Origin: Algoriphagus hitonicola
Lineage (GTDB): Bacteria; Bacteroidota; Bacteroidia; Cytophagales; Cyclobacteriaceae
NCBI RefSeq assembly: GCF_900113375.1
Contig: NZ_FOPC01000018.1
Location: forward strand, 1 to 64,000
DNA: 64,000 nucleotides
Direction: 5' to 3'
This document shows positions 1-64,000 of this stretch, one piece after another. The stretch's first letter is position 1, and each line of letters starts with the position of its first letter. The notes beneath the pieces were generated by a model. That model was not told the origin of the DNA, did no database searches, and worked only from the letters and a program-made list of their open reading frames with translations. The position numbers were made by a program, and so were the translations under genes.

Positions 1-2
1 CG

Positions 3-1910
3 GCGTTGACGATTGCCAAGTCTATTACACTAGGCGGAACCTACATGGAAGTGGGCGACGTGGTTGAATACAGCTACGTGATCACCAACAGTGGCAATGT
101 GGAATTGGCCGGACCGTTCACGGTGGTTGACGACAAGATTGCGGACATCGATCCGGTAGACGGACCGTTGGCAGTTGGCGCAAGCGTGACTGTGACGGCT
201 ACTTATACAATCACGGCCGAAGACATCGAAGCAGGCGAAGTGACCAACACGGCGTATGCGACGACCGAATACGGCGACGACACGGTGACCTCGAACGAGG
301 ACAGCGCAACGGCAGTACTGCAACTTGATGAGCCATCGATCACGATCACCAATGATGCGGATAGAGCAACCTTCGGCAATGTGGGTGAGGTAATCACTTA
401 CAGCTACGTGGTGACCAACAATGGCGACGTGACCTTGACCAATGTGATTGTAATCGATCCATTGACAGGTACAGAAACTAACATTGGAACTTTGGAGCCA
501 GGAGAGAGCAAGACGGTGACCGGAACCTACACAGTGACTTCTGAAGATTTTGTCAGAGGATTCATTGAGAATACAGCAACGGCAACTGGTACTGCACCAG
601 ACAACAGTACGGTGACAGCCAGTGACGACGAGCGTGTTGAGGCTGTTGTTTCTGAAATAGTGGCTAATGACGATCGAATCACAGGAATCAAAGGTGCTGA
701 TGGTGGAATCGCTGTGGTGAACGTATTTAAAAATGATAGTTTGAACGGTCGTCCGATTAGTCCTGAAGAGGTAATTCTGACCTTGTTAGAAGGCAATGAG
801 TATCTGGTGCTCAATCCAGACGGAAGTGTAGATGTGAAGCCAGGTACCCCTGAAGGAGAGTATGAGCTAGTTTATCAAATCTGTGAAGTCGGCAACCCTG
901 GAAACTGTTCTACAGCTACAGTGATAATTTCAGTGAATCCTCCAACCATAGACGCGGTAGATGATGATTTTGGAACGCATAAGGTTAGTTATAGAGGTCA
1001 ACTTGGTAATATCTTGGACAATGATCTTCTGAATGGAGAGAAGATGGATGCAAACCTTGTTAATTATCAAATTATTGATGCGGCAGGCTTACAAGGACTG
1101 ATAATTTACCAAAATGGTGACTTTGAGGTGATTGGTGGGCTAAATGCACCGGGAACCTATATACTACAATACAGAGTATGTGAGATTCTAAATCCTACAA
1201 ACTGTGATACAGCTTTTGTAATCGTGATAATTGAAGCCGATGAAGTCGATCTTTCAGTTACGAAGACAAGCTTTGGTGTTGAGCTGTTTGAAGGTGACGA
1301 ATTCGAATACGAGATCGTAGTCAGCAACCTAGGCGATACTGATGCAACCGATGTCAGTGTGGTAGATGATCTTCCTGCAGGTATAACCTACCTCGGATCT
1401 TTGATTACACAAAATCCGGATAATTTGACTGTCAATACTTCAGCTTTTAACTCGCAGGTAGTTTGGACCATACCTTCATTCCCTGCTGGCTCATCTATTA
1501 CCATTCGATTGAGGGTTAGGGCAAATGATGTGGTTGGTGGAGTTGAACAGGTTATTTCTAACCTTGTCACGGTAACTTCAACAGAGGCTGATTCCAATAC
1601 CGATAATAATTCAGACAGAGACGCGAATGTGGTTAAGCCATTCTTCATACCAAATGTCATCACTCCGAATGGAGATGGTATTAATGATATCTGGAGAATA
1701 AAGGGTATTAACAAGTTTGTCAAGAGAAGGATAGTGATATTTAATCGTTGGGGTGATCACCTCTATGAAAAAGACAACTATCAGAATGACTGGTCGGCCA
1801 ATGGAATCGTCTCCGGAACCTATTACTATATCGTTTGGACAGAAGATAGGTCAGGTAGAACTCATGAGTATAAAGGATGGATTCAAGTAATAAGAGAGGA
1901 GAAGCAATGA
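3..1910 (+). CDS. Surface adhesin with DUF7507/DUF11 repeats and CHU_C C-terminal domain (5' partial)
   Basis: The 3' end of a large secreted surface protein. The frame is open from base 3, so the start lies outside the window. Two Ig-like DUF7507-type repeats come first (about bases 15-315 and 330-640; each ends in a 'VTNTA' or 'IENTA' strand). Two dockerin-like segments with 'NDS/NDL' and 'GTY.L.Y..CE..NP.NC' follow, then a DUF11 repeat (from 'VDLSVTKTS') and finally a gliding-motility-associated C-terminal domain ('FIPNVITPNGDGINDIW', 'FNRWG', 'SGTYYYI'). That last domain is a known type IX secretion signal (type B), so the protein should be exported and held at the cell surface. It overlaps the next gene by ATGA, so the three genes are one operon. 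The first 430 bases look richer in GC than the rest of the gene. Confidence 0.9.
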   Translation, partial: ALTIAKSITLGGTYMEVGDVVEYSYVITNSGNVELAGPFTVVDDKIADIDPVDGPLAVGASVTVTATYTITAEDIEAGEVTNTAYATTEYGDDTVTSNEDSATAVLQLDEPSITITNDADRATFGNVGEVITYSYVVTNNGDVTLTNVIVIDPLTGTETNIGTLEPGESKTVTGTYTVTSEDFVRGFIENTATATGTAPDNSTVTASDDERVEAVVSEIVANDDRITGIKGADGGIAVVNVFKNDSLNGRPISPEEVILTLLEGNEYLVLNPDGSVDVKPGTPEGEYELVYQICEVGNPGNCSTATVIISVNPPTIDAVDDDFGTHKVSYRGQLGNILDNDLLNGEKMDANLVNYQIIDAAGLQGLIIYQNGDFEVIGGLNAPGTYILQYRVCEILNPTNCDTAFVIVIIEADEVDLSVTKTSFGVELFEGDEFEYEIVVSNLGDTDATDVSVVDDLPAGITYLGSLITQNPDNLTVNTSAFNSQVVWTIPSFPAGSSITIRLRVRANDVVGGVEQVISNLVTVTSTEADSNTDNNSDRDANVVKPFFIPNVITPNGDGINDIWRIKGINKFVKRRIVIFNRWGDHLYEKDNYQNDWSANGIVSGTYYYIVWTEDRSGRTHEYKGWIQVIREEKQ

Positions 1911-2887
1911 GAAAATTGATTATAAAAAATTTGGGTATATTGGTTCTGGCAATACTTGGTATTGCCAGCCAAATTCAAGCGCAGCAGTTGCCCCAATACA
2001 CCCAGTATATCTTTAATGGGCTTCATATTAATCCAGGGTATGCGGGGTACAAAAACGATGGATATTTCCAGAGCACCTACCGTGATCAGTGGGCTGGATT
2101 CCCCGGTGCACCTAAAACGTTCACTGTTACTGGTGACTTGAGCGCAAATGAGGGTTCAATGGGATTTGGGTTTTCTTTGCTCAGTGACAGACTCGGTCCG
2201 ACTCAGACAAATTCGATAACTGCAACCTATGCTTATCGGATACAGACTGGGAGGAAATCGTTTTTGGGACTTGGAGTTACATCTGGAGTTTCAGAGTACT
2301 CTTTGGATCCGGACAAATTAAGACCGGAGACTGCTATCGATCCACTTCTTCCCGAAAGCAAGGTCAGACTTTACACGCCAAATTTTAATGCGGGACTCTT
2401 TTTCCATACTGATGGATTTTATGCTGGGTTCAGTGCCTATAATATGTTAGGCAAAAAAGCAGTCCTCAGGGAAGATGTAGCTTTAGGCTTTCATGACTTT
2501 CACTATTTTGTGACAGCTGGGGGATTGATTTCACTTTCGGAAGATGTGAAGTTTAAGCCAAGTTTCTTACTTAAGCATGTAAAAGGATCACCCCTAAATT
2601 ATGATCTAAATGCTATGTTTTTGTTCATGGAGACCCTCTGGGTAGGTGCTTCCTATCGATCCAATGTTCAATTATGGAACGAAAATCTACAAAAGGATTT
2701 AAGTAGAAGGAATGCGGTTGCTGCTCTGGTTGAAATTTTCATAGCGCCAAGTATAAGAGTAGGATATGCTTACGACCATACTATGAATGCACTCGAGAGT
2801 TTTAAACAGTATAATTCTCATGAGCTTTCTGTGGGATATTATTTGTTCAAGAAGAGAAACGTTATGCAGAATCCGAGATGGTTATGA
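1907..2887 (+). CDS. PorP/SprF family type IX secretion-associated outer membrane protein
   Basis: 326 residues. An N-terminal signal peptide ('LGILVLAILGIASQIQAQ') is followed by the family opening 'QLPQYTQYIFNGLHINPGYAGYK' (given here in part) and 'YRDQWAGFPGAP'. PorP/SprF proteins are outer membrane barrels that help secrete or anchor a particular type B T9SS cargo, usually the adhesin encoded next to them. The start at 1907 is preferred over an in-frame ATG at 1877 because it gives a clean signal peptide, sits behind a purine-rich GAGGAG stretch and overlaps the upstream stop in ATGA. The pairing with the adhesin upstream implies that the adhesin is its partner (inference). Confidence 0.88.
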   Translation: MRKLIIKNLGILVLAILGIASQIQAQQLPQYTQYIFNGLHINPGYAGYKNDGYFQSTYRDQWAGFPGAPKTFTVTGDLSANEGSMGFGFSLLSDRLGPTQTNSITATYAYRIQTGRKSFLGLGVTSGVSEYSLDPDKLRPETAIDPLLPESKVRLYTPNFNAGLFFHTDGFYAGFSAYNMLGKKAVLREDVALGFHDFHYFVTAGGLISLSEDVKFKPSFLLKHVKGSPLNYDLNAMFLFMETLWVGASYRSNVQLWNENLQKDLSRRNAVAALVEIFIAPSIRVGYAYDHTMNALESFKQYNSHELSVGYYLFKKRNVMQNPRWL

Positions 2888-5286
2888 AAAAGTATTGGAA
2901 AATAGCTGGTTTTTTCGTTGTGTTCTTCCTTGGGCACCTTTCAGTTGAAGCTCAGAATAAGAGTTTGAGATTCGCAGAGGATAAGTTCAAGTATGAGAGC
3001 TATGGATTTGCTATTGATGAATTGGAAAAAGCTTATTCCAAAAAAGAGAAATATTCCACAGCACAATTAATTGCTGAGAGTTATCAAAAAATACAGGACT
3101 ATGATAAAAGTTTTGAATGGTGGAATATCGTAATCCAGTTTGAAGAATCGACTAAAGAGGATTTCTATCAATATCTAATTTCAGGTATGAAGTCAGGTGA
3201 AGGCTATGTGGTAGAAGAGATTTTGGAGGGGAAAAATTATACTAAAAATGATTTTCCTGAAATCGATTTTGAGTTCATGAAACAACTTTATTCCAGACGC
3301 TCAAATATTAAGCTCATTCCTTTTGACTCTGTCAATTCAAATGGTTCTGATTATGGAATTGTGAAAGGAATGCAGGGGCAAAAGTTTTTTGCAAGTGACC
3401 GTGGAGAGGTGATCCCTTCAGAAAAAAAAGCTATCAGATTGGACGCAAAAAATCAATTTCAGGGTAAGGAGAAATATAATTTTAATGATCGACTGTTTTT
3501 TTCTGTCTATCGAAAAGACAGCTTAGGACAAGTCTCTCAACTGTCACGACTTTCTGAAAAAGTATTCCATTTTTCCGATCCTTATTTTGTCAAAGAAAAG
3601 AATGTATTATTCTATTCAGTTACTAAAGAGTTAAATAAAGTCAAAAAGGAAAGAGTGATTACGGTTTTTCCCGAATTGTATTTCAGTACACTAGGTGAAA
3701 ACGGAGAGCTTTTAGATTCTTATGCTTTTCCATTTAATGACTCCCTGCATCATGGAGTTATTTCTCCTTTCGTGGATTTTACTGGCAAAAAACTATACTT
3801 TGCTTCCAATATGCAGGGTGGATACGGGGGATATGATCTGTACTATTCTGCCTTCGATGATGATTTCAATTTTGAGGCGCCTGTAAATCTTGGCCCACAG
3901 GTTAATACTCCAGGCAATGAAAGAGATCCATTTTTATTTTCCAACAAATTCTACTTCTCTTCGGATGGGCATAAAGGCCTCGGAGGATTTGATATCTTCT
4001 CCTCTGAATACAGTGTTGATGTAATAAAAAATGTTCAGAATATGGGAATTCCATTTAATTCCCCTACAGATGATTTCAGTTATAGGCAATTTGATTCGAA
4101 TCAGATCTTTATCTCATCTGACCGAAAAGGTGGACAAGGGATGGATGATATTTATTCCATTGAGGAACTTTTCAAAAACCTAATGATAGTGGTATCTGAT
4201 TGTGAAGGAGAGGTTATTACTCAAAGTTTTCTGACAAATATTCTGGATAAAACAAATGGGGGAAATGTACAAAGCCGAAGAGGTACCAATGGAAATGTTT
4301 ATGCAGAATTAGAGCCAAATAGTGATTTTGATATCACGATCTCGAAGCCTGGCTATTTTTCTCTCACGGATCATTCTGTTACCACTAAAGAAATGGAAGA
4401 AGACACTGTAAAGAGAAATTATCAGTTGATTCCAATTCCTTATCAATTGCCAGTATATGTCGACATCATGTACTATGATCTAGATAAGTTTGTCATTAGG
4501 CCTGATGCGGTTCCACCTCTTGAAAAGTTGGCAGATCTCATGAAGAGGTATACCTTTTTGGACCTGTTAGTGGCTTCTCATACTGATTCGCGAGCATCAG
4601 ATGAATACAATATTGTTTTGAGTAACAATCGGGCCAAAGCAGTAATGGATTTCTTGGAAAAAAGAGACATTTCGCCAAGTAGGGTTAGACTTGAATGGTT
4701 TGGAGAGCAAGCTCTTACTAATGATTGTGGCGATGGAGTGAATTGTGCGGACCTTGAACATCAATTGAACAGAAGGTCTGAAATGATTCTGGAGGCATTT
4801 CCCGACCCAACAAAACAGTATGAAATTCCGGAGGAGCTGAAGGAAATTAACTTCTGTGAACCTGAACTACTTCACGATTGGCTCCAAGATCAGATTAATG
4901 AGATTCCTACGATCTATTTTGACTTTGATAAATCGATGCTTAGGTCCGTCCATAAAGAAGAATTAGAAAGGACGGCATTGATGCTGAAGAAGTTGCCTAG
5001 ACTGAATTTGTCTATTGAAGGACATACTGATCAACGTGGAGATGGCACTTACAATCAACAATTATCCGAACGGAGAGCCGAGGTGGTCAAAACTTATTTG
5101 GTGGAAAGAGGAATTGATTCTAATAGACTTGAATCTGCTTGGTTTGGATTTACAAAGCCAGTTCACGACTGTAATTCAGTGACTTGCACACCTGCTATGC
5201 ACCAATTGAATAGAAGAACTGAACTCAGTGTTGGTTACAGCAAATTTGGTTATACTGGTAGACAAAAGAAGGTGGACACCCTGTAA
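2884..5286 (+). CDS. OmpA-family protein with TPR-like N-terminus, PD40 repeats and two OmpA domains
   Basis: 800 residues with a signal peptide ending 'FLGHLSVEAQ'. The N-terminus is TPR-like. PD40/WD40-like strands follow (residues about 275-440: 'GKKLYFASNMQGGYGGYDLYYS' in part, 'KFYFSSDGHKGLGGFD', 'IFISSDRKGGQGMDDIYS'), then a carboxypeptidase-regulatory-like segment (about 445-515). Two peptidoglycan-binding OmpA domains end the protein (about 522-640 with 'SHTDSRAS', and about 675-790 with 'FDFDKSMLR' and 'GHTDQRGDGTYN'). Such proteins (PorE-like) anchor T9SS components to peptidoglycan. Family members usually have a single C-terminal OmpA domain, so the tandem pair is unusual. The start at 2884 overlaps porP in ATGA; an ATG at 2878 is also in frame. 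Confidence 0.88.
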   Translation: MKKYWKIAGFFVVFFLGHLSVEAQNKSLRFAEDKFKYESYGFAIDELEKAYSKKEKYSTAQLIAESYQKIQDYDKSFEWWNIVIQFEESTKEDFYQYLISGMKSGEGYVVEEILEGKNYTKNDFPEIDFEFMKQLYSRRSNIKLIPFDSVNSNGSDYGIVKGMQGQKFFASDRGEVIPSEKKAIRLDAKNQFQGKEKYNFNDRLFFSVYRKDSLGQVSQLSRLSEKVFHFSDPYFVKEKNVLFYSVTKELNKVKKERVITVFPELYFSTLGENGELLDSYAFPFNDSLHHGVISPFVDFTGKKLYFASNMQGGYGGYDLYYSAFDDDFNFEAPVNLGPQVNTPGNERDPFLFSNKFYFSSDGHKGLGGFDIFSSEYSVDVIKNVQNMGIPFNSPTDDFSYRQFDSNQIFISSDRKGGQGMDDIYSIEELFKNLMIVVSDCEGEVITQSFLTNILDKTNGGNVQSRRGTNGNVYAELEPNSDFDITISKPGYFSLTDHSVTTKEMEEDTVKRNYQLIPIPYQLPVYVDIMYYDLDKFVIRPDAVPPLEKLADLMKRYTFLDLLVASHTDSRASDEYNIVLSNNRAKAVMDFLEKRDISPSRVRLEWFGEQALTNDCGDGVNCADLEHQLNRRSEMILEAFPDPTKQYEIPEELKEINFCEPELLHDWLQDQINEIPTIYFDFDKSMLRSVHKEELERTALMLKKLPRLNLSIEGHTDQRGDGTYNQQLSERRAEVVKTYLVERGIDSNRLESAWFGFTKPVHDCNSVTCTPAMHQLNRRTELSVGYSKFGYTGRQKKVDTL

Positions 5287-5448
5287 AACGGTTTAAGTTC
5301 GATTTGATATTTATCCAATTAGAAGCTGGATTTAGATCATGACCATTTAATAACAAATCATTATAAACAATTTCTTCTAGGGTTATCTCAGAGTCTATAA
5401 ATATTTGTATTTTCTTATGTTAAAAATTGTACCCCAAAAAGCACTATT

Positions 5449-5790
5449 ATGATTGATGTAAGCTATCGTTTTGACAGTAATCCCTCTATTTATTATTATA
5501 TAATTGAGAAAGATTTCAAAAATGTAAGGCTGATATCTGAGAAATTAAATTCTGAAAAATTTATATATCTTGGTGTTTCCCATAACACCAAAGATTTTTC
5601 GAAAATACTTAGTGAAATGTTGATTAAACCATCTTTATTATTTATAGGGTTTCAAAATATTACAATGGGAGTACTCGATCAAATCGAATATTTGTCCAAG
5701 GCTCAATCTTTTAAAATCATTTTATTTAATGACAATATTTCTGAATACAGTGACTCATACGGCATGAATCATGCTGTTATTGAAGTTTGA
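5449..5790 (+). CDS. Hypothetical protein, possible receiver-like remnant
   Basis: 113 residues, AT-rich, no recognised motif. The pattern 'LLFIGFQNITMGVLDQIEYLSKAQ' (part) followed by 'FKIILFNDN' resembles the beta-alpha-beta rhythm of a response-regulator receiver domain, but no phosphoacceptor Asp in a 'D..MP' context is visible and there is no DNA-binding half. It may be a degenerate receiver or an unrelated small protein. It stands alone between the adhesin operon and an insertion sequence, at the start of the accessory region. No function is assigned. Confidence 0.45.
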   Translation: MIDVSYRFDSNPSIYYYIIEKDFKNVRLISEKLNSEKFIYLGVSHNTKDFSKILSEMLIKPSLLFIGFQNITMGVLDQIEYLSKAQSFKIILFNDNISEYSDSYGMNHAVIEV

Positions 5791-6087
5791 TTAAATAGTA
5801 CTACTTTTTGAACAAAAAGTAAGTGAGAGTCATGCAGATGAGGTAAAAGACTAAGCATGATCCAGTGTTCGCGCCCTTATTTGTCATTCGGTTTCCTCTG
5901 GTACAAATGAAATTAATAGCAAATAATAGGAATGTCCGAAATTTTGCCAGCATAGGAAATTAGAATGACGAATGGCACGTAAATTAGTTCAATGGCCACA
6001 GACGAAAGTCAACATAAAAATTAGACTGAAAAGCATTTTTCATTTAAATAGTGGTAAGAAGTCGGAAAATTAGATAAAATAAAATGA
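5791..6087. other. Intergenic flank of the IS1595-type element
   Basis: About 300 bases with no convincing gene. It lies between the small hypothetical protein and the 3' end of the transposase and should contain the left end of the insertion sequence, but no terminal inverted repeat matching the other side (around 7070-7100) could be seen by eye. Confidence 0.4.
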
Positions 6088-7014
6088 CTATTCGCAATGT
6101 TGCACGTAAGGGTAAACTGAGGCGATAATTAGTCTGTTGAACAGTTTTTCGCCAAAATATCTACGATTGAGCTTGTAGGTAAACTCGTTTAGGTAATTCT
6201 GTAGGTACTTTTCACTGACCATGTGGTAGATCCCCAACAGGTTCTTTTTCAAGTTGCTGATAGCTGTGTGCACCCAGTTTAATGCGCCGTTGGTGGATTC
6301 TGAGGTAGATTTTACTTTGATGTGTTGTTCCACCATCTTTTCCAGGTTTACATAAGCTGCGTTTTTATCAGTAAACAGGGCCGATTTGGAATCAATGGAC
6401 TCTTTTACAAACTCCTCCACCGATTCTCTGGTCACATCGCCCAGCGCTTTCATTTTTAAAAAGCCGCAATGGCTGCTCATTTTTCCTGACAGCGGATCTT
6501 CCAGAGGGGTTGATTCTGAGGCAACGGCTACTATCGCCTGTTTCTGACTTCCTTTTCCTCGCTTCAACCGCTCCTGAACCACTTTTTTGGTGGCTTTCTC
6601 CACATACGCTTCATCGTATTCCACCATGCCTTTGAGTAGGTACAGATCGTCTCTTTTGCCCATTATCGCTCTGATCTTGTGCATCAAATTGAATGCGGTC
6701 TCATATCTTTTCAACCCTAACTGTCTCTGAAATTCAAGGCAGGAAAAGCCCTTTTTGGTGGCAGACATCAACAAAAACGCAGTAAACCAGATGTGTAGAG
6801 ACAAATTGCTTGCCTCCACCACTGTCCCCGCCTTGAGAGAAGTCCTTCGCCTGCATTTACTGCACTCAAAAAACTTGCTTCCGCTATACCAATACTGTTT
6901 AGGAAAACATTTACAGGTTTTGCAGTAAATACCGCTGTTTTCACGGTAGGTTTTCAGGAAGATCTCACAGCTTTCCTCGTCTGGAAAATATGTTATAAAT
7001 TCAATGATATTCAT
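6088..7014 (-). mobile_element. IS1595-family (ISXO2-like) transposase
   Basis: 308 residues, full length for the family. The N-terminal zinc ribbon has Cys31, Cys34, Cys51 and Cys54 ('CKTCKC...FECSKCRRRTSLKAGTV'). The ISXO2-like DDE domain carries 'VEYDEAYVEK' (Asp134), 'LFTDKNAAY' (Asp216) and a C-terminal 'YLNEFTYKLNRR' (Glu277). It catalyses cut-and-paste transposition of its own element. The reading frame is intact, so the copy may be active. Terminal inverted repeats and a target duplication were not found by eye. It sits at the left side of an AT-rich accessory region that also contains older IS debris. Confidence 0.9.
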
Positions 7015-8002
7015 GGCTTTATGTATTTTTATCCAAGAAACACCACTTCAATAAACTACGAAAACAATTGACATGGGCTGTCAAAGAAAATTTGGCAACG
7101 TGCACGATTCCGTAGAGTCATATAAAATAATGCGATAAGTCTACTCGATCAACTTCCTAGTATTACAGCTGGTCAATTTTCAAATCCCCGCCTTAAGCTG
7201 TGTTAGAACGGATTACTCATCTGAAATTAATTATTGGAAAAATGAATTCCCTCCATAGTATCAACCTTTGAATATTATGGAAATGCCTGCCAGCTACTTT
7301 TCAAAGAGACCCTATTGTAGAATCTTTTTTAGGATATTAACAGAAATATTTAAATTTTCTTATTACTGGACTATCAAATATGCCGGAAGTCTGCAATGTA
7401 AAAGTCAAAATAAATCAATAGAGATTTTTAAGATTGATAGTTGTCTGTACAAGTAATAAATAGGAATAAAGATTCCGAAATAAGATAGAAAATTTTCAAA
7501 AAGTTAGATCATAAGTTCATCAAACACTTTTTGGTAGGTTTAACAATAAAACTCATTCAAGGCATCTAATTATAATGGCTTTATCTTTGGGAGATGGATA
7601 TAAGAATTCCTGCTATTTGTGGTGAAATAAATACAGGTAAGTTTTGTATTTAAAGTAATTTAAGTTATCCAACAAATATTTTAATAGCATTTTATTTAAT
7701 ACGAAATACAGTTATTTGTACTTTTAATTTTTGTATATAAATAATGTTATTAATTTTCTTATTAGATAAATATCTCATTTGTTATTAAAAATTAAATATT
7801 TCCAATTTTGTGATTTTTTTTATTAAAATACTTTGAAATTTGAAAAATAATTTGATTATTAATGGAACAACTCAACGATTTACAATTGACATAAACATCA
7901 TTACAAAATACAAAAAACAGTACTGTAAATAATGAGATTCAAAAAATATCACACAAACAACAAAAAATTAAATTCAATATTCGTAATTAAAACTGGGCAA
8001 AC
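7015..8002. other. AT-rich non-coding stretch
   Basis: Almost 1 kb with no convincing gene. The first 90 bases contain the upstream end of the IS1595-type element. From about 7620 the sequence is very AT-rich with many poly-A and poly-T runs, typical of Bacteroidota intergenic DNA. It ends in the leader of the secreted SprB-like gene. A 62-codon frame at 7268-7456 has no family signal and is not called. Confidence 0.5.
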
Positions 8003-8758
8003 ATGAAAACAAGAATAATTTTCAGTTTATTTCTATTTTTCTTTGTTGGGTTTTTTATTCAAATAAAGGCAGGGGAGATTTTAGAAGAAAAAACCACTAA
8101 GGATTCTAATAATGATGAGGAGTTGGCTCTTACTGTCAATATCATTGGTAAATTGAATCTTTGTAGTATCGAAGAGAAAGGATATGTTTTTCTAGATATC
8201 AAAGGCGGTAATCCTCCCTATTCAGTTTCGTGGGAAAATCAGGAAGGCGGCCAATTTTTATACGATCTAAATCCTGGATCATATACTGTATTAATAAAAG
8301 ATAACTCGGGGAACCAGGTGACGGAAAAGTTTATGATTCAACTTCCAATTCCCGTCAAAGTCGACCTAAATGAAGTCAATCATGCAAATGTAGATTCAGG
8401 AATCTTGGGGAGCGCTTCTCTAAATATAAAATCATACGGAAATCAAACAGTTAAAATTGAATGGTGTAATGGATTAAAAGATACTTTGAAGGCAAAAAAT
8501 CTGACTCCAGGAACTTATACTGTGAGGGTATTTGTCGAATTTGGGTGTGACTCTACCATTGCATTTGAGATTAAAAATCAAGAGATCTTTGGATCAGATC
8601 CAGTTAATCAGAATTCTTTTGAATCATCTTCTACATTAGCTACCCCAAATTTGAATCAACAAGATAAGAATTCAAACTATAGAAATTATTCAAAAATGGA
8701 ATTGATGAAAATAGCAGAAGAGATTCAAAGCAATCGTGCATTAGCAGCAAAAAAATGA
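8003..8758 (+). CDS. Secreted protein with SprB-type repeat
   Basis: 251 residues. The N-terminal signal peptide is 'MKTRIIFSLFLFFFVGFF..'. Residues about 48-115 match a SprB repeat ('GGNPPYSVSWEN...YDLNPGSYTVLIKDNSGN'), and a second, degenerate unit with 'NLTPGTYTVRVFVEFGCDSTIAFEI' (part) lies at about 130-190. The C-terminal part is polar and ends in a basic Ala/Lys-rich helix. SprB repeats usually occur by the dozen in giant gliding adhesins; here there are one or two, and no CHU_C or Por secretion domain follows. It should be exported to the periplasm or surface. Its role is unknown, and the gene stands alone between IS elements. Confidence 0.65.
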   Translation: MKTRIIFSLFLFFFVGFFIQIKAGEILEEKTTKDSNNDEELALTVNIIGKLNLCSIEEKGYVFLDIKGGNPPYSVSWENQEGGQFLYDLNPGSYTVLIKDNSGNQVTEKFMIQLPIPVKVDLNEVNHANVDSGILGSASLNIKSYGNQTVKIEWCNGLKDTLKAKNLTPGTYTVRVFVEFGCDSTIAFEIKNQEIFGSDPVNQNSFESSSTLATPNLNQQDKNSNYRNYSKMELMKIAEEIQSNRALAAKK

Positions 8759-8811
8759 AATTTGAAATGTTTGATATGTCCTTAAATAGATTGACAGGTT
8801 TAAGATTGTAA

Positions 8812-9275
8812 AATTGGCCGATGGAGGTTTTCTTCCTCGGTTTTTTGATGCATTTGATTTAGGTTTTCATATTCAGACTTAGGTGTGATCTTTCCTTGTT
8901 GAAGATTTGTATGGATTCCTGGATCAGATTCAGTAATTCATTTCTATTGGCGCAATTATCTAACACAAATTCCTGTTTGAGGATCCCGTTTACTCGTTCG
9001 GCTAATGCATTTTTAACAATCATATCCATCTGTCATAGACGTTTGTATTTGAGCAAAGCGTAATTGAGTTTGATATAATCCTGAACAATATTGAATCCCC
9101 CTATCGGAGTGATGAATCAGTGGCAAGTCTGATTTTTTTTTAATGGCCATCTGGAGGAACTTGGCAACATTTTCCGCACTCATGTCATCATTCAGCCCAT
9201 AGCCCATAATCTTCCTGCTGAAGGCATCAGTAACCAGACTCAGGTAATGCGTCCTTTCTTTGCTCCTTACATAGG
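8812..9275 (-). pseudogene. IS3-family (IS150-type) transposase remnant
   Basis: Only the C-terminal part of an IS3 OrfB integrase survives, and it is broken. One frame gives 'YVRSKERTHYLSLVTDAFSR...LIHHSDRGIQYCS...QTSMTDGYDC' (rve domain) and stops near 9010. The next frame carries on with 'NALAERVNGILKQEF' and 'FNKERSHLSLNMKT'. A further shift is needed to read the last residues ('NQMHQKTEEENLHRP'). At least two frameshifts are therefore present and the N-terminal half with the first catalytic Asp is missing. The sequence between 9276 and 9486 is not recognisably transposase. It marks old transposition in the accessory region. Confidence 0.8.
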
Positions 9276-9773
9276 GCCTGCTTAATAACTCAAGATTTCT
9301 TATTCTCAAAACCAGTCCAGAATTTAATCTGAACTGGTTTTTTGTTTCTAAACTCTTGTAAACCGCATCTAAAACGGCAATCAATGCATAGTTGAATGTT
9401 GCCCATGCTGAAAAACTCAGGCACCTCAGTGCTTCCCCGGCTAATTTGACCAGGTTGATTATGGTGAAACATAGAAATTCCTTCAAAATTAAAATTTTGA
9501 GAATTGCCTTAAAAAGTCAATTACGATCTGAATTGAAAGCCGATGAAAACTTTTAATTCAACAAAAAGAAAAAGGCGGGGAGCCTAACTCGTAAGTCTCG
9601 TACGTCTCGCACACTTCGTACCGTACGAATTGTCCGAGGATTGAATTTCGAAACGATTCAAATGAATTTAAAATTCCAAAGCTGAGAATTGCCTACAACT
9701 CGGGAAAATTTGAGGAAAAAAAAATGCCAGAAAACATGTCTATAGGCATTTTTGAGTTTATTGTATTGATCGT
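9276..9773. other. Non-coding stretch with IS debris and a CGTACG hairpin repeat
   Basis: About 500 bases between the IS3 remnant and the decayed AbiEii gene. A minus-strand frame over 9276-9486 is open but has no family signal. The motif GAGAATTGCCT occurs twice (about 9495 and 9684). The first copy of the CGTACG hairpin repeat lies at 9586-9639. Otherwise nothing is recognised. Confidence 0.5.
9586..9639 (+). repeat. CGTACG hairpin repeat, copy 1 of 3
   Basis: A 54-base element ending in the shared core CGTACCGTACGAATTGTCCG, preceded by a run of CGTA-like words. About 20 bases further on it is followed by the palindromic ATTCAAATGAATT, which also follows copy 2. The core TTCGTAC-C-GTACGAA is itself self-complementary. 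The other copies are at 11758-11811 and 14677-14730. Confidence 0.75.
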
Positions 9774-10863
9774 TTAGAATGACCTCTTGTCCAATTCAAA
9801 TATTTTATACCAATAGAAAAATGCTTCTGGATTTGATTTTTTTAATCTGTTTAATCTTGGCCAAAGCGGTTCTCCAATTGACCAATCGTTCATGATTTTT
9901 GGATCGTCGTATTTTTCGATTGTTACATTTTTGGATCGTAGAAGGACTGCCATGTAGGCTGCTTTTGAAGCAGCGGTAATTGCTTTGTCGATATATGAAA
10001 TGTTTCGGAGAAAATGAATCTAGAAACCCGTTGAATTCCTGTTTGTAATTCCTCAAAATTACCTTCTCCTTCAATTCCTCGACTGACTATGCATAAGGCG
10101 GTTTGGTAAATATCTTCTAGAACCCCATCTACACTTACTTCACATTCTCGGTACTTAAGTTCAACTGCTGCAAATAGCTCGAAGGTGGTTTTCACCAACG
10201 TACAGTCTTCTGCAACATCGATTAGATTTCCCACATCATAGAGCTGCTTTAGTATTTCCATACTCATGCTCGTTTTTCCTTTGAAGTAGGGGATACCCGT
10301 GGTATTAGGGGCGAAAGCGGTCAGTTTGTCTCCGAGTATATCCTCTACTGATGGTACTCGCACGATGATTGGATCTCCCTGAGAGAGTATGAATTTTGAA
10401 TCAATTGGGATTTCTTCAATTTTTTGATACCCTACTTTTTCAAAAAGGATATCAAGTAAGATACTTTCTTCTTCTGCCAGTGTTTGGTGACTAGGCGTGT
10501 AAAAAATTTGTAATGAGCTTTTTGGATGTTAGTTCCAGCTTTTCTTTCCTGAAGTTCGAATTTTGTAAATCCTTGATCTTCTATTAAATTTTCAAAAAGT
10601 CTTTCGAAATCTTAGGGTTCTTTTTCTACGATAATATCGACATCAATGGAAAGCCGTTTGGATGATTCCAGGATCAACATCAAAGCAGTCCCTCCTTTAA
10701 AGACAAAATCTAATTTTTGTGTTGCCAGTCCCTCAAGTAGAAGTAGTGCTCGGATAACTTTCTCTACCAATATCTTATCAGCCTTTCTGTTTGCTGTAGA
10801 CACCTTGGTTATCCAGTCAATATGTAATGAATCTTTACTTATCATTTTACTATTTATTGGCAA
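9774..10863 (-). pseudogene. AbiEii-type nucleotidyltransferase toxin, broken by a stop and two frameshifts
   Basis: AbiEii toxins are nucleotidyltransferases of type IV toxin-antitoxin or abortive infection systems. The N-terminus keeps the family signature ('FVFKGGTALMLILESSKR' then 'SIDVDIIVEKEP', the G-G-T and D-x-D motifs). A TAA stop then falls in frame at 10612-10614. The frame continues with 'DFERLFENLIEDQGFTKFEL', shifts near 10530 into 'SLQIFYTPSHQTLAEEES' and 'RVPSVEDILGDKLTAFAPNT', and shifts again near 9965 into 'AAYMAVLLRSKNVTIEKYD' and the C-terminus 'WYKIFELDKRSF'. All parts of a full-length protein are present but not in one frame, so the toxin looks recently inactivated. Sequencing error is less likely because there are three independent lesions. 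Confidence 0.85.
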
Positions 10864-10867
10864 TAAA

Positions 10868-11536
10868 TTAAAATTGCTGCCGATATATTGAAATTTCTTT
10901 TAAATAGATTTCCAATTCTTGTTTTTTTCTCCTTCTGCTAGCATATCTCAGCATCTTACTTTCACTGATTGCATACTTTTCAAAAGCTTCTTTAAAAATC
11001 TGGTCCATTTCTGATCCTTGTTGCGCATCAAATAGAAATGCTTCACAAAAAATGTCAACCAATATTTTCTCCAGTGTTACTGTAGTTATTCCATTAATTT
11101 CCTGAGTAGGTGACTCGGTGACAAGCAGCTTCACAATCCAAGGATCTTTCACATCGTTAACATATCTTCTGATCAGTTCTGGAGTTGGATCCAAATATAC
11201 TGGAATGTTTTTGTCCTTTAGAAAGTAGAATAAACTCTCCATTCCTTCTTTTTCAACTTCTACCAAGTTGTAAAATCTCCCAGGTTGATGTAGCATGAAT
11301 TCATTAATAACTGAGGTATTCCAGATGCAGATAGAAAGAAACGGAAATTCAGTTTTCAATTTTCGATAAAGGGAAATTTGTTGGTTTGATAGCCCAGGAG
11401 AATAGCTTTTTCCAAAGCCGAGCTTGAATTCGCCGCGCGAAACTCTGGTTATAATGCCTTCTTGAACAAGTTTATAAATTCTCCAATTCACCGTTGTTGC
11501 TTTGACTTCCTGATCTTTTGAGCAAAAGAAGTCCAT
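10868..11536 (-). CDS. AbiEi-like antitoxin (DUF6577 type), partner of the broken AbiEii
   Basis: 222 residues from the first ATG. A winged-helix N-terminus ('ATTVNWRIYKLVQEGIITRVSRGEF' in part) is followed by the antitoxin body ('IWNTSVINEFMLHQPGRFYNLVEVEKEG', in part) and 'TLEKILVDIFCE'. AbiEi proteins bind the abi promoter and neutralise AbiEii. It ends four bases before the toxin start, the usual operon order. The same frame is open upstream of this ATG to about 11660 ('LHIEDLRNHFQNQPKFSKSEL'), reading like the missing start of the helix-turn-helix, but without an ATG, GTG or TTG. Either a non-standard start is used or the 5' end has been lost. With its toxin broken, the antitoxin may be relict. 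Confidence 0.7.
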   Translation of the reverse strand: MDFFCSKDQEVKATTVNWRIYKLVQEGIITRVSRGEFKLGFGKSYSPGLSNQQISLYRKLKTEFPFLSICIWNTSVINEFMLHQPGRFYNLVEVEKEGMESLFYFLKDKNIPVYLDPTPELIRRYVNDVKDPWIVKLLVTESPTQEINGITTVTLEKILVDIFCEAFLFDAQQGSEMDQIFKEAFEKYAISESKMLRYASRRRKKQELEIYLKEISIYRQQF

Positions 11537-11757
11537 TAATTCTGACTTGGAGAATTTTGGTTGATTTTGGAAATGATTCCTTAAGTCTTCAATATGTAGC
11601 GTTTCCTTTGAGATATCGTAGAGTTTTGTACAAATGTAGAGAACTATATTTTGGCAACAAATTTAAAATGCTGCCGAAAAGAAGTTAGCTGAAACTTTCA
11701 TTTTGGATTCCTTTTAAAAGGAATTGAGCAATGACTTCTAAGGATGGTAAGAGTCTT

Positions 11758-11811
11758 AATTCGTACGGTTCGTATGCCTCGCACACTTCGTACCGTACGA
11801 ATTGTTCGAGG
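11758..11811 (+). repeat. CGTACG hairpin repeat, copy 2 of 3
   Basis: The best formed copy: an 11-base perfect inverted repeat, AATTCGTACGG (11758-11768) against CCGTACGAATT (11793-11803), with a 24-base loop that includes CCTCGCACACTTCG, also found in copy 1. It is followed by GTTCGAG and then ATTCAAATGAATT. Confidence 0.8.
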
Positions 11812-12158
11812 TTGAAAAGAGATTTAAAACCATTCAAATGAATTCGATTTCAAACCATTTAAAAACCTTCAAATTGGTAGAAAATTCAGTGGTTCATTTG
11901 AAAATTTTAACCTGACTGAAAATAGAAAAGTTATCTGATTTCACATCAAAAAGAAAAAAATCATTCAAAATCCGAAAACAAAAAAAGGAGCTTATAAGGC
12001 GATTGAAGCCTCATTTGAAGATATTTAAAATGATTCAATTCAAATGTATTTAAAATTGTAAAAGCAAAATGAACCTGTCCCCTAAATTATCCTCGATGTA
12101 GTGTAAGTAACTAAAAAACAGTAGGTTATGATAGCGCTGTTCCTGATACTAAACAAAT

Positions 12159-12191
12159 AGTTGATCATTTTACGATCAACTTTTTGTTTTT
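12159..12191 (+). terminator. Hairpin with T-run, no obvious upstream gene
   Basis: AGTTGATC (12159-12166) pairs with GATCAACT (12174-12181), followed by TTTTGTTTTTT. It looks like a Rho-independent terminator for plus-strand transcription, but no plus-strand gene is visible just upstream. It could end a small RNA, act for fic in the other direction with the A-run, or be a remnant of a lost gene. Confidence 0.5.
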
Positions 12192-12374
12192 TATACCCTT
12201 TCTTAGACTGTTTGTAAATTCAAATCAATTCCGATTGATTCAAATTGTCCCAAAATTTGTCCACCGATTTGTCCTACTTTTCTTTTTTTCGAGCTTATAG
12301 CATTATGAAAAAAATGATTTAGCGTTTTGGAATGAGAATTTATATGAGTTGTGATTTCAATTTGACCGTCTTTT

Positions 12375-13754
12375 TTAAGAATCCCATTTCGTTTTCCAAG
12401 AAGAAAACTCAGAAGGTTTGATTCGATAGCGTACAAAATTTCCTTCATGAAGTCCAAGGAGTTCTGTTTCTACTACTTCAGCGAACCTGGATTGGTCTGG
12501 TTCTGGTAATTTTTTGACTTCAGATTTTATTGCTTGGGATGCAGCTTCTTTTTCCATTGCATTGCTGACGATTAGGCTGACGATACCACGTATTTCTTCT
12601 CGGTATTTCATTCGGAAAGGATCTGGCTCCCCAAGGGATTGTCGAATCGCCGCATACCTTAAGGCTGACCGCTCATAGGCCCACAAAAAAACATCTTTGA
12701 ATAATTCGATGCGGTTTAATTCATAAATGCCTAGCATTCCTTTGATATAGCTTTCTTCCGGTACATCTATAAATGAAAGAGGAGCAAGGTTGTGTCGGTT
12801 TAACGGGATATTGGCAGCCAATCTTGATACTCGCTTATTAACGTCATCAAAAGGTTGCAAGTAGGGAAGTTGAACCAATACAAAAAAAGCCTGCTCAAAC
12901 GGATTTTCTATTTGGCTTGCCTTTGCCAGTATTTGGTCAAAAGATTCTTCGATGAGTTGCGGAATTCCCAACGGAGTAAATACGGAATTGGTGATTCCTA
13001 CGCCAAATGTTCTAAGTCTACCGGATGCAGCGGGATTAGTCAACAGGTTGTTTGAAAGTAGAGCATGGAGATTGAGAAAAGTATAGCGATTGAAGCCTAC
13101 CTCTTCAGACGATTCTACCAAAAACTCGATTGCCTCCTTGTGGTTGAGAATCATCTGAGTTTCCATCGGAGACTTGTTCGAGGCGGTTTTTCCGTTATGG
13201 ATTAACAGCTCCGTATCCAAGAGGGAATAGGTGTTGCCTTCTAGTCTACTTGAATTCCAGGAAAGGTCGATCAATAAGCGATTCAATACTTCTCTGACAT
13301 ATGTGCCAGCTGGCTGTTCATCGTTCCTTGTTTTCCCCCATTGCGCCAGCTTTTGCTTTTCTTCCTTATTTAGATAGCTGTCAATATTTGGGCGATAATT
13401 TTCTAAAAAGCTGCGGTCATATCCAATTGGTATTCTTTGAGTTTCAGCACGAGAGATTAGTGCTAAAACGTCCTTTCCATCTTGTGAAATAGGGATTGAT
13501 CTTAGGGGTTCATCCTTATTTTGAATCTCAGTAAAAGATTCGGGATTTTCTATGACATTGGAAAAATACCTCGTGGATCTGGCATCTCCTACCACTTTAA
13601 TGAGGCTGTTTTCTTTAAGATGTTTAAGACGTCTCTGAAGAGCTCTCTTTTGAATTGAAAATGGCAGTAGTAGGAGAAGCTGTTCTATTGATAAGCCATC
13701 AGGAAATGAGGCTAATGTTTTCCTAATTATATCAAGCTCATTTTTGACTGCCAT
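12375..13754 (-). CDS. Fic-domain protein with N-terminal winged helix and degenerate catalytic motif
   Basis: 459 residues. The N-terminal 65 residues look like a winged helix ('ALQRRLKHLKENSLIKVVG'). An inhibitory-helix motif [ST]xxxE[GN] lies at about residues 168-173 ('SSRLEGN'), then the Fic fold with 'SGRLRTFGVGI' (about 244) and the signature loop at 300-309. Fic enzymes transfer AMP or another nucleotide part to a protein hydroxyl using HPFxxGNGR. Here the loop reads 'QPFDDVNKRVSRLAANIPL': the catalytic His is Gln and the first Gly is Val, while Asn and Arg remain. The protein may bind nucleotide without normal catalysis (inference). An inverted repeat just upstream fits autoregulation by the winged helix. 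It lies in the accessory region next to toxin-antitoxin debris. Confidence 0.88.
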   Translation of the reverse strand: MAVKNELDIIRKTLASFPDGLSIEQLLLLLPFSIQKRALQRRLKHLKENSLIKVVGDARSTRYFSNVIENPESFTEIQNKDEPLRSIPISQDGKDVLALISRAETQRIPIGYDRSFLENYRPNIDSYLNKEEKQKLAQWGKTRNDEQPAGTYVREVLNRLLIDLSWNSSRLEGNTYSLLDTELLIHNGKTASNKSPMETQMILNHKEAIEFLVESSEEVGFNRYTFLNLHALLSNNLLTNPAASGRLRTFGVGITNSVFTPLGIPQLIEESFDQILAKASQIENPFEQAFFVLVQLPYLQPFDDVNKRVSRLAANIPLNRHNLAPLSFIDVPEESYIKGMLGIYELNRIELFKDVFLWAYERSALRYAAIRQSLGEPDPFRMKYREEIRGIVSLIVSNAMEKEAASQAIKSEVKKLPEPDQSRFAEVVETELLGLHEGNFVRYRIKPSEFSSWKTKWDS

Positions 13755-13792
13755 GCAACATATTTAAGTATCGCGACAATATTATTACAAAA

Positions 13793-13850
13793 ATGACGCA
13801 ATAACAAGAATTGCGTCATTATAAATGACGTGATGCGATAAATCGCGTCA
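13793..13850. promoter_or_regulatory. Paired inverted repeats upstream of fic (candidate operators)
   Basis: ATGACGCAAT (13793-13802) and ATTGCGTCAT (13810-13819) form a perfect 10-base inverted repeat with a 7-base spacer, starting 39 bases upstream of the fic ATG. A second, related palindrome follows: TGAC (13826-13829) and GTCA (13847-13850) around GCGAT-AA-ATCGC (13835-13846). Both share TGACG half-sites, as expected for a dimeric DNA-binding protein. The Fic protein itself carries a helix-turn-helix and is the obvious candidate (inference). Confidence 0.65.
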
Positions 13851-13904
13851 AGAAAGTGTCGGGATTAGTCACAAAAACCTTAAAATTGAGGGTTTATACT
13901 TTGC

Positions 13905-14105
13905 ATGAGTCAAGACACTCAAATGAAAAAGCCCTTTCTTTCCAGAATGGGCTTTACGCTTGTTAGCTTAGGTTCGTTTTGTTTCTTTCTGTTGGGGACT
14001 TTTGCGTCATTAAAGTTTCTTTTTGGATTCTTGAGCTTACCTAGGATTTCCCGGATTAGCCGCTCTAAGTCCAGTTCCTTTTTTCTTTTTGACCGTAGGC
14101 TCTAA
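13905..14105 (+). pseudogene. Small membrane protein, truncated paralogue of the gene at 14481
   Basis: 66 codons. 'KKPFLSRMGFTLVSLGSFCFFLLGTFASLKFLFGF' (longer than quoted elsewhere; residues 8-42) matches the second half of the protein at 14481 almost residue for residue, while many third codon positions differ. Upstream, 'GFILC' (13890-13904) still matches 'GFVLS' of the paralogue before a stop, so the first membrane segment is lost. The C-terminal 24 residues have no counterpart. It reads as a 5'-truncated duplicate that may still encode a single membrane segment. Confidence 0.5.
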
Positions 14106-14230
14106 ATATAAATGATCCAAATACCACAAGCGACCCCAAAAAGCGGGAATGGGTTTTCAGCTCCCAATGCTCCAATCATGGCGAAGAAGCTGATAAAGAC
14201 GGTTCCTAAAAATTTTATTGTCTGCCACAT
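14102..14230 (-). CDS. Small two-segment membrane protein
   Basis: 42 codons starting at ATG 14228-14230 with AAGAGA nine bases upstream. The translation 'MWQTIKFLGTVFISFFAMIG' continues 'ALGAENPFPLFGVACGIWII' and ends 'YI'. Two hydrophobic helices are joined by a short polar turn (AENPFP). The amphipathic start and clean RBS support a real small protein, but no family is recognised. It is antisense to, and overlaps by a few bases, the end of the truncated small membrane protein. Confidence 0.45.
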   Translation of the reverse strand: MWQTIKFLGTVFISFFAMIGALGAENPFPLFGVACGIWIIYI

Positions 14231-14480
14231 AGTCAGTCTCTTTTGATACTCAACATACCACTTTACGGCTTTGAATCAAAGTGGTTTGGGTTTTGGTGTA
14301 AATAAGTAAAGATGGTTTTATATAAATACATCAATAAGTCTTTTTTCAGTTTACAGCACTTGGTTTGGAGGAATATCAATTTTCCGACTGTGTAGGAGGT
14401 AGGGTTGAATGAGTTAATTACTTGTAATGGGTCAATTTTTGTAGATTGCACAATGCATAGCCACATAATCTTTTGATTAA

Positions 14481-14666
14481 ATGCTGGAACCACTCGTAAT
14501 TGTCACCCTATTTATCGGAACTGGATTTGTACTTTCCTTGGTTCAAGATTCACATTTGAAAAAGCCATTTCTTTCGAAGAGGGGATTTAGACTGGTTAGC
14601 CTTGGTTCATTCTGCTTTTTTCTGCTGGGGTCCTTCGCTTCTTTGAAGTTTCTTTTTGGCTTCTAA
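14481..14666 (+). CDS. Small membrane protein, two predicted helices
   Basis: 61 residues: a first helix 'LVIVTLFIGTGFVLSLV', a basic loop 'HLKKPFLSKRGFR' and a second helix 'LVSLGSFCFFLLGSFASLKF'. The second half is shared with 13905-14105. Across 31 aligned codons most differences are synonymous (for example tta/ctt, ttg/ctg, gcg/gct, tca/tct), which is evidence of selection on the protein. No function is recognised. Its place beside Fic and an AbiE remnant suggests an accessory role, but this is only context. Confidence 0.5.
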   Translation: MLEPLVIVTLFIGTGFVLSLVQDSHLKKPFLSKRGFRLVSLGSFCFFLLGSFASLKFLFGF

Positions 14667-14676
14667 AGCCATTCGC

Positions 14677-14730
14677 GATTCGTACCAATCGTACACTTCG
14701 TACCCCTCGTACCGTACGAATTGTTCGAGC
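14677..14730 (+). repeat. CGTACG hairpin repeat, copy 3 of 3
   Basis: ATTCGTAC (14678-14685) and GTACGAAT (14714-14721) form the arms, and the core CTCGTACCGTACGAATTGTT matches the other two copies. It begins just after the stop of the small membrane protein and lies about 170 bases from the tRNA-Ser gene. Confidence 0.75.
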
Positions 14731-14801
14731 CTGTTGAAAATGGGAGCGATAGGATGCAGAGTAAATAACTGGAGTGATCTAAATCCAAAAAAACGACAAA
14801 T

Positions 14802-14817
14802 TCTGATCTAGATCAGA
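14802..14817. repeat. Perfect 16-base palindrome
   Basis: TCTGATCTAGATCAGA, a perfect inverted repeat without spacer, 38 bases before the tRNA terminator hairpin. It could be an operator, a recombinase site or chance; nothing nearby decides. Confidence 0.4.
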
Positions 14818-14854
14818 TTTATAAGACCCTTAAAAGATCCCTGTTTCTAAAAAC

Positions 14855-14893
14855 AAAACCCTAACTATCAATATTTCAGATAGTTAAGGTTTT
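14855..14893 (-). terminator. Terminator of the tRNA-Ser transcript
   Basis: AAAACCCTAACTATC (14855-14869) pairs with GATAGTTAAGGTTTT (14879-14893) with one mismatch. On the minus strand the hairpin is followed by TTTTGTTTTT, a Rho-independent terminator seven bases after the tRNA 3' end. Confidence 0.8.
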
Positions 14894-14899
14894 GACTTG

Positions 14900-14988
14900 C
14901 AGAGAGTGGGGGATTCGAACCCCCGGTACGGATTGACCCGTACGACAGTTTAGCAAACTGCTGGTTTAAGCCACTCACCCAACTCTCT
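14900..14988 (-). tRNA. tRNA-Ser(GCT)
   Basis: An 89-base tRNA with the long variable arm of serine tRNAs. Acceptor AGAGAGT pairs with ACTCTCT and the discriminator base is G (14900). D arm: GGGTGAGTGGCTTAAACC. Anticodon stem GCAGT/ACTGT encloses TTGCTAA, with the anticodon GCT at 14954-14952. Variable arm: GTACGGGTCAATCCGTAC. T arm: CGGGGGTTCGAATCCCCC. CCA is not encoded. No consensus promoter lies directly upstream; the nearest is at 15236, beyond three partial copies of this gene. Confidence 0.95.
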
Positions 14989-14999
14989 CTATTTTTTTT

Positions 15000-15226
15000 A
15001 CTTTATAGGACTCGTACGACAGTTTATCCGCCGTGGCGGATGGTTTAAGCCACTCACCCAACTCTCTCTATTTTTTTTACTTTATAGGACTCGTACGACA
15101 GTTTATCCGCCGTGGCGGATGGTTTAAGCCACTCACCCAACTCTCTCTATTTTTTTTTACTTTATAGGACTCGTACGACAGTTTATCCGCCGCGGCGGAT
15201 GGTTTAAGCCACTCACCCAACTCTCT
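15000..15226 (-). repeat. Three tandem 5'-half copies of tRNA-Ser with the anticodon arm replaced by a palindrome
   Basis: Units at 15000-15078 (79 bases), 15079-15158 (80) and 15159-15226 (68, ending at the acceptor). On the minus strand each repeats the tRNA from its first base through the D arm (AGAGAGTTGGGTGAGTGGCT then TAAACCA). The ten bases GCAGTTTGCT are replaced by TCCGCC(A/G)CGGCGGAT. The unit then rejoins the tRNA at AAACTGTCGTACG and departs again into a spacer, AGTCCTATAAAGTAAAA. The palindromes lie at 15026-15041, 15105-15120 and 15185-15200; the third is perfect (ATCCGCCGCGGCGGAT). No unit has a T arm or 3' acceptor strand, so none can be a working tRNA. Confidence 0.9.
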
Positions 15227-15235
15227 AAAGCGATG

Positions 15236-15267
15236 CAAATATAAAGGAATTGATCAGATTTTACCAA
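15236..15267 (-). promoter_or_regulatory. Promoter for the tRNA-Ser array
   Basis: Minus-strand TATATTTG at 15243-15236 matches the Bacteroidota -7 consensus TAnnTTTG exactly, with TTG at 15267-15265, 21 bases upstream, as the -33 element. Transcription should start around 15230, at the edge of the first partial tRNA copy, and run through all three before the true tRNA. No equivalent element lies between the copies and the tRNA. Confidence 0.7.
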
Positions 15268-15314
15268 GGTCTGAACTACTCGATTCCAGCTCTTTTTTTT
15301 GGGAAAGGTAAACG

Positions 15315-15388
15315 ATTGACTATCAATGTCAATTTATGTCGGGAAATATCCCGGTTTTTTTAAAAATACCCAGTACAGGGTATTTTTT
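15315..15388 (+). promoter_or_regulatory. Three hairpins in series, two with T-runs, in the leader of the 15432 gene
   Basis: ATTGAC/GTCAAT (15315-15320 and 15328-15333), CGGGA/TCCCG (15340-15344 and 15349-15353) followed by G and seven T, and AAAATACCC/GGGTATTTT (15363-15371 and 15378-15386) with further T. The last two look like plus-strand terminators lying in front of a gene on the same strand, as in an attenuated leader or at the end of a short RNA starting after 15245. Confidence 0.5.
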
Positions 15389-15431
15389 CATCCAATACAA
15401 ATTCTAAATTTGAAATTCAATTTCTTCATTT

Positions 15432-15686
15432 ATGATTATTCAAACAAATACGGGGACATTTCTTATAGAAAACTGCCTAAATAAAAATGATAGAATAGCT
15501 ATTAAATCTGACTCAGAGGTGGAAATCCTTCGATTCTTTGGTTCTACTCCGGTTTTTAAAACAGGAGATTATAATTTTCCTTACCAAGTCAGTGTCTGCA
15601 AACAGGTGTTTTCTGATGCACTTATTTTGATGGTAAAAGAGATCGATTACACCGATTTTCACAATAACTCTGACCTCATTCAATAA
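15432..15686 (+). CDS. Hypothetical protein
   Basis: 84 residues, 'MIIQTNTGTFLIENCLNKND' at the start, mostly alternating beta-type residues, no signal peptide or membrane segment. No family is recognised. The leader holds two terminator-like hairpins. It could be a small regulator, but the sequence gives no function. Confidence 0.5.
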   Translation: MIIQTNTGTFLIENCLNKNDRIAIKSDSEVEILRFFGSTPVFKTGDYNFPYQVSVCKQVFSDALILMVKEIDYTDFHNNSDLIQ

Positions 15687-15902
15687 TTTTTAAAAAAAAT
15701 TTAAAAATTATTAAAAAGAGTTTTTAGGACGAAAAGCATTTTTTGTTTTAAGTTTTACTTTTTATTGTGCTTAAAAAATAATATTCTGAATAATGCCTGA
15801 ATATCACCTGTTTAGCCATCTATTCTACATTTTTTTTACCAATTTTTTTAATAATCTTTGGGTTTAAAAGGTATAAAATACTCCTGTTTGTAGAGCCAAT
15901 TT

Positions 15903-17201
15903 ATGATCAAAGTCCAAAACTCAGAACAATTGTTACCAGACTTCCTCATGGAATCAGCGCATTTCTATTTTGCACTGCTTGATGTGGAGGGTCTGCTTTT
16001 GGACGCAAATGATCTGCTGCTTGGTAAAAGTGGTCTAAAATTAAACGAGAATTTTTTCCAAGCTCTAGACGAGGAATCTTCAAAGGAATTTGCAGAGATG
16101 CTGGATCAAATGATTTCCAGACCCCAAGATTCCAAAAATATTTTGCTCAATTTTCCTCAACTCAATCAAAAGTATTCTCATTCTATTTGGTGGGAGTTTT
16201 CTATGGTGCTCAATGATGAAATGGACATCGTAGGCTTGGTAGGATTGGGAGTGAGTTTGAAGTTTCTGGAGCAGGAACTTCCATGGGAAAAAATGGCTGA
16301 AATCTTACATTTTGGAAAAGTAGAGATCAACTCTGAATTTAAAATCACACACTTGGATGACAAGGTAGCACAATGGCTCAGCGCTTCGTCTGAGACTTTA
16401 TCTAATCAGTCTATTCTGAATTCCGACACATTTGATTTTTCTTCTGCGGTACAAGAAAAAATAAAAAATTTGGATGCGAATGCCCAGCCGCTATTTCTAA
16501 AAATTCCGGCGCAATTTCCCAATCGGATGGCATTGGCTGGATTGCTAAGTAGACATTCACATGGCTTTACTTTTCTTTTGGCACCTTCCATAAGAATCCA
16601 CAAACCTCAAGCTTCAATACAGCCTTTTTCTTCAAGTCAATTGGCTGCGATTCAAGGCGCAGTTTGGGTCCTGGATCGCCATTTTACTATCGTTCAGCAG
16701 AATCAATCTGCAGTCGAGTTTTCGAAAAGAGTCGGTTTGGATGAGTTGAAATCAGGTGCTCAGTTTTCTAGCCAATGGGCCGGAAAACGCCGCGACCAGG
16801 TCAATAAAGCGATCGCACAATCTTTTGATGGCAATGAACGAACAGTGGATGTGAGGATTGATGCCGAAAAGGATTCCAGTTTTTGGAATGTAAGGACCAG
16901 TCCAATTTTGGATGCTTATGGACATAGTGAGGGTATTTTGATTCAGGCAATTGATGTCACGAAATTTTATAGTCGAATCAGACAGTTGGAGGTCGAAAAC
17001 CATGAACTGAAAGATCTCGCACTTAAGCCTTCGCATATTTTGCGTTCCCCATTGTCTTCTATGTTGGGTTTGTTGGACTTGATCGACCATCAAAAACTGG
17101 ATGAGGAAAACAAAAAGTACTTCTCTTACTTGAAGCCTTTGGCACAAGAACTCGACGAGGTAATCCGTAGTAATGCCAAGAAAATGTCGGCTTTGGATTA
17201 A
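15903..17201 (+). CDS. Multi-PAS protein ending in a histidine-kinase dimerisation helix, no ATPase domain
   Basis: 432 residues, no membrane segment. PAS-like folds lie at about 12-130, 135-230 and 245-350 (the last has 'GAVWVLDRHFTIVQQNQSAV' and 'GILIQAIDVTKFY'). A coiled coil and an H-box, 'PSHILRSPLSSMLGLLDLID' (about residues 378-397, His in place), follow. The second helix 'YFSYLKPLAQELDEVIRS' completes a DHp hairpin and the protein stops at residue 432. The HATPase_c domain is absent, and the next gene runs the other way and overlaps by four bases, so this is not a frameshift within the window. It could be a phosphotransfer or adaptor protein acted on by another kinase (inference). Confidence 0.75.
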   Translation: MIKVQNSEQLLPDFLMESAHFYFALLDVEGLLLDANDLLLGKSGLKLNENFFQALDEESSKEFAEMLDQMISRPQDSKNILLNFPQLNQKYSHSIWWEFSMVLNDEMDIVGLVGLGVSLKFLEQELPWEKMAEILHFGKVEINSEFKITHLDDKVAQWLSASSETLSNQSILNSDTFDFSSAVQEKIKNLDANAQPLFLKIPAQFPNRMALAGLLSRHSHGFTFLLAPSIRIHKPQASIQPFSSSQLAAIQGAVWVLDRHFTIVQQNQSAVEFSKRVGLDELKSGAQFSSQWAGKRRDQVNKAIAQSFDGNERTVDVRIDAEKDSSFWNVRTSPILDAYGHSEGILIQAIDVTKFYSRIRQLEVENHELKDLALKPSHILRSPLSSMLGLLDLIDHQKLDEENKKYFSYLKPLAQELDEVIRSNAKKMSALD

Positions 17202-18706
17202 AATAATCCCTCCAAGCCCACTACTCCGATTAGCGGCGGGATATCATAAACACCCTCTAGGACAAAGCGCTCAGAACTAATCCAAATATTGCCTTTTTCC
17301 CAAAAGGCCAATCCCTCTGGAAATCCCCTTGCTGGGATGCCTCCTATTTTGCTTTGTTGGAATCTCCCCTGGACTTTATTTTCTGCTATTCCCTCGAAAA
17401 ACCAAAGCCACTGCTCCAAAGGATTGCTACCCAAACGACGAAAACCCATTAAAATCAGTCGGCCGGACTCTGGATCGATGTCTGCTGCGGTAACTAAACC
17501 ATCCAAATCTATATTTTCCAGTAATTCAGCATCATAGCTTCCCGCATCTGAGGGCAAAATATAGTGATCGCTGCTCTCGGAAACCCAATTTTTAGTAAAG
17601 AGATGAAGACTTCCATCAAGGTAAACCATCGCTTCACAGTCAAACTCATGGTTCATTGAATTATTACCAAAATCTGTCTGATTTGGGTAGTTGAATTCAA
17701 TTTTTTCCGCCTCTAAAACTGCTTGATTCAGCAAGTCTGAAATCGCTACTTTATAGATGACTAGATCCCTGCGATTTCCAATATTGTTTCCAAAATCCCC
17801 TATAAAAAGATGGTTTTCACTTTGGGCCAAATCTTCCCAATCTACATTTGCCGCATTAGTCACTTCAATACTTCGTACAACCGCTCCCGAAAAAGGATCG
17901 ATCTCGTGGATTTCATTGGAATTGTCGCCATCATTGATCGAAAAAAGCCTCCCCTCAATCCAGGCAAGTCCCGAGGTTTCATCCTGGGATTCATCCAACC
18001 TGTTCAGAGTAGTGGGAATCAGTGTGACCGGCCATTCATTCTCATCCAATTTTATAGAATTTTCATAAAAATCATTGTTTTCTGGCCATTCTACTCGATA
18101 AGTTGTCGAAAGGGAAGTAGAATTAGCTGCATGAAACTGAGTCAGAAATCGCTCGGATTCTGGAAATGGTATTCTGATTTTCAATAAATCCGAGGTATTA
18201 TAATAAAGATAGAAATCACCCTCCTGCGGATAGAAATCCATTATCTGTGGTTGCTCAAGCTTAGGTGTTGATGACTCATAGTTCATCTGGAAAAATACTC
18301 GTTTGCTTTTCGCTACCCCGTTTAAATCCACCGGTTGATCGGGGTTTTCAGCATCAAATTCTCCAGATATTTTCACAGGGAGAAAATCCGAAAATGTAGG
18401 AGTGGACTCGGATTCATAGCTATATGAATAACTGCCTTTTTCCAACTCAATTTTTTCCTGTATCGGAGAATTGTTGGGGTGGAAAGAGAAGGAAATCGGC
18501 GAATTATCCCCGGATTTTTGAATACTCAGATTCCATTCATTTTCATAGACTTTTTTGGGGCCATCAGTCCAGTCTTGGAGTTGGATGGAGTTGATGCGAA
18601 TTTCGCTTTTGCCCTCATCAGGGGGATTGGGAATAGGATCATTTTTTTTGTCACAGGACAGTAGCGCAAAAAGCCCAAAAATAAAAGTAAGAGTCACTGT
18701 TCGCAT
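17198..18706 (-). CDS. Lipoprotein with propeller-like C-terminal region
   Basis: 502 residues. A lipoprotein signal ('FIFGLFALLSCDKKND', Cys at the lipobox) predicts anchoring to the outer membrane. Residues about 30-200 look like an Ig/beta region. From about 235 the repeated pattern 'DETSGLAWIEGRLFSINDGD', 'VDWEDLAQSENHLFIGDFGN' and 'FDCEAMVYLDGSLHLFTKNW' resembles the SdiA-regulated/esterase-like beta-propeller family, in which 'DFGN' and 'EA' motifs recur. No catalytic role can be assigned. It converges with the PAS protein with a 4-base overlap and starts about 100 bases from the divergent LytTR gene. Confidence 0.65.
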   Translation of the reverse strand: MRTVTLTFIFGLFALLSCDKKNDPIPNPPDEGKSEIRINSIQLQDWTDGPKKVYENEWNLSIQKSGDNSPISFSFHPNNSPIQEKIELEKGSYSYSYESESTPTFSDFLPVKISGEFDAENPDQPVDLNGVAKSKRVFFQMNYESSTPKLEQPQIMDFYPQEGDFYLYYNTSDLLKIRIPFPESERFLTQFHAANSTSLSTTYRVEWPENNDFYENSIKLDENEWPVTLIPTTLNRLDESQDETSGLAWIEGRLFSINDGDNSNEIHEIDPFSGAVVRSIEVTNAANVDWEDLAQSENHLFIGDFGNNIGNRRDLVIYKVAISDLLNQAVLEAEKIEFNYPNQTDFGNNSMNHEFDCEAMVYLDGSLHLFTKNWVSESSDHYILPSDAGSYDAELLENIDLDGLVTAADIDPESGRLILMGFRRLGSNPLEQWLWFFEGIAENKVQGRFQQSKIGGIPARGFPEGLAFWEKGNIWISSERFVLEGVYDIPPLIGVVGLEGLF

Positions 18707-18806
18707 GGTCTCTAAAATTACAAAAAAGATCAGCTTTGGTTTTTATTATTTTACTTTTCTGAACAATGACTTTCTACATCGAGTTGATTCGCAAAGGGGT
18801 TTACTA

Positions 18807-19217
18807 ATGAATGAATTAATTGAAAGTGCTCGAAGAAATGGCAATGGCATGGCAGAAAAACCGATAAGTCTTCAAAAGCCTTCAGATTTGTTGATACGGG
18901 ATTCCATCTTTGTACGTCATGATGGTTCCCTGGTCAAAGTGAAGTATCAGGAGATTCTCTGGCTGAAAGGAAATGGGAACTATACAACTTTAGTGACTAA
19001 GGATTTTGAACTTTCGATCCGAAATATTCTGAAGGAATTTGAAGAAGCCCTGCCCAATCATGAATTTATGCGAATTCATAAAAGCTATATTGTGCGGTTG
19101 GAAGAAATCCTTGCGATCAACACCCGGGAATTGCGGGTAGGTGATGAGTTTATTCCAATTGGTCGAACTTACTACCAAAAACTCATCGAAGGAATTCAAA
19201 AACTTGGAGGGGATTAA
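18807..19217 (+). CDS. LytTR-domain DNA-binding protein
   Basis: 136 residues. A LytTR domain (about residues 33-130) is recognised by 'DSIFVRHDGSLVKVKYQEIL', 'WLKGNGNYTTLV', 'HEFMRIHKSYIVRLEEI' and 'IPIGRTYYQKL'. LytTR proteins bind direct repeats in promoters. There is no receiver domain, so this is a stand-alone regulator whose input is unknown. The start at 18807 is chosen because AAAGGGG lies seven bases upstream; longer in-frame starts would run into the promoter and start of the divergent lipoprotein. It ends two bases from the convergent queA. Confidence 0.85.
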   Translation: MNELIESARRNGNGMAEKPISLQKPSDLLIRDSIFVRHDGSLVKVKYQEILWLKGNGNYTTLVTKDFELSIRNILKEFEEALPNHEFMRIHKSYIVRLEEILAINTRELRVGDEFIPIGRTYYQKLIEGIQKLGGD

Positions 19218-19218
19218 A

Positions 19219-20433
19219 TTAGATCCAAAGCAAACTACTGTCTCCATAGCTCAGAAACCGGTAGCCATTACCTAGGGCTTCCTCATAAACTTTTTTCCAA
19301 TCCTCTCCCAAAATTGCCGCAATCAAAAGAATCAAAGTGGATCCCGGTTGATGGAAGTTGGTGATCAAACCTTCAATCATTTGAAACTGATATCCCGGGA
19401 AAATGAAAATTTCGGTCGAGCCCATTATTTCTGTACTTTTTTCCTGATCCATCCTATCAAGTACGGCCTGCAAAGCTTGTTTTTTGGTGGGCAATTGCGT
19501 TCGCTTTTTATAAGGAAACAACTTCTCAATGAAAAATTCGGGCGTATTTTCCTCCAGAATTTTCACCCCAAACCAATAGAGACTCTCCAAACTCCGAACT
19601 GACGTCGTCCCGACGGCGATAGTTTTTCCTTCTTGATCGAGAAGCTGCTCGATTGTCTCCCGCTGAATGTGAATCTGCTCACTGTGCATCGCATGTTCGG
19701 TAACGTTCGCTACCTTGATCGGTTGAAAAGTGCCTGCACTGACATGCAAAGTAAGCTCTGCTTCTTTAATTCCCTTTTTTCGGAGACTTTCAAAAACTTC
19801 ATCTGTAAAATGCAATCCCGCCGTGGGTGCAGCTACAGCTCCTTCTTTTTTTGAATAGACGGTCTGATATCGAGATTTATCTTCAGCCACTGGTTTTCTA
19901 TTCAGGTAGGGAGGAAGTGGAACCTCTCCGCTAGCTTCTACAATAGATACAAAGGGAATTTCATCACTTTCCCAGTGAAAGGAAACAAGTTGCTTTTCCC
20001 GGTTTTCTAATCTGGCTTCCAGCACCAAGAGCTCGCCTTGATAATTGACTTGGCCTTTTAAAACCTCACCATCTTTCCATTTTTTGGCATTTCCTATCAT
20101 GACTTCCCATGCAACATCCTTTGTCGAAAGCATGATTTCAGGAATAACCGTACTTGGAGCGATCGGCTGTAAAAGAAAGATCTCGATCCGAGCTCCTGTT
20201 TCCCGCTGAAAAATCAATCGGGCAGGAATTACCTTGGTATTATTATAGACTAGGAGTGAATTTGATTCCAAAAAATCAGGTAAATCATAAAAGTGATGAT
20301 GACTGATTTTTCCCTCCCGATAATGGAGTAAATTGGAATGATCCCGCTTTTCCAAAGGAAACTTCGCTATGCGATCTTCAGGAAGGATGTATTCGTAATC
20401 TTTAAGTTCTATTTTTGGATCAAACATTTTCAA
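19219..20433 (-). CDS. queA: S-adenosylmethionine:tRNA ribosyltransferase-isomerase
   Basis: 404 residues, longer than the 340-360 of proteobacterial QueA but usual for Bacteroidota. The enzyme transfers the ribosyl part of S-adenosylmethionine to 7-aminomethyl-7-deazaguanine in tRNA, forming epoxyqueuosine. Family motifs: 'LPEDRIAKFPLEKRDHSNLL', 'NNTKVIPARL', 'SKKEGAVAAPTAGLHFTDEV', 'HVSAGTFQPI', 'VGTTSVRSLES', 'TNFHQPGSTLILLIAAI'. Two ATGs (20433 and 20427) are possible starts. The gene diverges from menC with about 60 bases between them. Confidence 0.95.
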   Translation of the reverse strand: MKMFDPKIELKDYEYILPEDRIAKFPLEKRDHSNLLHYREGKISHHHFYDLPDFLESNSLLVYNNTKVIPARLIFQRETGARIEIFLLQPIAPSTVIPEIMLSTKDVAWEVMIGNAKKWKDGEVLKGQVNYQGELLVLEARLENREKQLVSFHWESDEIPFVSIVEASGEVPLPPYLNRKPVAEDKSRYQTVYSKKEGAVAAPTAGLHFTDEVFESLRKKGIKEAELTLHVSAGTFQPIKVANVTEHAMHSEQIHIQRETIEQLLDQEGKTIAVGTTSVRSLESLYWFGVKILEENTPEFFIEKLFPYKKRTQLPTKKQALQAVLDRMDQEKSTEIMGSTEIFIFPGYQFQMIEGLITNFHQPGSTLILLIAAILGEDWKKVYEEALGNGYRFLSYGDSSLLWI

Positions 20434-20495
20434 GGGCTTTTGCTTTGCAAATATAGATGCAATCGCTGCTAAGCTCCAATTTTGTCTTCAAACCC

Positions 20496-21572
20496 ATGAA
20501 AAGCACCCGACTTAAATTTGATTTTTTTTCACGAACGCTAAACTTCCGCTTCGAAGCGGGGACCTCACGCGGAGTGTTGAAGTCCCGCAAAGTTTGGTGG
20601 ATTAGCGCTATCAATCCAGAGAGTGCGGCGATAGGATGGGGAGAGGCCGCACCACTGGTCAAACTGAGTATTGATGATCGGCCTGATTTTGAGGAAAAGC
20701 TTAAAAATATCCTTACTAAAGCGGAAGATTTGGACTGGTCTCTTGAGGAAAACGAGGTGCTCGATCAAGTAGAAAAACTAGTTTCCTGGGACCTCCCTTC
20801 CATTCGCTTTGGCTTGGAAATGGCTGTTTTGGACTGGATTTCGGGAGGAAAGAAACGTTTTTTTGAGAATGATTTTCGAGATGAGTTTAAACCCATCCCT
20901 ATCAATGGCTTGATTTGGATGGGAGACCGGCAGTTTATGTTGGACCAAATCGAGCAAAAACTCTCAGAAGGTTTTGACTGCATCAAGATGAAAATTGGAG
21001 CGATTGATTTCGAGCAGGAGCTGGAATTACTTTCAACCATCAGAAGTAACTTTTCAGCTGAGCAAATTATGCTGCGGGTAGATGCCAATGGAGCTTTTCA
21101 GCCTGATGAGGCCCTGGAAAAATTACAAAAATTGGCCGATCTGAAAATCCACAGCATCGAGCAACCCATCCGTGCGGGTCAATGGGATGAAATGGCAAGG
21201 CTATGCGAAATCACTCCCATTCCCATCGCTCTCGATGAGGAACTGATTGGAGTTCGGGAAAAAGAACTGCTGCTAGATAGGATAAATCCCCAGCATATTA
21301 TTTTAAAACCAACGCTTTTGGGAGGTTTTCGGGAGACCACAGAATGGATTCGATTAGCCGAAAATCGGAAAATCGGCTGGTGGGTGACTTCTACGCTGGA
21401 AAGTAATATCGGATTAAATGCTATTGCTCAATTGGCGAGTTTTCATCAGTCCAAAATTCATCAGGGATTAGGGACAGGAAAGCTGTACCACAACAACCTT
21501 CAGTCTCCGCTTAGCATAGAAAAAGGCCATATTCGATATCAAGATTCGGTCAAATGGGAAAATCCCTATTGA
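20496..21572 (+). CDS. menC: o-Succinylbenzoate synthase, enolase superfamily
   Basis: 358 residues. MenC dehydrates SHCHC to o-succinylbenzoate in menaquinone synthesis. The enolase fold is clear: N-terminal 'AGTSRGVLKSRKVWWI' and 'AAIGWGEAAPLVKLS', then 'DCIKMKIGAIDF' (catalytic KxK), 'RVDANGAF' and 'SIEQPI' and 'IALDEEL' (metal-binding Asp, Glu, Asp), and 'HIILKPTLLGG'. Menaquinone is the usual Bacteroidota quinone. A dipeptide epimerase is the main alternative, but the length and N-terminal pattern favour MenC. The ATG at 20496 is preferred to one at 20457. The 3' end overlaps the convergent lactonase gene by seven bases. Confidence 0.85.
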   Translation: MKSTRLKFDFFSRTLNFRFEAGTSRGVLKSRKVWWISAINPESAAIGWGEAAPLVKLSIDDRPDFEEKLKNILTKAEDLDWSLEENEVLDQVEKLVSWDLPSIRFGLEMAVLDWISGGKKRFFENDFRDEFKPIPINGLIWMGDRQFMLDQIEQKLSEGFDCIKMKIGAIDFEQELELLSTIRSNFSAEQIMLRVDANGAFQPDEALEKLQKLADLKIHSIEQPIRAGQWDEMARLCEITPIPIALDEELIGVREKELLLDRINPQHIILKPTLLGGFRETTEWIRLAENRKIGWWVTSTLESNIGLNAIAQLASFHQSKIHQGLGTGKLYHNNLQSPLSIEKGHIRYQDSVKWENPY

Positions 21573-22696
21573 GTATCCAAGGCGAATAAATAAACCGGTT
21601 TGTTTGCTTTGGTTGACCAAGGGGTGGAACTTAGTCCTCCGGTTTTTTGATCCCGCTCAAATACGACAATGTCATGGCTTCCTTGATGAGCTGCGATGAG
21701 GTATTTTCCATCGGGTGTGAGATTGAAATTCCGAGGCATAATTCCTCCTGATGGGAGATGCTCTTCAAGGGTAAATTCCCCATTTTCCTGCTTTGAAAAA
21801 ATCGACAGCGTATTGGCATCTCCACGATTGGAAGCATAGAGATGATTTCCATCAGTTGAAACCCGGATTTCAGCAGCCCCCACATTTCCTTCAAAATCTG
21901 GACTGGTCAAAGGTAATCGCTGTTTCGAGTTTAAATTCCCTTCCGAAAAATCAAATACCTCTAAAATTGCCGTCAATTCCTGGATCACAAAAACCTGCTT
22001 ACCATCAGGCGAAAAAGCCAAATGTCTGGGACCATCACCAGGTGACATAAGATTGTCGATTAAATGCTGGACGGGTTGATCCGAACTAGCATCTACACTA
22101 TAAGTCGCGACAACATCCCTTCCTAAATCCGCAATCATCAAATATTTTCCTGTCGGATCAAAGGTAGCGCTATGCACATGGGGGCCTTCTTGACGATCTG
22201 TATTGACACTGCTTCCCTCATGTTGGATGACCTGCTTTTGTTCCAACTGTCCGTTTTCGAGAGCCTTGAATACCGTGAAGTTGCCTCCGCTATAATTACT
22301 CACGATCAGGAATTTTTCATCGGGAGAAAGCGCCAAATGGCAAGGGTGATTTCCTTGAGAATTGGTAGAATAAATTGGATTTAGATTTTCGTTATTTTCT
22401 TTTCGCTCAAAAACCAACACCTTTCCTCCTTCTTCCCCTGCTGTTTCTTCTACGGCATAGACCAAATCCCCATTTTTATTAGCAATGACGAAAGAGGGAT
22501 TTTCCACTCCCGCCGCTATAGTTTGGATATCAAGTTGATTTTTGGCTGGGTTAAATTCCAAAAGTTCGATTCCTTGATTTGCTGAATCGGTATAGCTGCC
22601 CATTAAAAAGCGATAGGTCATGTCATTTTGTTTTTGATCGGGATGAGTACAGGCCATTGCAAGACAAAGGAAAAGAAGGTAAATTGAATTTTTCAT
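21566..22696 (-). CDS. Lactonase-family beta-propeller lipoprotein (6-phosphogluconolactonase-like)
   Basis: 376 residues. A lipobox signal ('YLLFLCLAMACTHPD') precedes a seven-bladed Lactonase (PF10282) propeller. Blade signatures are 'FLMGSYTDSANQGIELLEF', 'NPSFVIANKNGDLVYAV', 'HPCHLALSPDEKFLIVSNYS', 'GPHVHSATFDPTGKYLMIAD', 'GPRHLAFSPDGKQVFVIQEL' and 'MPRNFNLTPDGKYLIAAHQ'. Cytoplasmic members (YbhE/Pgl) hydrolyse 6-phosphogluconolactone. A secreted lipoprotein version would act outside the cytoplasm, so the substrate may differ (inference). Confidence 0.85.
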   Translation of the reverse strand: MKNSIYLLFLCLAMACTHPDQKQNDMTYRFLMGSYTDSANQGIELLEFNPAKNQLDIQTIAAGVENPSFVIANKNGDLVYAVEETAGEEGGKVLVFERKENNENLNPIYSTNSQGNHPCHLALSPDEKFLIVSNYSGGNFTVFKALENGQLEQKQVIQHEGSSVNTDRQEGPHVHSATFDPTGKYLMIADLGRDVVATYSVDASSDQPVQHLIDNLMSPGDGPRHLAFSPDGKQVFVIQELTAILEVFDFSEGNLNSKQRLPLTSPDFEGNVGAAEIRVSTDGNHLYASNRGDANTLSIFSKQENGEFTLEEHLPSGGIMPRNFNLTPDGKYLIAAHQGSHDIVVFERDQKTGGLSSTPWSTKANKPVYLFALDTQ

Positions 22697-22869
22697 AGCG
22701 AAAAGATAGTGAATTTAGGAACTTGATGACTAAAGAAAGTCAAGATTTGGTCTTCTTTGGTTTTCTGCTAAAAATTGAAAAAAACATTCTTTTTATTAAT
22801 GAATTTGCAGATCATTCGCTTAAAACTAACAAATTTATTAATTTGCTATGCTTAAATATCTAATTTGAA

Positions 22870-25404
22870 ATGTATAAAACCTACGATACGGAAGTTGCGA
22901 AGCGCTTCACGATTTACAACTCATTATTTTTAGATCTCCCCTTTGACCATATTTTCAGGACGGGAACCATGCTCCCGCTTTTGTCCACAGCTTGTCAAAA
23001 GGGCTTTGAATCAAAAAAAACTCCGCGGGAAATAATTGAAGGCTTTTTTGAAGAAATGCTTCCTGATAACCCAGAAAAAGAGCGAACAGATTTACTTTTT
23101 CAAATGATCCAATATGTAGAGCGTCAGGTGGTTTTGTTTGATTCTATTGAGGACGCTGCTTACGAAAAAATCAATGATTTGGGAGGGAAGGGTTCGATTC
23201 GTGCCATGATCAATCGGGCAGAAAGTGATCATAAAAAACAGGAATTGATCGATAAGCTGAAGACTTTCTCAGTAAGATTAACACTGACGGCTCACCCGAC
23301 TCAATTTTATCCCGGCAATGTACTTGGAATCATTACCGACCTTGAGGATGCCATTCGCAAGGACGACATTGGCCGGATCAATTTATTGCTTCAGCAACTG
23401 GGTAAAACCGGATTTATCAATCGGGAAAAGCCCAGTCCCTATGAAGAAGCGGTGAGCTTGATCTGGTACTTGGAAAATGTATTCTACCAAAGCATCTCCG
23501 ATATTACCATTCGCCTGCTTTCGAGCTTGAATATCCCATTAAATGAATGGGAAAATCCAGGTCTGCTCAAGGTAGGATTTTGGCCGGGAGGCGACCGAGA
23601 TGGCAATCCTTTTGTCACCCATCAGACGACTCTTCAAGTAGCTGAGCGACTCAAAAAATGGGTGTTGAGGTGTTATTACAGAGATTTGCGTAAGCTAAGA
23701 CGTCGACTCACGTTCAAACATGTAGTGGAGGTGATTGCTAAAGTTGAAAGAGGAATTTATTCCACACTATTTGAAGAATTACCAGTTTATGAAAATCTGG
23801 ATCAGCTGCTAGCCGATTTAAATGAGGCCCGCGCGGCATTGATCAATCATCATGAAGGTTTGTTTTTGGAGCTGTTGGATGAATTTATTCTCAAAGTTAG
23901 GATTTTCGGATTCCATTTTGCCTACATGGACATGCGTCAGGACAGTCGCAAGCATGATGCGCTTTGGGAGGAAATCTTCAAGCTGAAGGGAATTGAATTT
24001 GCGGAAACCGAAAAAGAACAGGTTGATCAAATTTTGAGTTGTTCCAATCTTCCAGATCTCGCTTATTTCAAAGAAGAATTTCACCGGGAAATGCTGCAAT
24101 CTTTTGGAGCGATTGAAACCATTCAGCAGAAAAATGGGGAAGCAGCGCTGCACCGTTACATCATTTCCAATTGCCAATCGGCCAAGCATCTACTCGAAGT
24201 CTATCAATTGGCAAAATTGACCCTAGGTGAAGGAAAGGAGCAACTTCCGCTGGATATTGTACCTTTATTTGAAACCATCGATGATTTGGCCGAAGCTCCG
24301 GAGATTATGGATTGGCTCTACAAGCTTCCCGAATACAAGAAACACCTTGCTTCTCGGGGAAATAAGCAAACCATTATGCTGGGATTTTCCGATGGCACCA
24401 AGGATGGGGGCTATCTGAAAGCCAACTGGTCCATTCTACGCGCCAAAGAGGAGATGACTCGAGTTTCCCGCGAAAATGGAATCGAAGTCGTCTTTTTCGA
24501 CGGTCGAGGTGGACCTCCTGCACGCGGAGGGGGAAATATGCATAATTTCTACGCCTCCTTGGGAGAGATAGTGGAAAATGCGGAGATTCAGGTGACAATT
24601 CAAGGACAAACTATTTCGGCCAATTATGGTAAACAAGCTTCCTGTACCTATAACTTCGAACAGTTACTCAGTGCCGGTCTGGAAAATCATCTCTATTCAG
24701 ATGCAGAGCGAAACCTGAATCAAGCCCAGCGGGATTTGATCGAAGAGCTGGCTGATATGGGTTATGAGGCCTATAAGGAATTTAAAAATCACCCCATGTT
24801 TGTGCCTTATTTAGAGCATGTGACTCCGCTTAAATACTTCGGCATGACTAATATTGGGTCTAGACCGCTGAAAAGAGGAAAAGGGGAAGGGTTGAAATTT
24901 GAAGACCTAAGAGCAATTCCATTTGTGGGCTCTTGGGCTCAGATGAAACAAAACATTCCCGGATTTTATGGAGTGGGATCGGCGATTTCACAAATGGAAA
25001 AAAAGAAAAGGCTAAAGGAATTGAAAAACCTGTATCAGGAGAGTTTATTCTTCCGAACCCTTTTGGGCAATTCCATGCAGTCGCTGAACAAATGTTTTTA
25101 TCCCGCAACTTCTTATCTCAAAAACAATGAGACTTACGGTGATTTCTGGCAATTGATGTTTGATGAATATCAGCAATCAGTCGAGCAGCTCAAAAAAGTC
25201 TCGCAACTTGAGGAGTTGATGGGGGATAATTTGGTGAGCAAAGCCTCGATATCGATCCGGGAGCGCATTGTATTGCCTTTGATTACCATACAGCAATATG
25301 CCATTCAGAAAATGCTGGAAGATGGGAAACCGTCGGAAGTGCTGCAGCGATTAGTGCTGAGAAGTATGTTTGGAATCATCAATGCAGCCAGGAACGCTGC
25401 ATAA
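22870..25404 (+). CDS. ppc: Phosphoenolpyruvate carboxylase
   Basis: 844 residues. The enzyme carboxylates PEP with bicarbonate to oxaloacetate, refilling the TCA cycle. Active-site motifs are intact: 'LTLTAHPTQFYPGNV' (catalytic His), 'GFWPGGDRDGNPFVT', 'FHFAYMDMRQDSRKH', 'MLGFSDGTKDGGYLKANW', and the Gly-rich loop 'FFDGRGGPPARGGGN'. The C-terminus ends 'NAARNAA' instead of the 'NTG' found in most PEPCs, a feature of this longer-branched Bacteroidota group (inference). It is single, with its own terminator downstream. Confidence 0.95.
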   Translation: MYKTYDTEVAKRFTIYNSLFLDLPFDHIFRTGTMLPLLSTACQKGFESKKTPREIIEGFFEEMLPDNPEKERTDLLFQMIQYVERQVVLFDSIEDAAYEKINDLGGKGSIRAMINRAESDHKKQELIDKLKTFSVRLTLTAHPTQFYPGNVLGIITDLEDAIRKDDIGRINLLLQQLGKTGFINREKPSPYEEAVSLIWYLENVFYQSISDITIRLLSSLNIPLNEWENPGLLKVGFWPGGDRDGNPFVTHQTTLQVAERLKKWVLRCYYRDLRKLRRRLTFKHVVEVIAKVERGIYSTLFEELPVYENLDQLLADLNEARAALINHHEGLFLELLDEFILKVRIFGFHFAYMDMRQDSRKHDALWEEIFKLKGIEFAETEKEQVDQILSCSNLPDLAYFKEEFHREMLQSFGAIETIQQKNGEAALHRYIISNCQSAKHLLEVYQLAKLTLGEGKEQLPLDIVPLFETIDDLAEAPEIMDWLYKLPEYKKHLASRGNKQTIMLGFSDGTKDGGYLKANWSILRAKEEMTRVSRENGIEVVFFDGRGGPPARGGGNMHNFYASLGEIVENAEIQVTIQGQTISANYGKQASCTYNFEQLLSAGLENHLYSDAERNLNQAQRDLIEELADMGYEAYKEFKNHPMFVPYLEHVTPLKYFGMTNIGSRPLKRGKGEGLKFEDLRAIPFVGSWAQMKQNIPGFYGVGSAISQMEKKKRLKELKNLYQESLFFRTLLGNSMQSLNKCFYPATSYLKNNETYGDFWQLMFDEYQQSVEQLKKVSQLEELMGDNLVSKASISIRERIVLPLITIQQYAIQKMLEDGKPSEVLQRLVLRSMFGIINAARNAA

Positions 25405-25425
25405 TATTCAATACAAAATTGATGT

Positions 25426-25461
25426 AAAAGCCTTCGGAAAAACGGAGGCTTTTATTTTTTT
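25426..25461 (+). terminator. Terminator of ppc
   Basis: AAAAGCCTTCG (25426-25436) pairs with CGGAGGCTTTT (25443-25453), followed by a run of T. It ends the ppc transcript and lies just before the convergent hypothetical gene. Confidence 0.85.
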
Positions 25462-25470
25462 GATCTGATT

Positions 25471-25767
25471 TCAATTGTACTTCTTTTTCAAGAAGTCGGT
25501 TACCTTCAGTTCAAAGTTGTGATAGGAAGGGAATACTGTGCTTACAAAACCAATTAGGGCTGAAATGAATAGGTTTGGGCAACAGGCATCTACTAAAATC
25601 TCACGATCATTGAGGGTTATTTGAGCCCCAAGTGTACCGGTTTTTTTAACAATTATACTTTTTCGAGGTAAGGAATTTGAAGGGTAAACCTCGTAATTGG
25701 AAAATTGACTTTTCAACACCAAAAGTAACTCGTTGAAGTCCGGTAACTGTTTTGATTGTACGATCAT
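25471..25767 (-). CDS. Hypothetical protein
   Basis: 98 residues ('MIVQSKQLPDFNELLLVLKS' at the start, 'RKSIIVKKTGTLGAQITLND' in the middle, basic C-terminus 'DFLKKKYN'). The segment 'CCPNLFISALIGFVSTVF' is hydrophobic and could be one membrane-associated helix. It resembles small orphan proteins of Cytophagales, but no named family is recognised. Confidence 0.5.
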   Translation of the reverse strand: MIVQSKQLPDFNELLLVLKSQFSNYEVYPSNSLPRKSIIVKKTGTLGAQITLNDREILVDACCPNLFISALIGFVSTVFPSYHNFELKVTDFLKKKYN

Positions 25768-25852
25768 AGTTTTTAATTCCTTTGAAATTCAATTAACGAA
25801 TAATGGCGGAGTCTGTTGTCTTCGTGAAGGACTCAACAAAATACCCTAGGAT

Positions 25853-26428
25853 TTAACTTAATATCTTTTTCAGCAATTCCCGCTTGACAACTACCACAAA
25901 AAACCAAGAAAACCATGCCGCCAAGGTTCCGATTCCAGCACCAATCAGAATATCCGCGGGATAATGTACTCCTAAATAAATCCGGGTATAACTCACCAAA
26001 AAAGCGTAAAGGAACAACCAGCCAAGATAGGGGAGTTTGCCTTTCAATTTCAGATTGAGAAATACGGCTAGGCCAAAGGTATTGGCCGCATGCGAGGAAG
26101 CAAATCCATACAATCCCCCGCATCTCCCGTAGTTGTGAATGGCCTCATCCCATCGCTCGTCATGACAGGGGCGAAGTCGCTCGAAAAAAGGCTTCATAAA
26201 TCCCGATGTGGTCTGATCGGCAATCAAAATAGTCAAGGCCACTCCACCGAAAACCCACCAGCTATTTTTGGGATCAATTTTGTAAATCAGATAAATAAGC
26301 AAAAGGTACAAAGGGATCCAAGTGCTCGTTTCAGTCGCTCGATAAACCACCGGATCAAGCCAGTCCCAATGAAACCCGTTTAACCAGAGAAAAAGGGATT
26401 CATCCCATTCTTTTATCCGCTCAATCAT
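25853..26428 (-). CDS. PAP2-family membrane phosphatase
   Basis: 191 residues with about five membrane helices. The three PAP2 signature motifs are present: 'KPFFERLRP' (KxxxxxxRP), 'ASSHAANTFG' (the PSGH motif, here SSHA) and 'SYTRIYLGVHYPADI' (SRxxxxxHxxxD, here YTRIYLGVHYPAD). Members remove phosphate from lipid phosphates such as undecaprenyl pyrophosphate or phosphatidic acid. The start at 26428 makes an ATGA overlap with the upstream hemF, so the two are cotranscribed; a start at 26446 is also possible. Confidence 0.85.
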   Translation of the reverse strand: MIERIKEWDESLFLWLNGFHWDWLDPVVYRATETSTWIPLYLLLIYLIYKIDPKNSWWVFGGVALTILIADQTTSGFMKPFFERLRPCHDERWDEAIHNYGRCGGLYGFASSHAANTFGLAVFLNLKLKGKLPYLGWLFLYAFLVSYTRIYLGVHYPADILIGAGIGTLAAWFSWFFVVVVKRELLKKILS

Positions 26429-27336
26429 GACTTGAAATTTAGCCAATCAATCCCCTTTTTTAGATGCTTGAGCGTAAAGTCCTCCGGGCTATCCGGTTTT
26501 GCCTGATACATGTAGGTCCAATTCGCCTGAGGGGGCATACTCATCAAAATACTTTCCGTTCGCCCATTGGTGTCCAATCCGAATTTGGTGCCCGCATCCC
26601 AGACCAAATTGAATTCCACATATCTTCCCCGCCGGTAATTCTGCCAAAGCTCCTCTTGCTCTCCAAAAGGAATATCAGCGTTCTTTTGCATAAAATAGCC
26701 ATACACCTCTGGAAAGAGCTTACCCAAGGCCAAACTGAAATCTAAAATTTGCTCGAAATGGGCATCATCATTGGCACTTAATCGATCGTAAAAAATCCCA
26801 CCAACTCCACGAGTTTCATTTCGGTGTTTGAGAAAAAAGTAATCATCAGCCCAAGCCTTAAACTTGGGATAGTAGCTAGAATCAAAACGATCACAGGTTT
26901 TCTTCACTTCTCGGTGAAAATACGCGGCATCTTCAGGTACAATGTAATGAGGCGTCAGGTCAATTCCTCCACCAAACCAATGAGTCCCGTTATCCATTTC
27001 AAAATAGCGGATATTCATATGAATGATGGGAACCATGGGACTTTTCGGATGAATGACAATGGACACTCCGGTGGCAAAAAAGTCCGCTTGCTCCAGGTTT
27101 AATTTTTGAAGAATTTTCTTTGGTGTAGATCCATGCACGGCAGAGAAAGCAACCCCACCTTTTTCAATAATTTTTCCATTCTGGAAAATTCTAGTTCGTC
27201 CTCCGCCGCCATCTTCGCGATCCCAAAGGTCTTCGTGAAATTTCCCCAAGCCATCATGTCTCTCCAGTTCCATGCAGATATGATCTTGCATGTTTTGGTA
27301 GATCAAGGCGATTTCTTCTTTTCTTTTTCTACTCAT
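26425..27336 (-). CDS. hemF: Oxygen-dependent coproporphyrinogen III oxidase
   Basis: 303 residues, typical length. It converts coproporphyrinogen III to protoporphyrinogen IX with O2 in haem synthesis. Motifs: 'KGGVAFSAVHG', 'VIHPKSPMVPIIHMNIRYFE', 'FGGGIDLTPHYIVPEDAAYF', 'RNETRGVGGIFYDRL' and 'RRGRYVEFNLVWDAGTKFGL'. The choice of the aerobic form fits a respiring organism. It lies four bases downstream of tamL and overlaps the PAP2 gene, forming a compact minus-strand operon. Confidence 0.95.
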   Translation of the reverse strand: MSRKRKEEIALIYQNMQDHICMELERHDGLGKFHEDLWDREDGGGGRTRIFQNGKIIEKGGVAFSAVHGSTPKKILQKLNLEQADFFATGVSIVIHPKSPMVPIIHMNIRYFEMDNGTHWFGGGIDLTPHYIVPEDAAYFHREVKKTCDRFDSSYYPKFKAWADDYFFLKHRNETRGVGGIFYDRLSANDDAHFEQILDFSLALGKLFPEVYGYFMQKNADIPFGEQEELWQNYRRGRYVEFNLVWDAGTKFGLDTNGRTESILMSMPPQANWTYMYQAKPDSPEDFTLKHLKKGIDWLNFKS

Positions 27337-27340
27337 TATT

Positions 27341-29764
27341 TTAAAATGGATACCCTATTCCGAAGTTGAGAACAGTCTGTCCTCTAACTCCGAAGGGATT
27401 TTTAAATGAAACATTGTCTAAAATCCATCGCTCGCCCTCGGGCTGAGCCGGATCGATGGCCTTAGTAGCAAGGTCAAGCCGGATGATCAAAAACTCAAAG
27501 TCCATCCGTAGACCGATTCCGGATCCCACAGCCAGCTCCTTGTAAAAGCGATCAAACCTGAAATCCCCTCCGGGACGCGAAGGGTCCGCTCCAATATCCC
27601 AAGAGTTGCCCACGTCAATAAATAAAGCCATGTCAAAATAGCCATATATTTTTCTGCGATACTCCAGCATGGTTTCAAAGATCATTTCGGCAGGCTGTTC
27701 AAAAGTGTAATCAAATACGCCATCAGGTCCCCGGTCCGGAGTGAAGCTTCCGGGCCCCAATCGTCTAGCCTGCCATGCCCGGATACTTGTTCCGCCTCCG
27801 GCAAAAAAGTACTTTTCGTAAGGCAAGATCCCCGCACTGACTCCATAAGGTTGCGCAATTCCGAAATTAGCGCGATAAGCTAGGGTCTGTTTGCTGTCAA
27901 GCGGATAGTAGCGTCTAAAATCAGCCTGTAATTTTAGCCATTGAAAGTTGGCAAATTCTCGACCCTCCTCGGCATTATTGGGAACATCGATGAAGTTTAG
28001 GGTTGTTCCACCACTTTCCAAATACAATCGGAGCAAAGAAGCTTGACTGCTTCGCCAATTTCCATATTGATTGAAATTGATGGTGGATTGGACGGAAACA
28101 GAACTCACAAAAGACGGCAAAAAGGAAAATATCAAATTGTTTCCCTGATCCGCCAAATCCGTCAGCACGTCAAAGAAATCATCGGTAATGTTTGGCGTCC
28201 GAACATAACTGATATCGGTCAAATTGACGGTAAATTGCTGTCGCTGATTTCGGGTGGCCCAGGTGTAAGCCAATTGTCCGTTTAAACTGTTTCGGGTATA
28301 TTCCGGCCGGTTGGTGTGATTAAAACTCAGCTGAGTTCGGGTGTTGGGATTATACCTTCCAAATTTGTCCAATGTTCCCGGTGCAAAAGGAATCAAAAAT
28401 CTTGGAAAAATCACCGCAGCCGATGCACCCACCTCTCGGCTTTGATAAACTCCCTGATCGGTAGCCGAGGCGACCCCTTCCAATCCAGCTCGAAAGCTAA
28501 ATTCCAATATTTCTCCAGCTCTGAAAAAATTCCTATTCCTTAGCGAAGTACTAAAAAACGGCCCTGGCAACTGTTCGGTGACACTCAAACCCACTTGGTT
28601 GGTCAGCTGGTATTTTTGATTGGGTTGGGTGTAAATGTTGGCAGTAAGGCTCGTGCCCAACGTATCAAATGTCATATTTACAAATCGGAATAAATCCAAG
28701 TTGCTGATTTGGCGTTGACTTTCGATGACGTCTGTTCTATTGTAAGGACTGCCTTTTTCTAGAAAAACCCGAGAGGCAAGAATTTTTTCTGAATAGCGAT
28801 CCCGATAAAATCTAAAATGAATGTCCTTGTAATTCTGCTCAGTTTGGCGGTCCGAAAACTCATCTGAGGGTGGGTTAATCCGAAAATTGATGGAATCAAT
28901 GGTATAGATCTCATGCTCTTCGGCAAAAGTCGGTTTCCGAATTAATTGCTCAATCCGAACATTTTTTGCAGCCGTATCCTGGTACACATTGTACTCCAAG
29001 TAGGATTTGGAAAACATATAAAAGCCACTGTTTTTGAGCAGATCTTCTACACGATCCCGTTCAGAAACAAGATTACTCTGCTCATAGAGGTCACCTTTTT
29101 TTAGATTCGAATTCCTCGTATTCTGATTTAGAATCTCATAGATTTCTTCATTTTGACTTCGAGTGAAAATCGAATCAATCACATAAGGTTCCTTTTCATT
29201 GATCTTATAAGTTAAATAAGCCTTCTGCTTTTCTGTTTCAACCTCATAGGTAACTTCCGAATCAAAAAATCCATGGTTTTTTAAATAGCCCAACATGTTT
29301 TTTTGAGAGCTTTCGATTTTTGAGGTATCCAATTTTGTCACGGGATTTCCAGTGCGCATTAGAGAATTTCCAAACTCCTCCTTTTCTTCAAGATTTTCGA
29401 TCTGAGTTCGAAGCTTATCGGCCCGGTTCAGGAGTTTTCGATCATTGCCAACCGTGTCCAAGGCAGCATTGATGTCATCGAGTTCATCCTGTTTTTCTTT
29501 CAGTTTCTCTTTGACTTGGGTGCTATCATAAAATAACTGACCGATTCGATAGACCGAAACTCCCGGGGAACGGTTGATGATAGGGATTCTCAGATTGGGT
29601 TCGAGCTGATTGAGTGCGCTGAGTTCCTCTTCATTGGCATTTTCGATACCTTCATATTCGACCTCAAATACGGCATATTCGTTTTCCTGAAGCTTTTTGG
29701 TCAGGGAACAGCTCATGGAGAGCCCGAGTAGCGAAAGAAAAAGTATATATTTGGTGAATTTCAA
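27341..29764 (-). CDS. tamL: BamA/TamA-family outer membrane lipoprotein (TamL type)
   Basis: 807 residues. A lipoprotein signal ('ILFLSLLGLSMSCSLTKKLQ') precedes POTRA-like repeats and a C-terminal Omp85 barrel (from about residue 380; 'FFAGGGTSIRAWQARRLGPG' is the conserved loop and the last strand is 'GQTVLNFGIGYPF'). TamL is the Bacteroidota counterpart of TamA and works with a TamB protein in outer membrane assembly. The start is TTG at 29764: no ATG is in frame before the lipobox, and a stop lies just upstream. The start codon is one base away from a divergent ATG at 29766, so the two genes cannot both have promoters in non-coding DNA. Confidence 0.85.
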   Translation of the reverse strand: MKFTKYILFLSLLGLSMSCSLTKKLQENEYAVFEVEYEGIENANEEELSALNQLEPNLRIPIINRSPGVSVYRIGQLFYDSTQVKEKLKEKQDELDDINAALDTVGNDRKLLNRADKLRTQIENLEEKEEFGNSLMRTGNPVTKLDTSKIESSQKNMLGYLKNHGFFDSEVTYEVETEKQKAYLTYKINEKEPYVIDSIFTRSQNEEIYEILNQNTRNSNLKKGDLYEQSNLVSERDRVEDLLKNSGFYMFSKSYLEYNVYQDTAAKNVRIEQLIRKPTFAEEHEIYTIDSINFRINPPSDEFSDRQTEQNYKDIHFRFYRDRYSEKILASRVFLEKGSPYNRTDVIESQRQISNLDLFRFVNMTFDTLGTSLTANIYTQPNQKYQLTNQVGLSVTEQLPGPFFSTSLRNRNFFRAGEILEFSFRAGLEGVASATDQGVYQSREVGASAAVIFPRFLIPFAPGTLDKFGRYNPNTRTQLSFNHTNRPEYTRNSLNGQLAYTWATRNQRQQFTVNLTDISYVRTPNITDDFFDVLTDLADQGNNLIFSFLPSFVSSVSVQSTINFNQYGNWRSSQASLLRLYLESGGTTLNFIDVPNNAEEGREFANFQWLKLQADFRRYYPLDSKQTLAYRANFGIAQPYGVSAGILPYEKYFFAGGGTSIRAWQARRLGPGSFTPDRGPDGVFDYTFEQPAEMIFETMLEYRRKIYGYFDMALFIDVGNSWDIGADPSRPGGDFRFDRFYKELAVGSGIGLRMDFEFLIIRLDLATKAIDPAQPEGERWILDNVSFKNPFGVRGQTVLNFGIGYPF

Positions 29765-29783
29765 AATGGAAGATCAAGTCCTA

Positions 29784-30533
29784 ATGCTTAGCAAAAATAC
29801 AGTTAAGTTTATAAAATCCTTACATCAAAAGAAATACCGCTTAGAAAGCGGGATGTTCTTTGTAGAAGGTGAAAAAAGTGTGCTAGAGGTATTGAATTCT
29901 GACTTTAAGACAGAATCACTCTTTGCCACCGCTACATTTTTAGATCAATATGATTCGCAGCTGCAAACTCAGGGAATTACAGCTGAAGAAGTGAGTCAAA
30001 AACAGTTGGAGTCCCTCGGGCAGTATCAAAGTAATAATTCGGCTTTGGCATTGGTGAAAATGAAGGAAAACAATCCTTTTGAGGTGAAGGGGGAACATTT
30101 GATTTTGGCATTGGATGATGTCAGGGATCCGGGGAATCTCGGTACGATTATACGGATTGCTGATTGGTATGGGATACGAAAATTGGTTTTTTCACCACAA
30201 ACGGCTGATTTCTATAATCCGAAAGTAATCCAGTCTAGCATGGGGTCATTTACCCGAGTGACTTTTTACTATGCAGAACTTTCACAGATTTTCAGTCAAT
30301 GGAATCTTCCGATTTATGGAGCTTTTCTAGGCGGGGAATCCATTCACGAACTCACTGAAGTTCAGCCCGGAGTATTGGTGATGGGGAATGAGTCCAAAGG
30401 AATTTCACCTGAAATCGAAAAACTCGTTGATCGGAAATTAACGATTCCATCCTTTGGTGAAGCCGAATCCCTCAATGTGGCTATTGCTACCGCTGTCCTT
30501 TGTGATAATTTTAAGCGTCTGATGAATTCATGA
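29784..30533 (+). CDS. SpoU-family RNA 2'-O-methyltransferase
   Basis: 249 residues from 29784. The N-terminal substrate-binding domain opens 'MLSKNTVKFIKSLHQKKYR', the usual beginning of this Bacteroidota family, with 'FFVEGEKSVLEVL'. The knotted SPOUT domain has 'LALDDVRDPGNLGTIIRIAD', 'VLVMGNESKGIS' and 'IPSFGEAESLNVAIATAVL'. It methylates a ribose in rRNA or tRNA; the target cannot be read from the sequence. An in-frame ATG at 29766 is possible but would leave one base between it and the divergent tamL start. The gene overlaps the next in ATGA. Confidence 0.88.
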   Translation: MLSKNTVKFIKSLHQKKYRLESGMFFVEGEKSVLEVLNSDFKTESLFATATFLDQYDSQLQTQGITAEEVSQKQLESLGQYQSNNSALALVKMKENNPFEVKGEHLILALDDVRDPGNLGTIIRIADWYGIRKLVFSPQTADFYNPKVIQSSMGSFTRVTFYYAELSQIFSQWNLPIYGAFLGGESIHELTEVQPGVLVMGNESKGISPEIEKLVDRKLTIPSFGEAESLNVAIATAVLCDNFKRLMNS

Positions 30534-31522
30534 GCAAACTGCTAAATCTAGCTCAAAAAGTAGGACTCAACGGGTTTTTAGCGGGGCTCTTGTTGGCTAT
30601 ATTTCTTGCTTGGCTTTTTCCGGCTTTTGGTGCGGTGAATTCCCCAATTCCCTGGAAACCCATCATCAACGTAGGTATCGCTCTGGTGTTTTTTCTTTAC
30701 GGAGTAAAGCTAGATCCTGCTCAAATCATTTCTGGACTTTCCAATTGGAGACTTCATGTATTGATTCAGAGTTTTACGTTCTTAATTTTTCCTGTCTTGG
30801 TTTATGTGGTTTTGCAGTGGATGCCTTGGATTGCTCCTGATTTTAAACTGGGGGTCACGTATTTATCGGCTTTGCCCTCTACGGTAAGTGCATCTATCGT
30901 GATGGTATCCATAGCCGGAGGAAATATCCCTGCGGCGATTTTCAATGCAAGTATATCGAGTTTGTTGGGAGTGATCCTTACGCCAGCTTGGATGGGGATT
31001 TTGGGTGGAACTAGTGAGGAGTTCACTATTGATTTTTTACCTACTTTACTGGAATTGACCTATAAGGTGATCTTGCCGGTGATTTTTGGAGTTTTTATGC
31101 ATCGGTATCTGTTTCCGATTCTTCAGCCTTTTTTAAAAAAATTAAAATACATCGATCAGTCCGTAATCATGATCATCGTATTTACTGCCTTTGCCCAATC
31201 ATTTGAGGAACAGGTTTTTTCTCCATACTCCATTTCCACGATGATTACTTTGGCGGCGAGTATGTTGGGTTTATTTCTTTTGATTTGGGGAGTGATCAGT
31301 TTTTCTGCCTCATTTCTCAAATTCAATTTAAAAGATAAAATCACTGCACTTTTTTGCGGGTCCAAAAAATCCTTGGTGCATGGCGTGGTGATTGGGAAGG
31401 TGATTTTTCCCGATCCGGCGATGTTGGGTTTGGTGCTTCTACCGGTGATGCTGTATCATATCCAACAATTGATCATCGGTTCAGCGATAGCTTCTTGGTT
31501 TGCTACAAAAAACAAAACCTGA
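30530..31522 (+). CDS. Bile acid:sodium symporter family (SBF-like) transporter
   Basis: 330 residues, about ten membrane helices. It begins 'GFLAGLLLAIFLAWLFPAFG' and contains 'TYLSALPSTVSASIVMVSIA' and 'ALFCGSKKSLVHGVVIGKV', typical of the PF13593 group related to yeast Rch1. Members import organic anions or affect calcium balance; the substrate is not known. It is translationally coupled to the methyltransferase by ATGA. Confidence 0.85.
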   Translation: MSKLLNLAQKVGLNGFLAGLLLAIFLAWLFPAFGAVNSPIPWKPIINVGIALVFFLYGVKLDPAQIISGLSNWRLHVLIQSFTFLIFPVLVYVVLQWMPWIAPDFKLGVTYLSALPSTVSASIVMVSIAGGNIPAAIFNASISSLLGVILTPAWMGILGGTSEEFTIDFLPTLLELTYKVILPVIFGVFMHRYLFPILQPFLKKLKYIDQSVIMIIVFTAFAQSFEEQVFSPYSISTMITLAASMLGLFLLIWGVISFSASFLKFNLKDKITALFCGSKKSLVHGVVIGKVIFPDPAMLGLVLLPVMLYHIQQLIIGSAIASWFATKNKT

Positions 31523-31573
31523 GAATGTTCCCAGGTCTGTCCGTTAATTAATAGTTGGTTATTGTTTATTTTC

Positions 31574-31834
31574 TTAAATGTGGGTATTTGCCAGTTGCTC
31601 CACCAATGCGATGTACATGGCTTCGGCCTCTTCTTTAGATTTTCCTTTGAAGTTTAGCCAGCTGTTATGTTTTGCAGCGGCTTTGAAATCAAATCCGCCC
31701 GGTCGTTCTTCATTATTGTCTCCTTCTGTAGCTTGCTTGTAAAGCCCATAGAGCTTCAGAAGTTCTTCATTACTTGGTCTACTGGTAAATTTTTTAGTAA
31801 GCTCAACGGCTTCCTCTAGACTTGTTGGTTTCAT
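31574..31834 (-). CDS. Acyl-CoA-binding protein
   Basis: 86 residues, full length. The four-helix ACBP family is recognised by 'LKLYGLYKQATEGDN', 'RPGGFDFKAAAKHNSWLNFK' and 'GKSKEEAEAMYIALVEQL'. It binds medium- and long-chain acyl-CoA in the cytoplasm and buffers the pool. ACBPs are mainly eukaryotic but known in Bacteroidota. It is a single gene, about 50 bases from the convergent transporter gene. Confidence 0.9.
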   Translation of the reverse strand: MKPTSLEEAVELTKKFTSRPSNEELLKLYGLYKQATEGDNNEERPGGFDFKAAAKHNSWLNFKGKSKEEAEAMYIALVEQLANTHI

Positions 31835-31908
31835 TGCAATCGTTTAGTTGGAAAATCATTTTTTCAAATATCAAACCAAAAGCTCCAATTTGAATTTTTT
31901 CTCACAAA

Positions 31909-31934
31909 AAAAGCCGACTGGGAGGTCGGCTTTT
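31909..31934 (-). terminator. Terminator of gltA
   Basis: AAAAGCCGAC (31909-31918) and GTCGGCTTTT (31925-31934). On the minus strand the stem is followed by further T. It lies 20 bases after the citrate synthase stop. Confidence 0.8.
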
Positions 31935-31954
31935 GATTTTTCTCAAATATAAGA

Positions 31955-33241
31955 TTAACGCTTGTTCATCGAAACGTAATCCCGCTCATTGGCACCTACA
32001 TACACTTGGCGTGGGCGGCCAATCGGTTCACCATTTTCTCTCATTTCTTTCCACTGGGCGATCCAGCCTGGAAGACGACCAAGAGCAAACATCACCGTAA
32101 ACATGTCGGTAGGAATACCCAAGGCTCTATAAATAATACCAGAATAGAAATCGACGTTAGGATAAAGCTTACGGTCCACAAAATACTGATCATTCAGTGC
32201 AGCATATTCCAGTTCTTTGGCAATTTCCAAAACGGGATCTTTTACACCTAGTTTTTCCAAAACATCGTCAGCCGCTTTCTTGATGATTTTAGCTCTCGGA
32301 TCAAAGTTTTTGTACACCCGGTGTCCAAATCCCATCAATCGAAATGAATCATTTTTGTCCTTAGCTTTGTCCAGGTATTTTTTAGCATCTCCACCGTCGG
32401 CTTTGATGGCCTCGAGCATCTCAATTACCGATTGGTTTGCACCTCCGTGAAGGGGTCCCCAAAGGGCATTGATTCCTGCTGAAATGGATGCATAAATGGA
32501 CGCTTGGGACGATCCTACTATTCTCACAGTGGAAGTAGAGCAGTTTTGCTCATGATCTGCGTGAAGAATCAATAAGGAATCCAAGGCTTTGGAAACTACC
32601 GGATCGACATCATATCGCTCAGCAGGCAAAGCAAACATCATCTTGAGGAAATTGGAACAGTAATCCAGGGTATTATCAGGATAGTTTACCGGATGTCCCA
32701 TTTCATTTTTATAAGCCCAAGCTGCGAAAGTAGGCATTTTGGCAATTAGCCTGATAATGCTTAGATTAATCTCTTCTTCGCTTCTGTTGGGATTAAGAGA
32801 TTCTGGATAAAATGCCGATAAGGAACAGATTAGTGATGAAAGCACGCCCATTGGGTGGGCATTGGATGGGAAACCATCGAGGATTTTTTTGATGTCCTCG
32901 TGAACCAGAGTGTGATGGGTGATTTCACTGGTAAATGACTCATATTCAGCCTGAGTCGGTAATTCTCCGTAAATCAACAGATAGGCAACTTCCAGAAACG
33001 TCGACTTTTCGGCAAGGTCTTCGATTCGATATCCTCTGTATCGAAGGATTCCTTCTTCGCCGTCCAGAAAGGTAATACCACTAGTGGTAGATCCTGTGTT
33101 TTTATAACCGGGATCTATCGTGATAAGACCAGTTGCGCTTCTGAGTTTGGCTATATCAATTGCTGCTTCTTGCTCGGTTCCCGTAATTACCGGAAACTCA
33201 AAATCTTGCCCTTTGTAGGACAACTTGACGGATTCAGACAT
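31955..33241 (-). CDS. gltA: Citrate synthase
   Basis: 428 residues, the hexameric type II form by length. It condenses acetyl-CoA with oxaloacetate. Active-site segments: 'LILHADHEQNCSTSTVRIVG', 'ALWGPLHGGANQSVIEML' (His) and 'LMGFGHRVYKNFDPRAKIIK' (His), with 'GRPRQVYVG' near the end. It has a long non-coding leader (about 240 bases) that includes the terminator of no other gene, and its own terminator downstream. Confidence 0.97.
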   Translation of the reverse strand: MSESVKLSYKGQDFEFPVITGTEQEAAIDIAKLRSATGLITIDPGYKNTGSTTSGITFLDGEEGILRYRGYRIEDLAEKSTFLEVAYLLIYGELPTQAEYESFTSEITHHTLVHEDIKKILDGFPSNAHPMGVLSSLICSLSAFYPESLNPNRSEEEINLSIIRLIAKMPTFAAWAYKNEMGHPVNYPDNTLDYCSNFLKMMFALPAERYDVDPVVSKALDSLLILHADHEQNCSTSTVRIVGSSQASIYASISAGINALWGPLHGGANQSVIEMLEAIKADGGDAKKYLDKAKDKNDSFRLMGFGHRVYKNFDPRAKIIKKAADDVLEKLGVKDPVLEIAKELEYAALNDQYFVDRKLYPNVDFYSGIIYRALGIPTDMFTVMFALGRLPGWIAQWKEMRENGEPIGRPRQVYVGANERDYVSMNKR

Positions 33242-33466
33242 ATAGTTATTTTTTGTATTGCTTTGTAAAAAACCTTAAAAGATGGCCTCAAGTTAATAAA
33301 AACCCTGCTTTTTTACCGATTTTTTGTACAATGGGTGATATATTATTTCAAATAGTGAAGAATGAGATTTGATTTTGACCCAAACTTGTTTAATCCCTTA
33401 TTTTAGAAAGAGATATGGTTAAAGAAAAATTCGGTGGAAAGAACCTTTAACACAATTTTATAAAAA

Positions 33467-33482
33467 AAGCCCCGTAGGGCTT
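33467..33482 (-). terminator. Terminator after the suf/bacilliredoxin cluster
   Basis: AAGCCC (33467-33472) and GGGCTT (33477-33482), with an A-run before it that is read as T on the minus strand. It lies six bases after the bacilliredoxin stop and closes the gene cluster that begins with sufB. Confidence 0.75.
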
Positions 33483-33488
33483 ATTTTA

Positions 33489-33908
33489 CTAGCAGAAATG
33501 CTCAAATACTTCAACCAGATGTTCTCCGATCATTTTGGCACTTCTTCCTTCGATGTGGTGACGCTCAATAAAATGAACCAATTCTCCGTCTTTGAACAGG
33601 GCCATCGCAGGGGAGGATGGGGGATAAGGAAGTACAATCTCCCGGATTTTTTCGACGGCCTCCCGATCATTTCCTGCAAAAACTGTAGCCAAGGTAGTCG
33701 GTTTTTTGGAAGCATTTTCCAGGGCAAAACGGACGCCTGGTCGGGCTGCGCCAGCGGCACAACCGCAAACCGAATTTACGACTACAAAGGTGGTTCCTTT
33801 GTGATTGGGTCCTAGATGTTCACTTACTTGCTCGGCAGTCTTAAATTCTTGAAAGCCTACATCTGAAAGTTCTGCTCGCATGGGAGCAATCAGTTCTTCG
33901 GGATACAT
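33489..33908 (-). CDS. BrxA/BrxB-family bacilliredoxin
   Basis: 139 residues. Thioredoxin-like DUF1094 (YphP) family with the active site 'VVNSVCGCAAGAARPG' (Cys48 and Cys50). Bacilliredoxins remove bacillithiol from oxidised proteins, and YphP also acts on disulfides. 'LVHFIERHHIEGRSA' matches the conserved C-terminal part. It is last in the suf gene order, consistent with thiol repair during Fe-S cluster assembly or oxidative stress. Confidence 0.92.
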   Translation of the reverse strand: MYPEELIAPMRAELSDVGFQEFKTAEQVSEHLGPNHKGTTFVVVNSVCGCAAGAARPGVRFALENASKKPTTLATVFAGNDREAVEKIREIVLPYPPSSPAMALFKDGELVHFIERHHIEGRSAKMIGEHLVEVFEHFC

Positions 33909-33929
33909 ATCTATAGTAATTTTTAATTT

Positions 33930-34268
33930 TTATAAGAAACCTAATTCAAGTTTTGCTGCTTCAGACATCATGTCCTGTGAATAGGGCGGGTCAAAAGTGA
34001 CCTCCACTTCTACATTGTTAATGCCTTGGACTTGCTGGATTTTGTCCCGCACTTCGGTTGGGATATATTCTGCTGAAGGGCAGTTGGGTGAGGTCAAGGT
34101 CATCAGGACAAAGACATTATTCACCGGGTAAACGGTGATTTCATAGATCAAGCCCAATTCGTAAACGTCCACGGGAATCTCCGGATCGTAAACTTGTTTA
34201 ATGGCTTGAACCACCTTCTCTTTTAAATTGGCAATTTGACCTGTTGAGGTACTGTTTTCAGTTTCCAT
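33930..34268 (-). CDS. DUF59/MIP18-family Fe-S assembly protein (SufT-like)
   Basis: 112 residues. 'VVQAIKQVYDPEIPVDVYEL' and 'TSPNCPSAEYIP' are the DUF59 signatures; the Cys of 'NCPSAE' is in place. Members help deliver Fe-S clusters and are commonly the last genes of Bacteroidota suf operons. It lies two bases after sufE. Confidence 0.9.
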   Translation of the reverse strand: METENSTSTGQIANLKEKVVQAIKQVYDPEIPVDVYELGLIYEITVYPVNNVFVLMTLTSPNCPSAEYIPTEVRDKIQQVQGINNVEVEVTFDPPYSQDMMSEAAKLELGFL

Positions 34269-34270
34269 GA

Positions 34271-34699
34271 TCAGGCGTTTAGTTTGGTTTGAAAGGCAAT
34301 GGCATAGAGCTTCATTTGCTTGATCATCGATGCCAGCCCGTTGGATCGCTGACTACCGATAATGTTTCCCATGCCGATTCGATCGATGAAATTTAATTCA
34401 GCATGAATGATTTCCTCGGGTTTTCGATGGTTTAGGACTCGGATCAATAATGAAATCAGTCCTTTGGTGATGTCGGTATTTGAGTCTGCTAGGTAGTGGA
34501 TTTTCCCATCATTTTCTTCAGCAGTGAGCCAAACCTTGGACTGACAGCCTTTGATGATGTTTTCGTCTTTTCGCTCGCTTTCTGGAAACTCTTCCAGATT
34601 TCCTCCCAACTCCATGATGTAGAAGATCGTGGATTCCCGATCGTCTCCTAGAATTTCAAATTCACCTACTATTTCTTCCTGAACTCCTTCTATGCTCAT
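34271..34699 (-). CDS. sufE: SufE-family sulfur acceptor
   Basis: 142 residues. SufE accepts persulfide sulfur from SufS. The acceptor Cys52 sits in 'NIIKGCQSKVWLTAEEN'; 'ADSNTDITKGLISLLIRVLN' is the second conserved region. It overlaps sufS in ATGA, so the partner proteins are made together. Confidence 0.93.
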   Translation of the reverse strand: MSIEGVQEEIVGEFEILGDDRESTIFYIMELGGNLEEFPESERKDENIIKGCQSKVWLTAEENDGKIHYLADSNTDITKGLISLLIRVLNHRKPEEIIHAELNFIDRIGMGNIIGSQRSNGLASMIKQMKLYAIAFQTKLNA

Positions 34700-35919
34700 T
34701 TATTCTTGATTTTGGCTATGCGGGCTACCCCTTCGGCCAAGTTTTCGATTTCCGATTTGGAATTGTAAACAGAAAAAGAGGCTCTTACAGTTCCTTCAAT
34801 ACCGAATCTTTTCATCAATGGCTGCGTGCAGTGATGTCCCGTCCTGACGGCAATTCCGCGTGCATCAAGCATCTGCCCGACATCAAACGGATGCATACCT
34901 GTAATATTAAAAGAAAGTACACTGACTTTTTCCTTTGCTGTGCCTATGGGCTCAAAACCCTTGATCGGTAAGAGCAATTCATTGGCATAGGAAAGCAACT
35001 CATCTTCGTGTGCTTTGATGGAGGGTTTGCCCAGATCTGTAATAAAATCCAAAGCAGGTTTGAAGGCAATCACATCCGCAATATTTGGCGTGCCGGCTTC
35101 AAACTTAAAAGGGATGTCATTGTAGGTGGTTTTTTCAAAACTCACTTCCTTGATCATCTCTCCACCACCTAAGAAAGGAGGCATTTCTTCCAGAATTTCT
35201 CTTTTCCCGTACAAAATCCCCAAACCTGTTGGCCCGTAAAGTTTGTGTGCGGAAAAAGCCATGAAGTCGCAGTCCAAATCCAATACATCAATATCCAAAT
35301 GAGAGGTAGACTGAGCACCGTCTAGTAAAACTTTTGCACCGAAGGCATGAGCAGCGTCTATGATTTTTTTAACTGGATTGATGGTGCCCAAGGCATTGGA
35401 TGCATGAATTATACTGACCAGTTTAGTCTTACTGGATAATAATTGCTCAAACTCCTCAAAAATTATCTCTCCTGATTCTGTGATTGGGATAATTTTCAAA
35501 ACAGCACCTTTTTCCTCGCAGAGCATTTGCCAAGGAACGATGTTGGAATGATGCTCTAGGGTAGAAATGATAATTTCATCCCCTTTTCCGATGAACTTTC
35601 TGCCAAAGGTTTGGGCCACGAGATTGATACCTTCGGTGGTGCCTTTGGTAAAAATAACCTCAGCAGACTCTCTCGCACCGATAAACTCCCGGACAGTTTC
35701 TCTTACCAATTCGTATTCCCGAGTGGCTCGATCCGCTAGGGTATGAGCACCCCGGTGAATATTGGAATTATCCATCTCATAGTAGGAGCGGAGTTTATCC
35801 AAAACTGCCTTTGGCTTCTGCGTAGTGGCAGCATTGTCAAAATAAACTAAGGGCTTGCCGTGTACCTCTTGATGAAGTACAGGAAACAAGCCCCTGATTT
35901 GGTCGATAGTTAATTTCAT
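34696..35919 (-). CDS. sufS: Cysteine desulfurase SufS
   Basis: 407 residues, PLP-dependent. It releases sulfur from cysteine for Fe-S clusters. 'TTEGINLVAQTFG', 'ISTLEHHSNIVPWQ', 'DFMAFSAHKLYGPTGLGILY' (PLP Lys) and 'VRTGHHCTQPLM' (persulfide Cys on the mobile loop) are visible. The gene ends in the ATGA overlap with sufE and follows sufD by five bases. Confidence 0.96.
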   Translation of the reverse strand: MKLTIDQIRGLFPVLHQEVHGKPLVYFDNAATTQKPKAVLDKLRSYYEMDNSNIHRGAHTLADRATREYELVRETVREFIGARESAEVIFTKGTTEGINLVAQTFGRKFIGKGDEIIISTLEHHSNIVPWQMLCEEKGAVLKIIPITESGEIIFEEFEQLLSSKTKLVSIIHASNALGTINPVKKIIDAAHAFGAKVLLDGAQSTSHLDIDVLDLDCDFMAFSAHKLYGPTGLGILYGKREILEEMPPFLGGGEMIKEVSFEKTTYNDIPFKFEAGTPNIADVIAFKPALDFITDLGKPSIKAHEDELLSYANELLLPIKGFEPIGTAKEKVSVLSFNITGMHPFDVGQMLDARGIAVRTGHHCTQPLMKRFGIEGTVRASFSVYNSKSEIENLAEGVARIAKIKNK

Positions 35920-35924
35920 GGGGT

Positions 35925-37193
35925 TCAGAATTTACTTCCCAAGCGATCACCTACCAATGCTATGCAATATTCTCTAAAACTTTCGTCTCCAATATGCTCC
36001 AGGACTTCTCCTGCAAAAGCATATAGCAACAATCCTTTTGCCTGGGTTTTGTCAATTCCCCGGGCGCGCAAATAAAATAGGGCTTCTTCATCCAATTGGC
36101 CCGTGGTACAGCCGTGTGAACATTTCACATCATCTGCCCAAATCTCCAATTGAGGTTTGGTATTGACAATCGCATCTTCTGACAGCAGGATGTTATTGTT
36201 TTGCTGGAATGCATTGGTTTTCTGAGCGTCCTGACGGACGAAAATCTTCCCATTGAATACGCCTCGAGACTGATCGGCTAAAATACCTTTATACAATTCG
36301 TTGGATTCAGCATGGGGAATGGTATGGTCCACATTGGTGTGATTATCCACATGGGTTTTGCCATTGAGTAGGTACAATCCGTACATATTTCCCTCCGAGT
36401 TGCTTCCGATCAAATTGAGGTTGAGGTTGTTTCTCACCATATCGCCAGAAAGCGAAACATTCACTGAGGTAAATCGGCTATGCTCTCGAATATCAGTTTC
36501 AGTGTTGCTGACTTCTATCACATGCTTACCTTCGTTTTGCAAGCGGTAGTAATTCAGCTGGGAATTAACCCCGCCTTTGATCTCGACTACCTTATTTACA
36601 AAATAAGGAGAATCGTCCATGCTGACCGAAAGATCTATAAAACTCGCTTCGGCAAAATCTCCAGCCTCTATCCAGATGCGGGGTTGAATGACCTGACCCT
36701 CATTGGATTTATAAAAGGATAAAAGTAAAACCGGCTTTTCGATTTTCGATTTTTTGGGCAAGGAAATGGCAATTCCGTCTTGAAAACCTGCCTGATTAAG
36801 TCCTACAAAAGGATCTTTTTCTGCTTTGGCAATGCTTCCCAAAGGCAAATCTGGCTGATCCGTGATTTCATTCACGGTCAAAGTCGTATCATAACTGGAA
36901 AGCTCAGGAATGAATTTTCCATTGGTAAACACCAAGACTGAACCTTCAAAACCTGCGAAAATAGCAGCTTTGACATCAAGGGCATTTACTTCAAAGGATT
37001 TGGCAAGTTCAAACCTAGAAATCGTTTGCTCGATTTTTTTCCGAATCGGAGTAAATTTATATTCTTCATCCTTCAGCGCAGGCAAGCCTTGAGAAAGGTA
37101 TTGGGCCTTCCCTTTGGACCTCAACTCAGTGAAGTTTTTTGGTGCGGATTCTAGAATGCTATTAAATGTATCTTGGGTAGTCAAGGTACTCAT
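35925..37193 (-). CDS. sufD: Fe-S assembly scaffold protein SufD
   Basis: 422 residues. The C-terminal SufBD beta-helix has 'VDHTIPHAESNELYKGILAD', 'NGKIFVRQDAQKTNAFQQNN' and 'EIWADDVKCSHGCTTGQLDE'. The His of 'SHG' and the Cys residues are near the SufB-SufD interface. With SufB and SufC it forms the SufBC2D scaffold. It starts 17 bases after sufC. Confidence 0.95.
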   Translation of the reverse strand: MSTLTTQDTFNSILESAPKNFTELRSKGKAQYLSQGLPALKDEEYKFTPIRKKIEQTISRFELAKSFEVNALDVKAAIFAGFEGSVLVFTNGKFIPELSSYDTTLTVNEITDQPDLPLGSIAKAEKDPFVGLNQAGFQDGIAISLPKKSKIEKPVLLLSFYKSNEGQVIQPRIWIEAGDFAEASFIDLSVSMDDSPYFVNKVVEIKGGVNSQLNYYRLQNEGKHVIEVSNTETDIREHSRFTSVNVSLSGDMVRNNLNLNLIGSNSEGNMYGLYLLNGKTHVDNHTNVDHTIPHAESNELYKGILADQSRGVFNGKIFVRQDAQKTNAFQQNNNILLSEDAIVNTKPQLEIWADDVKCSHGCTTGQLDEEALFYLRARGIDKTQAKGLLLYAFAGEVLEHIGDESFREYCIALVGDRLGSKF

Positions 37194-37210
37194 GCTTCTG
37201 TTTTAAGGGT

Positions 37211-37975
37211 TCAGACTGTGGCTTTGGACTCAACTTCTTCTTTGATCCAATCGTAGCCTTTTTCTTCAAGCTCCAGTGCCAAATCTTTGGTTCCGGATTT
37301 TACGATTTGACCTTTGTAAAGTACGTGGACAAAATCGGGTACGATGTAGTCCAACAGTCGCTGATAGTGAGTCACAACGATAGTCGCGTTTTCGGGTGAT
37401 TTTAGCTGGTTGACACCATTTGATACCACTTTCAACGCATCAATATCCAAACCTGAGTCAGTTTCATCAAGAATTGAAAGCTTTGGCTCTAACATGGCCA
37501 TTTGAAAAATTTCATTCCGCTTTTTCTCTCCTCCTGAAAACCCTTCATTCAAGGCTCTGCTCAACAATTTCTGGTCGATTTCGACCAGTTTCATTTTCTC
37601 TTTCATCAGTGAAAGAAATTTCACCGCATCCAAAGGCTCCAAGCCACGATGCTCGCGAACTTGATTTACAGCCGTTCTCAGAAAGTTGGTAGAAGATACT
37701 CCCGGTATTTCCACCGGATATTGGAATGCCAAAAAGACTCCTTCTCTAGCTCGTTCTTCGGGTGCCAATTCCAGTAAATCCTTTCCCTGAAAAAGTACTT
37801 CTCCTTCGGTAACTTCGTATTCTTCTCTACCAGCCAAAACAGAGGCTAAAGTAGATTTACCCGAACCGTTGGGCCCCATGATCGCGTGAACTTCTCCGGC
37901 TTTGATTTCCAAATTAATTCCTCTCAATATAGGAGTGCCTTCGATAGAGGCATGAAGATTTTTTATTGATAGCAT
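37211..37975 (-). CDS. sufC: Fe-S assembly ATPase SufC
   Basis: 254 residues, ABC-type ATPase of the SufBC2D complex. Walker A '[16 protein letters not shown]', Q-loop '[10 protein letters not shown]', a signature region '[20 protein letters not shown]', Walker B '[16 protein letters not shown]' and the H-loop 'VTHYQRLL' are all in place. It is separated from sufB by about 130 bases, the only real gap inside the cluster. Confidence 0.96.
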
Positions 37976-38105
37976 AGTATGATTTGATATTTCAAATTTT
38001 ACAATTAAGATAATTTCCGGTCATTTTTTGCCATTTGGCCTTATCGTTTTTTATCTCATTATTTCGAGACCCTTTTGCCGGATTAATCCCAAATTTCCAA
38101 CCTTT

Positions 38106-39551
38106 TTAACCCACAGAGCCTTCAAGAGTCAAGGCAAGGAGTTTTTGAGCTTCCACTGCGAATTCCATGGGTAATTGATTCAACACTTCTTTTGCGTATC
38201 CATTGACAATCAAGGCTACAGCATCCTCTGTCGCGATACCTCGCTGATTGCAGTAGAAAATCTGGTCTTCTCCGATTTTTGAGGTAGTGGCCTCGTGTTC
38301 TACTTTTGCAGTAGGATTGTTGATGTCGATATATGGGAACGTGTGAGCTCCGCAACGATCACCCATTAAGAGGGAGTCGCACTGGGAAAAATTCCGTGCA
38401 TTTGTCGCGCGCTTCATTACCTGAACCTGACCTCGATAGGAATTTTGAGATTTTCCTGCGGAAATTCCTTTAGAAACGATCCGTGATTTGGTGTTTTTAC
38501 CAATGTGGATCATTTTGGTTCCAGTATCTGCTTGCTGATAATTATTAGTAACAGCTACAGAGTAAAATTCGCCGATAGAATTGTCCCCTTTCAAAATACA
38601 AGAAGGATATTTCCAAGTCACTGCAGATCCCGTTTCTACCTGTGTCCACGAAATTTTGGAATAATCACCCGCACAAATTCCACGCTTGGTCACAAAATTG
38701 TAAATTCCGCCTTTTCCGTTTTTATCTCCCGGGAACCAGTTTTGAACTGTTGAATATTTCACCTCGGCATGAGCTCCGGCGTAAATTTCTACTACTGCCG
38801 CGTGAAGTTGGTTTTCGTCACGCTGTGGTGCAGTACAACCCTCTAGGTAACTCACGTAGGACTCATCCTCCGCTACGATCAGCGTACGCTCAAACTGTCC
38901 CGTATTTGCCGCATTTATTCGGAAATAAGTGGATAATTCCATCGGGCATCTGACGCCTTTGGGAATGTAGCAGAATGAACCATCGGAAAATACTGCCGAG
39001 TTCAATGCCGCGTAATAATTATCTGTCATGGGCACGACTGAACCCAGATATTTTTTAACTAGCTCGGGATGCTCTTTAACCGCTTCGCTGAACGAACAAA
39101 AAACGATTCCCAATTTGCTGAGGGTATCTTTGAACGTAGTGGCGACTGATACCGAATCAAGTACAGCATCCACTGCTATTCCCTGCAGTCTTTTTTGCTC
39201 ATTCAAAGAGATACCCAATCGCTCATAAATAGCCAATAATTCGGGATCGAGCTCATTGAGGCTTTTTGGCTTTTTTGATTGCTTGGGAGCAGAATAATAT
39301 TTCAGGGCTTGTAAATTGATCTTTGGATAGTGAACATTGGCCCACTCCGGCTCGATCATGGACTGCCAGGTTTTAAAAGCCTTCAATCGCCATTCGAGCA
39401 ACCATTGCGGTTCCTCTTTTTTGACAGAAATCCAGCGTATAATATCTTCGTTTAATCCGGCAGGGGCTTCATCGGCCTCATAATTAACGGACCATCCGTG
39501 TTCGTATTCTTTGGAAGTAAACTCTTCTAAAATTTGGTTGTCTTTGCTCAT
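38106..39551 (-). CDS. sufB: Fe-S assembly scaffold protein SufB
   Basis: 481 residues. SufB builds the nascent cluster. Conserved stretches: '[20 protein letters not shown]', '[20 protein letters not shown]', '[18 protein letters not shown]' and '[20 protein letters not shown]'. The C-terminal '[20 protein letters not shown]' is typical. It is first in the cluster; no sufA or iscA-type carrier is visible around it, nor a SufR or IscR regulator. Confidence 0.96.
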
Positions 39552-39784
39552 GGGCTGAGTTATTTAGACTAATTACATTTTGCTTGCGAAGGTACAACAT
39601 ATAATCAAAATATTATGTTCGGAATGATCGGAAAAATCTATCAAAGATTCATTCACTCAATAAAAAATGCTTCGAGGAGCAATATTTTCAACATTTTAGG
39701 AAAAATGAAAGTGAAGGTTTTCAATTCTCCACTTTCAATGATTTGATCAAAATTGTTTATTTAGATTTAATCCAGATAGACCTT

Positions 39785-40261
39785 TTATTTCTTTTCTTTA
39801 TCGAAGAACTGGATCGGGCGATTGATACTTTCCTCAAGTACAATCAAAGTCTCTGTCCGGTCTATGCCATCTACTTTTTGGATTTTGTCCAATACTATTC
39901 TGAGATGATTGGTGTCCCGACAAATTATTTTTGCAAAAATGGAGTAATTGCCCGTGGTATAATAGGCGCTGACCACTTCGGGGATTTCCTTTAAGCGCTC
40001 GATGACATTATCATATAAAGAACTTTTTTCGAGATAAATTCCCAAGAACGCTGAGATGTCATAGCCCAACTTCGAAAAGTCAATATTCAAAGTGGCACTT
40101 TTGACGACTCCCATGTCCTCGAGTTTTTTCATTCTGACATGCACCGTTCCGGAGGAAACAAATACTTTTTTTGCAATTTCGGTGTAAGGAGTCTTCGCAT
40201 CTTCATTGAGAAGAGAAATGATTTTTAGGTCTATGTTATCGATATCTAAAATTTTATCCAT
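39785..40261 (-). CDS. Lrp/AsnC-family transcriptional regulator
   Basis: 158 residues. N-terminal helix-turn-helix ('DNIDLKIISLLNEDAKTPYT', 'IAKKVFVSSGTVHVRMKKLE') and C-terminal RAM ligand-binding domain ('PEVVSAYYTTGNYSIFAKII', 'IDRTETLIVLEE'). Lrp/AsnC proteins sense amino acids and form octamers. It is a single gene upstream of sufB on the same strand, separated by about 230 bases. Confidence 0.92.
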   Translation of the reverse strand: MDKILDIDNIDLKIISLLNEDAKTPYTEIAKKVFVSSGTVHVRMKKLEDMGVVKSATLNIDFSKLGYDISAFLGIYLEKSSLYDNVIERLKEIPEVVSAYYTTGNYSIFAKIICRDTNHLRIVLDKIQKVDGIDRTETLIVLEESINRPIQFFDKEKK

Positions 40262-40779
40262 TTTTCTGAGGTGGATTTAGCTGATTTATAATGAAGTGAT
40301 CGGTAAATTAGAGATTGTTCAAAATATTGCAAAATTATTTTTTCAATTTGTAATTTTTGTCAAAATACATTTACTTTGAGGTCGGCTTGAAAAGCTATAC
40401 GAATATTTGGTCTATATTTCATTTAGAAAAATTAAAAACCGAAATTTTCGAGATAGCCAAATTTCAGGTCAGTTCACTATTCGAAACTTTTAATCTCTAA
40501 AGTTATATTTGGGTTTATATTCTGAAAAGAGTCTTGCTTCTGGCAGGACTTTTTTGTTTTCAGGCCGATCCATTTCTGTTTTTTTCAAAAGGCGATCAAA
40601 AAGGAACATTTTTTTCATCTCATGCTCAGGTTCAAAAATCTTCTATTTTTCAAAATTGAGGCGGATAATGAAGCTGTCGGATAAAAATTTAAAATCCAAA
40701 GGCGGAATTAATCAATTTAAACTGCAAAATACTTGCTTTGAAATTGTTTTTGATGCATTTTTGAGTGTTGAAATCAGCA
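40262..40779. other. Intergenic region with an isolated terminator-like hairpin
   Basis: About 520 bases between divergent genes with no convincing protein. A hairpin at 40525-40557 (AAAAGAGTCTTGC against GCAGGACTTTTTT, loop of five bases) is followed by GTTTT and looks like a plus-strand terminator without an upstream plus-strand gene. It could end a short RNA started between 40300 and 40500, or control the downstream gene. Confidence 0.45.
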
Positions 40780-41190
40780 ATGAAAAAGCATCTTCTACAT
40801 ATCGCAGTTTTAGGATTGGCAATCGTCATGCTTCCTTTGCACACGTTTGCTGCATCGGATAAGGATGAAAAGGCTTCCTTGCGTGCGGTTGTGGCTGAAG
40901 AAAAAGCTGAATCTGCTAGCTGGAAATTTGCTGATTTTACTGTTGAAATGATCGACAGCTATTCTCCATTTATTTTTAGAACCAAGAAAAGTCAACAATT
41001 GGAAGAAGTGAGAGTGATCTTGGAAGTTAACTCCATGGGAGCCATTAGCGGTTTTGAATTGGAAAATTCAGAAGACAAAGGTCTAAAAGAGCGATTGGAT
41101 TATGTGATCCGAAAGCTTCCTAAATGCGAGCCTATTCCTGGCAAACAGGACTACGGTCCTCAATCCTTTGAATTAATTATACAAAAATAA
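40780..41190 (+). CDS. Hypothetical exported protein
   Basis: 136 residues. A signal peptide ('LLHIAVLGLAIVMLPLHTFA') is followed by a short charged linker and a compact domain ('LEEVRVILEVNSMGAISGFE', 'LDYVIRKLPKCEPIPG') that resembles TonB-C/carboxyl-terminal small domains by its beta-alpha pattern. It should be periplasmic. The ATG at 40780 is chosen because it opens the signal peptide. A terminator follows directly. Confidence 0.65.
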   Translation: MKKHLLHIAVLGLAIVMLPLHTFAASDKDEKASLRAVVAEEKAESASWKFADFTVEMIDSYSPFIFRTKKSQQLEEVRVILEVNSMGAISGFELENSEDKGLKERLDYVIRKLPKCEPIPGKQDYGPQSFELIIQK

Positions 41191-41192
41191 TC

Positions 41193-41218
41193 AGTCGGTT
41201 TATCCGACTTTTTTTTTG
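41193..41218 (+). terminator. Terminator of the 40780 gene
   Basis: AGTCGG (41193-41198) and CCGACT (41204-41209), followed by nine T. Confidence 0.8.
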
Positions 41219-41278
41219 AGCGGTGCAGATGCACTCGGGTGCTGTTTTTATTTTTAAAATCCAAAAAACACCATCCCT

Positions 41279-43198
41279 ATGAAAACCAATTTATTTACGA
41301 TAGGATTTGTATCCTTGCTCACCTTTTATGGGCAAGCTCAGGTTAAGTCGTTTGAGCAAGAAAAATTATTTTCTGAACAAGACACCACCGCTAAATTTTA
41401 CACGGTTTCCGGTGAGCGGCACGGTCCTTCATTCTTTAAAAAATTTAAATTCCCTGAAGTAGAATATACTCCTGGGGATCAACTCACTTTTGACAAATAC
41501 CATACCGTGGAGGTCATGTACCATTGGTATGAACGATGGGCGGAGGAGTATCCGGATATCGTGGATCTTTATGTGGTCGGTCATTCCCTCGAAGGTCGTC
41601 CTGTTTATCAGATGACTTTGACCAACAAGTCCACTGGTAAAGACACGGATAAACCCGCTGCCTATTTTGAAGGAGGAAGACATTCTGGCGAAATCACTTC
41701 TAGCGAATCCATTCTTTGGATGACAAAGCATTTGATCGAAAACTATGGAAAAGATGAGGAAATCACTCATTTGATCGATACCAAAGCGATTTATCTAAGA
41801 CCGCAAAATAATCCCGATGGATCAAACTTGTACTTATTTACCGAACAGCGAAACAGAAGCTCGGTCAAACCTCACGATAATGACCGTGATGGTTTGATAG
41901 ATGAAGATCCTGAGGAAGACCTCGATGGGGATGGTATAATTTATCAAATGAGAAAAAAGGCGGTCACCGAGGAAGAAAAAAAGAAGGCTAATTATATCAT
42001 CGATCCGGATCATCCATCAGGAAAACTGATGAAGCGTGTTTTTCCGGGCAAAGGCGATTACCTGATATATTCGGAAGGCATCGACAATGATGAGGATGGC
42101 AGCTACAACGAAGATGGAATTGGAGGATTGGATCTGCACCGAAACTATCCCGAAAACTGGCGTCCTGATATCGGAGGAGATCTGACCGGTAGGGGATATA
42201 CCCAATACGGTGCCGGTGAATACCCCATGAGCGAGCCGGAGACGCGAAGCACCGTCCTATGGATGCTTTCCCATCCCAATATCTCTGTGGTTAATTCGAT
42301 GGATACCCGCGTTCCCATGCACCTCAGACCACCTTCCACTTCCAAAAGTGAGGAAAGAATGTATCCTAGCGATCTGGAGATCTATCGGGAAATGGACGAA
42401 TTGGGACTTTCCTACACGGCTTATCCCTGGGCAGGGGATGTATACGAAACTTACAGTACCCGATACAAAGTCAACTCCATGACCGGCGATCCGCTGAAGC
42501 CTTCTCCCTTGTTTGGACATGGACCAGATTTCGGATATTTCTATTATGGAAGTATTTGGTATGGTGATGAGCTTTGGAATAATGGCGCAATGAAAGACTA
42601 CAATGGCGACGGAATCTACAATGATTACGATGCGCTCATGTGGGATGAGGAGGAAAATGAAGGCCGAGGATTTAAGGACTGGACCTCATTTGATCATCCA
42701 CAACTGGGAGAAGTAGAAATAGGCGGATTTCATCCGAAATTTTTTGGACAAAATGGACCTACTTGGCAATTGGAAAACTGGGCAAAAAAGCAAGCTCAAT
42801 TTAATATGGCCATGGCGATGCGACTTCCGGAGTTGAAAGTGAGTGAGCCTACAGTTGACAAAATTTCTGATAATGAATACGAGATTACCATTTCTTGGGA
42901 AAATGTAGGTGGATTGCCGGTGGCTTTAGAACAAGCCAAATTGGTCAAAATCGTTCAGGAAGATCGGGTTTCTTTGGATTTTGAAAAGGAACTACTCGAA
43001 GGCTATGAGGATGCCAAGGTCAAAATCACTTCTCCTGAATTGTATGATAAAACCATTTATTCTGGGTATACCGAAAAAGGAGAAAAAAAATCGGCTACTT
43101 TCCGGGTTGAGCTCAGCTCTGATGAGGAAGTAAGCGGTAAAATCAAACTTTCCTCCACCCGAGGAGGTCTGTTTGTCAAAGAATTCAAATTAAACTAA
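41279..43198 (+). CDS. Secreted M14-family zinc carboxypeptidase
   Basis: 639 residues with signal peptide ('LFTIGFVSLLTFYGQAQ'). The M14 fold has 'AYFEGGRHSGEITSSES' (zinc ligands His and Glu), 'YLRPQNNPDGSNLYLFTEQR', 'DLHRNYPENWRPD' and 'YTQYGAGEYPMSEPETRSTV'. A stretch with EF-hand-like 'DNDRDGLIDEDPEEDLDGDG' and 'NDEDGSYNEDGIGG' may bind calcium. It probably trims peptides in the periplasm or outside. It lies nine bases upstream of an S9 peptidase gene, so the two form a protein-degrading operon. Confidence 0.88.
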   Translation: MKTNLFTIGFVSLLTFYGQAQVKSFEQEKLFSEQDTTAKFYTVSGERHGPSFFKKFKFPEVEYTPGDQLTFDKYHTVEVMYHWYERWAEEYPDIVDLYVVGHSLEGRPVYQMTLTNKSTGKDTDKPAAYFEGGRHSGEITSSESILWMTKHLIENYGKDEEITHLIDTKAIYLRPQNNPDGSNLYLFTEQRNRSSVKPHDNDRDGLIDEDPEEDLDGDGIIYQMRKKAVTEEEKKKANYIIDPDHPSGKLMKRVFPGKGDYLIYSEGIDNDEDGSYNEDGIGGLDLHRNYPENWRPDIGGDLTGRGYTQYGAGEYPMSEPETRSTVLWMLSHPNISVVNSMDTRVPMHLRPPSTSKSEERMYPSDLEIYREMDELGLSYTAYPWAGDVYETYSTRYKVNSMTGDPLKPSPLFGHGPDFGYFYYGSIWYGDELWNNGAMKDYNGDGIYNDYDALMWDEEENEGRGFKDWTSFDHPQLGEVEIGGFHPKFFGQNGPTWQLENWAKKQAQFNMAMAMRLPELKVSEPTVDKISDNEYEITISWENVGGLPVALEQAKLVKIVQEDRVSLDFEKELLEGYEDAKVKITSPELYDKTIYSGYTEKGEKKSATFRVELSSDEEVSGKIKLSSTRGGLFVKEFKLN

Positions 43199-43206
43199 AC
43201 CTAAAT

Positions 43207-46020
43207 ATGCTGAAAAGAACAAAACAACTGGTATTGCTTTTAGCCTTTCTGATTTATTCAGGAGCAGATGCGCAGCAAAAGCGATCCCTTACGCATGCAG
43301 ATTATGATGGCTGGGAAAGCCTGGGCGGTGAGAAAATCACCAAAGATGGAAAATGGGTTGGGTATTCAATTTCTCCACAGGATGGAGATGCCAGAGCTGA
43401 GATTTTACCATTCAATGATCCTTCCAAAAAAACGATTATTCATCGGGCTCAAGGCTGGGATTTTACCCCTGATGATTCATTTGCAGTGGGCAAAATAGTT
43501 CCTCAGAAAGATTCTGTTCGAGTCTTGAAGTTGAAAGAAACCAAGAAAGACGACATGCCCAGTGACAGTCTTTTTATTTTCAACCTGAAGGCTGGAGAAA
43601 TTGAAAAAATGGCGAATGTCAAATCCTTTGCTATTCCTCAAGAAGCTGGCAGCTGGGTGGCAATCCATTTTGAAAAGGAAAAGCCTGCGAAAAAAGATGA
43701 AGCTGACTCCACCGCCAAAGCTGAGAAGCCTAAAAAAACGGACGGCACCAAACTTCTGGTAAGAACACTCAATGGCGAAAAAAGCTATGAGTTTGACCGG
43801 GTAAAAAGTTATAGCTTTTCCAAAGAAGGGGAGTTTCTTCAGTATGTTTTAGCGGAAGAAGATACGCTGGACAATGCTGCAATCCACCTCCTTGACCTCA
43901 AAACCGGAGAAAGTCAAACCGTCCATGAAGGAAATACAGATTACACCCGGGTGACATTTTCGCCGAAGGCTACCTATTTGACTTTTATCTCTACCAATGA
44001 TTCCTCCAAAGCTGAGAAGCCTTATTATCAGCTTTATTTGACAAAAACGGATGAGGTTGCCCTTGAGGAATTGGTCAACAAGGATTCTCAGGGGATTTTG
44101 GAAAATGGTCGCTTAAGCAGCGATGCTGGTATTCGTTTTAGTGAAGAGGAAGACCGGATTTTCTTTGGTGTAGCTGAGGACTATGTGGATTATGCATACG
44201 AATCTGACACCACCATCCTCGATGAGGAGCGGGTGAGTTTGGATATTTGGGGATGGCAAGATGCCGAAATCCAACCCATGCAGTTGAAAAACAAATCTCG
44301 TGAGGAAAATAGATCCTACACGGCTACTATGGATTTGGCGACTAGGAAAATCACTCAGCTCGAGGATCGGGAAGTCAACAATATCATCTTGGAAAACAAG
44401 ATCGAACGGGATTTTGCTTTGGTCTGGACTGACGCGCCCTATCGGAGAAACTATTCTTGGGATATTCAGATAGGAAGAGATGTGTACATGATTGATTTTG
44501 CGACGGGTGAGAAAACCCTGGTAGAAAAATCTTTGCCGGGTTACCCTAGTCTTTCCCCCGAAGGGAAATACATCACTTGGTATGCGAATAAAGACTCCAC
44601 TTGGGTGGCCTACGATATTGCTCAAAAAAATAAGATTAATCTGACCGAAGGGCTTGATGTGGTGTTTTATGATGAATTACATGATTCACCTTCGCTTCCC
44701 GGAAGCTATAGTACAGCAGGATGGTTGGAAAACGATGAGGCGATCTTAATCAATGATCGCTATGACATCTGGAAAATCGATCCCAGAAATCCTAGCCAAG
44801 CTGTCAATATCACTCAAGGAGAGGGTAGAGCCAATTCCATTGAATTTAGAAGACTTACCCTTGATCGGGAAGAGGAATTCATTGATCCCAAGGACCCATT
44901 ATATTTGACAGCCTTCAATGAAGTGACTAAACAGTCGGGTCTGTATCGATCCTCCATTAATGCTCAAAATGCTCCTAAACAGATTTTGATGTCAGATCAC
45001 CGCTATTTTGGTTTTAACAAAGCCAAAGATTCGGATGAGATTACCGTAAGGAGAAGTACGTATCAGGAAAACCCGGATTTGCATTTGGGTGATTTGACCT
45101 TGAAGAATCTTCGAAAAGTTTCCAATCTCAACCCTCAGCAAGCTGACGTAAAGTGGGGTTCGGTTGAGCTCGTAAGCTATTTGGCCAATGATGGTACGCC
45201 GCTCCAGGGATTGTTGTTTAAGCCTGAAAACTTCGACGAAAACAAAAAATACCCCATGATGGTGTATTTCTACGAGCGAAACAGTAATGGACTGCATAAC
45301 TACCGAGCTCCTGCTCCTTCGGCATCTACGATTAATATTCCGTACTTTGTCAGCAATGACTACCTGGTTTTTGTTCCAGACATCAAATATGATCTAGGCC
45401 TTCCAGGACCGAGTGCCTACAATTGTATCATTCCTGGAGTGCAGTCTCTCGTGGCAAGAGGATTTGTGGATGCGGACAATATGGCTATTCAAGGTCAAAG
45501 CTGGGGAGGATATCAAGTGGCCTATTTGATCACGCAAACCAATATGTTTAAGGCCGCAGGAGCTGGCGCTCCAGTTGTCAATATGACCTCAGCTTATGGT
45601 GGGATCCGATGGGGAACAGGCATGAGTCGGATGTTCCAATACGAGCAAACTCAGTCTCGAATCGGAGGAACCCTCTGGGAAAAGCCGGTGTATTATCTGG
45701 AGAATTCTCCGCTGTTCTTTATGGATCGGGTGAAAACGCCGGTTTTGATCATGCACAATGATGCAGATGGATCTGTGCCTTGGTACCAGGGAATCGAAAT
45801 GTTTATGGCCCTGAAAAGATTGAACCAACCCGCTTGGTTGCTTCAGTACAATGGAGAAGATCATAACCTCCGTCAGCGCAAAAACAGAAAAGACCTTTCT
45901 GTTCGGCTAAGCCAGTTCTTCGATCACTACCTCAAAGGTGCTCCAGCTCCGCTTTGGATGACTGAAGGACTCCCAGCAGTAGAGAAAGGGAAAACTTTAA
46001 AATACGAGTTGGAGGATTGA
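43207..46020 (+). CDS. Secreted S9-family prolyl oligopeptidase-like peptidase
   Basis: 937 residues with a signal peptide ('QLVLLLAFLIYSGADAQ'). A long N-terminal beta-propeller is followed by an alpha/beta-hydrolase domain: nucleophile elbow 'AIQGQSWGGYQVAYLITQTN' (Ser), Asp in 'LIMHNDADGSVPWYQG' and His in 'LQYNGEDHNLRQRKN'. S9 peptidases release dipeptides or cleave short peptides. It is longer than DPP-type enzymes (700-750) because of a charged insertion around residues 155-180 ('KPAKKDEADSTAKAEKPKKT'). Cotranscribed with the M14 gene. Confidence 0.9.
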   Translation: MLKRTKQLVLLLAFLIYSGADAQQKRSLTHADYDGWESLGGEKITKDGKWVGYSISPQDGDARAEILPFNDPSKKTIIHRAQGWDFTPDDSFAVGKIVPQKDSVRVLKLKETKKDDMPSDSLFIFNLKAGEIEKMANVKSFAIPQEAGSWVAIHFEKEKPAKKDEADSTAKAEKPKKTDGTKLLVRTLNGEKSYEFDRVKSYSFSKEGEFLQYVLAEEDTLDNAAIHLLDLKTGESQTVHEGNTDYTRVTFSPKATYLTFISTNDSSKAEKPYYQLYLTKTDEVALEELVNKDSQGILENGRLSSDAGIRFSEEEDRIFFGVAEDYVDYAYESDTTILDEERVSLDIWGWQDAEIQPMQLKNKSREENRSYTATMDLATRKITQLEDREVNNIILENKIERDFALVWTDAPYRRNYSWDIQIGRDVYMIDFATGEKTLVEKSLPGYPSLSPEGKYITWYANKDSTWVAYDIAQKNKINLTEGLDVVFYDELHDSPSLPGSYSTAGWLENDEAILINDRYDIWKIDPRNPSQAVNITQGEGRANSIEFRRLTLDREEEFIDPKDPLYLTAFNEVTKQSGLYRSSINAQNAPKQILMSDHRYFGFNKAKDSDEITVRRSTYQENPDLHLGDLTLKNLRKVSNLNPQQADVKWGSVELVSYLANDGTPLQGLLFKPENFDENKKYPMMVYFYERNSNGLHNYRAPAPSASTINIPYFVSNDYLVFVPDIKYDLGLPGPSAYNCIIPGVQSLVARGFVDADNMAIQGQSWGGYQVAYLITQTNMFKAAGAGAPVVNMTSAYGGIRWGTGMSRMFQYEQTQSRIGGTLWEKPVYYLENSPLFFMDRVKTPVLIMHNDADGSVPWYQGIEMFMALKRLNQPAWLLQYNGEDHNLRQRKNRKDLSVRLSQFFDHYLKGAPAPLWMTEGLPAVEKGKTLKYELED

Positions 46021-46047
46021 TATGCAGTTTGTTTAATCTCAAATAAG

Positions 46048-46079
46048 AAAACCCGGCTCATAGAATTGAGCCGGGTTTT
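46048..46079. terminator. Bidirectional terminator between convergent genes
   Basis: AAAACCCGGCTCA (46048-46060) pairs perfectly with TGAGCCGGGTTTT (46067-46079). It lies between the S9 peptidase (plus) and the DUF1080 gene (minus) and can serve both. Confidence 0.85.
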
Positions 46080-46124
46080 CTGTTTCAATGGCAAAATGGC
46101 TTTTGGCTTCTTAGAATTAGGAAA

Positions 46125-46901
46125 TTAAAAATCCGTGCTCTTTCCGTCTAGATCCATTTCCTTGATCCAAACATTCCGGTAAAGAACATCATGTCCTTCT
46201 GCTTGTAATTTCAGACCTCCAGGTCTATCCGTGATGCCTTTCCCATCATCATTTCCCCCATCAAGCCCGGAGTTAGGTCCGCCCCATACTTGCTGTATGC
46301 TGACATCTTCATGGATTTTTTCACCATTGAAATAAATCGTTACCCGAGCTTTTTCTTTTAGTTCTCCATTTTCAAACCGGGCTGCTTTAAACAGAATATC
46401 ATAAGCATTCCATTTTCCCAGTCCATTATAAGCTTCCACTTTTGGCAAATGCTCATTGATCACAGCGGCCAGACCATGGAGTCCGTAATCTCCATCCAGA
46501 ATTTGGATTTCATAGCGGTTTTGGAGGTAAACTCCACTGTTTCCTCCCTCGTTTTTAATGAGAAACTCAACGTGTGCTCTGAAGTCCTCGTATTTTTTCT
46601 TGGTGACAATATCCGCCGCGCCATACTTTCCGCCAGCTCCGGCAGGGTCATTACTACTGATTGCTTTTCCCCCTGTCACAGGATCTTCGACTTCCGGCCA
46701 TTTGATCGGGTCTTCTGCCGAAAATCGAGGGCCTTTCCAGTACTCCCAGTTTTTCAACAGCATCTCCTTACTTCCATCAAGCATAAGCTCGGCTCCCTCG
46801 ATCGGTGCCACTCCCACACCGGTTTGGGAATAACCACATGAGATCATAGAGAAAACAAAGGCAGTGAAGAATAAGGTTTTTAGGTTCATTTTGGAATTCA
46901 T
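46125..46901 (-). CDS. DUF1080 (3-keto-disaccharide hydrolase-like) lipoprotein
   Basis: 258 residues. Lipobox 'FFTAFVFSMISCGYSQ' predicts an outer membrane or periplasmic lipoprotein. The concanavalin-like DUF1080 fold is recognised by 'DIVTKKKYEDFRAHVEFLIK', 'GNSGVYLQNRYEIQILDGDY' and 'WNAYDILFKAARFENGE', ending 'GLKLQAEGHDVLYRNVWIKE'. Some members hydrolyse 3-keto-glucosides; the substrate here is unknown. An inner ATG at 46889 is also possible. Confidence 0.88.
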   Translation of the reverse strand: MNSKMNLKTLFFTAFVFSMISCGYSQTGVGVAPIEGAELMLDGSKEMLLKNWEYWKGPRFSAEDPIKWPEVEDPVTGGKAISSNDPAGAGGKYGAADIVTKKKYEDFRAHVEFLIKNEGGNSGVYLQNRYEIQILDGDYGLHGLAAVINEHLPKVEAYNGLGKWNAYDILFKAARFENGELKEKARVTIYFNGEKIHEDVSIQQVWGGPNSGLDGGNDDGKGITDRPGGLKLQAEGHDVLYRNVWIKEMDLDGKSTDF

Positions 46902-47028
46902 AGTATTTTTTAATTAGGGTTGATTCGATACTTAGAATTCAATTTGGTTAAATTTAAACTAGCATAAAAAAGATTTTATTCGAATACTCTTTTTATTTTG
47001 ATTTCTAATCCCCAAACCCCAGCAAAAA

Positions 47029-47922
47029 ATGAAGTGGCAAGGCAGAAAAAAAAGCTCCAATATTGATGACCGGAGAGGTCAGAGTGGATCGGGAGGCGGA
47101 GGAATCAATCCTATGCTTTTGGGACCACTGATCAAGATCCTTTTCTCCAAGACAGGCTTGGTGATCGTTGGTATTGTGATCGTTTTCTCGGTGGTCACCG
47201 GTACCAATCCGCTGAATTTTATCGGTGGATTTCTGGGTGGGGGAGGACAAGGCTTTACTACCGAGTCATCTTATCAACCCAGTGCAGAAGAGGATGAATT
47301 GGCAGAATTCAGTTCGGTAATTCTCGCAGATACCGAACTCATTTGGAATCAGCTTCTAGAGGATTACCGGGAACCCACGCTGGTTTTATTTTCCAGGTCA
47401 GTATCTTCCGCTTGTGGCAATGCGAGTGCCGCTACCGGTCCATTTTATTGTCCTGCGGACGAAAAATTATACATTGATTTAAGCTTTTTTGAAGATATGG
47501 CGCTAAAACTCAATGCGCCGGGGGATTTTGCACAGGCCTACGTGATCGCTCATGAGGTGGGACACCATATCCAGAATCTCATGGGAATCACCGATGAAGT
47601 ACAGAGTCTACGAGGACAAGTGAGCCAAAGTGAATACAACCAATATTCGGTTCGATTGGAATTGCAAGCCGATTTTCTAGCGGGTGTTTGGGCACATCAC
47701 AGTCAAAAAACCAGCGGAATGATGGAGCAGGGCGATTTGCAAGAAGCCTTAAATGCAGCCAATGCAATTGGCGATGATCGATTGCAAAAGCGTTCAGGAG
47801 GGGATGTGGTACCCGATTCTTTTACCCATGGTACTTCTGAGCAACGCATGCGATGGTTCAAAAAAGGCTTTGAAACCGGTGAGCTCCGCCAAGGGGATAC
47901 CTTCAAAGCGGAGGATTTGTAA
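47029..47922 (+). CDS. YpfJ-family neutral zinc metallopeptidase
   Basis: 297 residues. A basic Gly-rich N-terminus ('MKWQGRKKSSNIDDRRGQSG') is followed by one membrane helix ('GLVIVGIVIVFSVVTGTNPL') and the catalytic domain with 'YVIAHEVGHHIQNLMGI' (HExxH zinc site) and 'SVRLELQADFLAGVWAHHSQ' (third ligand region). 'VSSACGNASAATGPFYCPAD' is conserved in the family. The active site should face the periplasm. Function in the cell is unknown for most members. Confidence 0.93.
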   Translation: MKWQGRKKSSNIDDRRGQSGSGGGGINPMLLGPLIKILFSKTGLVIVGIVIVFSVVTGTNPLNFIGGFLGGGGQGFTTESSYQPSAEEDELAEFSSVILADTELIWNQLLEDYREPTLVLFSRSVSSACGNASAATGPFYCPADEKLYIDLSFFEDMALKLNAPGDFAQAYVIAHEVGHHIQNLMGITDEVQSLRGQVSQSEYNQYSVRLELQADFLAGVWAHHSQKTSGMMEQGDLQEALNAANAIGDDRLQKRSGGDVVPDSFTHGTSEQRMRWFKKGFETGELRQGDTFKAEDL

Positions 47923-48039
47923 ACTCATTTAATCGGATGAGATTTCTGATTTTAAATTTCTCGCTTCAAAGCTTAGACTTTCCTGAAAACTGCCAGCTGT
48001 AACAGCAAACTTTCTTCCGTGTGTCGTCTTCTTTCTCTA

Positions 48040-48960
48040 TTAAATCTCCAATATATAGTCCAAAATTCCCGCATTTTTTCCTTTGGGCCGAGTGACCAAA
48101 AGCGGTAAGCTGTCATTGAATTGGATCAATCGCTCAGCCATACTTCCTATGAACAGAGCAGTGGCCGCAGTTCTGCCTTTTGCCCCGATAATGATTCCGT
48201 CGGCATCGATTTCCTTTGCCTTGGTGACGATTTCCTGTACGGGATCATCGTCATCATCTTTGGTGTATACCGGTGTGATGGAGATTCCTTTGGTATCTAT
48301 TTTCCGGATAAACTTTTTGTAATTGATCTCAGCGTGCATAGCCATGATCTGGGTGAATTCCTCGAAGGTTTTTCCTGTAAAATGATAGCCAGAAGGGACC
48401 GAATATACATTTTGGCAGACAATCTCTACATTACCGTGCTTTTCAGCAATCATAATGGCTTCCTCAAGCGCATCTTTAGAGTAATCCGAAAAGTCAGAAG
48501 GAACCAAAATTTTGTTCACTTTAGGAGTGGAATTTTCAGGGACGATCAGTAGGGAACAACTCGCCCGTCTCGCCAAACGAAGTGACGCAACGCCAGTACC
48601 AGGCAAGGTGACTTTTCTACCGATAATGATCATATCGGCAGATTTCTCTTCTGCCAGTTTTAATACCTTTTTTGAAAGCGATCCTTCTTTGACGATATAG
48701 TTTAAAGAAATGTCTTTTTTGCCATGGAAGTTTTCTTTTACAGCCAGCTCCATAGCTTGCTGCCGTTCATTGACCATGTTTTCGACCAGATTAGGAAACT
48801 CCTCAAGCACTTCCTTTGGTACTGTTAAGTTCTTGATCACATTGACAAAATAGACTTTCTTGGTCTGATTGACATTTGCGATAAATGCCGCATATTGGAT
48901 CAAGGTCTTGTCCAATGCGGTTTGGTCGAGGCAGACGATGAGCTTTTTGATCAAATACAT
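48040..48960 (-). CDS. Tandem universal stress protein
   Basis: 306 residues with two USP domains: about 1-145 ('KLIVCLDQTALDKTLIQYAA' and 'MIIIGRKVTLPGTGVASLRL') and about 155-290 ('ILVPSDFSDYSKDALEEAIM' and 'GIIIGAKGRTAATALFIGSM'). The G-2x-G-9x-G-S/T ATP-binding loop is complete only in the second domain. The start at 48960 ('MYLIKKLIVC') is preferred to one at 48984. It lies downstream of the candidate structured RNA, in the opposite direction. Confidence 0.85.
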   Translation of the reverse strand: MYLIKKLIVCLDQTALDKTLIQYAAFIANVNQTKKVYFVNVIKNLTVPKEVLEEFPNLVENMVNERQQAMELAVKENFHGKKDISLNYIVKEGSLSKKVLKLAEEKSADMIIIGRKVTLPGTGVASLRLARRASCSLLIVPENSTPKVNKILVPSDFSDYSKDALEEAIMIAEKHGNVEIVCQNVYSVPSGYHFTGKTFEEFTQIMAMHAEINYKKFIRKIDTKGISITPVYTKDDDDDPVQEIVTKAKEIDADGIIIGAKGRTAATALFIGSMAERLIQFNDSLPLLVTRPKGKNAGILDYILEI

Positions 48961-49213
48961 TGTTAACTGGGTTTTGCGATGCAAATTTAAGGTTAAAAAT
49001 AGAGATTGAAATAGTTTATTTTTGAAATATTATTTTGACTTTTGGTTATTTACGTTGCTGTATAGGTCCTTTGTTTTGATTTATTTATTTTTTTAGAATA
49101 TTATTTTAAAATAATTTAATTCGACCATCAGTCCGATTCGGTTTGGCTCCAATCAATTTTTTATCATGGATCAATTACCTGCCTCAAGTGTCAACTGTGC
49201 CGATTTTATCCCG

Positions 49214-49221
49214 TATATTTG
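49214..49221 (+). promoter_or_regulatory. -7 element for the candidate structured RNA
   Basis: TATATTTG, an exact match to TAnnTTTG, four bases before the first base of the closing stem. No good -33 TTG is visible at the right distance, so the promoter is only half supported. Confidence 0.5.
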
Positions 49222-49224
49222 TCT

Positions 49225-49427
49225 AAAGCTCGGGTCGCTGACATGTTCAAACTTCACAATTAACAAAATACCGAGTGAAGCCCTTTCCAAAAACAGGCCT
49301 CACCCAGAATTTTCGGGGCCTCGTCCGCAAGGACAGGATAACAGTGGAAGTTTGCGGTCTCAAGGCAGCTCAAATCTTGTCTATAAGGAGGTTTGTAACA
49401 CTCTAAGATCCGGGCTTTTTTATTTTT
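49225..49427 (+). ncRNA. Candidate structured non-coding RNA, about 200 bases
   Basis: The ends pair: AAAGCTCGGGTC (49225-49236) with GATCCGGGCTTT (49407-49418), twelve pairs with two G-U, followed by a T-run. Inside, GTTCAAAC (49245-49252) pairs with GTTTGTAAC (49391-49399, one bulge), CTTCAC (49252-49257) with GTGAAG (49275-49280), AGGC and CCC (49295-49305) with GGG and GCCT (49315-49321), GTCC-GCAA-GGAC (49323-49334) forms a GNRA tetraloop, and AAGTTTG (49348-49354) faces CAAATCTT (49371-49378). The size and end pairing recall 6S or a large riboswitch, but no known conserved core (RNase P, tmRNA, SRP, cobalamin) was found. Its 3' stem lies inside the last codons of the convergent flippase gene. 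Confidence 0.55.
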
Positions 49428-50878
49428 TGTCGCACCCACTCTAGCTCCTCTTGACCGTAAATTTTTAGCCTTGCCGCTATCCCGTATACAGCTACAATCA
49501 AGATTGATTTTATTCCCATATCTAGCAACGGATTTTCCATCGCTGGTAGATTGGATACTATAATTAGGCTAAATACCCCGATAGAAAGGATTCTCAGCGT
49601 GCTTTGATCAAAAGGAACGAAACCCAGTTTTAGCTTTAGATAAAAATACTTCAATAGATTGAATAATAACATCACCAAAGCGGATGCCAATGCCGCCCCC
49701 TCAATCCCGTAAATCGGAATTAACAGGTAATTCAGTATAATGATCGATATACTCATCAGAATAGTGGCGGTCAAGTTGAAGCGGTAATACTTGGAGAATA
49801 CCAAGATTTCTGAGTTGACCGAAAATGCCACATCAAACAGCTTTCCCAACCCAATCAAGAAAACCACCCATTTGCCACTTTCATAGATTTCCCGATTGGG
49901 GATAAAATGATAAATGTTGTCAATATTGGTCCAAAGCCCCACAAAAAGCAACAAGCATATGTAGAGTTGTCTTCGACTCACTTGCTTGTAAATCCGATTA
50001 ATTTCAGAAAATTCATTCCGCGAAAAATGATCCGCAATGACTGGCATGACCACTTGGGAAATTGCCCTCCTCGGCATTTCAATGACCAATGCCATACTGA
50101 AGGCGATGGTATAAATGGCATTGGCTTCCAGGCTAATCATCGAACTCACCATGACACTGTCGATTTTCATAATCAGGGTGGAGGCGGCTGTCGCCAAAAA
50201 AGTAATCAGACTAAATCGAAGAAAGGAACGTCGAAATTTCGGAGGAAAATTATTCCATCGAAAATCCAATTTAAGCACTCTCAGCCAGGTTAAATAACTC
50301 AACATTCCGAGTAGCGGAAGGCCATAAATGGCAATCAATCCCATCATCATCTGATCAAAACTGATCCAAGCCATCAGGAAACAAACAATCCAAAGCCCGG
50401 TCAAAATCCGGATAAATACCTCTCTGAAAAATGTCGGGATGGCTACTTTGAGAAAAGATCGGCTATAAGCATCCAAAATCGAATTCATCAGCGCCATAAA
50501 AGTGATCAGAAGCACAATCCATAAATAGGGTAGAATGTCAGGAGAATTGGAAGCAAACAGAGAAATGATTTCCTCCTGAAAAATCCAAAAAAGCAAACCC
50601 ACGACTAGAAACCCAACCAATGACAACAACAAACTGAAGCTCAAAAATGCAGATTGCCCTTGTTCTAATTTTGGAAAATATCGCGTAATCCCATGCCCCA
50701 AACCCAGTTGGGCAAAAGGCACAAAAAGAAGCGCAAGGTCTTGAATGGTCCGAAAAGTCCCGAGCTGAGACGCTTCCAGGGCATAGGGATAGAGCCAAAG
50801 TACATTGAAGTAGCCAATTACTACACCCAGGTAAGAAAAAATAGTAGTTTGAATGCTTTGATCGGCGACCTTGCCCAT
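49403..50878 (-). CDS. Polysaccharide flippase-type (Wzx/MATE) membrane protein
   Basis: 491 residues, about twelve to fourteen membrane helices. 'GVVIGYFNVLWLYPYALEAS' and 'QLGTFRTIQDLALLFVPFAQ' and 'LGHGITRYFPKLEQGQSAFL' place it in the polysaccharide biosynthesis/O-antigen exporter family. It would flip lipid-linked sugar units. No glycosyltransferases are adjacent. The last six codons overlap the 3' stem of the candidate RNA on the other strand. Confidence 0.85.
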   Translation of the reverse strand: MGKVADQSIQTTIFSYLGVVIGYFNVLWLYPYALEASQLGTFRTIQDLALLFVPFAQLGLGHGITRYFPKLEQGQSAFLSFSLLLSLVGFLVVGLLFWIFQEEIISLFASNSPDILPYLWIVLLITFMALMNSILDAYSRSFLKVAIPTFFREVFIRILTGLWIVCFLMAWISFDQMMMGLIAIYGLPLLGMLSYLTWLRVLKLDFRWNNFPPKFRRSFLRFSLITFLATAASTLIMKIDSVMVSSMISLEANAIYTIAFSMALVIEMPRRAISQVVMPVIADHFSRNEFSEINRIYKQVSRRQLYICLLLFVGLWTNIDNIYHFIPNREIYESGKWVVFLIGLGKLFDVAFSVNSEILVFSKYYRFNLTATILMSISIIILNYLLIPIYGIEGAALASALVMLLFNLLKYFYLKLKLGFVPFDQSTLRILSIGVFSLIIVSNLPAMENPLLDMGIKSILIVAVYGIAARLKIYGQEELEWVRQKIKKPGS

Positions 50879-50927
50879 GAGTTGAAATTATCAAAAAATC
50901 AGGAATCTTTTCCTTTCTTTTTAAAAA

Positions 50928-51044
50928 TCAAGGTTTGGCGCATTTGTCGCAGCCAGCTGCGGTCTTGGATTTGAAGATGTATTTACGGCCTAAATAAACC
51001 AAAGCGGCCAATACAACTATGCCCAGAATGATTTCTTGCCACAT
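50928..51044 (-). CDS. FeoB-associated Cys-rich membrane protein
   Basis: 38 residues, 'MWQEIILGIVVLAALVYLGR' followed by a basic stretch and 'TAAGCDKCAKP' at the C-terminus. One membrane helix plus a C-x-x-C pair is the hallmark of the PF12669 family, which sits next to feoB in many bacteria. Here it begins one base after the feoB stop. Its role is unknown; redox control or metal handling at FeoB is a guess. Confidence 0.88.
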   Translation of the reverse strand: MWQEIILGIVVLAALVYLGRKYIFKSKTAAGCDKCAKP

Positions 51045-51045
51045 A

Positions 51046-53181
51046 TTAGGATAAGATTTGATAAGTGATCAATGCAGATACATACGCCAAAATGGTCATG
51101 TATACTGTTTGAATCAACGGCCATTTCCAGCCTTTAGTTTCCCGATAGACAATAGCAAGCGTGCTCATGCACTGCATGGCAAAAGCATAAAATACCATGA
51201 GAGAGAATGCTGTCGGCAAATTGAAGGTTTTTTCTCCGGTATTGGGATTGATTTGGGAATTCAATTTTTCTCGAATCGTCAAATCATCTTCGGGATCTCC
51301 TTCTATACTGTAAATCGTGGCAATAGTCGAAACGAATACCTCCCGGGCTGCAAAAGAAGTAATCAACGCGATTCCGATTTTCCAGTCATAGCCCAAAGGA
51401 CGAATAGCCGGCTCAATCGCATGTCCCATAATTCCTATGAATGAAGACTCGAGCAATCTGGAAGAAGCTTCCACTTCGATGATTTCGATTTCTTCGGGAG
51501 ATTGGGCTTGTTCGATCTGCTGATCCCGTTCCGCTCGGATTGCATCCATTTGAGCGGGAGGTCCATAGGATGCCAACACCCAAAGGATAATGGAGATGGC
51601 CAAAATTACCTTTCCCGCTTCGGTGACAAAGGTGTAGGATTTGCTGTACATAGTCATCAAAACATCCTTCCACCTTGGTGTGCGATAGCTTGGAAGCTCC
51701 ACCATCAAATAGCTTTTTTCGGTAGTTTTTAAAATGCTTTTTAGTCCAAATGAGGTGAAAAGCACGCCCACTACTCCTAAAACATAAAGCCCTAAAAGCG
51801 CCAAAGCTTGTAAATTAAAGAAACCAAAAAGCATCTCATCCGGAACCACCAACCCGATCAAAATAATATAAACGGGTAATCTCGCAGAGCAACTCATCAA
51901 TGGAGTTACCATAATGGTAATGATCTTTTCTTTCCAATTTCCAATATTTCGCGCGGCCATGACTCCCGGAATCGCGCAAGCTACTCCGGAAACTAAGGGA
52001 ACGATACTTTTTCCGTGAAGGCCAAATGGCTTCATCCATCGGTCCATCATAAAAACCACCCGAGACATGTAGCCGGTATCTTCGAGAATCGCCAAGAAAC
52101 CAAAAAGCATAGCAATTTGCGGGATGAATATCACCACGCCTCCTATACCCGGAATGATCCCTTCTGCAATCAAACTGGTGAGGACTCCCTCTGGTAAATT
52201 ACTGCTGGCCCAGCCTGCCATTTGGGCAAAAAAACCATCGATCATATCCATGGGAACAGAGGCCCAAGCAAAAATCGCCTGAAAAATCAATAATAGAATC
52301 GCACCAAAGATCACATAGCCAAATACAGGATGAAGAAATGCTTTATCCAATTTGTTGGTAGTGGGAGGGATAGCATCTTTTTTGATCACTACCTTTTCGA
52401 TGATCTCGGTGATTTTGCGGTAGCGGAGTTTAGTCTCTTCGAGCTGTGCCGCTTCAAGATTGACCGAAATGGATGCCAGTTTATCCGCAATCCAGGTCCG
52501 CTTTTCGGGTGAAAGTCCCCGATCTTTTAGACCAAAGCGAAGCAATTGATAAGCCTGATAATCTGTGGCAAGTCCAAATTTTTCTTTGACATCTATCAGC
52601 AGTGCAGGATCCAAATATTCACTGACTTTTAAAAATTCCATCGGCTTGGCAAAATTCCGCTGATGAATCAAATCCTTGATTTGGTCCAGACCTTTGGATG
52701 CCCGTGCATCGGTATGGAGAATCGGCACCCCCAGAGCCTTGAATAATTCAAACCCTTTGATGTCAATTTTCTTTTTCTCTGCCAGATCGGACATATTCAG
52801 AACCAGAGCCAGATTCAAGCCCAAGTCGATCAATTGAGAGGCTAAAAACAAACCTCTCGAAAGCTGAAGCGAATCGATCACCATCAAAACATACTCCGGT
52901 TTTTCGATTTCACTCTGCTGATTGAGTACTCGATGAGCAATGATTTCATCCTCTGAGTTAGGATACAGAGAATAGGTCCCCGGCAAATCAATCAGCTGAT
53001 AAGTGCTCCCTTCATGATTCATTACCCCGGTTTTCTTATCTACAGTCACACCGGGATAATTCCCGATTTTTTGATTCAGTCCTGTCAGTTGGTTGAAAAT
53101 AGTGGACTTGCCCACATTGGGATTTCCAATGATGGCGACTTTTGGGGACTTGATAGCAGTAGATTTGATAGGATCAGACAT
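51046..53181 (-). CDS. feoB: Ferrous iron transporter FeoB
   Basis: 711 residues. The N-terminal GTPase domain has 'AIIGNPNVGKSTIFNQLTG' (G1), 'YPGVTVDKKTG' (G2), 'LIDLPGTYSLYP' (G3) and 'LNMSDLAEKK' (G4). The membrane part has 'FIPQIAMLFGFLAILEDTGY', 'SGVACAIPGVMAARNIG' and 'LMSCSARLPVYIILIGLVVP', the two Gate motifs with Cys. It imports Fe2+ driven by GTP. It follows feoA by six bases and is followed by the Cys-rich protein. Confidence 0.97.
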   Translation of the reverse strand: MSDPIKSTAIKSPKVAIIGNPNVGKSTIFNQLTGLNQKIGNYPGVTVDKKTGVMNHEGSTYQLIDLPGTYSLYPNSEDEIIAHRVLNQQSEIEKPEYVLMVIDSLQLSRGLFLASQLIDLGLNLALVLNMSDLAEKKKIDIKGFELFKALGVPILHTDARASKGLDQIKDLIHQRNFAKPMEFLKVSEYLDPALLIDVKEKFGLATDYQAYQLLRFGLKDRGLSPEKRTWIADKLASISVNLEAAQLEETKLRYRKITEIIEKVVIKKDAIPPTTNKLDKAFLHPVFGYVIFGAILLLIFQAIFAWASVPMDMIDGFFAQMAGWASSNLPEGVLTSLIAEGIIPGIGGVVIFIPQIAMLFGFLAILEDTGYMSRVVFMMDRWMKPFGLHGKSIVPLVSGVACAIPGVMAARNIGNWKEKIITIMVTPLMSCSARLPVYIILIGLVVPDEMLFGFFNLQALALLGLYVLGVVGVLFTSFGLKSILKTTEKSYLMVELPSYRTPRWKDVLMTMYSKSYTFVTEAGKVILAISIILWVLASYGPPAQMDAIRAERDQQIEQAQSPEEIEIIEVEASSRLLESSFIGIMGHAIEPAIRPLGYDWKIGIALITSFAAREVFVSTIATIYSIEGDPEDDLTIREKLNSQINPNTGEKTFNLPTAFSLMVFYAFAMQCMSTLAIVYRETKGWKWPLIQTVYMTILAYVSALITYQILS

Positions 53182-53187
53182 GAATGA

Positions 53188-53409
53188 TCAGAGAAGTTGT
53201 ACTTCCAATAGAGAAGCTTCATTTTTTCGTAGGGCCAAAATGGTTTCCTCAAGCAAAAATGCCATCGGACCACTGGCTGGTGCGACATGATGCAGACAAA
53301 TGATTTTTCCAGGTAAAAAGCCCAATTCCATCAAGTTAATCCGTAAAGGAGAGTCTTTCACCTCTCTGATTATGGCTTGTTTGAGTAGGGGCAATTGGTC
53401 TGCGGTCAT
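53188..53409 (-). CDS. feoA: FeoA-domain protein
   Basis: 73 residues from the ATG at 53409. SH3-like FeoA fold: 'IREVKDSPLRINLMELGFLP', 'GKIICLHHVAPASGPMAFLL', ending in a basic strand. FeoA is a small cytoplasmic activator of FeoB. Longer in-frame starts would run into the upstream lipoprotein gene and lack homology. It is the first gene of the feo operon, with a 100-base AT-rich leader. Confidence 0.92.
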   Translation of the reverse strand: MTADQLPLLKQAIIREVKDSPLRINLMELGFLPGKIICLHHVAPASGPMAFLLEETILALRKNEASLLEVQLL

Positions 53410-53506
53410 GAATTTGTGTGCGAGTTCGGGAATCAATGGGCAAAAATAACTTATCTGGAATGAATCTAAAGAAAAATAAATAAGATTTTTATCATATTTT
53501 ACATGA

Positions 53507-54133
53507 CTAGCGAATGCTGAGGATTTCATTAGGCAAAACAAAAGCCCGTCCCCCTTCTAATTCAATCTGCAAATCGAACTCAATGACCATTTCCTTTCCT
53601 GGATCTTTTTGCCAAACCAACTTAAATAAATCATCACTAAATAAGGTCAGTCCCCCCTCCAAAAAATCTGAAATCGGACTGGTTTGAGAAGCAAAGAAAT
53701 AATTTATTTCGACATAAGGATTGAGCTGATCTCCGATTTGCAGAATAGTGCCATCGCCAAGAACCTGTTCTTTTTTATTGATCAAGATAAGGTTCGTCAT
53801 CCGCTCAATGGACTTGGGGGGAATGGGACTACAAGCCATGGCTATTCCAGGAAATGAGGGTTCTGAATTTCGTGCAAGAGCAATGGTTTCAAATTGGGCA
53901 ATCCGAAAGGACTTGGTGGTTTGGGCAAAAGGTAAAACCGTACTGGGATCGATTCGCTGTCCATCCGCAGCCAAAGTCAAGGTTTCAAAAGCGGTAATTC
54001 TAAAATCTTTCACCTCAAACTGTGGTCCGCATCCACAGGAATCATTGCAGAAAACCTCACAGCCCATGGGGAGGATTCCCAGACCGATCAATAAAAAAAA
54101 GGTGCTAAAGAGCTTTTTTCTGTAATTTTTCAT
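53507..54133 (-). CDS. Hypothetical lipoprotein
   Basis: 208 residues. Lipoprotein signal 'LFSTFFLLIGLGILPMGCEV', then a Cys-rich start to the mature part ('CEVFCNDSCGCGPQ'). The rest is beta-rich: 'DFRITAFETLTLAADGQRID' and 'SFRIAQFETIALARNSEPSF' look like an internal repeat. No family is recognised. It is just upstream of feoA on the same strand (97 bases between them), so it could share in iron uptake, but the gap argues against a tight operon. Confidence 0.6.
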   Translation of the reverse strand: MKNYRKKLFSTFFLLIGLGILPMGCEVFCNDSCGCGPQFEVKDFRITAFETLTLAADGQRIDPSTVLPFAQTTKSFRIAQFETIALARNSEPSFPGIAMACSPIPPKSIERMTNLILINKKEQVLGDGTILQIGDQLNPYVEINYFFASQTSPISDFLEGGLTLFSDDLFKLVWQKDPGKEMVIEFDLQIELEGGRAFVLPNEILSIR

Positions 54134-54283
54134 CTCAATTTCTGATCTTTATTTCAACTCTTGTAGAATCTTAAAAGTTGTCAAAATCCTCTCTAAATTC
54201 AGTAATTTTCAGACAATGACATTTAGTTCAGATCTTTTTATTCAAAAAAATCACCTAGCCTTTTCTGGATTTTGAAGTTAAAA

Positions 54284-54308
54284 AAGCCCGATGAAAATCA
54301 CCGGGCTT
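54284..54308 (-). terminator. Terminator of the sulfide:quinone oxidoreductase gene
   Basis: AAGCCCG (54284-54290) and CGGGCTT (54302-54308), followed on the minus strand by T. It lies 12 bases after the stop. Confidence 0.8.
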
Positions 54309-54320
54309 CGTTTCGCATTC

Positions 54321-55586
54321 TCAAGCTTTTCCTCTCAGCATCAGATTCCAATACATAAATGGAAGCCCGTACTTTTTAAGTAGCCACATACTCCATTGTT
54401 CCTTAGAGGTATCGACAAATTTGGATATCACTGGATCACTGTCTCGGACATTGTCGTATTTGAATTCTGCCAGAACCATTTTTCCATAGCCGGTGACCAA
54501 AGGACAGGACGAATATCCTTCGTAAGAGGCCTTCCCGACATTTTGGGTTTGGATGAGCTTTAATAAATTTTCCACGACTACCGGAGCCTGTTTTCGAATT
54601 GCCGCTCCGGTTTTTGCGGTGGGAAGATGAGCCACATCCCCCAAGGCAAAGATATTTCCAAATCGCTTATGCTGAAGGGTATGAATGTCCACGTCCACCC
54701 ATCCTTTTCCCGGACCTTCTTGAATCGAAATCTCGGATTCCTGAATAAATTTTGGAGCCATCTGCGGTGGTGCGAGGTGCAGCATGTCAAAATGCAGTTT
54801 GATTTCCGTATCTCCGGTCAACTCTTCCCCGATTGGATTTCCTGAAGTGACTCCACAATTGCTACTTTCTCCGGGTTTGATGTAAGTGAAGTAAATTTCC
54901 TGTTTTTCTGCATCGATTTTTGTGGGTGCATAAAATGGCTTAAAAATAATATCTCTTTCATGGATGATCTTATTCAAGGTTTTTGCAAAATCCGGAACGC
55001 CAAAAATCACGGTTCCCGGAGTGGCAAAAATCACATTGGTCTTATTGCGAACGCCACTTTTCCGAAAGTATTCCTCGGCCAAATACATGATTTTTTGTGG
55101 AGCTCCTCCGCATTTGATCGGGGTGGTCGGTTGTGTAAATACGGCATTTCCCCCTTTGAAATTTTTTAAGACCTCCCAAGTATGCTCAGGATCGGTGTAA
55201 TTGCTGCAAACCACACCTTTATCCATGGCCTCTTTCAGTCCCGGAAGTAATTCAGGAGCCATCACTAACCCAGGGGCCACGATCAGAAAGTCATAGCTGA
55301 CTTCTCCACTTTTAGCCGTTTTAACCCGATTTGTTTTGGGTGTGATATCCGTTGCTTTATCCTTAATCCAATCTACTCCTTTGGGAATATAATCAGCTTC
55401 CTCGCGCTCGGTATCCTTATAATCAAAAGTGCCTGCACCGACCAGCGTCCATGCGGGCTGATAGTAATGCTTTTCAGATGGCTCGATAATGGCAATTTTC
55501 AACTCCTTATCTTTTCGCTTGAGTTGAGCTGCAACTGTAATTCCGGCAGTTCCCCCGCCGATGATTAAAATTTGATAATGGTTCAT
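54321..55586 (-). CDS. sqr: Sulfide:quinone oxidoreductase
   Basis: 421 residues. FAD-binding 'ILIIGGGTAGITVAAQLKRK' at the start and 'RFGNIFALGDVAHLPTAKTG' near 310-326. The three cysteines that mark SQRs are in place: Cys127 ('GVVCSNYTDPEHTW'), Cys159 ('PTTPIKCGGAPQKIMYL') and Cys361 ('YSSCPLVTGYGKMVLAEF'). It oxidises sulfide to polysulfide or sulfane sulfur and passes electrons to menaquinone, at the inner face of the membrane. It diverges from a Crp/Fnr gene 500 bases away, and its promoter carries the same operator as that gene, a TauE gene and a rhodanese gene. Confidence 0.9.
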   Translation of the reverse strand: MNHYQILIIGGGTAGITVAAQLKRKDKELKIAIIEPSEKHYYQPAWTLVGAGTFDYKDTEREEADYIPKGVDWIKDKATDITPKTNRVKTAKSGEVSYDFLIVAPGLVMAPELLPGLKEAMDKGVVCSNYTDPEHTWEVLKNFKGGNAVFTQPTTPIKCGGAPQKIMYLAEEYFRKSGVRNKTNVIFATPGTVIFGVPDFAKTLNKIIHERDIIFKPFYAPTKIDAEKQEIYFTYIKPGESSNCGVTSGNPIGEELTGDTEIKLHFDMLHLAPPQMAPKFIQESEISIQEGPGKGWVDVDIHTLQHKRFGNIFALGDVAHLPTAKTGAAIRKQAPVVVENLLKLIQTQNVGKASYEGYSSCPLVTGYGKMVLAEFKYDNVRDSDPVISKFVDTSKEQWSMWLLKKYGLPFMYWNLMLRGKA

Positions 55587-55607
55587 AGCTAGATCATTTT
55601 GGTAATG

Positions 55608-55652
55608 AAAAGGTAAGAACTGTCACTAAGTAATTTGGTGACTTTCATCACC
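55608..55652 (-). promoter_or_regulatory. sqr promoter with Crp-type operator
   Basis: GTGAC (55638-55642) and ATCAC (55647-55651) with TTTC between, within the longer palindrome GGTGA-CTTTCA-TCACC. On the minus strand TACCTTTT (55615-55608) is a near match to the -7 TAnnTTTG. The operator centre is 29.5 bases from the T of the -7 element, the same as at the other sites. The site lies about 50-65 bases upstream of the sqr ATG. Confidence 0.75.
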
Positions 55653-55741
55653 TTTCTTATTTATTTACTGCGGATTGCATTTGCATACTCTTAATTGATG
55701 AGAGTTTGGAATTCCCTCACCCAACATCGGACCTTCATCAT

Positions 55742-55877
55742 TTCAGATTTACGAGTTAAGATTTACGAGGTGCAGAGCATAATTAGGCCTATAATTTATC
55801 CAAATCATGCATTTTAAAATATTCAAACCGCTTGTTTTTTGACCTACCAACCGCGACTTCCTCCTTCGGTCTTCCGT
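55742..55877 (+). repeat. Dispersed repeat, copy A
   Basis: About 136 bases: ATTTACGAGGTGCAGAG, a core (55785-55827) that begins AGGCCTATAAT and includes ATCATGCATTTTAAAATATT, then CTTCCGTCTTCGGTCT. The core is repeated almost without change at 57969-58011, in the same orientation. Confidence 0.8.
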
Positions 55878-56031
55878 CTTCGGTCTCCCGTCTTCCATTC
55901 TCCAACACCGGACACCGGACACCTGGCATCAATCCCTTTCAGATTCCTCACTTTACAAATCAGACTTTCAGGGAACTACCTCTTGCCTTAGATCTCCTGA
56001 CATAGATTTTAGGAATCGAAATTCTCAGTTT

Positions 56032-56075
56032 GTGATATTTATCACTATTTTCACATCCGTTGAACCATAGATTCG
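56032..56075 (+). promoter_or_regulatory. crp promoter with Crp-type operator (autoregulation)
   Basis: GTGATA (56032-56037) and TATCAC (56040-56045), a perfect 14-base palindrome with two central T. TAGATTCG (56068-56075) is a -7 element with one mismatch. Centre to -7: 29.5 bases. The gene starts at 56094. Confidence 0.75.
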
Positions 56076-56093
56076 TAGTTTTTTAAAAACAAG

Positions 56094-56750
56094 ATGACAA
56101 TCGAAGAACTTAAAGCCGCATTACCCAATTTCACTGATCCCAAACTACTGGAGGCCATTTTGGAAAAAGGCCAAATTTTAAAACTTGAGCCTGGAAAAGT
56201 CCTGATGGAGCCCGGCAAGTTTATCAAAATGGTACCTATCGTATTGGAGGGGTCTATCAAAATCCTCCGAATGGATGAAGATGGAAAAGAATTATTTTTG
56301 TATTACCTGGATGCTGGAGAGACTTGTGCGCTTTCCCTGACTTGCTGTACTGCATCTAAACCATCAGAAATCAAGGCAATTGTGGAGGATCCGACTACCT
56401 TGATTGCCATACCTGTGGCTATTCATGAGCAGCTTTCGGATGAGTTTAAGCAGTGGAAGGATTTTGTGTCCTCCACTTATCAAAATAGATTTCAGGAAAT
56501 GCTTATTGCCCTTGATGCAGTAGCTTTTAAGCGAATGGACGAACGCCTGATGCGCTACATCGTCACCAAAATGAAGCAACATAAAACCAACGAGCTTCAC
56601 ACTACCCATCAAGAAATTGCCAATGAACTTGGTACTTCCCGGGAGGTAATTTCTCGTCTACTAAAGCAGCTTGAAAAGAAAAAATGGATCGAACTCGGAA
56701 GAAATGTGATCTACATCCGCGACGACTTTGAGGAGTTGATTAGTAAGTAA
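56094..56750 (+). CDS. Crp/Fnr-family transcriptional regulator
   Basis: 218 residues. N-terminal cyclic-nucleotide-binding-like barrel ('ILKLEPGKVLMEPGKFIKMV', 'PIVLEGSIKILRMDEDGKEL') and C-terminal winged helix ('HTTHQEIANELGTSREVISR', 'LLKQLEKKKWIELG'). The recognition helix keeps Arg183, Glu184 and Arg188, the residues that read GTGA in E. coli CRP. Cys78, Cys84 and Cys85 ('CALSLTCCTASKP') could sense oxidants or sulfur species. There is no complete cAMP pocket. Its own promoter and those of sqr, tauE and the rhodanese gene carry GTGA-type palindromes, so it is the likely activator of the module. It lies between two direct repeats (copies A and B). Confidence 0.9.
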   Translation: MTIEELKAALPNFTDPKLLEAILEKGQILKLEPGKVLMEPGKFIKMVPIVLEGSIKILRMDEDGKELFLYYLDAGETCALSLTCCTASKPSEIKAIVEDPTTLIAIPVAIHEQLSDEFKQWKDFVSSTYQNRFQEMLIALDAVAFKRMDERLMRYIVTKMKQHKTNELHTTHQEIANELGTSREVISRLLKQLEKKKWIELGRNVIYIRDDFEELISK

Positions 56751-56949
56751 ACCCGGAGGTAGTTTTTTAGGGAAAAACATAATTGGTTTTCCTTAATTAA
56801 GCTTTAACGCAGTGATTTTCTCCTCTCTTTAAAAGGATCAATCTCGGTGGCCGACCCCGGTCACTGAGCTTGTCGAAGTGTCGAGGGCATTTTGAATTAC
56901 TGGCAAAGAAGCGGATAATCAGATTATTTTTTTATTAAACTTTCTCCAT

Positions 56950-56993
56950 GTGATTCTTATCCTAATTATTTTCCAGAATTAGCTGTATTTTAG
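56950..56993 (+). promoter_or_regulatory. Weak Crp-type site upstream of the universal stress protein gene
   Basis: GTGAT (56950-56954) then TCTT then ATCCT (56959-56963), one mismatch from the palindrome. TATTTTAG (56986-56993) is a partial -7 match. The spacing (29.5 bases) is the same as at the four better sites, which is why it is listed. Confidence 0.5.
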
Positions 56994-57014
56994 GATTATT
57001 AAGCGATAGAAAAA

Positions 57015-57818
57015 ATGAAAATTTTAATTCCTGTTGATTTTTCGAAAAACTCCGAAAAAGCCCTTCAATTTGCGCTAAAATTATTTCCAGAAAATGAACT
57101 GGATATTGTTCTGGTTCATGTGGTCGAGTTGGTTTATGATTTCGCCTCTCAGGCAGCTTTGGCTTTGGATAGCATGCACAAGGATGCCGAAAAGCTTATC
57201 AAAAATCTCAAAGCCAAATATCAAGATGATCGAATTCATATCGAAGGTAAAGTGAAGGAGGGAACTCCATCCATTACACTAGCCCGGCTGGCAGAGGAAG
57301 AAGAGGCAAGTCTGATCGTCATGGGAACCAAAGGAGCTAGTGGGGTGAAAAAAGTTTTGGTCGGATCCACGGCTACTAACCTGATTAAAGAATCTACTAT
57401 TCCCGTTTTACTCGTTCCGGAGGAAGCAAAATCTGAAGGTGTAAATCGACTGATTTTAGCCTTGGAGTTTGCTGATCATGAGGAGAATTTAGTTGATTGG
57501 GTTTACCATTTTTCTAATACTTGGACAGTAAAGCCAGAGATTCTACATGTTCAGACTGCCCTTGGATTTAGAGAACAGATACTTGCTTTGGGATTTGAGC
57601 AATATATTCAGGAAAAATTCCCTTCTCAGCCTACCAAAATCCATCTCATTGAATCAAGTAAAGTCAATGAGGGAATTGAAGATTTTCTAAACCAGGAAGA
57701 AAATATCATGCTGGTCATGTGTCACTCACATCATGGAATTTGGGATCAACTCTGGGGAAAAAGCAAGTCCATCGAAATGGCCTATCATTCCAAAGTCCCC
57801 CTTTTGATCATGGTTTGA
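57015..57818 (+). CDS. Universal stress protein, two-domain
   Basis: 267 residues. First USP domain about 1-137 with 'KILIPVDFSKNSEKALQFAL' and the complete ATP loop 'IVMGTKGASGVKKVLVGSTA'. The second (about 140-267) is degenerate ('LILALEFADHEENLVDWVYH', 'NIMLVMCHSHHGIWDQLW') and lacks the loop. It lies downstream of the Crp/Fnr gene on the same strand, in the segment between the two direct repeats, and has a weak Crp-type site. Confidence 0.9.
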   Translation: MKILIPVDFSKNSEKALQFALKLFPENELDIVLVHVVELVYDFASQAALALDSMHKDAEKLIKNLKAKYQDDRIHIEGKVKEGTPSITLARLAEEEEASLIVMGTKGASGVKKVLVGSTATNLIKESTIPVLLVPEEAKSEGVNRLILALEFADHEENLVDWVYHFSNTWTVKPEILHVQTALGFREQILALGFEQYIQEKFPSQPTKIHLIESSKVNEGIEDFLNQEENIMLVMCHSHHGIWDQLWGKSKSIEMAYHSKVPLLIMV

Positions 57819-57924
57819 GGGATGGGTAAAAGTAGCTGTCAGCTTTCACGCTTTCCGAAATGATAGCTCTGTCATGGCCTACTTCCGTCTCCCGTCTTTA
57901 ACATCGGACACCGGACATCGGACA

Positions 57925-58072
57925 TTTCAGATTTACGAATTACGATTTACGAGGTGCAGAGTCGAATTAGGCCTATAATCTATCCAAATCATGCATTTTA
58001 AAATATTCAAATCGGTTGTTTTTCGATCTGCCAACTGAAAACTGCGACTGCCTACTTCCGTCTTCCGTCTTC
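57925..58072 (+). repeat. Dispersed repeat, copy B
   Basis: About 148 bases, same order as copy A: GATTTACGAGGTGCAGAG, the core (57969-58011) that begins AGGCCTATAAT, and CTTCCGTCTTCCGTCTTC. The downstream GAGCTCAGTCGAAGC (about 58115) and the upstream ACTGAGCTTGTCGAAGT (about 56863) are further, smaller repeat motifs common in bacterial genomes. Confidence 0.8.
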
Positions 58073-58171
58073 TGTCTCCAGACATAAGACTATTTCAGAT
58101 TTCTGATTCTTGTGCTGAGCTCAGTCGAAGCATTAGACTTTAGCTATTCCTTTCACTCCCTCTCCCCACAT

Positions 58172-58216
58172 GTGACATTTGTTACTGCACCACTCTAATT
58201 CATAAGAGTACTTTTG
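58172..58216 (+). promoter_or_regulatory. tauE-operon promoter with Crp-type operator
   Basis: GTGAC (58172-58176), ATTT, GTTAC (58181-58185). TACTTTTG (58209-58216) is an exact TAnnTTTG -7 element. Centre to -7 is 30.5 bases. The gene starts at 58243. Confidence 0.78.
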
Positions 58217-58242
58217 TGCCATAAAACTTTAAATTTGAAATT

Positions 58243-59049
58243 ATGGATGTAATTGTCCTCATTGGATTTGCAGCAGCAGTTATAATAGGAGTGAGTTTGG
58301 GTCTTATCGGAGGTGGAGGTTCTATCCTTACCGTTCCGGTACTCGTTTATATTTTGGACGTGGATCCCGTACTCGCCACAGCTTATTCGCTCTTTGTAGT
58401 TGGGACCACCTCCCTAGTAGGAGCGGGTAATTTCATGAAGCAAGGCAAAGTAGACTACAAAACTGCGGTGGTTTTTGCCATTCCTTCATTTATCGCGGTA
58501 TTCCTTACCCGAAAGTTTCTCGTTCCTTGGCTTCCCGATCCCCTCTTTACAGTTGGTGAATTTGCCATCACTAAAAATGTTGGGATCATGGTTTTCTTTG
58601 CCCTCATCATGCTGGCGGCTTCCTATTCCATGATTAAGGACAATAAAAAACTCAAACCAGAAGGAAGCGGAGAACTTAAATTCAATATCCCTCTTATCGC
58701 CTTGGAAGGATCGGTAGTCGGAGTGATTACCGGGATAGTCGGTGCAGGAGGTGGATTTTTGATTATTCCTGCTTTGGTGATTTTGGCCAAGCTTCCTATG
58801 AAATTGGCAGTGGGTACTTCATTGCTTATTATCGCAGCCAAATCTCTGATTGGGTTTTTGGGAGACTTGGGTAATCAAACCATTGATTGGCAAATGCTAC
58901 TGATCTTTACTGGTCTATCGGTCGTCGGGATCTTTATCGGAACTGCGCTTTCCAAAAAAATAAATGAAAAGGCACTTAAAACAGGTTTCGGTTGGTTTGT
59001 GTTAATCATGGGTATATACATCATTGGCAAGGAGCTGATGGCAGTTTAA
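58243..59049 (+). CDS. TauE/SafE-family sulfite or sulfur-compound exporter
   Basis: 268 residues, about eight membrane helices in two homologous halves, each beginning with a Gly-rich helix ('GVSLGLIGGGGSILTVPVLV' and 'GVITGIVGAGGGFLIIPALV'). TauE/SafE proteins export sulfite, sulfoacetate or related anions. In this neighbourhood, with sqr and a rhodanese, export of sulfite or thiosulfate formed from sulfide is the likely task (inference). First gene of an operon with the hydroxylase and a small membrane protein. Confidence 0.88.
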   Translation: MDVIVLIGFAAAVIIGVSLGLIGGGGSILTVPVLVYILDVDPVLATAYSLFVVGTTSLVGAGNFMKQGKVDYKTAVVFAIPSFIAVFLTRKFLVPWLPDPLFTVGEFAITKNVGIMVFFALIMLAASYSMIKDNKKLKPEGSGELKFNIPLIALEGSVVGVITGIVGAGGGFLIIPALVILAKLPMKLAVGTSLLIIAAKSLIGFLGDLGNQTIDWQMLLIFTGLSVVGIFIGTALSKKINEKALKTGFGWFVLIMGIYIIGKELMAV

Positions 59050-59061
59050 CTCGAATTCGCT

Positions 59062-59940
59062 TTGGAAAAATATTTCAAAATAATTATTGATGGCTACTAT
59101 GGGTATTGGGATTATCTGACCTCAGAGATTCTATACCCATCTTGGCACAATTACTTCTATTGGCTTATCGGACTTTCGGTCTTTGTATTTGCGCTGGAAG
59201 TGATTGTGCCTTGGAGAAAATCCCAGCCAATTTTCCGAAAGGACTTTTGGCTGGATGTATTCTACATGTTTTTTAACTTCTTCCTGTTTTCGCTGATTCT
59301 CTACAATGCACTATCCAATGTATTCGTAGAGCTCTTCAATGACTTTCTGGGAATCTTTGGCATTACCAATTTAGTGGCACTGGAGATTAATTCCTGGCCG
59401 ATTTGGGGGCAGTTTCTGCTGATGCTGGTTTTGGCTGATTTTATTCAGTGGAATGTCCACCGCATGTTACATCGGGTACCTTGGCTCTGGGAATTTCACA
59501 AAGTTCACCATTCCGTCGAGCAAATGGGCTTTGCTGCTCACCTCAGGTATCACTGGATGGAGACGATCGTCTATAAATCTGTGCAATATCTTCCCCTAGC
59601 TATGATCGGTTTTGGACTGGATGATTTCTTTATTCTACACATTTTCACCATAGCTATCGGTCACCTCAATCACGCCAATCTTAAAATCACCTACGGACCT
59701 TTCAAATACATCTTAAATAACCCCATTATGCACACCTGGCATCACGTGAAGCACTTGCCATCGGATCGTCCTCATGGAGTTAATTATGGGATTACGCTTA
59801 GTTTATGGGATTATTTATTCGGCACGGCCTACATTCCGCACGATGGAGAAAATGAAGCCCTGGGCTTTGACAAAGTTGAAGAATTTCCGCAGACCTTCTG
59901 GTCACAAATCACCTATCCATGGCTGAAAAAGAAAGCATAA
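59062..59940 (+). CDS. Fatty acid hydroxylase/sterol desaturase family membrane protein
   Basis: 292 residues. The start is TTG at 59062, 12 bases after the tauE stop; no in-frame ATG comes early enough. About four membrane helices and three His clusters bind a di-iron centre: 'HRMLH', 'HKVHHSVEQMGFAAHLRYHW' and 'HTWHHVKH'. 'IGHLNHANLKITYGPFKYIL' is the conserved loop. Family members hydroxylate or desaturate lipids with O2. Homologues are often found next to TauE in Bacteroidota (established only by recollection); the substrate is unknown. Confidence 0.88.
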   Translation: MEKYFKIIIDGYYGYWDYLTSEILYPSWHNYFYWLIGLSVFVFALEVIVPWRKSQPIFRKDFWLDVFYMFFNFFLFSLILYNALSNVFVELFNDFLGIFGITNLVALEINSWPIWGQFLLMLVLADFIQWNVHRMLHRVPWLWEFHKVHHSVEQMGFAAHLRYHWMETIVYKSVQYLPLAMIGFGLDDFFILHIFTIAIGHLNHANLKITYGPFKYILNNPIMHTWHHVKHLPSDRPHGVNYGITLSLWDYLFGTAYIPHDGENEALGFDKVEEFPQTFWSQITYPWLKKKA

Positions 59941-60179
59941 AATCCATCAATCCGCTCAATAATTGGATTTCAGTTTTGATGCTCACCTTTTTCTTAGGCT
60001 TGGCGCCATTTTTCCCCGAGCCGCATATTTGGGGAAAATTAAAATGGGTAGCAGGAGGAGCAGTTGGAATGAAATTAATGGATTGGGGCGACTTGCTTTT
60101 TCATGGTTTTCCATGGATTTTGTTGATTCGATTATCCATCATCCAACTGAAGTCAAAATTCAAAGCAGCAAAAGTTTAG
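59919..60179 (+). CDS. Small membrane protein
   Basis: 86 residues, two predicted helices ('WISVLMLTFFLGLAPFFPEP' and 'WILLIRLSIIQLK') around a Gly-rich turn ('WVAGGAVGMKLMDWGDLLFH'). It overlaps the hydroxylase gene by 22 bases, so the two are translated together. No family is recognised. Its fixed place suggests a partner of the hydroxylase or TauE. Confidence 0.7.
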   Translation: MAEKESIKSINPLNNWISVLMLTFFLGLAPFFPEPHIWGKLKWVAGGAVGMKLMDWGDLLFHGFPWILLIRLSIIQLKSKFKAAKV

Positions 60180-60181
60180 CT

Positions 60182-60225
60182 GTGACTTTTATTACTGATC
60201 AAAATCAGTAAAGACGGTAGTTTTG
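60182..60225 (+). promoter_or_regulatory. Rhodanese promoter with Crp-type operator
   Basis: GTGAC (60182-60186), TTTT, ATTAC (60191-60195). TAGTTTTG (60218-60225) is an exact -7 element. Centre to -7 is 29.5 bases. The site starts two bases after the stop of the small membrane protein gene, so the rhodanese gene has its own promoter. CTGAT-CAAA-ATCAG (60195-60208) is a further palindrome just downstream. Confidence 0.78.
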
Positions 60226-60255
60226 TATCAGAAAATTAAACTAATCAAAACAACC

Positions 60256-60591
60256 ATGTTTGACTTCTTTAAAGCAAAACCAAAAAACTACGAGGATATT
60301 CCCGTAGGTGAATTTCATAATTTGATGCTACAACCCAACACCGTGATTCTTGATGTGAGAACTCCCGGTGAGTTTGCAGGAGGTAAAATCAGAGGTGCTC
60401 GAAACATCGATTTGATGTCACGGGATTTTACCAAGCAAATCCAAAATCTCCCCAAAGACAAAACCTATCTGGTTTATTGTCGAAGCGGAAACAGAAGTGG
60501 ACAAGCTTGCGAAATCATGGCGGATATGGGCTTCGAAAACTGTAAAAATATGTCCGGAGGGATCATGAGGTGGCCTTTCGAAACGGTTTAA
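60256..60591 (+). CDS. Rhodanese-like sulfurtransferase
   Basis: 111 residues from the ATG at 60256. Single rhodanese domain with 'NTVILDVRTPGEFAGGKIRG', 'ARNIDLMS' and the active-site loop 'YLVYCRSGNRSGQACEIMAD' (Cys persulfide). It moves sulfane sulfur, for example from SQR products to a thiol acceptor. A terminator follows. It is the last gene of the sulfide module. Confidence 0.92.
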   Translation: MFDFFKAKPKNYEDIPVGEFHNLMLQPNTVILDVRTPGEFAGGKIRGARNIDLMSRDFTKQIQNLPKDKTYLVYCRSGNRSGQACEIMADMGFENCKNMSGGIMRWPFETV

Positions 60592-60610
60592 AACAATAAA
60601 TTTATAATGC

Positions 60611-60639
60611 AAAAAACAGCCTCTCGGCTGTTTTTTTTT
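60611..60639 (+). terminator. Terminator of the rhodanese gene
   Basis: AAAAAACAGCC (60611-60621) pairs with GGCTGTTTTTT (60626-60636), loop TCTC, and continues in T. Confidence 0.85.
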
Positions 60640-60710
60640 GCCTGAACCCAAAATCTACCCTTAACCCAACAAGCAATCTTCTTCAGGTCTCCAATACCTC
60701 AATTCATTAG

Positions 60711-61030
60711 TTCGACAGTACCCCGATTGAGTGTAAATAGAAAGAAATGAAAAGTAAACAGTGGGAAACCGACGCCTTAACCCATAACCATTAACCATTA
60801 ACCTTTTGGAAATGAGACTTCCCTCTTCAACCTATTCAATTAAACAGTTCATCAGTTCCCCAGTTCGACAGTACCCCGATTGAGTGTAAATAGAAAGAAA
60901 TGAAAAGTAAACATGGGAAACCGACGCCTTAACCCATAACCATTAACCATTAACCTTTTGGAACTGAGACTTTCCTCTTCAACCTGTTCAGTTAAACAGT
61001 TCATCAGTTCCCCAGTTCGACAGTACCCCG
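60711..61030 (+). repeat. Tandem repeat of 152-153 bases, 2.1 copies
   Basis: Copies at 60711-60863 and 60864-61015, and a partial third at 61016-61030, each beginning TTCGACAGTACCCCG. They are nearly identical (one deletion, a few substitutions). Inside each is the short repeat CATAACCATTAACCATTAACC. No open frame is conserved. It fills the 460-base gap between the rhodanese and TIGR03643-type genes. Confidence 0.85.
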
Positions 61031-61048
61031 AACTCTGAACAATTTCCC

Positions 61049-61333
61049 CTACCGCTTCGACACCTTATTCAAACTGATGGATCTTTGACGGCTGCAGCGA
61101 AATCGATCTAGGTCTTCGGGGCTCTTTTTCAAGTGTTTGGTATTTCTTCCCTGCACTCTCGCCCGCCACATTTTGAAGCTGCTTTGCTTCATATTTCTAC
61201 GCATCAGGTCGATGACCTCAGATTCATTTACCCCAAATTGCATTTCGATCGCTTCAAAGGGAGTTCGGTCCTCCCAGGCCATTTCGATGATTCGATCCAA
61301 TTCGGCTTCAGAAAATTTTGCCTTTTTTCCCAT
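61049..61333 (-). CDS. TIGR03643-family protein
   Basis: 94 residues. 'AELDRIIEMAWEDRTPFEAI', 'EMQFGVNESEVIDLMRRNMK', 'QSSFKMWRARVQGRNTKHLK' match the small family TIGR03643, found beside photolyase/cryptochrome genes. It is basic and helical, and might bind nucleic acid (inference). The start at 61333 is the family start; a longer frame reaches the photolyase coding region and is not favoured. It diverges from the photolyase gene with 39 bases between them. Confidence 0.85.
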   Translation of the reverse strand: MGKKAKFSEAELDRIIEMAWEDRTPFEAIEMQFGVNESEVIDLMRRNMKQSSFKMWRARVQGRNTKHLKKSPEDLDRFRCSRQRSISLNKVSKR

Positions 61334-61372
61334 CTGATTCAAACCAAGCGAGCTGGAGAAAGTTTTTAGCAT

Positions 61373-62842
61373 GTGCAAAAAATATCCATCGTTTGGCTTA
61401 AGCGTGACCTGAGACTTCAAGATCAGGCTCCGATTCAATCCGCAGCAAAATCTGGTTTCCCCGTTTTGTTGATGTATATTTTTGAACCGGGATTGATCGA
61501 AGCTCCCCAAAGTGATGAGCGGCATTGGCGATTTGTTTGGGAATCCCTACAAGATATCAATGCCCAACTCGACCAATTTCAATCTGAAGTAGTGATTTTC
61601 CATTCAGACGCTGACTCGGTTTTCGAAAAACTACAAGGGAAGTTCGAGATTCAAGTTGTTTTTTCCCATCAGGAAACGGGAATAGGAATCACTTTTGACC
61701 GGGATAAAAAGATCAGCAACTTTTTGAAATCCAAACAGATTCCCTGGATAGAATATCCACAGCAAGGCGTGCAGAGGGGACGGAAAAATCGAAAATCTTG
61801 GTCCCGAAATTGGAAAAAGTTTATCACGGAACCCCTGGCTCAAGTAGATTTGGAAAAGGTGGTTTTCTTTATTCTTCCTAAGTCATTCTGGACTGATTTC
61901 CCTCAAAAACCTATTCCTGTAGAATGGCAAAATCCCAATCCGTCCATGCAATGCGGAGGGGAAAGACTGGCGCATCGGTATCTCCAAAGTTTTCTTCAGA
62001 ATAGAGTCAAAAACTACAGCCGACACATCAGTAAGCCCGAACTTTCCCGAAAGGGCTGTAGCCGTCTCTCGCCTTATTTGGCCTGGGGATGTTTGTCAAT
62101 TAGACAGGTGTATCAGCTTTCACAGGAAAGAAAAAAAGCAGGGAGTAATCAGCGTGATTTGGCCAATTTTCAATCCCGCCTCCAATGGCATTGTCATTTT
62201 ATCCAAAAATTTGAAATGGAATGCAGAATGGAATTTGAGGATATTAATCGGGGATTTCTGAAAATGAAGGGGGAGCCAGATGTGCAAAAATTAGCAGCTT
62301 GGGAAAAAGGTCAGACAGGATTTCCGCTCGTAGATGCCTGTATGCGCTGCCTGATCGAAACCGGCTATCTCAATTTTCGGATGCGGGCCATGCTAGTTTC
62401 CTTTTTGACCCATCACCTAGGTCAGCACTGGAAGTATGGAGCGAATCACCTGGGGAGGATGTTCTTGGATTTTGAGCCGGGGATTCACTATCCTCAGCTC
62501 CAAATGCAGGCCGGCGTCACTGGTATTAATACCGTGAGAATCTATAATCCGATCAAGCAATCCCAAGATCATGATCCGACTGGTGAATTTATTAAAAAAT
62601 GGGTCCCTGAGCTACGGAATTTACCGGCGGCACTTCTTCATGAACCTTGGAAATTAAAGCCTCTGGAGCAGCAAGATTTGGGTTTTGAGTTGGGAAAAGA
62701 TTATCCATTTCCCATTGTCCATCCAGAAAAAGCGGCTGCGGAAGCCAGAGATCGAATCTGGGCTGCGCAAAAAGATCCGGAGGTAGTGCTGGAGTCCAAG
62801 CGCATTCTGGGAAAACACACGCTGTCAAAACGCTGGTCTTAA
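61373..62842 (+). CDS. Cryptochrome/DNA photolyase family protein
   Basis: 489 residues. N-terminal Rossmann photolyase domain ('[20 protein letters not shown]') and C-terminal FAD-binding domain with '[20 protein letters not shown]', '[20 protein letters not shown]' and '[20 protein letters not shown]'. The family repairs UV dimers or acts as a blue-light sensor; the sequence alone does not decide. The start is GTG at 61373. The next gene starts two bases after its stop, so the two are cotranscribed. Confidence 0.9.
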
Positions 62843-62843
62843 A

Positions 62844-62990
62844 ATGAAGAAAACACACTTGCCAACCAAAACCTGTCCGGTCTGCCAAAGACCATTTACC
62901 TGGAGAAAGAAATGGGAGAAAAACTGGGACGAGGTCAAATACTGCTCCAAGCGCTGCGCTGGATTATCTCGGAAAAATCAGTCTCGGTAA
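62844..62990 (+). CDS. DUF2256 zinc-ribbon-like protein
   Basis: 48 residues, 'MKKTHLPTKTCPVCQRPFTW' then 'RKKWEKNWDEVKYCSKRCAG' and 'LSRKNQSR'. Two C-x-x-C/C-x-x-x-C pairs form a small zinc-binding fold. DUF2256 genes are known neighbours of photolyases. It begins two bases after the photolyase stop and overlaps the convergent membrane protein gene by 13 bases. Confidence 0.92.
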   Translation: MKKTHLPTKTCPVCQRPFTWRKKWEKNWDEVKYCSKRCAGLSRKNQSR

Positions 62991-63628
62991 ACCAGAACAA
63001 ACCAAGTCAACCAAATAGCCATCGGAATCACATAACCTACAAAAACTACCAAGGCAGATTTCTTGAGGTTTTGACCACTAAAGCTATGAATCCCGATAGT
63101 CCATAGTACCATATAAAGCAACTCGAAGAAGTTGATGCTGGCTAAAGGATATCGAAGGCGTGGGGCCACATTTTCGTACCCTATCAAAGACAAAAGAGAT
63201 AAAGGTCGGTATTCTTTGATTTCGGTAAAGGAGTCGGCCGTTTCTGGATTGATATAAACTAAAAACCGAATCAATTCCGGAAAAATAAAAATGACTTCTG
63301 CCACCAAAGCAAATTTCCACAGATCCTTGTAGGGGATTTTATAACCTAAAATAAAAGCACCCAACCAGAGCAAAAATGCGATCAGCGTAAATTTCCAAAG
63401 CAATTCGAAAGGAGTCCACAAATAACCAAGTGTGCTGTAAATGTAGAAAAATGTAAATGCTCCCTGTTCTTTGACTTCTTCCGAATTGGGAACAGCCTCT
63501 AGGATTAATTCGTTGGTGAGGTATCGAATGAAGATTAAAAGCAGTACCAAGAGAAAAAAATATATCCGCTTGTCAAAATCTAATGAGTCGCGCACTCGTT
63601 GTGTTAAAGGAGACAGTTCTTTTGGCAT
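62978..63628 (-). CDS. Multi-spanning membrane protein (YIP1-like)
   Basis: 216 residues, about five to six membrane helices ('FFLLVLLLIFIRYLTNELIL', 'TLIAFLLWLGAFILGYKIPY', 'FELLYMVLWTIGIHSFSG', 'ALVVFVGYVIPMAIWLTWFV'). The spacing and the 'LGYLWTPFELLWKFTLIAFL' region resemble YIP1/YIPF-like bacterial proteins, but the match is only by pattern. Function unknown. Confidence 0.7.
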   Translation of the reverse strand: MPKELSPLTQRVRDSLDFDKRIYFFLLVLLLIFIRYLTNELILEAVPNSEEVKEQGAFTFFYIYSTLGYLWTPFELLWKFTLIAFLLWLGAFILGYKIPYKDLWKFALVAEVIFIFPELIRFLVYINPETADSFTEIKEYRPLSLLSLIGYENVAPRLRYPLASINFFELLYMVLWTIGIHSFSGQNLKKSALVVFVGYVIPMAIWLTWFVLVYRD

Positions 63629-63698
63629 AATTTAACGGTTCAAGTCCGCAAATCTACTGCATTGTCTAAGATAAGCAGTAATTTTGTCCTCCTATCGT

Positions 63699-64000
63699 AT
63701 GAAAATGAATTATACCTATCAACGCGTTCTGATTTTCTTTCTATGTCTTTTGACTGGGCCCGACCTATTGGCTCAGTCACCTCCGGCGGATAGGGAAATC
63801 ACAGCAAATCAGTCCCCCTATTTATTATTGGACCGGGGCTTGCAGTTTCGCGTGACCAAGTCCATCAATAGCATGTATAATTTTGACTTCGAAACGGCAG
63901 AGCGGGACTTTGGGGTACTTTCTTATCAATATCCATCTCATCCGCTCCCCGATTTTTTGATGGCCTTGAGTTATTGGTGGAGGATAGAAGTGGACGTCAC
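63699..64000 (+). CDS. Exported hypothetical protein (3' partial)
   Basis: The first 100 codons of a gene cut by the window edge. A signal peptide ('VLIFFLCLLTGPDLLAQ') is followed by 'PPADREITANQSPYLLLDRG' and 'INSMYNFDFETAERDFGVLS', which looks like the first helix pair of a TPR protein ('YNFDFETAE..F..L'). ATGs at 63699 and 63705 are both possible starts. No function can be given. Confidence 0.6.
   Translation, partial: MKMNYTYQRVLIFFLCLLTGPDLLAQSPPADREITANQSPYLLLDRGLQFRVTKSINSMYNFDFETAERDFGVLSYQYPSHPLPDFLMALSYWWRIEVDV

Follow-up and report, generated by a model that had tools for sequence, protein, structure and literature searches.

A Crp/Fnr-type regulator encoded in Algoriphagus hitonicola (contig NZ_FOPC01000018.1) probably acts independently of cAMP, binds GTGAY-N4-RTYAC sites, activates a sulfur regulon spread over the genome and senses reactive sulfur. 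The probability of this reading was put at about 0.7. The sites, their spacing and conservation, their co-variation with the recognition helix and the conservation of the cysteines were established by sequence comparison.

Sites and spacing in the window

The window was the whole stretch of DNA analysed, 64,000 nucleotides long. The features of the locus were as follows.

54321..55586, minus strand: sqr, sulfide:quinone oxidoreductase-like flavoprotein (PDB match and Pyr_redox_2)
55608..55615, minus strand: putative sqr -7 element TACCTTTT, one mismatch to TAnnTTTG (composite genome scan)
55638..55651, minus strand: sqr site GTGATGAAAGTCAC, symmetrical (pattern scan; kept in relatives)
56032..56045, plus strand: crp site GTGATATTTATCAC, putative autoregulation (pattern scan; kept in relatives)
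56068..56075, plus strand: putative crp -7 element TAGATTCG, one mismatch to TAnnTTTG (composite genome scan)
56094..56750, plus strand: crp, Crp/Fnr-type regulator, 218 aa (PF13545 and PF00027 over cut-off)
56325..56348, plus strand: crp codons 78-85, CALSLTCC cysteine cluster (conservation in 97 relatives)
56640..56678, plus strand: crp codons 183-195, recognition helix with Arg183, Glu184 and Arg188 (residue 184 tracks the site letters)
56950..56963, plus strand: weak usp site GTGATTCTTATCCT, two mismatches (read from sequence)
57015..57818, plus strand: usp, universal stress protein, regulon membership uncertain (PF00582)
58172..58185, plus strand: tauE site GTGACATTTGTTAC (pattern scan; kept in relatives)
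58209..58216, plus strand: putative tauE -7 element TACTTTTG, exact TAnnTTTG (composite genome scan)
58243..59049, plus strand: tauE, TauE/SafE-type exporter (PF01925)
59062..59940, plus strand: fatty-acid-hydroxylase-family gene, probably in the tauE operon, without a site of its own (PF04116)
59919..60179, plus strand: 86-aa membrane-type ORF without family, probably in the tauE operon (ORF list, Pfam search)
60182..60195, plus strand: rhodanese-gene site GTGACTTTTATTAC (pattern scan; kept in relatives)
60218..60225, plus strand: putative rhodanese-gene -7 element TAGTTTTG, exact TAnnTTTG (composite genome scan)
60256..60591, plus strand: single-domain rhodanese, ATG at 60256 (PF00581)

Residues 1-418 of the sqr product matched mitochondrial sulfide:quinone oxidoreductase in a PDB search (E about 1e-106). 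The four palindromes that the sequence-only reading had placed before sqr, crp, tauE and rhodanese were verified in coordinates and letters, and the exact pattern occurred in the window at these four places only. Allowing up to one mismatch gave 27 strand matches; 100 shuffles averaged 14.5, and one of them reached 27. Site centres lay 29.5 bases from the -7 element at sqr, crp and rhodanese and 30.5 at tauE, the range claimed. The claimed 50-65 bases to the start codon held for sqr (58.5), crp (55.5) and tauE (64.5) and was slightly overrun for rhodanese (67.5).

The weaker site proposed before usp had the same spacing of 29.5, but carried its two mismatches plus one in the -7 element. Exact upstream sites were found for 21 of 51 usp genes in relatives, mostly at 126-144 bp, and these are read as belonging to the divergent tauE promoter. 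A weak site (up to three mismatches) lay at 53-58 bp in 10 of 39 usp orthologues. Since the exact sites were mostly distant and the near ones weak, usp was rejected as a full regulon member.

Genome-wide distribution and conservation of the sites

The regulon had been described as local; the predicted target sites were instead genome-wide. The bare pattern gave 62 strand matches in the genome and the reversed pattern 32; the 62 represent 46 distinct places because 16 were symmetrical. Of the 42 places outside the window, 29 were inside genes (simple ORF calling had put 10 between genes, and L012:5225, L013:4885 and L039:224 were then reassigned to promoters). These figures, with the reversed-pattern count, indicate that the bare pattern has limited specificity. 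Combining site and -7 element, at up to two mismatches throughout, did better with a 22-base gap (39 composites against 14 for the reversed pattern), whereas a 23-base gap was hardly above control (22 against 19).

At up to one mismatch, 18 composites were obtained, the reversed controls having been counted at up to two mismatches. Eleven of the 18, including the four in the window, preceded regulator or sulfur/thiol-redox genes. Outside the window, the composite scans had matches before trx, two metallo-beta-lactamase/rhodanese (persulfide-dioxygenase-like) genes, YeeE/YedE transporters, a TsdA/SoxA-like cytochrome and a peroxiredoxin. The other seven composites, C11:27751 and C14:212328 among them, were left out of the regulon. 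C12:142755 lay inside a gene. C12:267293 was 175 bp before an ORF that looked sensor-kinase-like by eye, C10:310163 was at a di-haem peroxidase (-7 element CACATTTG), C11:135151 was at an ORF with a sub-threshold PKD match and C13:71876 fell between two minus-strand ORFs. The YceI gene on L033 had an exact site, yet its TAnnTTTG was 51.5 bases off.

Conservation was investigated in the best 80 of 133 loci found, mostly from Algoriphagus and close genera, with up to 2 of 16 letters of site plus -7 element mismatched. The combination preceded crp in 67/79, sqr in 28/34, tauE in 56/56 and rhodanese in 37/40 loci, and was present in 0/209 reversed sequences for these four genes. Upstream counts of any site within 150 bp (crp 67/79, sqr 25/34) included sites of divergent neighbours, so the combined counts were used for crp and sqr. 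The operon-internal genes had no upstream site: 0/39 for the fatty-acid-hydroxylase-family gene (0/40 for site plus -7) and 0/32 for the 86-aa ORF, together 0/71. The motif was not equally common at random promoters: among 892 other upstream regions 29 had it, and some 24 of these seem to represent two additional conserved targets.

In 30 Algoriphagus loci, sites were present before trx (29/30), the first metallo-beta-lactamase/rhodanese gene (28/30) and porin/YeeE (29/30). Among 27 genomes of other genera, picked for having this regulator, the combination preceded sqr in 22/22 with a full-length orthologue, pdoA in 21/27 and trx, exactly, in 14/17 (the thioredoxin query had one extra residue before Met); reversed sequences never had fewer than three mismatches. 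The conserved sqr, rhodanese and tauE sites support the assignment of the targets to sulfide oxidation, sulfur transfer and export. Autoregulation, also proposed, agrees with the site before crp in many relatives but not with the 11 of 30 family orthologues that had none.

Listed sulfur genes, which made up most of the neighbour query list, were near the regulator in 16/40 relatives and in 0/20 offset control regions. The comparison rests on these 20 because the 34 own-genome regions among the 54 controls had excluded five loci already called regulon. In the crp1 group (L053-L082) a listed sulfur gene lay within 1.5 kb in only 4/30; outside it the figure was 32/67, the 67 including two Algoriphagus orthologues and the genome's own crp2.

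Recognition helix and direction of control

Arg183, Glu184 and Arg188 were present in the regulator as claimed, and its proposed recognition of the sites gained support because the site letters track residue 184. In a motif-free palindrome scan, 12 of 17 matches in Val184 loci were GTAAC-type and 6 of 8 in Glu184 loci GTGAY-type; the control gave two unrelated matches. Over all 97 rows, counting any site in the locus at whatever spacing and without hand-sorting, GTGAY against GTAAC-N4-GTTAC was 39:0 for Glu184 and 2:16 for Val184 (Fisher 2.6e-12), the GTGAY-type sites in two Val184 loci being the exceptions. Hand-sorting of 64 loci by helix gave 24 SRVV, 29 SREV and 11 others; Glu184 was present in nine of these last, and a site in none of them. 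Site and protein co-vary, though few changes are independent: the comparison comprised four changes and two independent pairs, and a test on the pairs gave no significance.

That the palindromes arose by chance has a practically negligible probability. The bare pattern does occur mostly within genes, but chance would explain neither why the sites keep a fixed spacing across genera while the controls are nearly empty, nor why helix and site co-vary.

From these comparisons we infer binding, activation and signal. The product of crp would form a Crp/Fnr-type dimer that binds GTGAY-N4-RTYAC near -41.5, about where a -33 element would lie. The target promoters would retain a TAnnTTTG-like -7 element, giving class II activation. 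The regulon would include sqr, crp itself, the tauE operon, the rhodanese, thioredoxin and two metallo-beta-lactamase/rhodanese genes, and also the YeeE/YedE transporters, the TsdA/SoxA-like cytochrome and some thiol-redox genes. Activation is suggested by the class II geometry, which does not prove it. A repressor that covers the promoter and is released on modification, like SqrR and CstR, would agree with the sulfur regulators of other families that are described as repressors in the excerpted literature, and at crp2 no more than some 18-28 bases separate the site from the start codon. Such a repressor is improbable, since its site could sit anywhere, while the strict site-to--7 spacing over many genes and genera is what contact with RNA polymerase would require.

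A second Crp-type paralogue was found in the genome.

L013:4919-5566: crp2, beside cydAB and a 1-Cys peroxiredoxin gene

Its helix, NSSREVITRLLK, is close to that of the window regulator, GTSREVISRLLK, and crp2 may share the sites. It is rather unlikely that crp2 is their main user or that both paralogues use them jointly. The nearly identical helices would allow it, the peroxiredoxin gene and the cydAB/crp2 gap have the same kind of site, and in G023 (L239) a crp2-like protein lies beside pdoA, tauE and YeeE genes with GTGAY sites. Against this, G070 and G108, with one listed Crp-like match each, retain exact crp sites, and G082, also with one, retains the tauE site.

Cysteines, signal and related regulators

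The activator reading also concerns the signal. The regulator had the features of the Crp/Fnr superfamily (PF00027 and PF13545 over cut-off; CAP and FNR folds in PDB), but was below the cut-off of the NCBIfam CRP equivalog model (56.7 bits against 266) and of the Fnr model (29.4 against 228). A defence-system library search gave weak matches only, most at the DNA-binding end. The phosphate-binding-loop region reads GETCALSLTCC...PSEI, and AlphaFold was unsure at 81-88. We take the CALSLTCC region to correspond to the cAMP-holding loop of E. coli CRP. The regulator does not look cAMP-dependent.

Cys78, Cys84 and Cys85 were found where the sequence-only reading had them. Cys78 was one of seven invariant residues (97/97 relatives), Cys84 was kept in 90/97 and Cys85 in 76/97. 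The regulator probably senses reactive sulfur through its cysteines, the likely signal being persulfide or polysulfide at Cys78 and Cys84/85. Another signal for the same regulator and regulon (oxygen, NO, a metal or iron-sulfur cluster, peroxide or a small ligand), with cysteines that hold a cofactor or are structural, is a possibility to be taken seriously. Cys84 and Cys85 are absent in 7 and 21 of the 97 relatives, and cydAB and a peroxiredoxin gene bear such sites. Reactive sulfur is favoured by the invariant Cys78 and by the targets of known family, which largely make or remove it; moreover, no cysteine precedes residue 78, so an FNR-type [4Fe-4S] cluster is not expected.

Compared with E. 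coli CRP, the regulator shares fold, domains, Arg-Glu-Arg recognition helix and GTGA half-site, and differs in its cysteine cluster in the cAMP-loop region and its sulfur regulon. The published residue 180/181 rule, as excerpted, fits such a helix with a GTGA half-site (PMC1274295). The nitrosative-stress Crp/Fnr regulators HcpR (wTGTGAnnnnnnTCACAw) and HcpR2 (GTAACnnnnGTTAC) have sites that, in the same excerpt, resemble both classes found here (PMC1274295). HcpR regulons centre on hcp, which was absent from the families in the windows and promoters scanned; likeness was judged here by sites and regulon. HcpR2 is marked by its site and a replaced Glu181 equivalent, while the window protein has Glu at position 184 together with GTGAY-type sites. 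GTAAC sites do occur with relatives elsewhere that have Val184.

CstR/YrkD, SqrR/BigR and FisR have comparable targets; a Bacillus licheniformis cluster of sqr, pdo, rhodanese, TauE and thioredoxin genes is described in excerpt as being under YrkD and NreBC (PMC9918477). They belong to other families (CstR to CsoR, SqrR/BigR to ArsR; FisR is an activator), CstR and SqrR/BigR being repressors in the sources as excerpted, whereas Pfam gives the window protein Crp/Fnr domains. Judged by its sites, the regulator would resemble reactive-sulfur regulators in controlling sqr, persulfide-dioxygenase-like and rhodanese genes. The regulators named in the excerpted reviews (CstR, SqrR/BigR, FisR and, secondarily, OxyR and others) are not Crp/Fnr proteins, and no such Crp/Fnr sulfur regulator was among the matches listed in the open-licence literature. 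Two Bacteroidota Crp/Fnr regulators of Porphyromonas gingivalis, compared by description, are the redox-linked PgRsp and the cAMP-independent CrpPg (PMC6955866, PMC12040651); the excerpted descriptions contain no sulfide regulon.

There is about an even chance that the protein represents a Bacteroidota-wide Crp/Fnr subfamily in which the cAMP pocket has come to sense reactive sulfur through cysteines and which activates the oxidation of sulfide, persulfide and thiosulfate, with Glu or Val at 184 setting GTGAY or GTAAC sites. If so, sulfur sensors would gain a further structural class beside CstR, SqrR/BigR and FisR. Because the conserved Bacteroidota candidate comes with defined sites, a rule linking residue to site and up to three cysteines that may act as sensors, ordinary biochemistry can test directly how the phylum senses and removes sulfide. 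The best solved-structure match was 3dv8, a structural-genomics Crp/Fnr protein of Eubacterium rectale (E 7.4e-20), which has cysteines aligned to Cys78 and Cys84 and Ile at the position of Cys85.

Sites in the window and in relatives

Re-reading of the sequence placed the four GTGAY-N4-RTYAC palindromes before sqr, crp, tauE and the rhodanese gene exactly where the sequence-only reading had put them. The claimed spacing was also confirmed, with the site centre 29.5 bases from the −7 element for sqr, crp and rhodanese, and 30.5 for tauE. Two of these −7 elements were exact TAnnTTTG, and two deviated by one letter. The centres lay 55.5 to 67.5 bases before the start codon; the upper end of the proposed range of 50–65 bases was slightly exceeded once. 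The usp site was weaker than the other four, as described, with 2 mismatches plus 1 in its −7 element.

The sqr product matched the solved mitochondrial sulfide:quinone oxidoreductase over residues 1–418 (E about 1e-106). The regulator (crp product), usp, tauE, fatty-acid-hydroxylase and rhodanese genes had Pfam domains above threshold; a Pfam search of the 86-aa ORF gave no domain. The regulator was 96% identical to its nearest named relatives. By eye, a near-identical intergenic stretch of ~100 bases (about 55740–55850 and 57920–58030) occurred upstream of crp and of tauE, reading TTTCAGATTTACGA...GGCCTATAAT...CATGCATTTTAAAATATTCAAA. Another repeat, GTTCGACAGTACCCCGATTGAGTG...AACCATTAACC, was seen by eye 3' of the rhodanese gene (about 60700–60790 and 60860–61030).

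Of 133 loci found, the best 80, all named, served to investigate conservation, with ≤2/16 mismatches allowed for the composite of site and −7 element. The composite preceded crp in 67/79, sqr in 28/34, tauE in 56/56 and rhodanese in 37/40 cases, usp in 6/39 and the fatty-acid-hydroxylase gene in 0/40. Reversed sequences gave 0/209 for the first four genes and 1/39 for usp. Within 150 bp upstream of other genes, the bare site occurred in 29/892 cases, and the reversed pattern in 1/1220 regions. About 20 of the 29 belonged to a sulfate-permease-family gene beside crp (assigned by size and place; one Pfam-checked), and 4 to a SoxB-like gene (by eye). Among 30 Algoriphagus loci, shown from 59 genomes searched, the site was retained before trx in 29, the first metallo-beta-lactamase/rhodanese gene in 28 and porin/YeeE in 29. 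In locus L171 the absent sites are due to contig ends, which may also account for the absence in L192.

Eighteen other genera were sampled with 27 genomes picked for possessing the regulator; here, composites with ≤2 mismatches preceded sqr in 22/22 and the persulfide-dioxygenase-like gene pdoA in 21/27; exact composites preceded trx in 14/17. Reversed sequences never scored below 3 mismatches. Full-length sqr was missing in 5/27 of these genomes. Upstream of crp in 30 family orthologues, an exact site lay 41–61 bp before the gene in 16 and a site with 1 mismatch was found in 3 (one by eye); the 11/30 having no site count against the reading. In several other genera (e.g., L138:10718-13086), crp adjoined carbonic anhydrase and the sulfate-permease-family gene, the latter being preceded, at about 100 bp, by a conserved GTAAC...RTCAC site.

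Extent of the regulon

The 4.33 Mb genome was scanned with the reversed pattern as control. The bare pattern gave 62 strand matches (46 places) vs 32, and the majority of places outside the window were intragenic. With up to 2 mismatches, composites with a 22-base gap gave 39 matches vs 14 reversed, and those with a 23-base gap 22 vs 19. Eighteen composites had ≤1 mismatch, and 11 of them lay upstream of the regulator or sulfur/thiol-redox genes.

Genes preceded by composites
≤1 mismatch: the window genes sqr, crp, tauE and rhodanese
≤1 mismatch: trx
≤1 mismatch: two metallo-beta-lactamase/rhodanese genes
≤1 mismatch: outer-membrane-type gene, upstream of two YeeE/YedE-type halves
≤1 mismatch: cytochrome with SoxA/TsdA domain
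≤1 mismatch: 1-Cys peroxiredoxin
≤1 mismatch: thioredoxin-like gene adjoining an ArsP-type permease
2 mismatches: SoxB-like hydrolase (TIGR04486, E 6.7e-66, yet under the model cut-off)
2 mismatches: YgaP-like membrane gene

Since composites precede sulfur/thiol-redox genes across the genome, the regulon is not local, contrary to what had been supposed. The finding stands and extends beyond its first description, comprising a regulon and a Crp/Fnr subfamily, both of known kind. Listed sulfur genes surrounded relatives of other genera or paralogues in 16/40 regions vs 0/20 offset regions; they neighboured 32/67 relatives outside the crp group (L053–L082) and just 4/30 within it. At the outer-membrane-type gene (L012:7194-7260, contig C10), whose site was retained in 29/30 Algoriphagus loci, site and −7-like element lie very near the first ATG, which makes a later Met the probable true start.

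Cysteines and candidate signal

Scores of the regulator against the CRP and Fnr models were far under the cut-off. Residues 1–77 contained no cysteine; the segment GETCALSLTCC stands in the region that binds cAMP in CRP. Across 97 sequences, seven residues were invariant (G53, Y70, C78, R132, F145, R183 and R188), and Cys84 was kept in 90/97 and Cys85 in 76/97. The AlphaFold model had a mean pLDDT of 83.5, with values <50 at residues 81–88. The nearest solved sequence, 3dv8, had cysteines at two of the three positions, those of Cys78 and Cys84. A match at E 0.001 was found in 146/247 genomes spread over the phylum, many of these matches being distant; 22 of 26 new loci from the best matches had all three cysteines. 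Compared as sequences, sites, recognition helix, cysteines and target genes are associated.

As background, the reading draws on class II geometry, the cAMP contacts of CRP and the promoter consensus of Bacteroidota. We infer DNA binding, activation and the signal of the regulator as follows. Persulfide or polysulfide would modify Cys78 and Cys84/85, the modified dimer would shift shape as CRP does upon cAMP, and the reshaped dimer would bind near −41.5 and activate. This proposed sensing mechanism is testable and possibly new.

Reported reactive-sulfur regulators include CstR/YrkD, SqrR/BigR and FisR, with OxyR, LasR and OhrR responding secondarily (PMC9774590, PMC8148161, PMC9918477). Persulfidation, with no effect assigned to it, is reported for a Crp-like protein of Acinetobacter baumannii (PMC7315123). 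PgRsp and CrpPg of Porphyromonas are likewise Crp/Fnr proteins, but a sulfide regulon is absent from the portions of their descriptions drawn on here (PMC6955866, PMC12040651). No Crp/Fnr sulfur regulator of Bacteroidota was found in the open-licence literature searched.

Recognition helix and paralogues

Arg183 and Arg188 were invariant in the 97 relatives, while residue 184 was Glu in 71 of them and Val in the other 26. A motif-free scan accepted palindromes of whatever letters 29.5–30.5 bases before exact TAnnTTTG. It gave 17 palindromes at Val184 loci (12 GTAAC-type), 8 at Glu184 loci (6 GTGAY-type) and 2, both unrelated, in 20 control regions. Over all 97 rows, Glu occurred with GTGAY in 39 and GTAAC in 0, Val with GTGAY in 2 and GTAAC in 16, and 40 showed neither or a tie. 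The association (Fisher 2.6e-12) is inflated by kinship, because the tree requires just 4 changes and gives 2 independent pairs. Many of these sites stand upstream of pdoA, tauE, YeeE or trx homologues. The sites thus track the recognition helix of whichever Crp-like protein is encoded locally. This direction agrees with the published rule by which half-site letters go with CRP residues 180 and 181; it also agrees with HcpR2, in which Glu181 is replaced and the site is GTAACnnnnGTTAC (PMC1274295).

The sites are possibly shared with the paralogue crp2 (L013:4919-5566), because its recognition helix is nearly identical to that of crp; however, exact crp sites were still present in G070 and G108, genomes with one listed Crp-like match each.

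A GTGAY site lay 18–28 bases before crp2 in the genome of the window (L013:4885, C10) and in loci L223 and L229, facing cydAB at 28.5–29.5 bases from a −7 element. In the genome scan, the cydAB/crp2 gap held an exact site 28.5 bases from the −7 element oriented toward cydAB. Given the closeness to the crp2 start and the −7 spacing toward cydAB, cytochrome bd may be switched on and crp2 off. A further Crp/Fnr protein of this genome (L199, C14:66000-70000) had, by eye, an N-terminal CELCASR and a different recognition helix, with a rhodanese-like ORF directly 3' of its gene.
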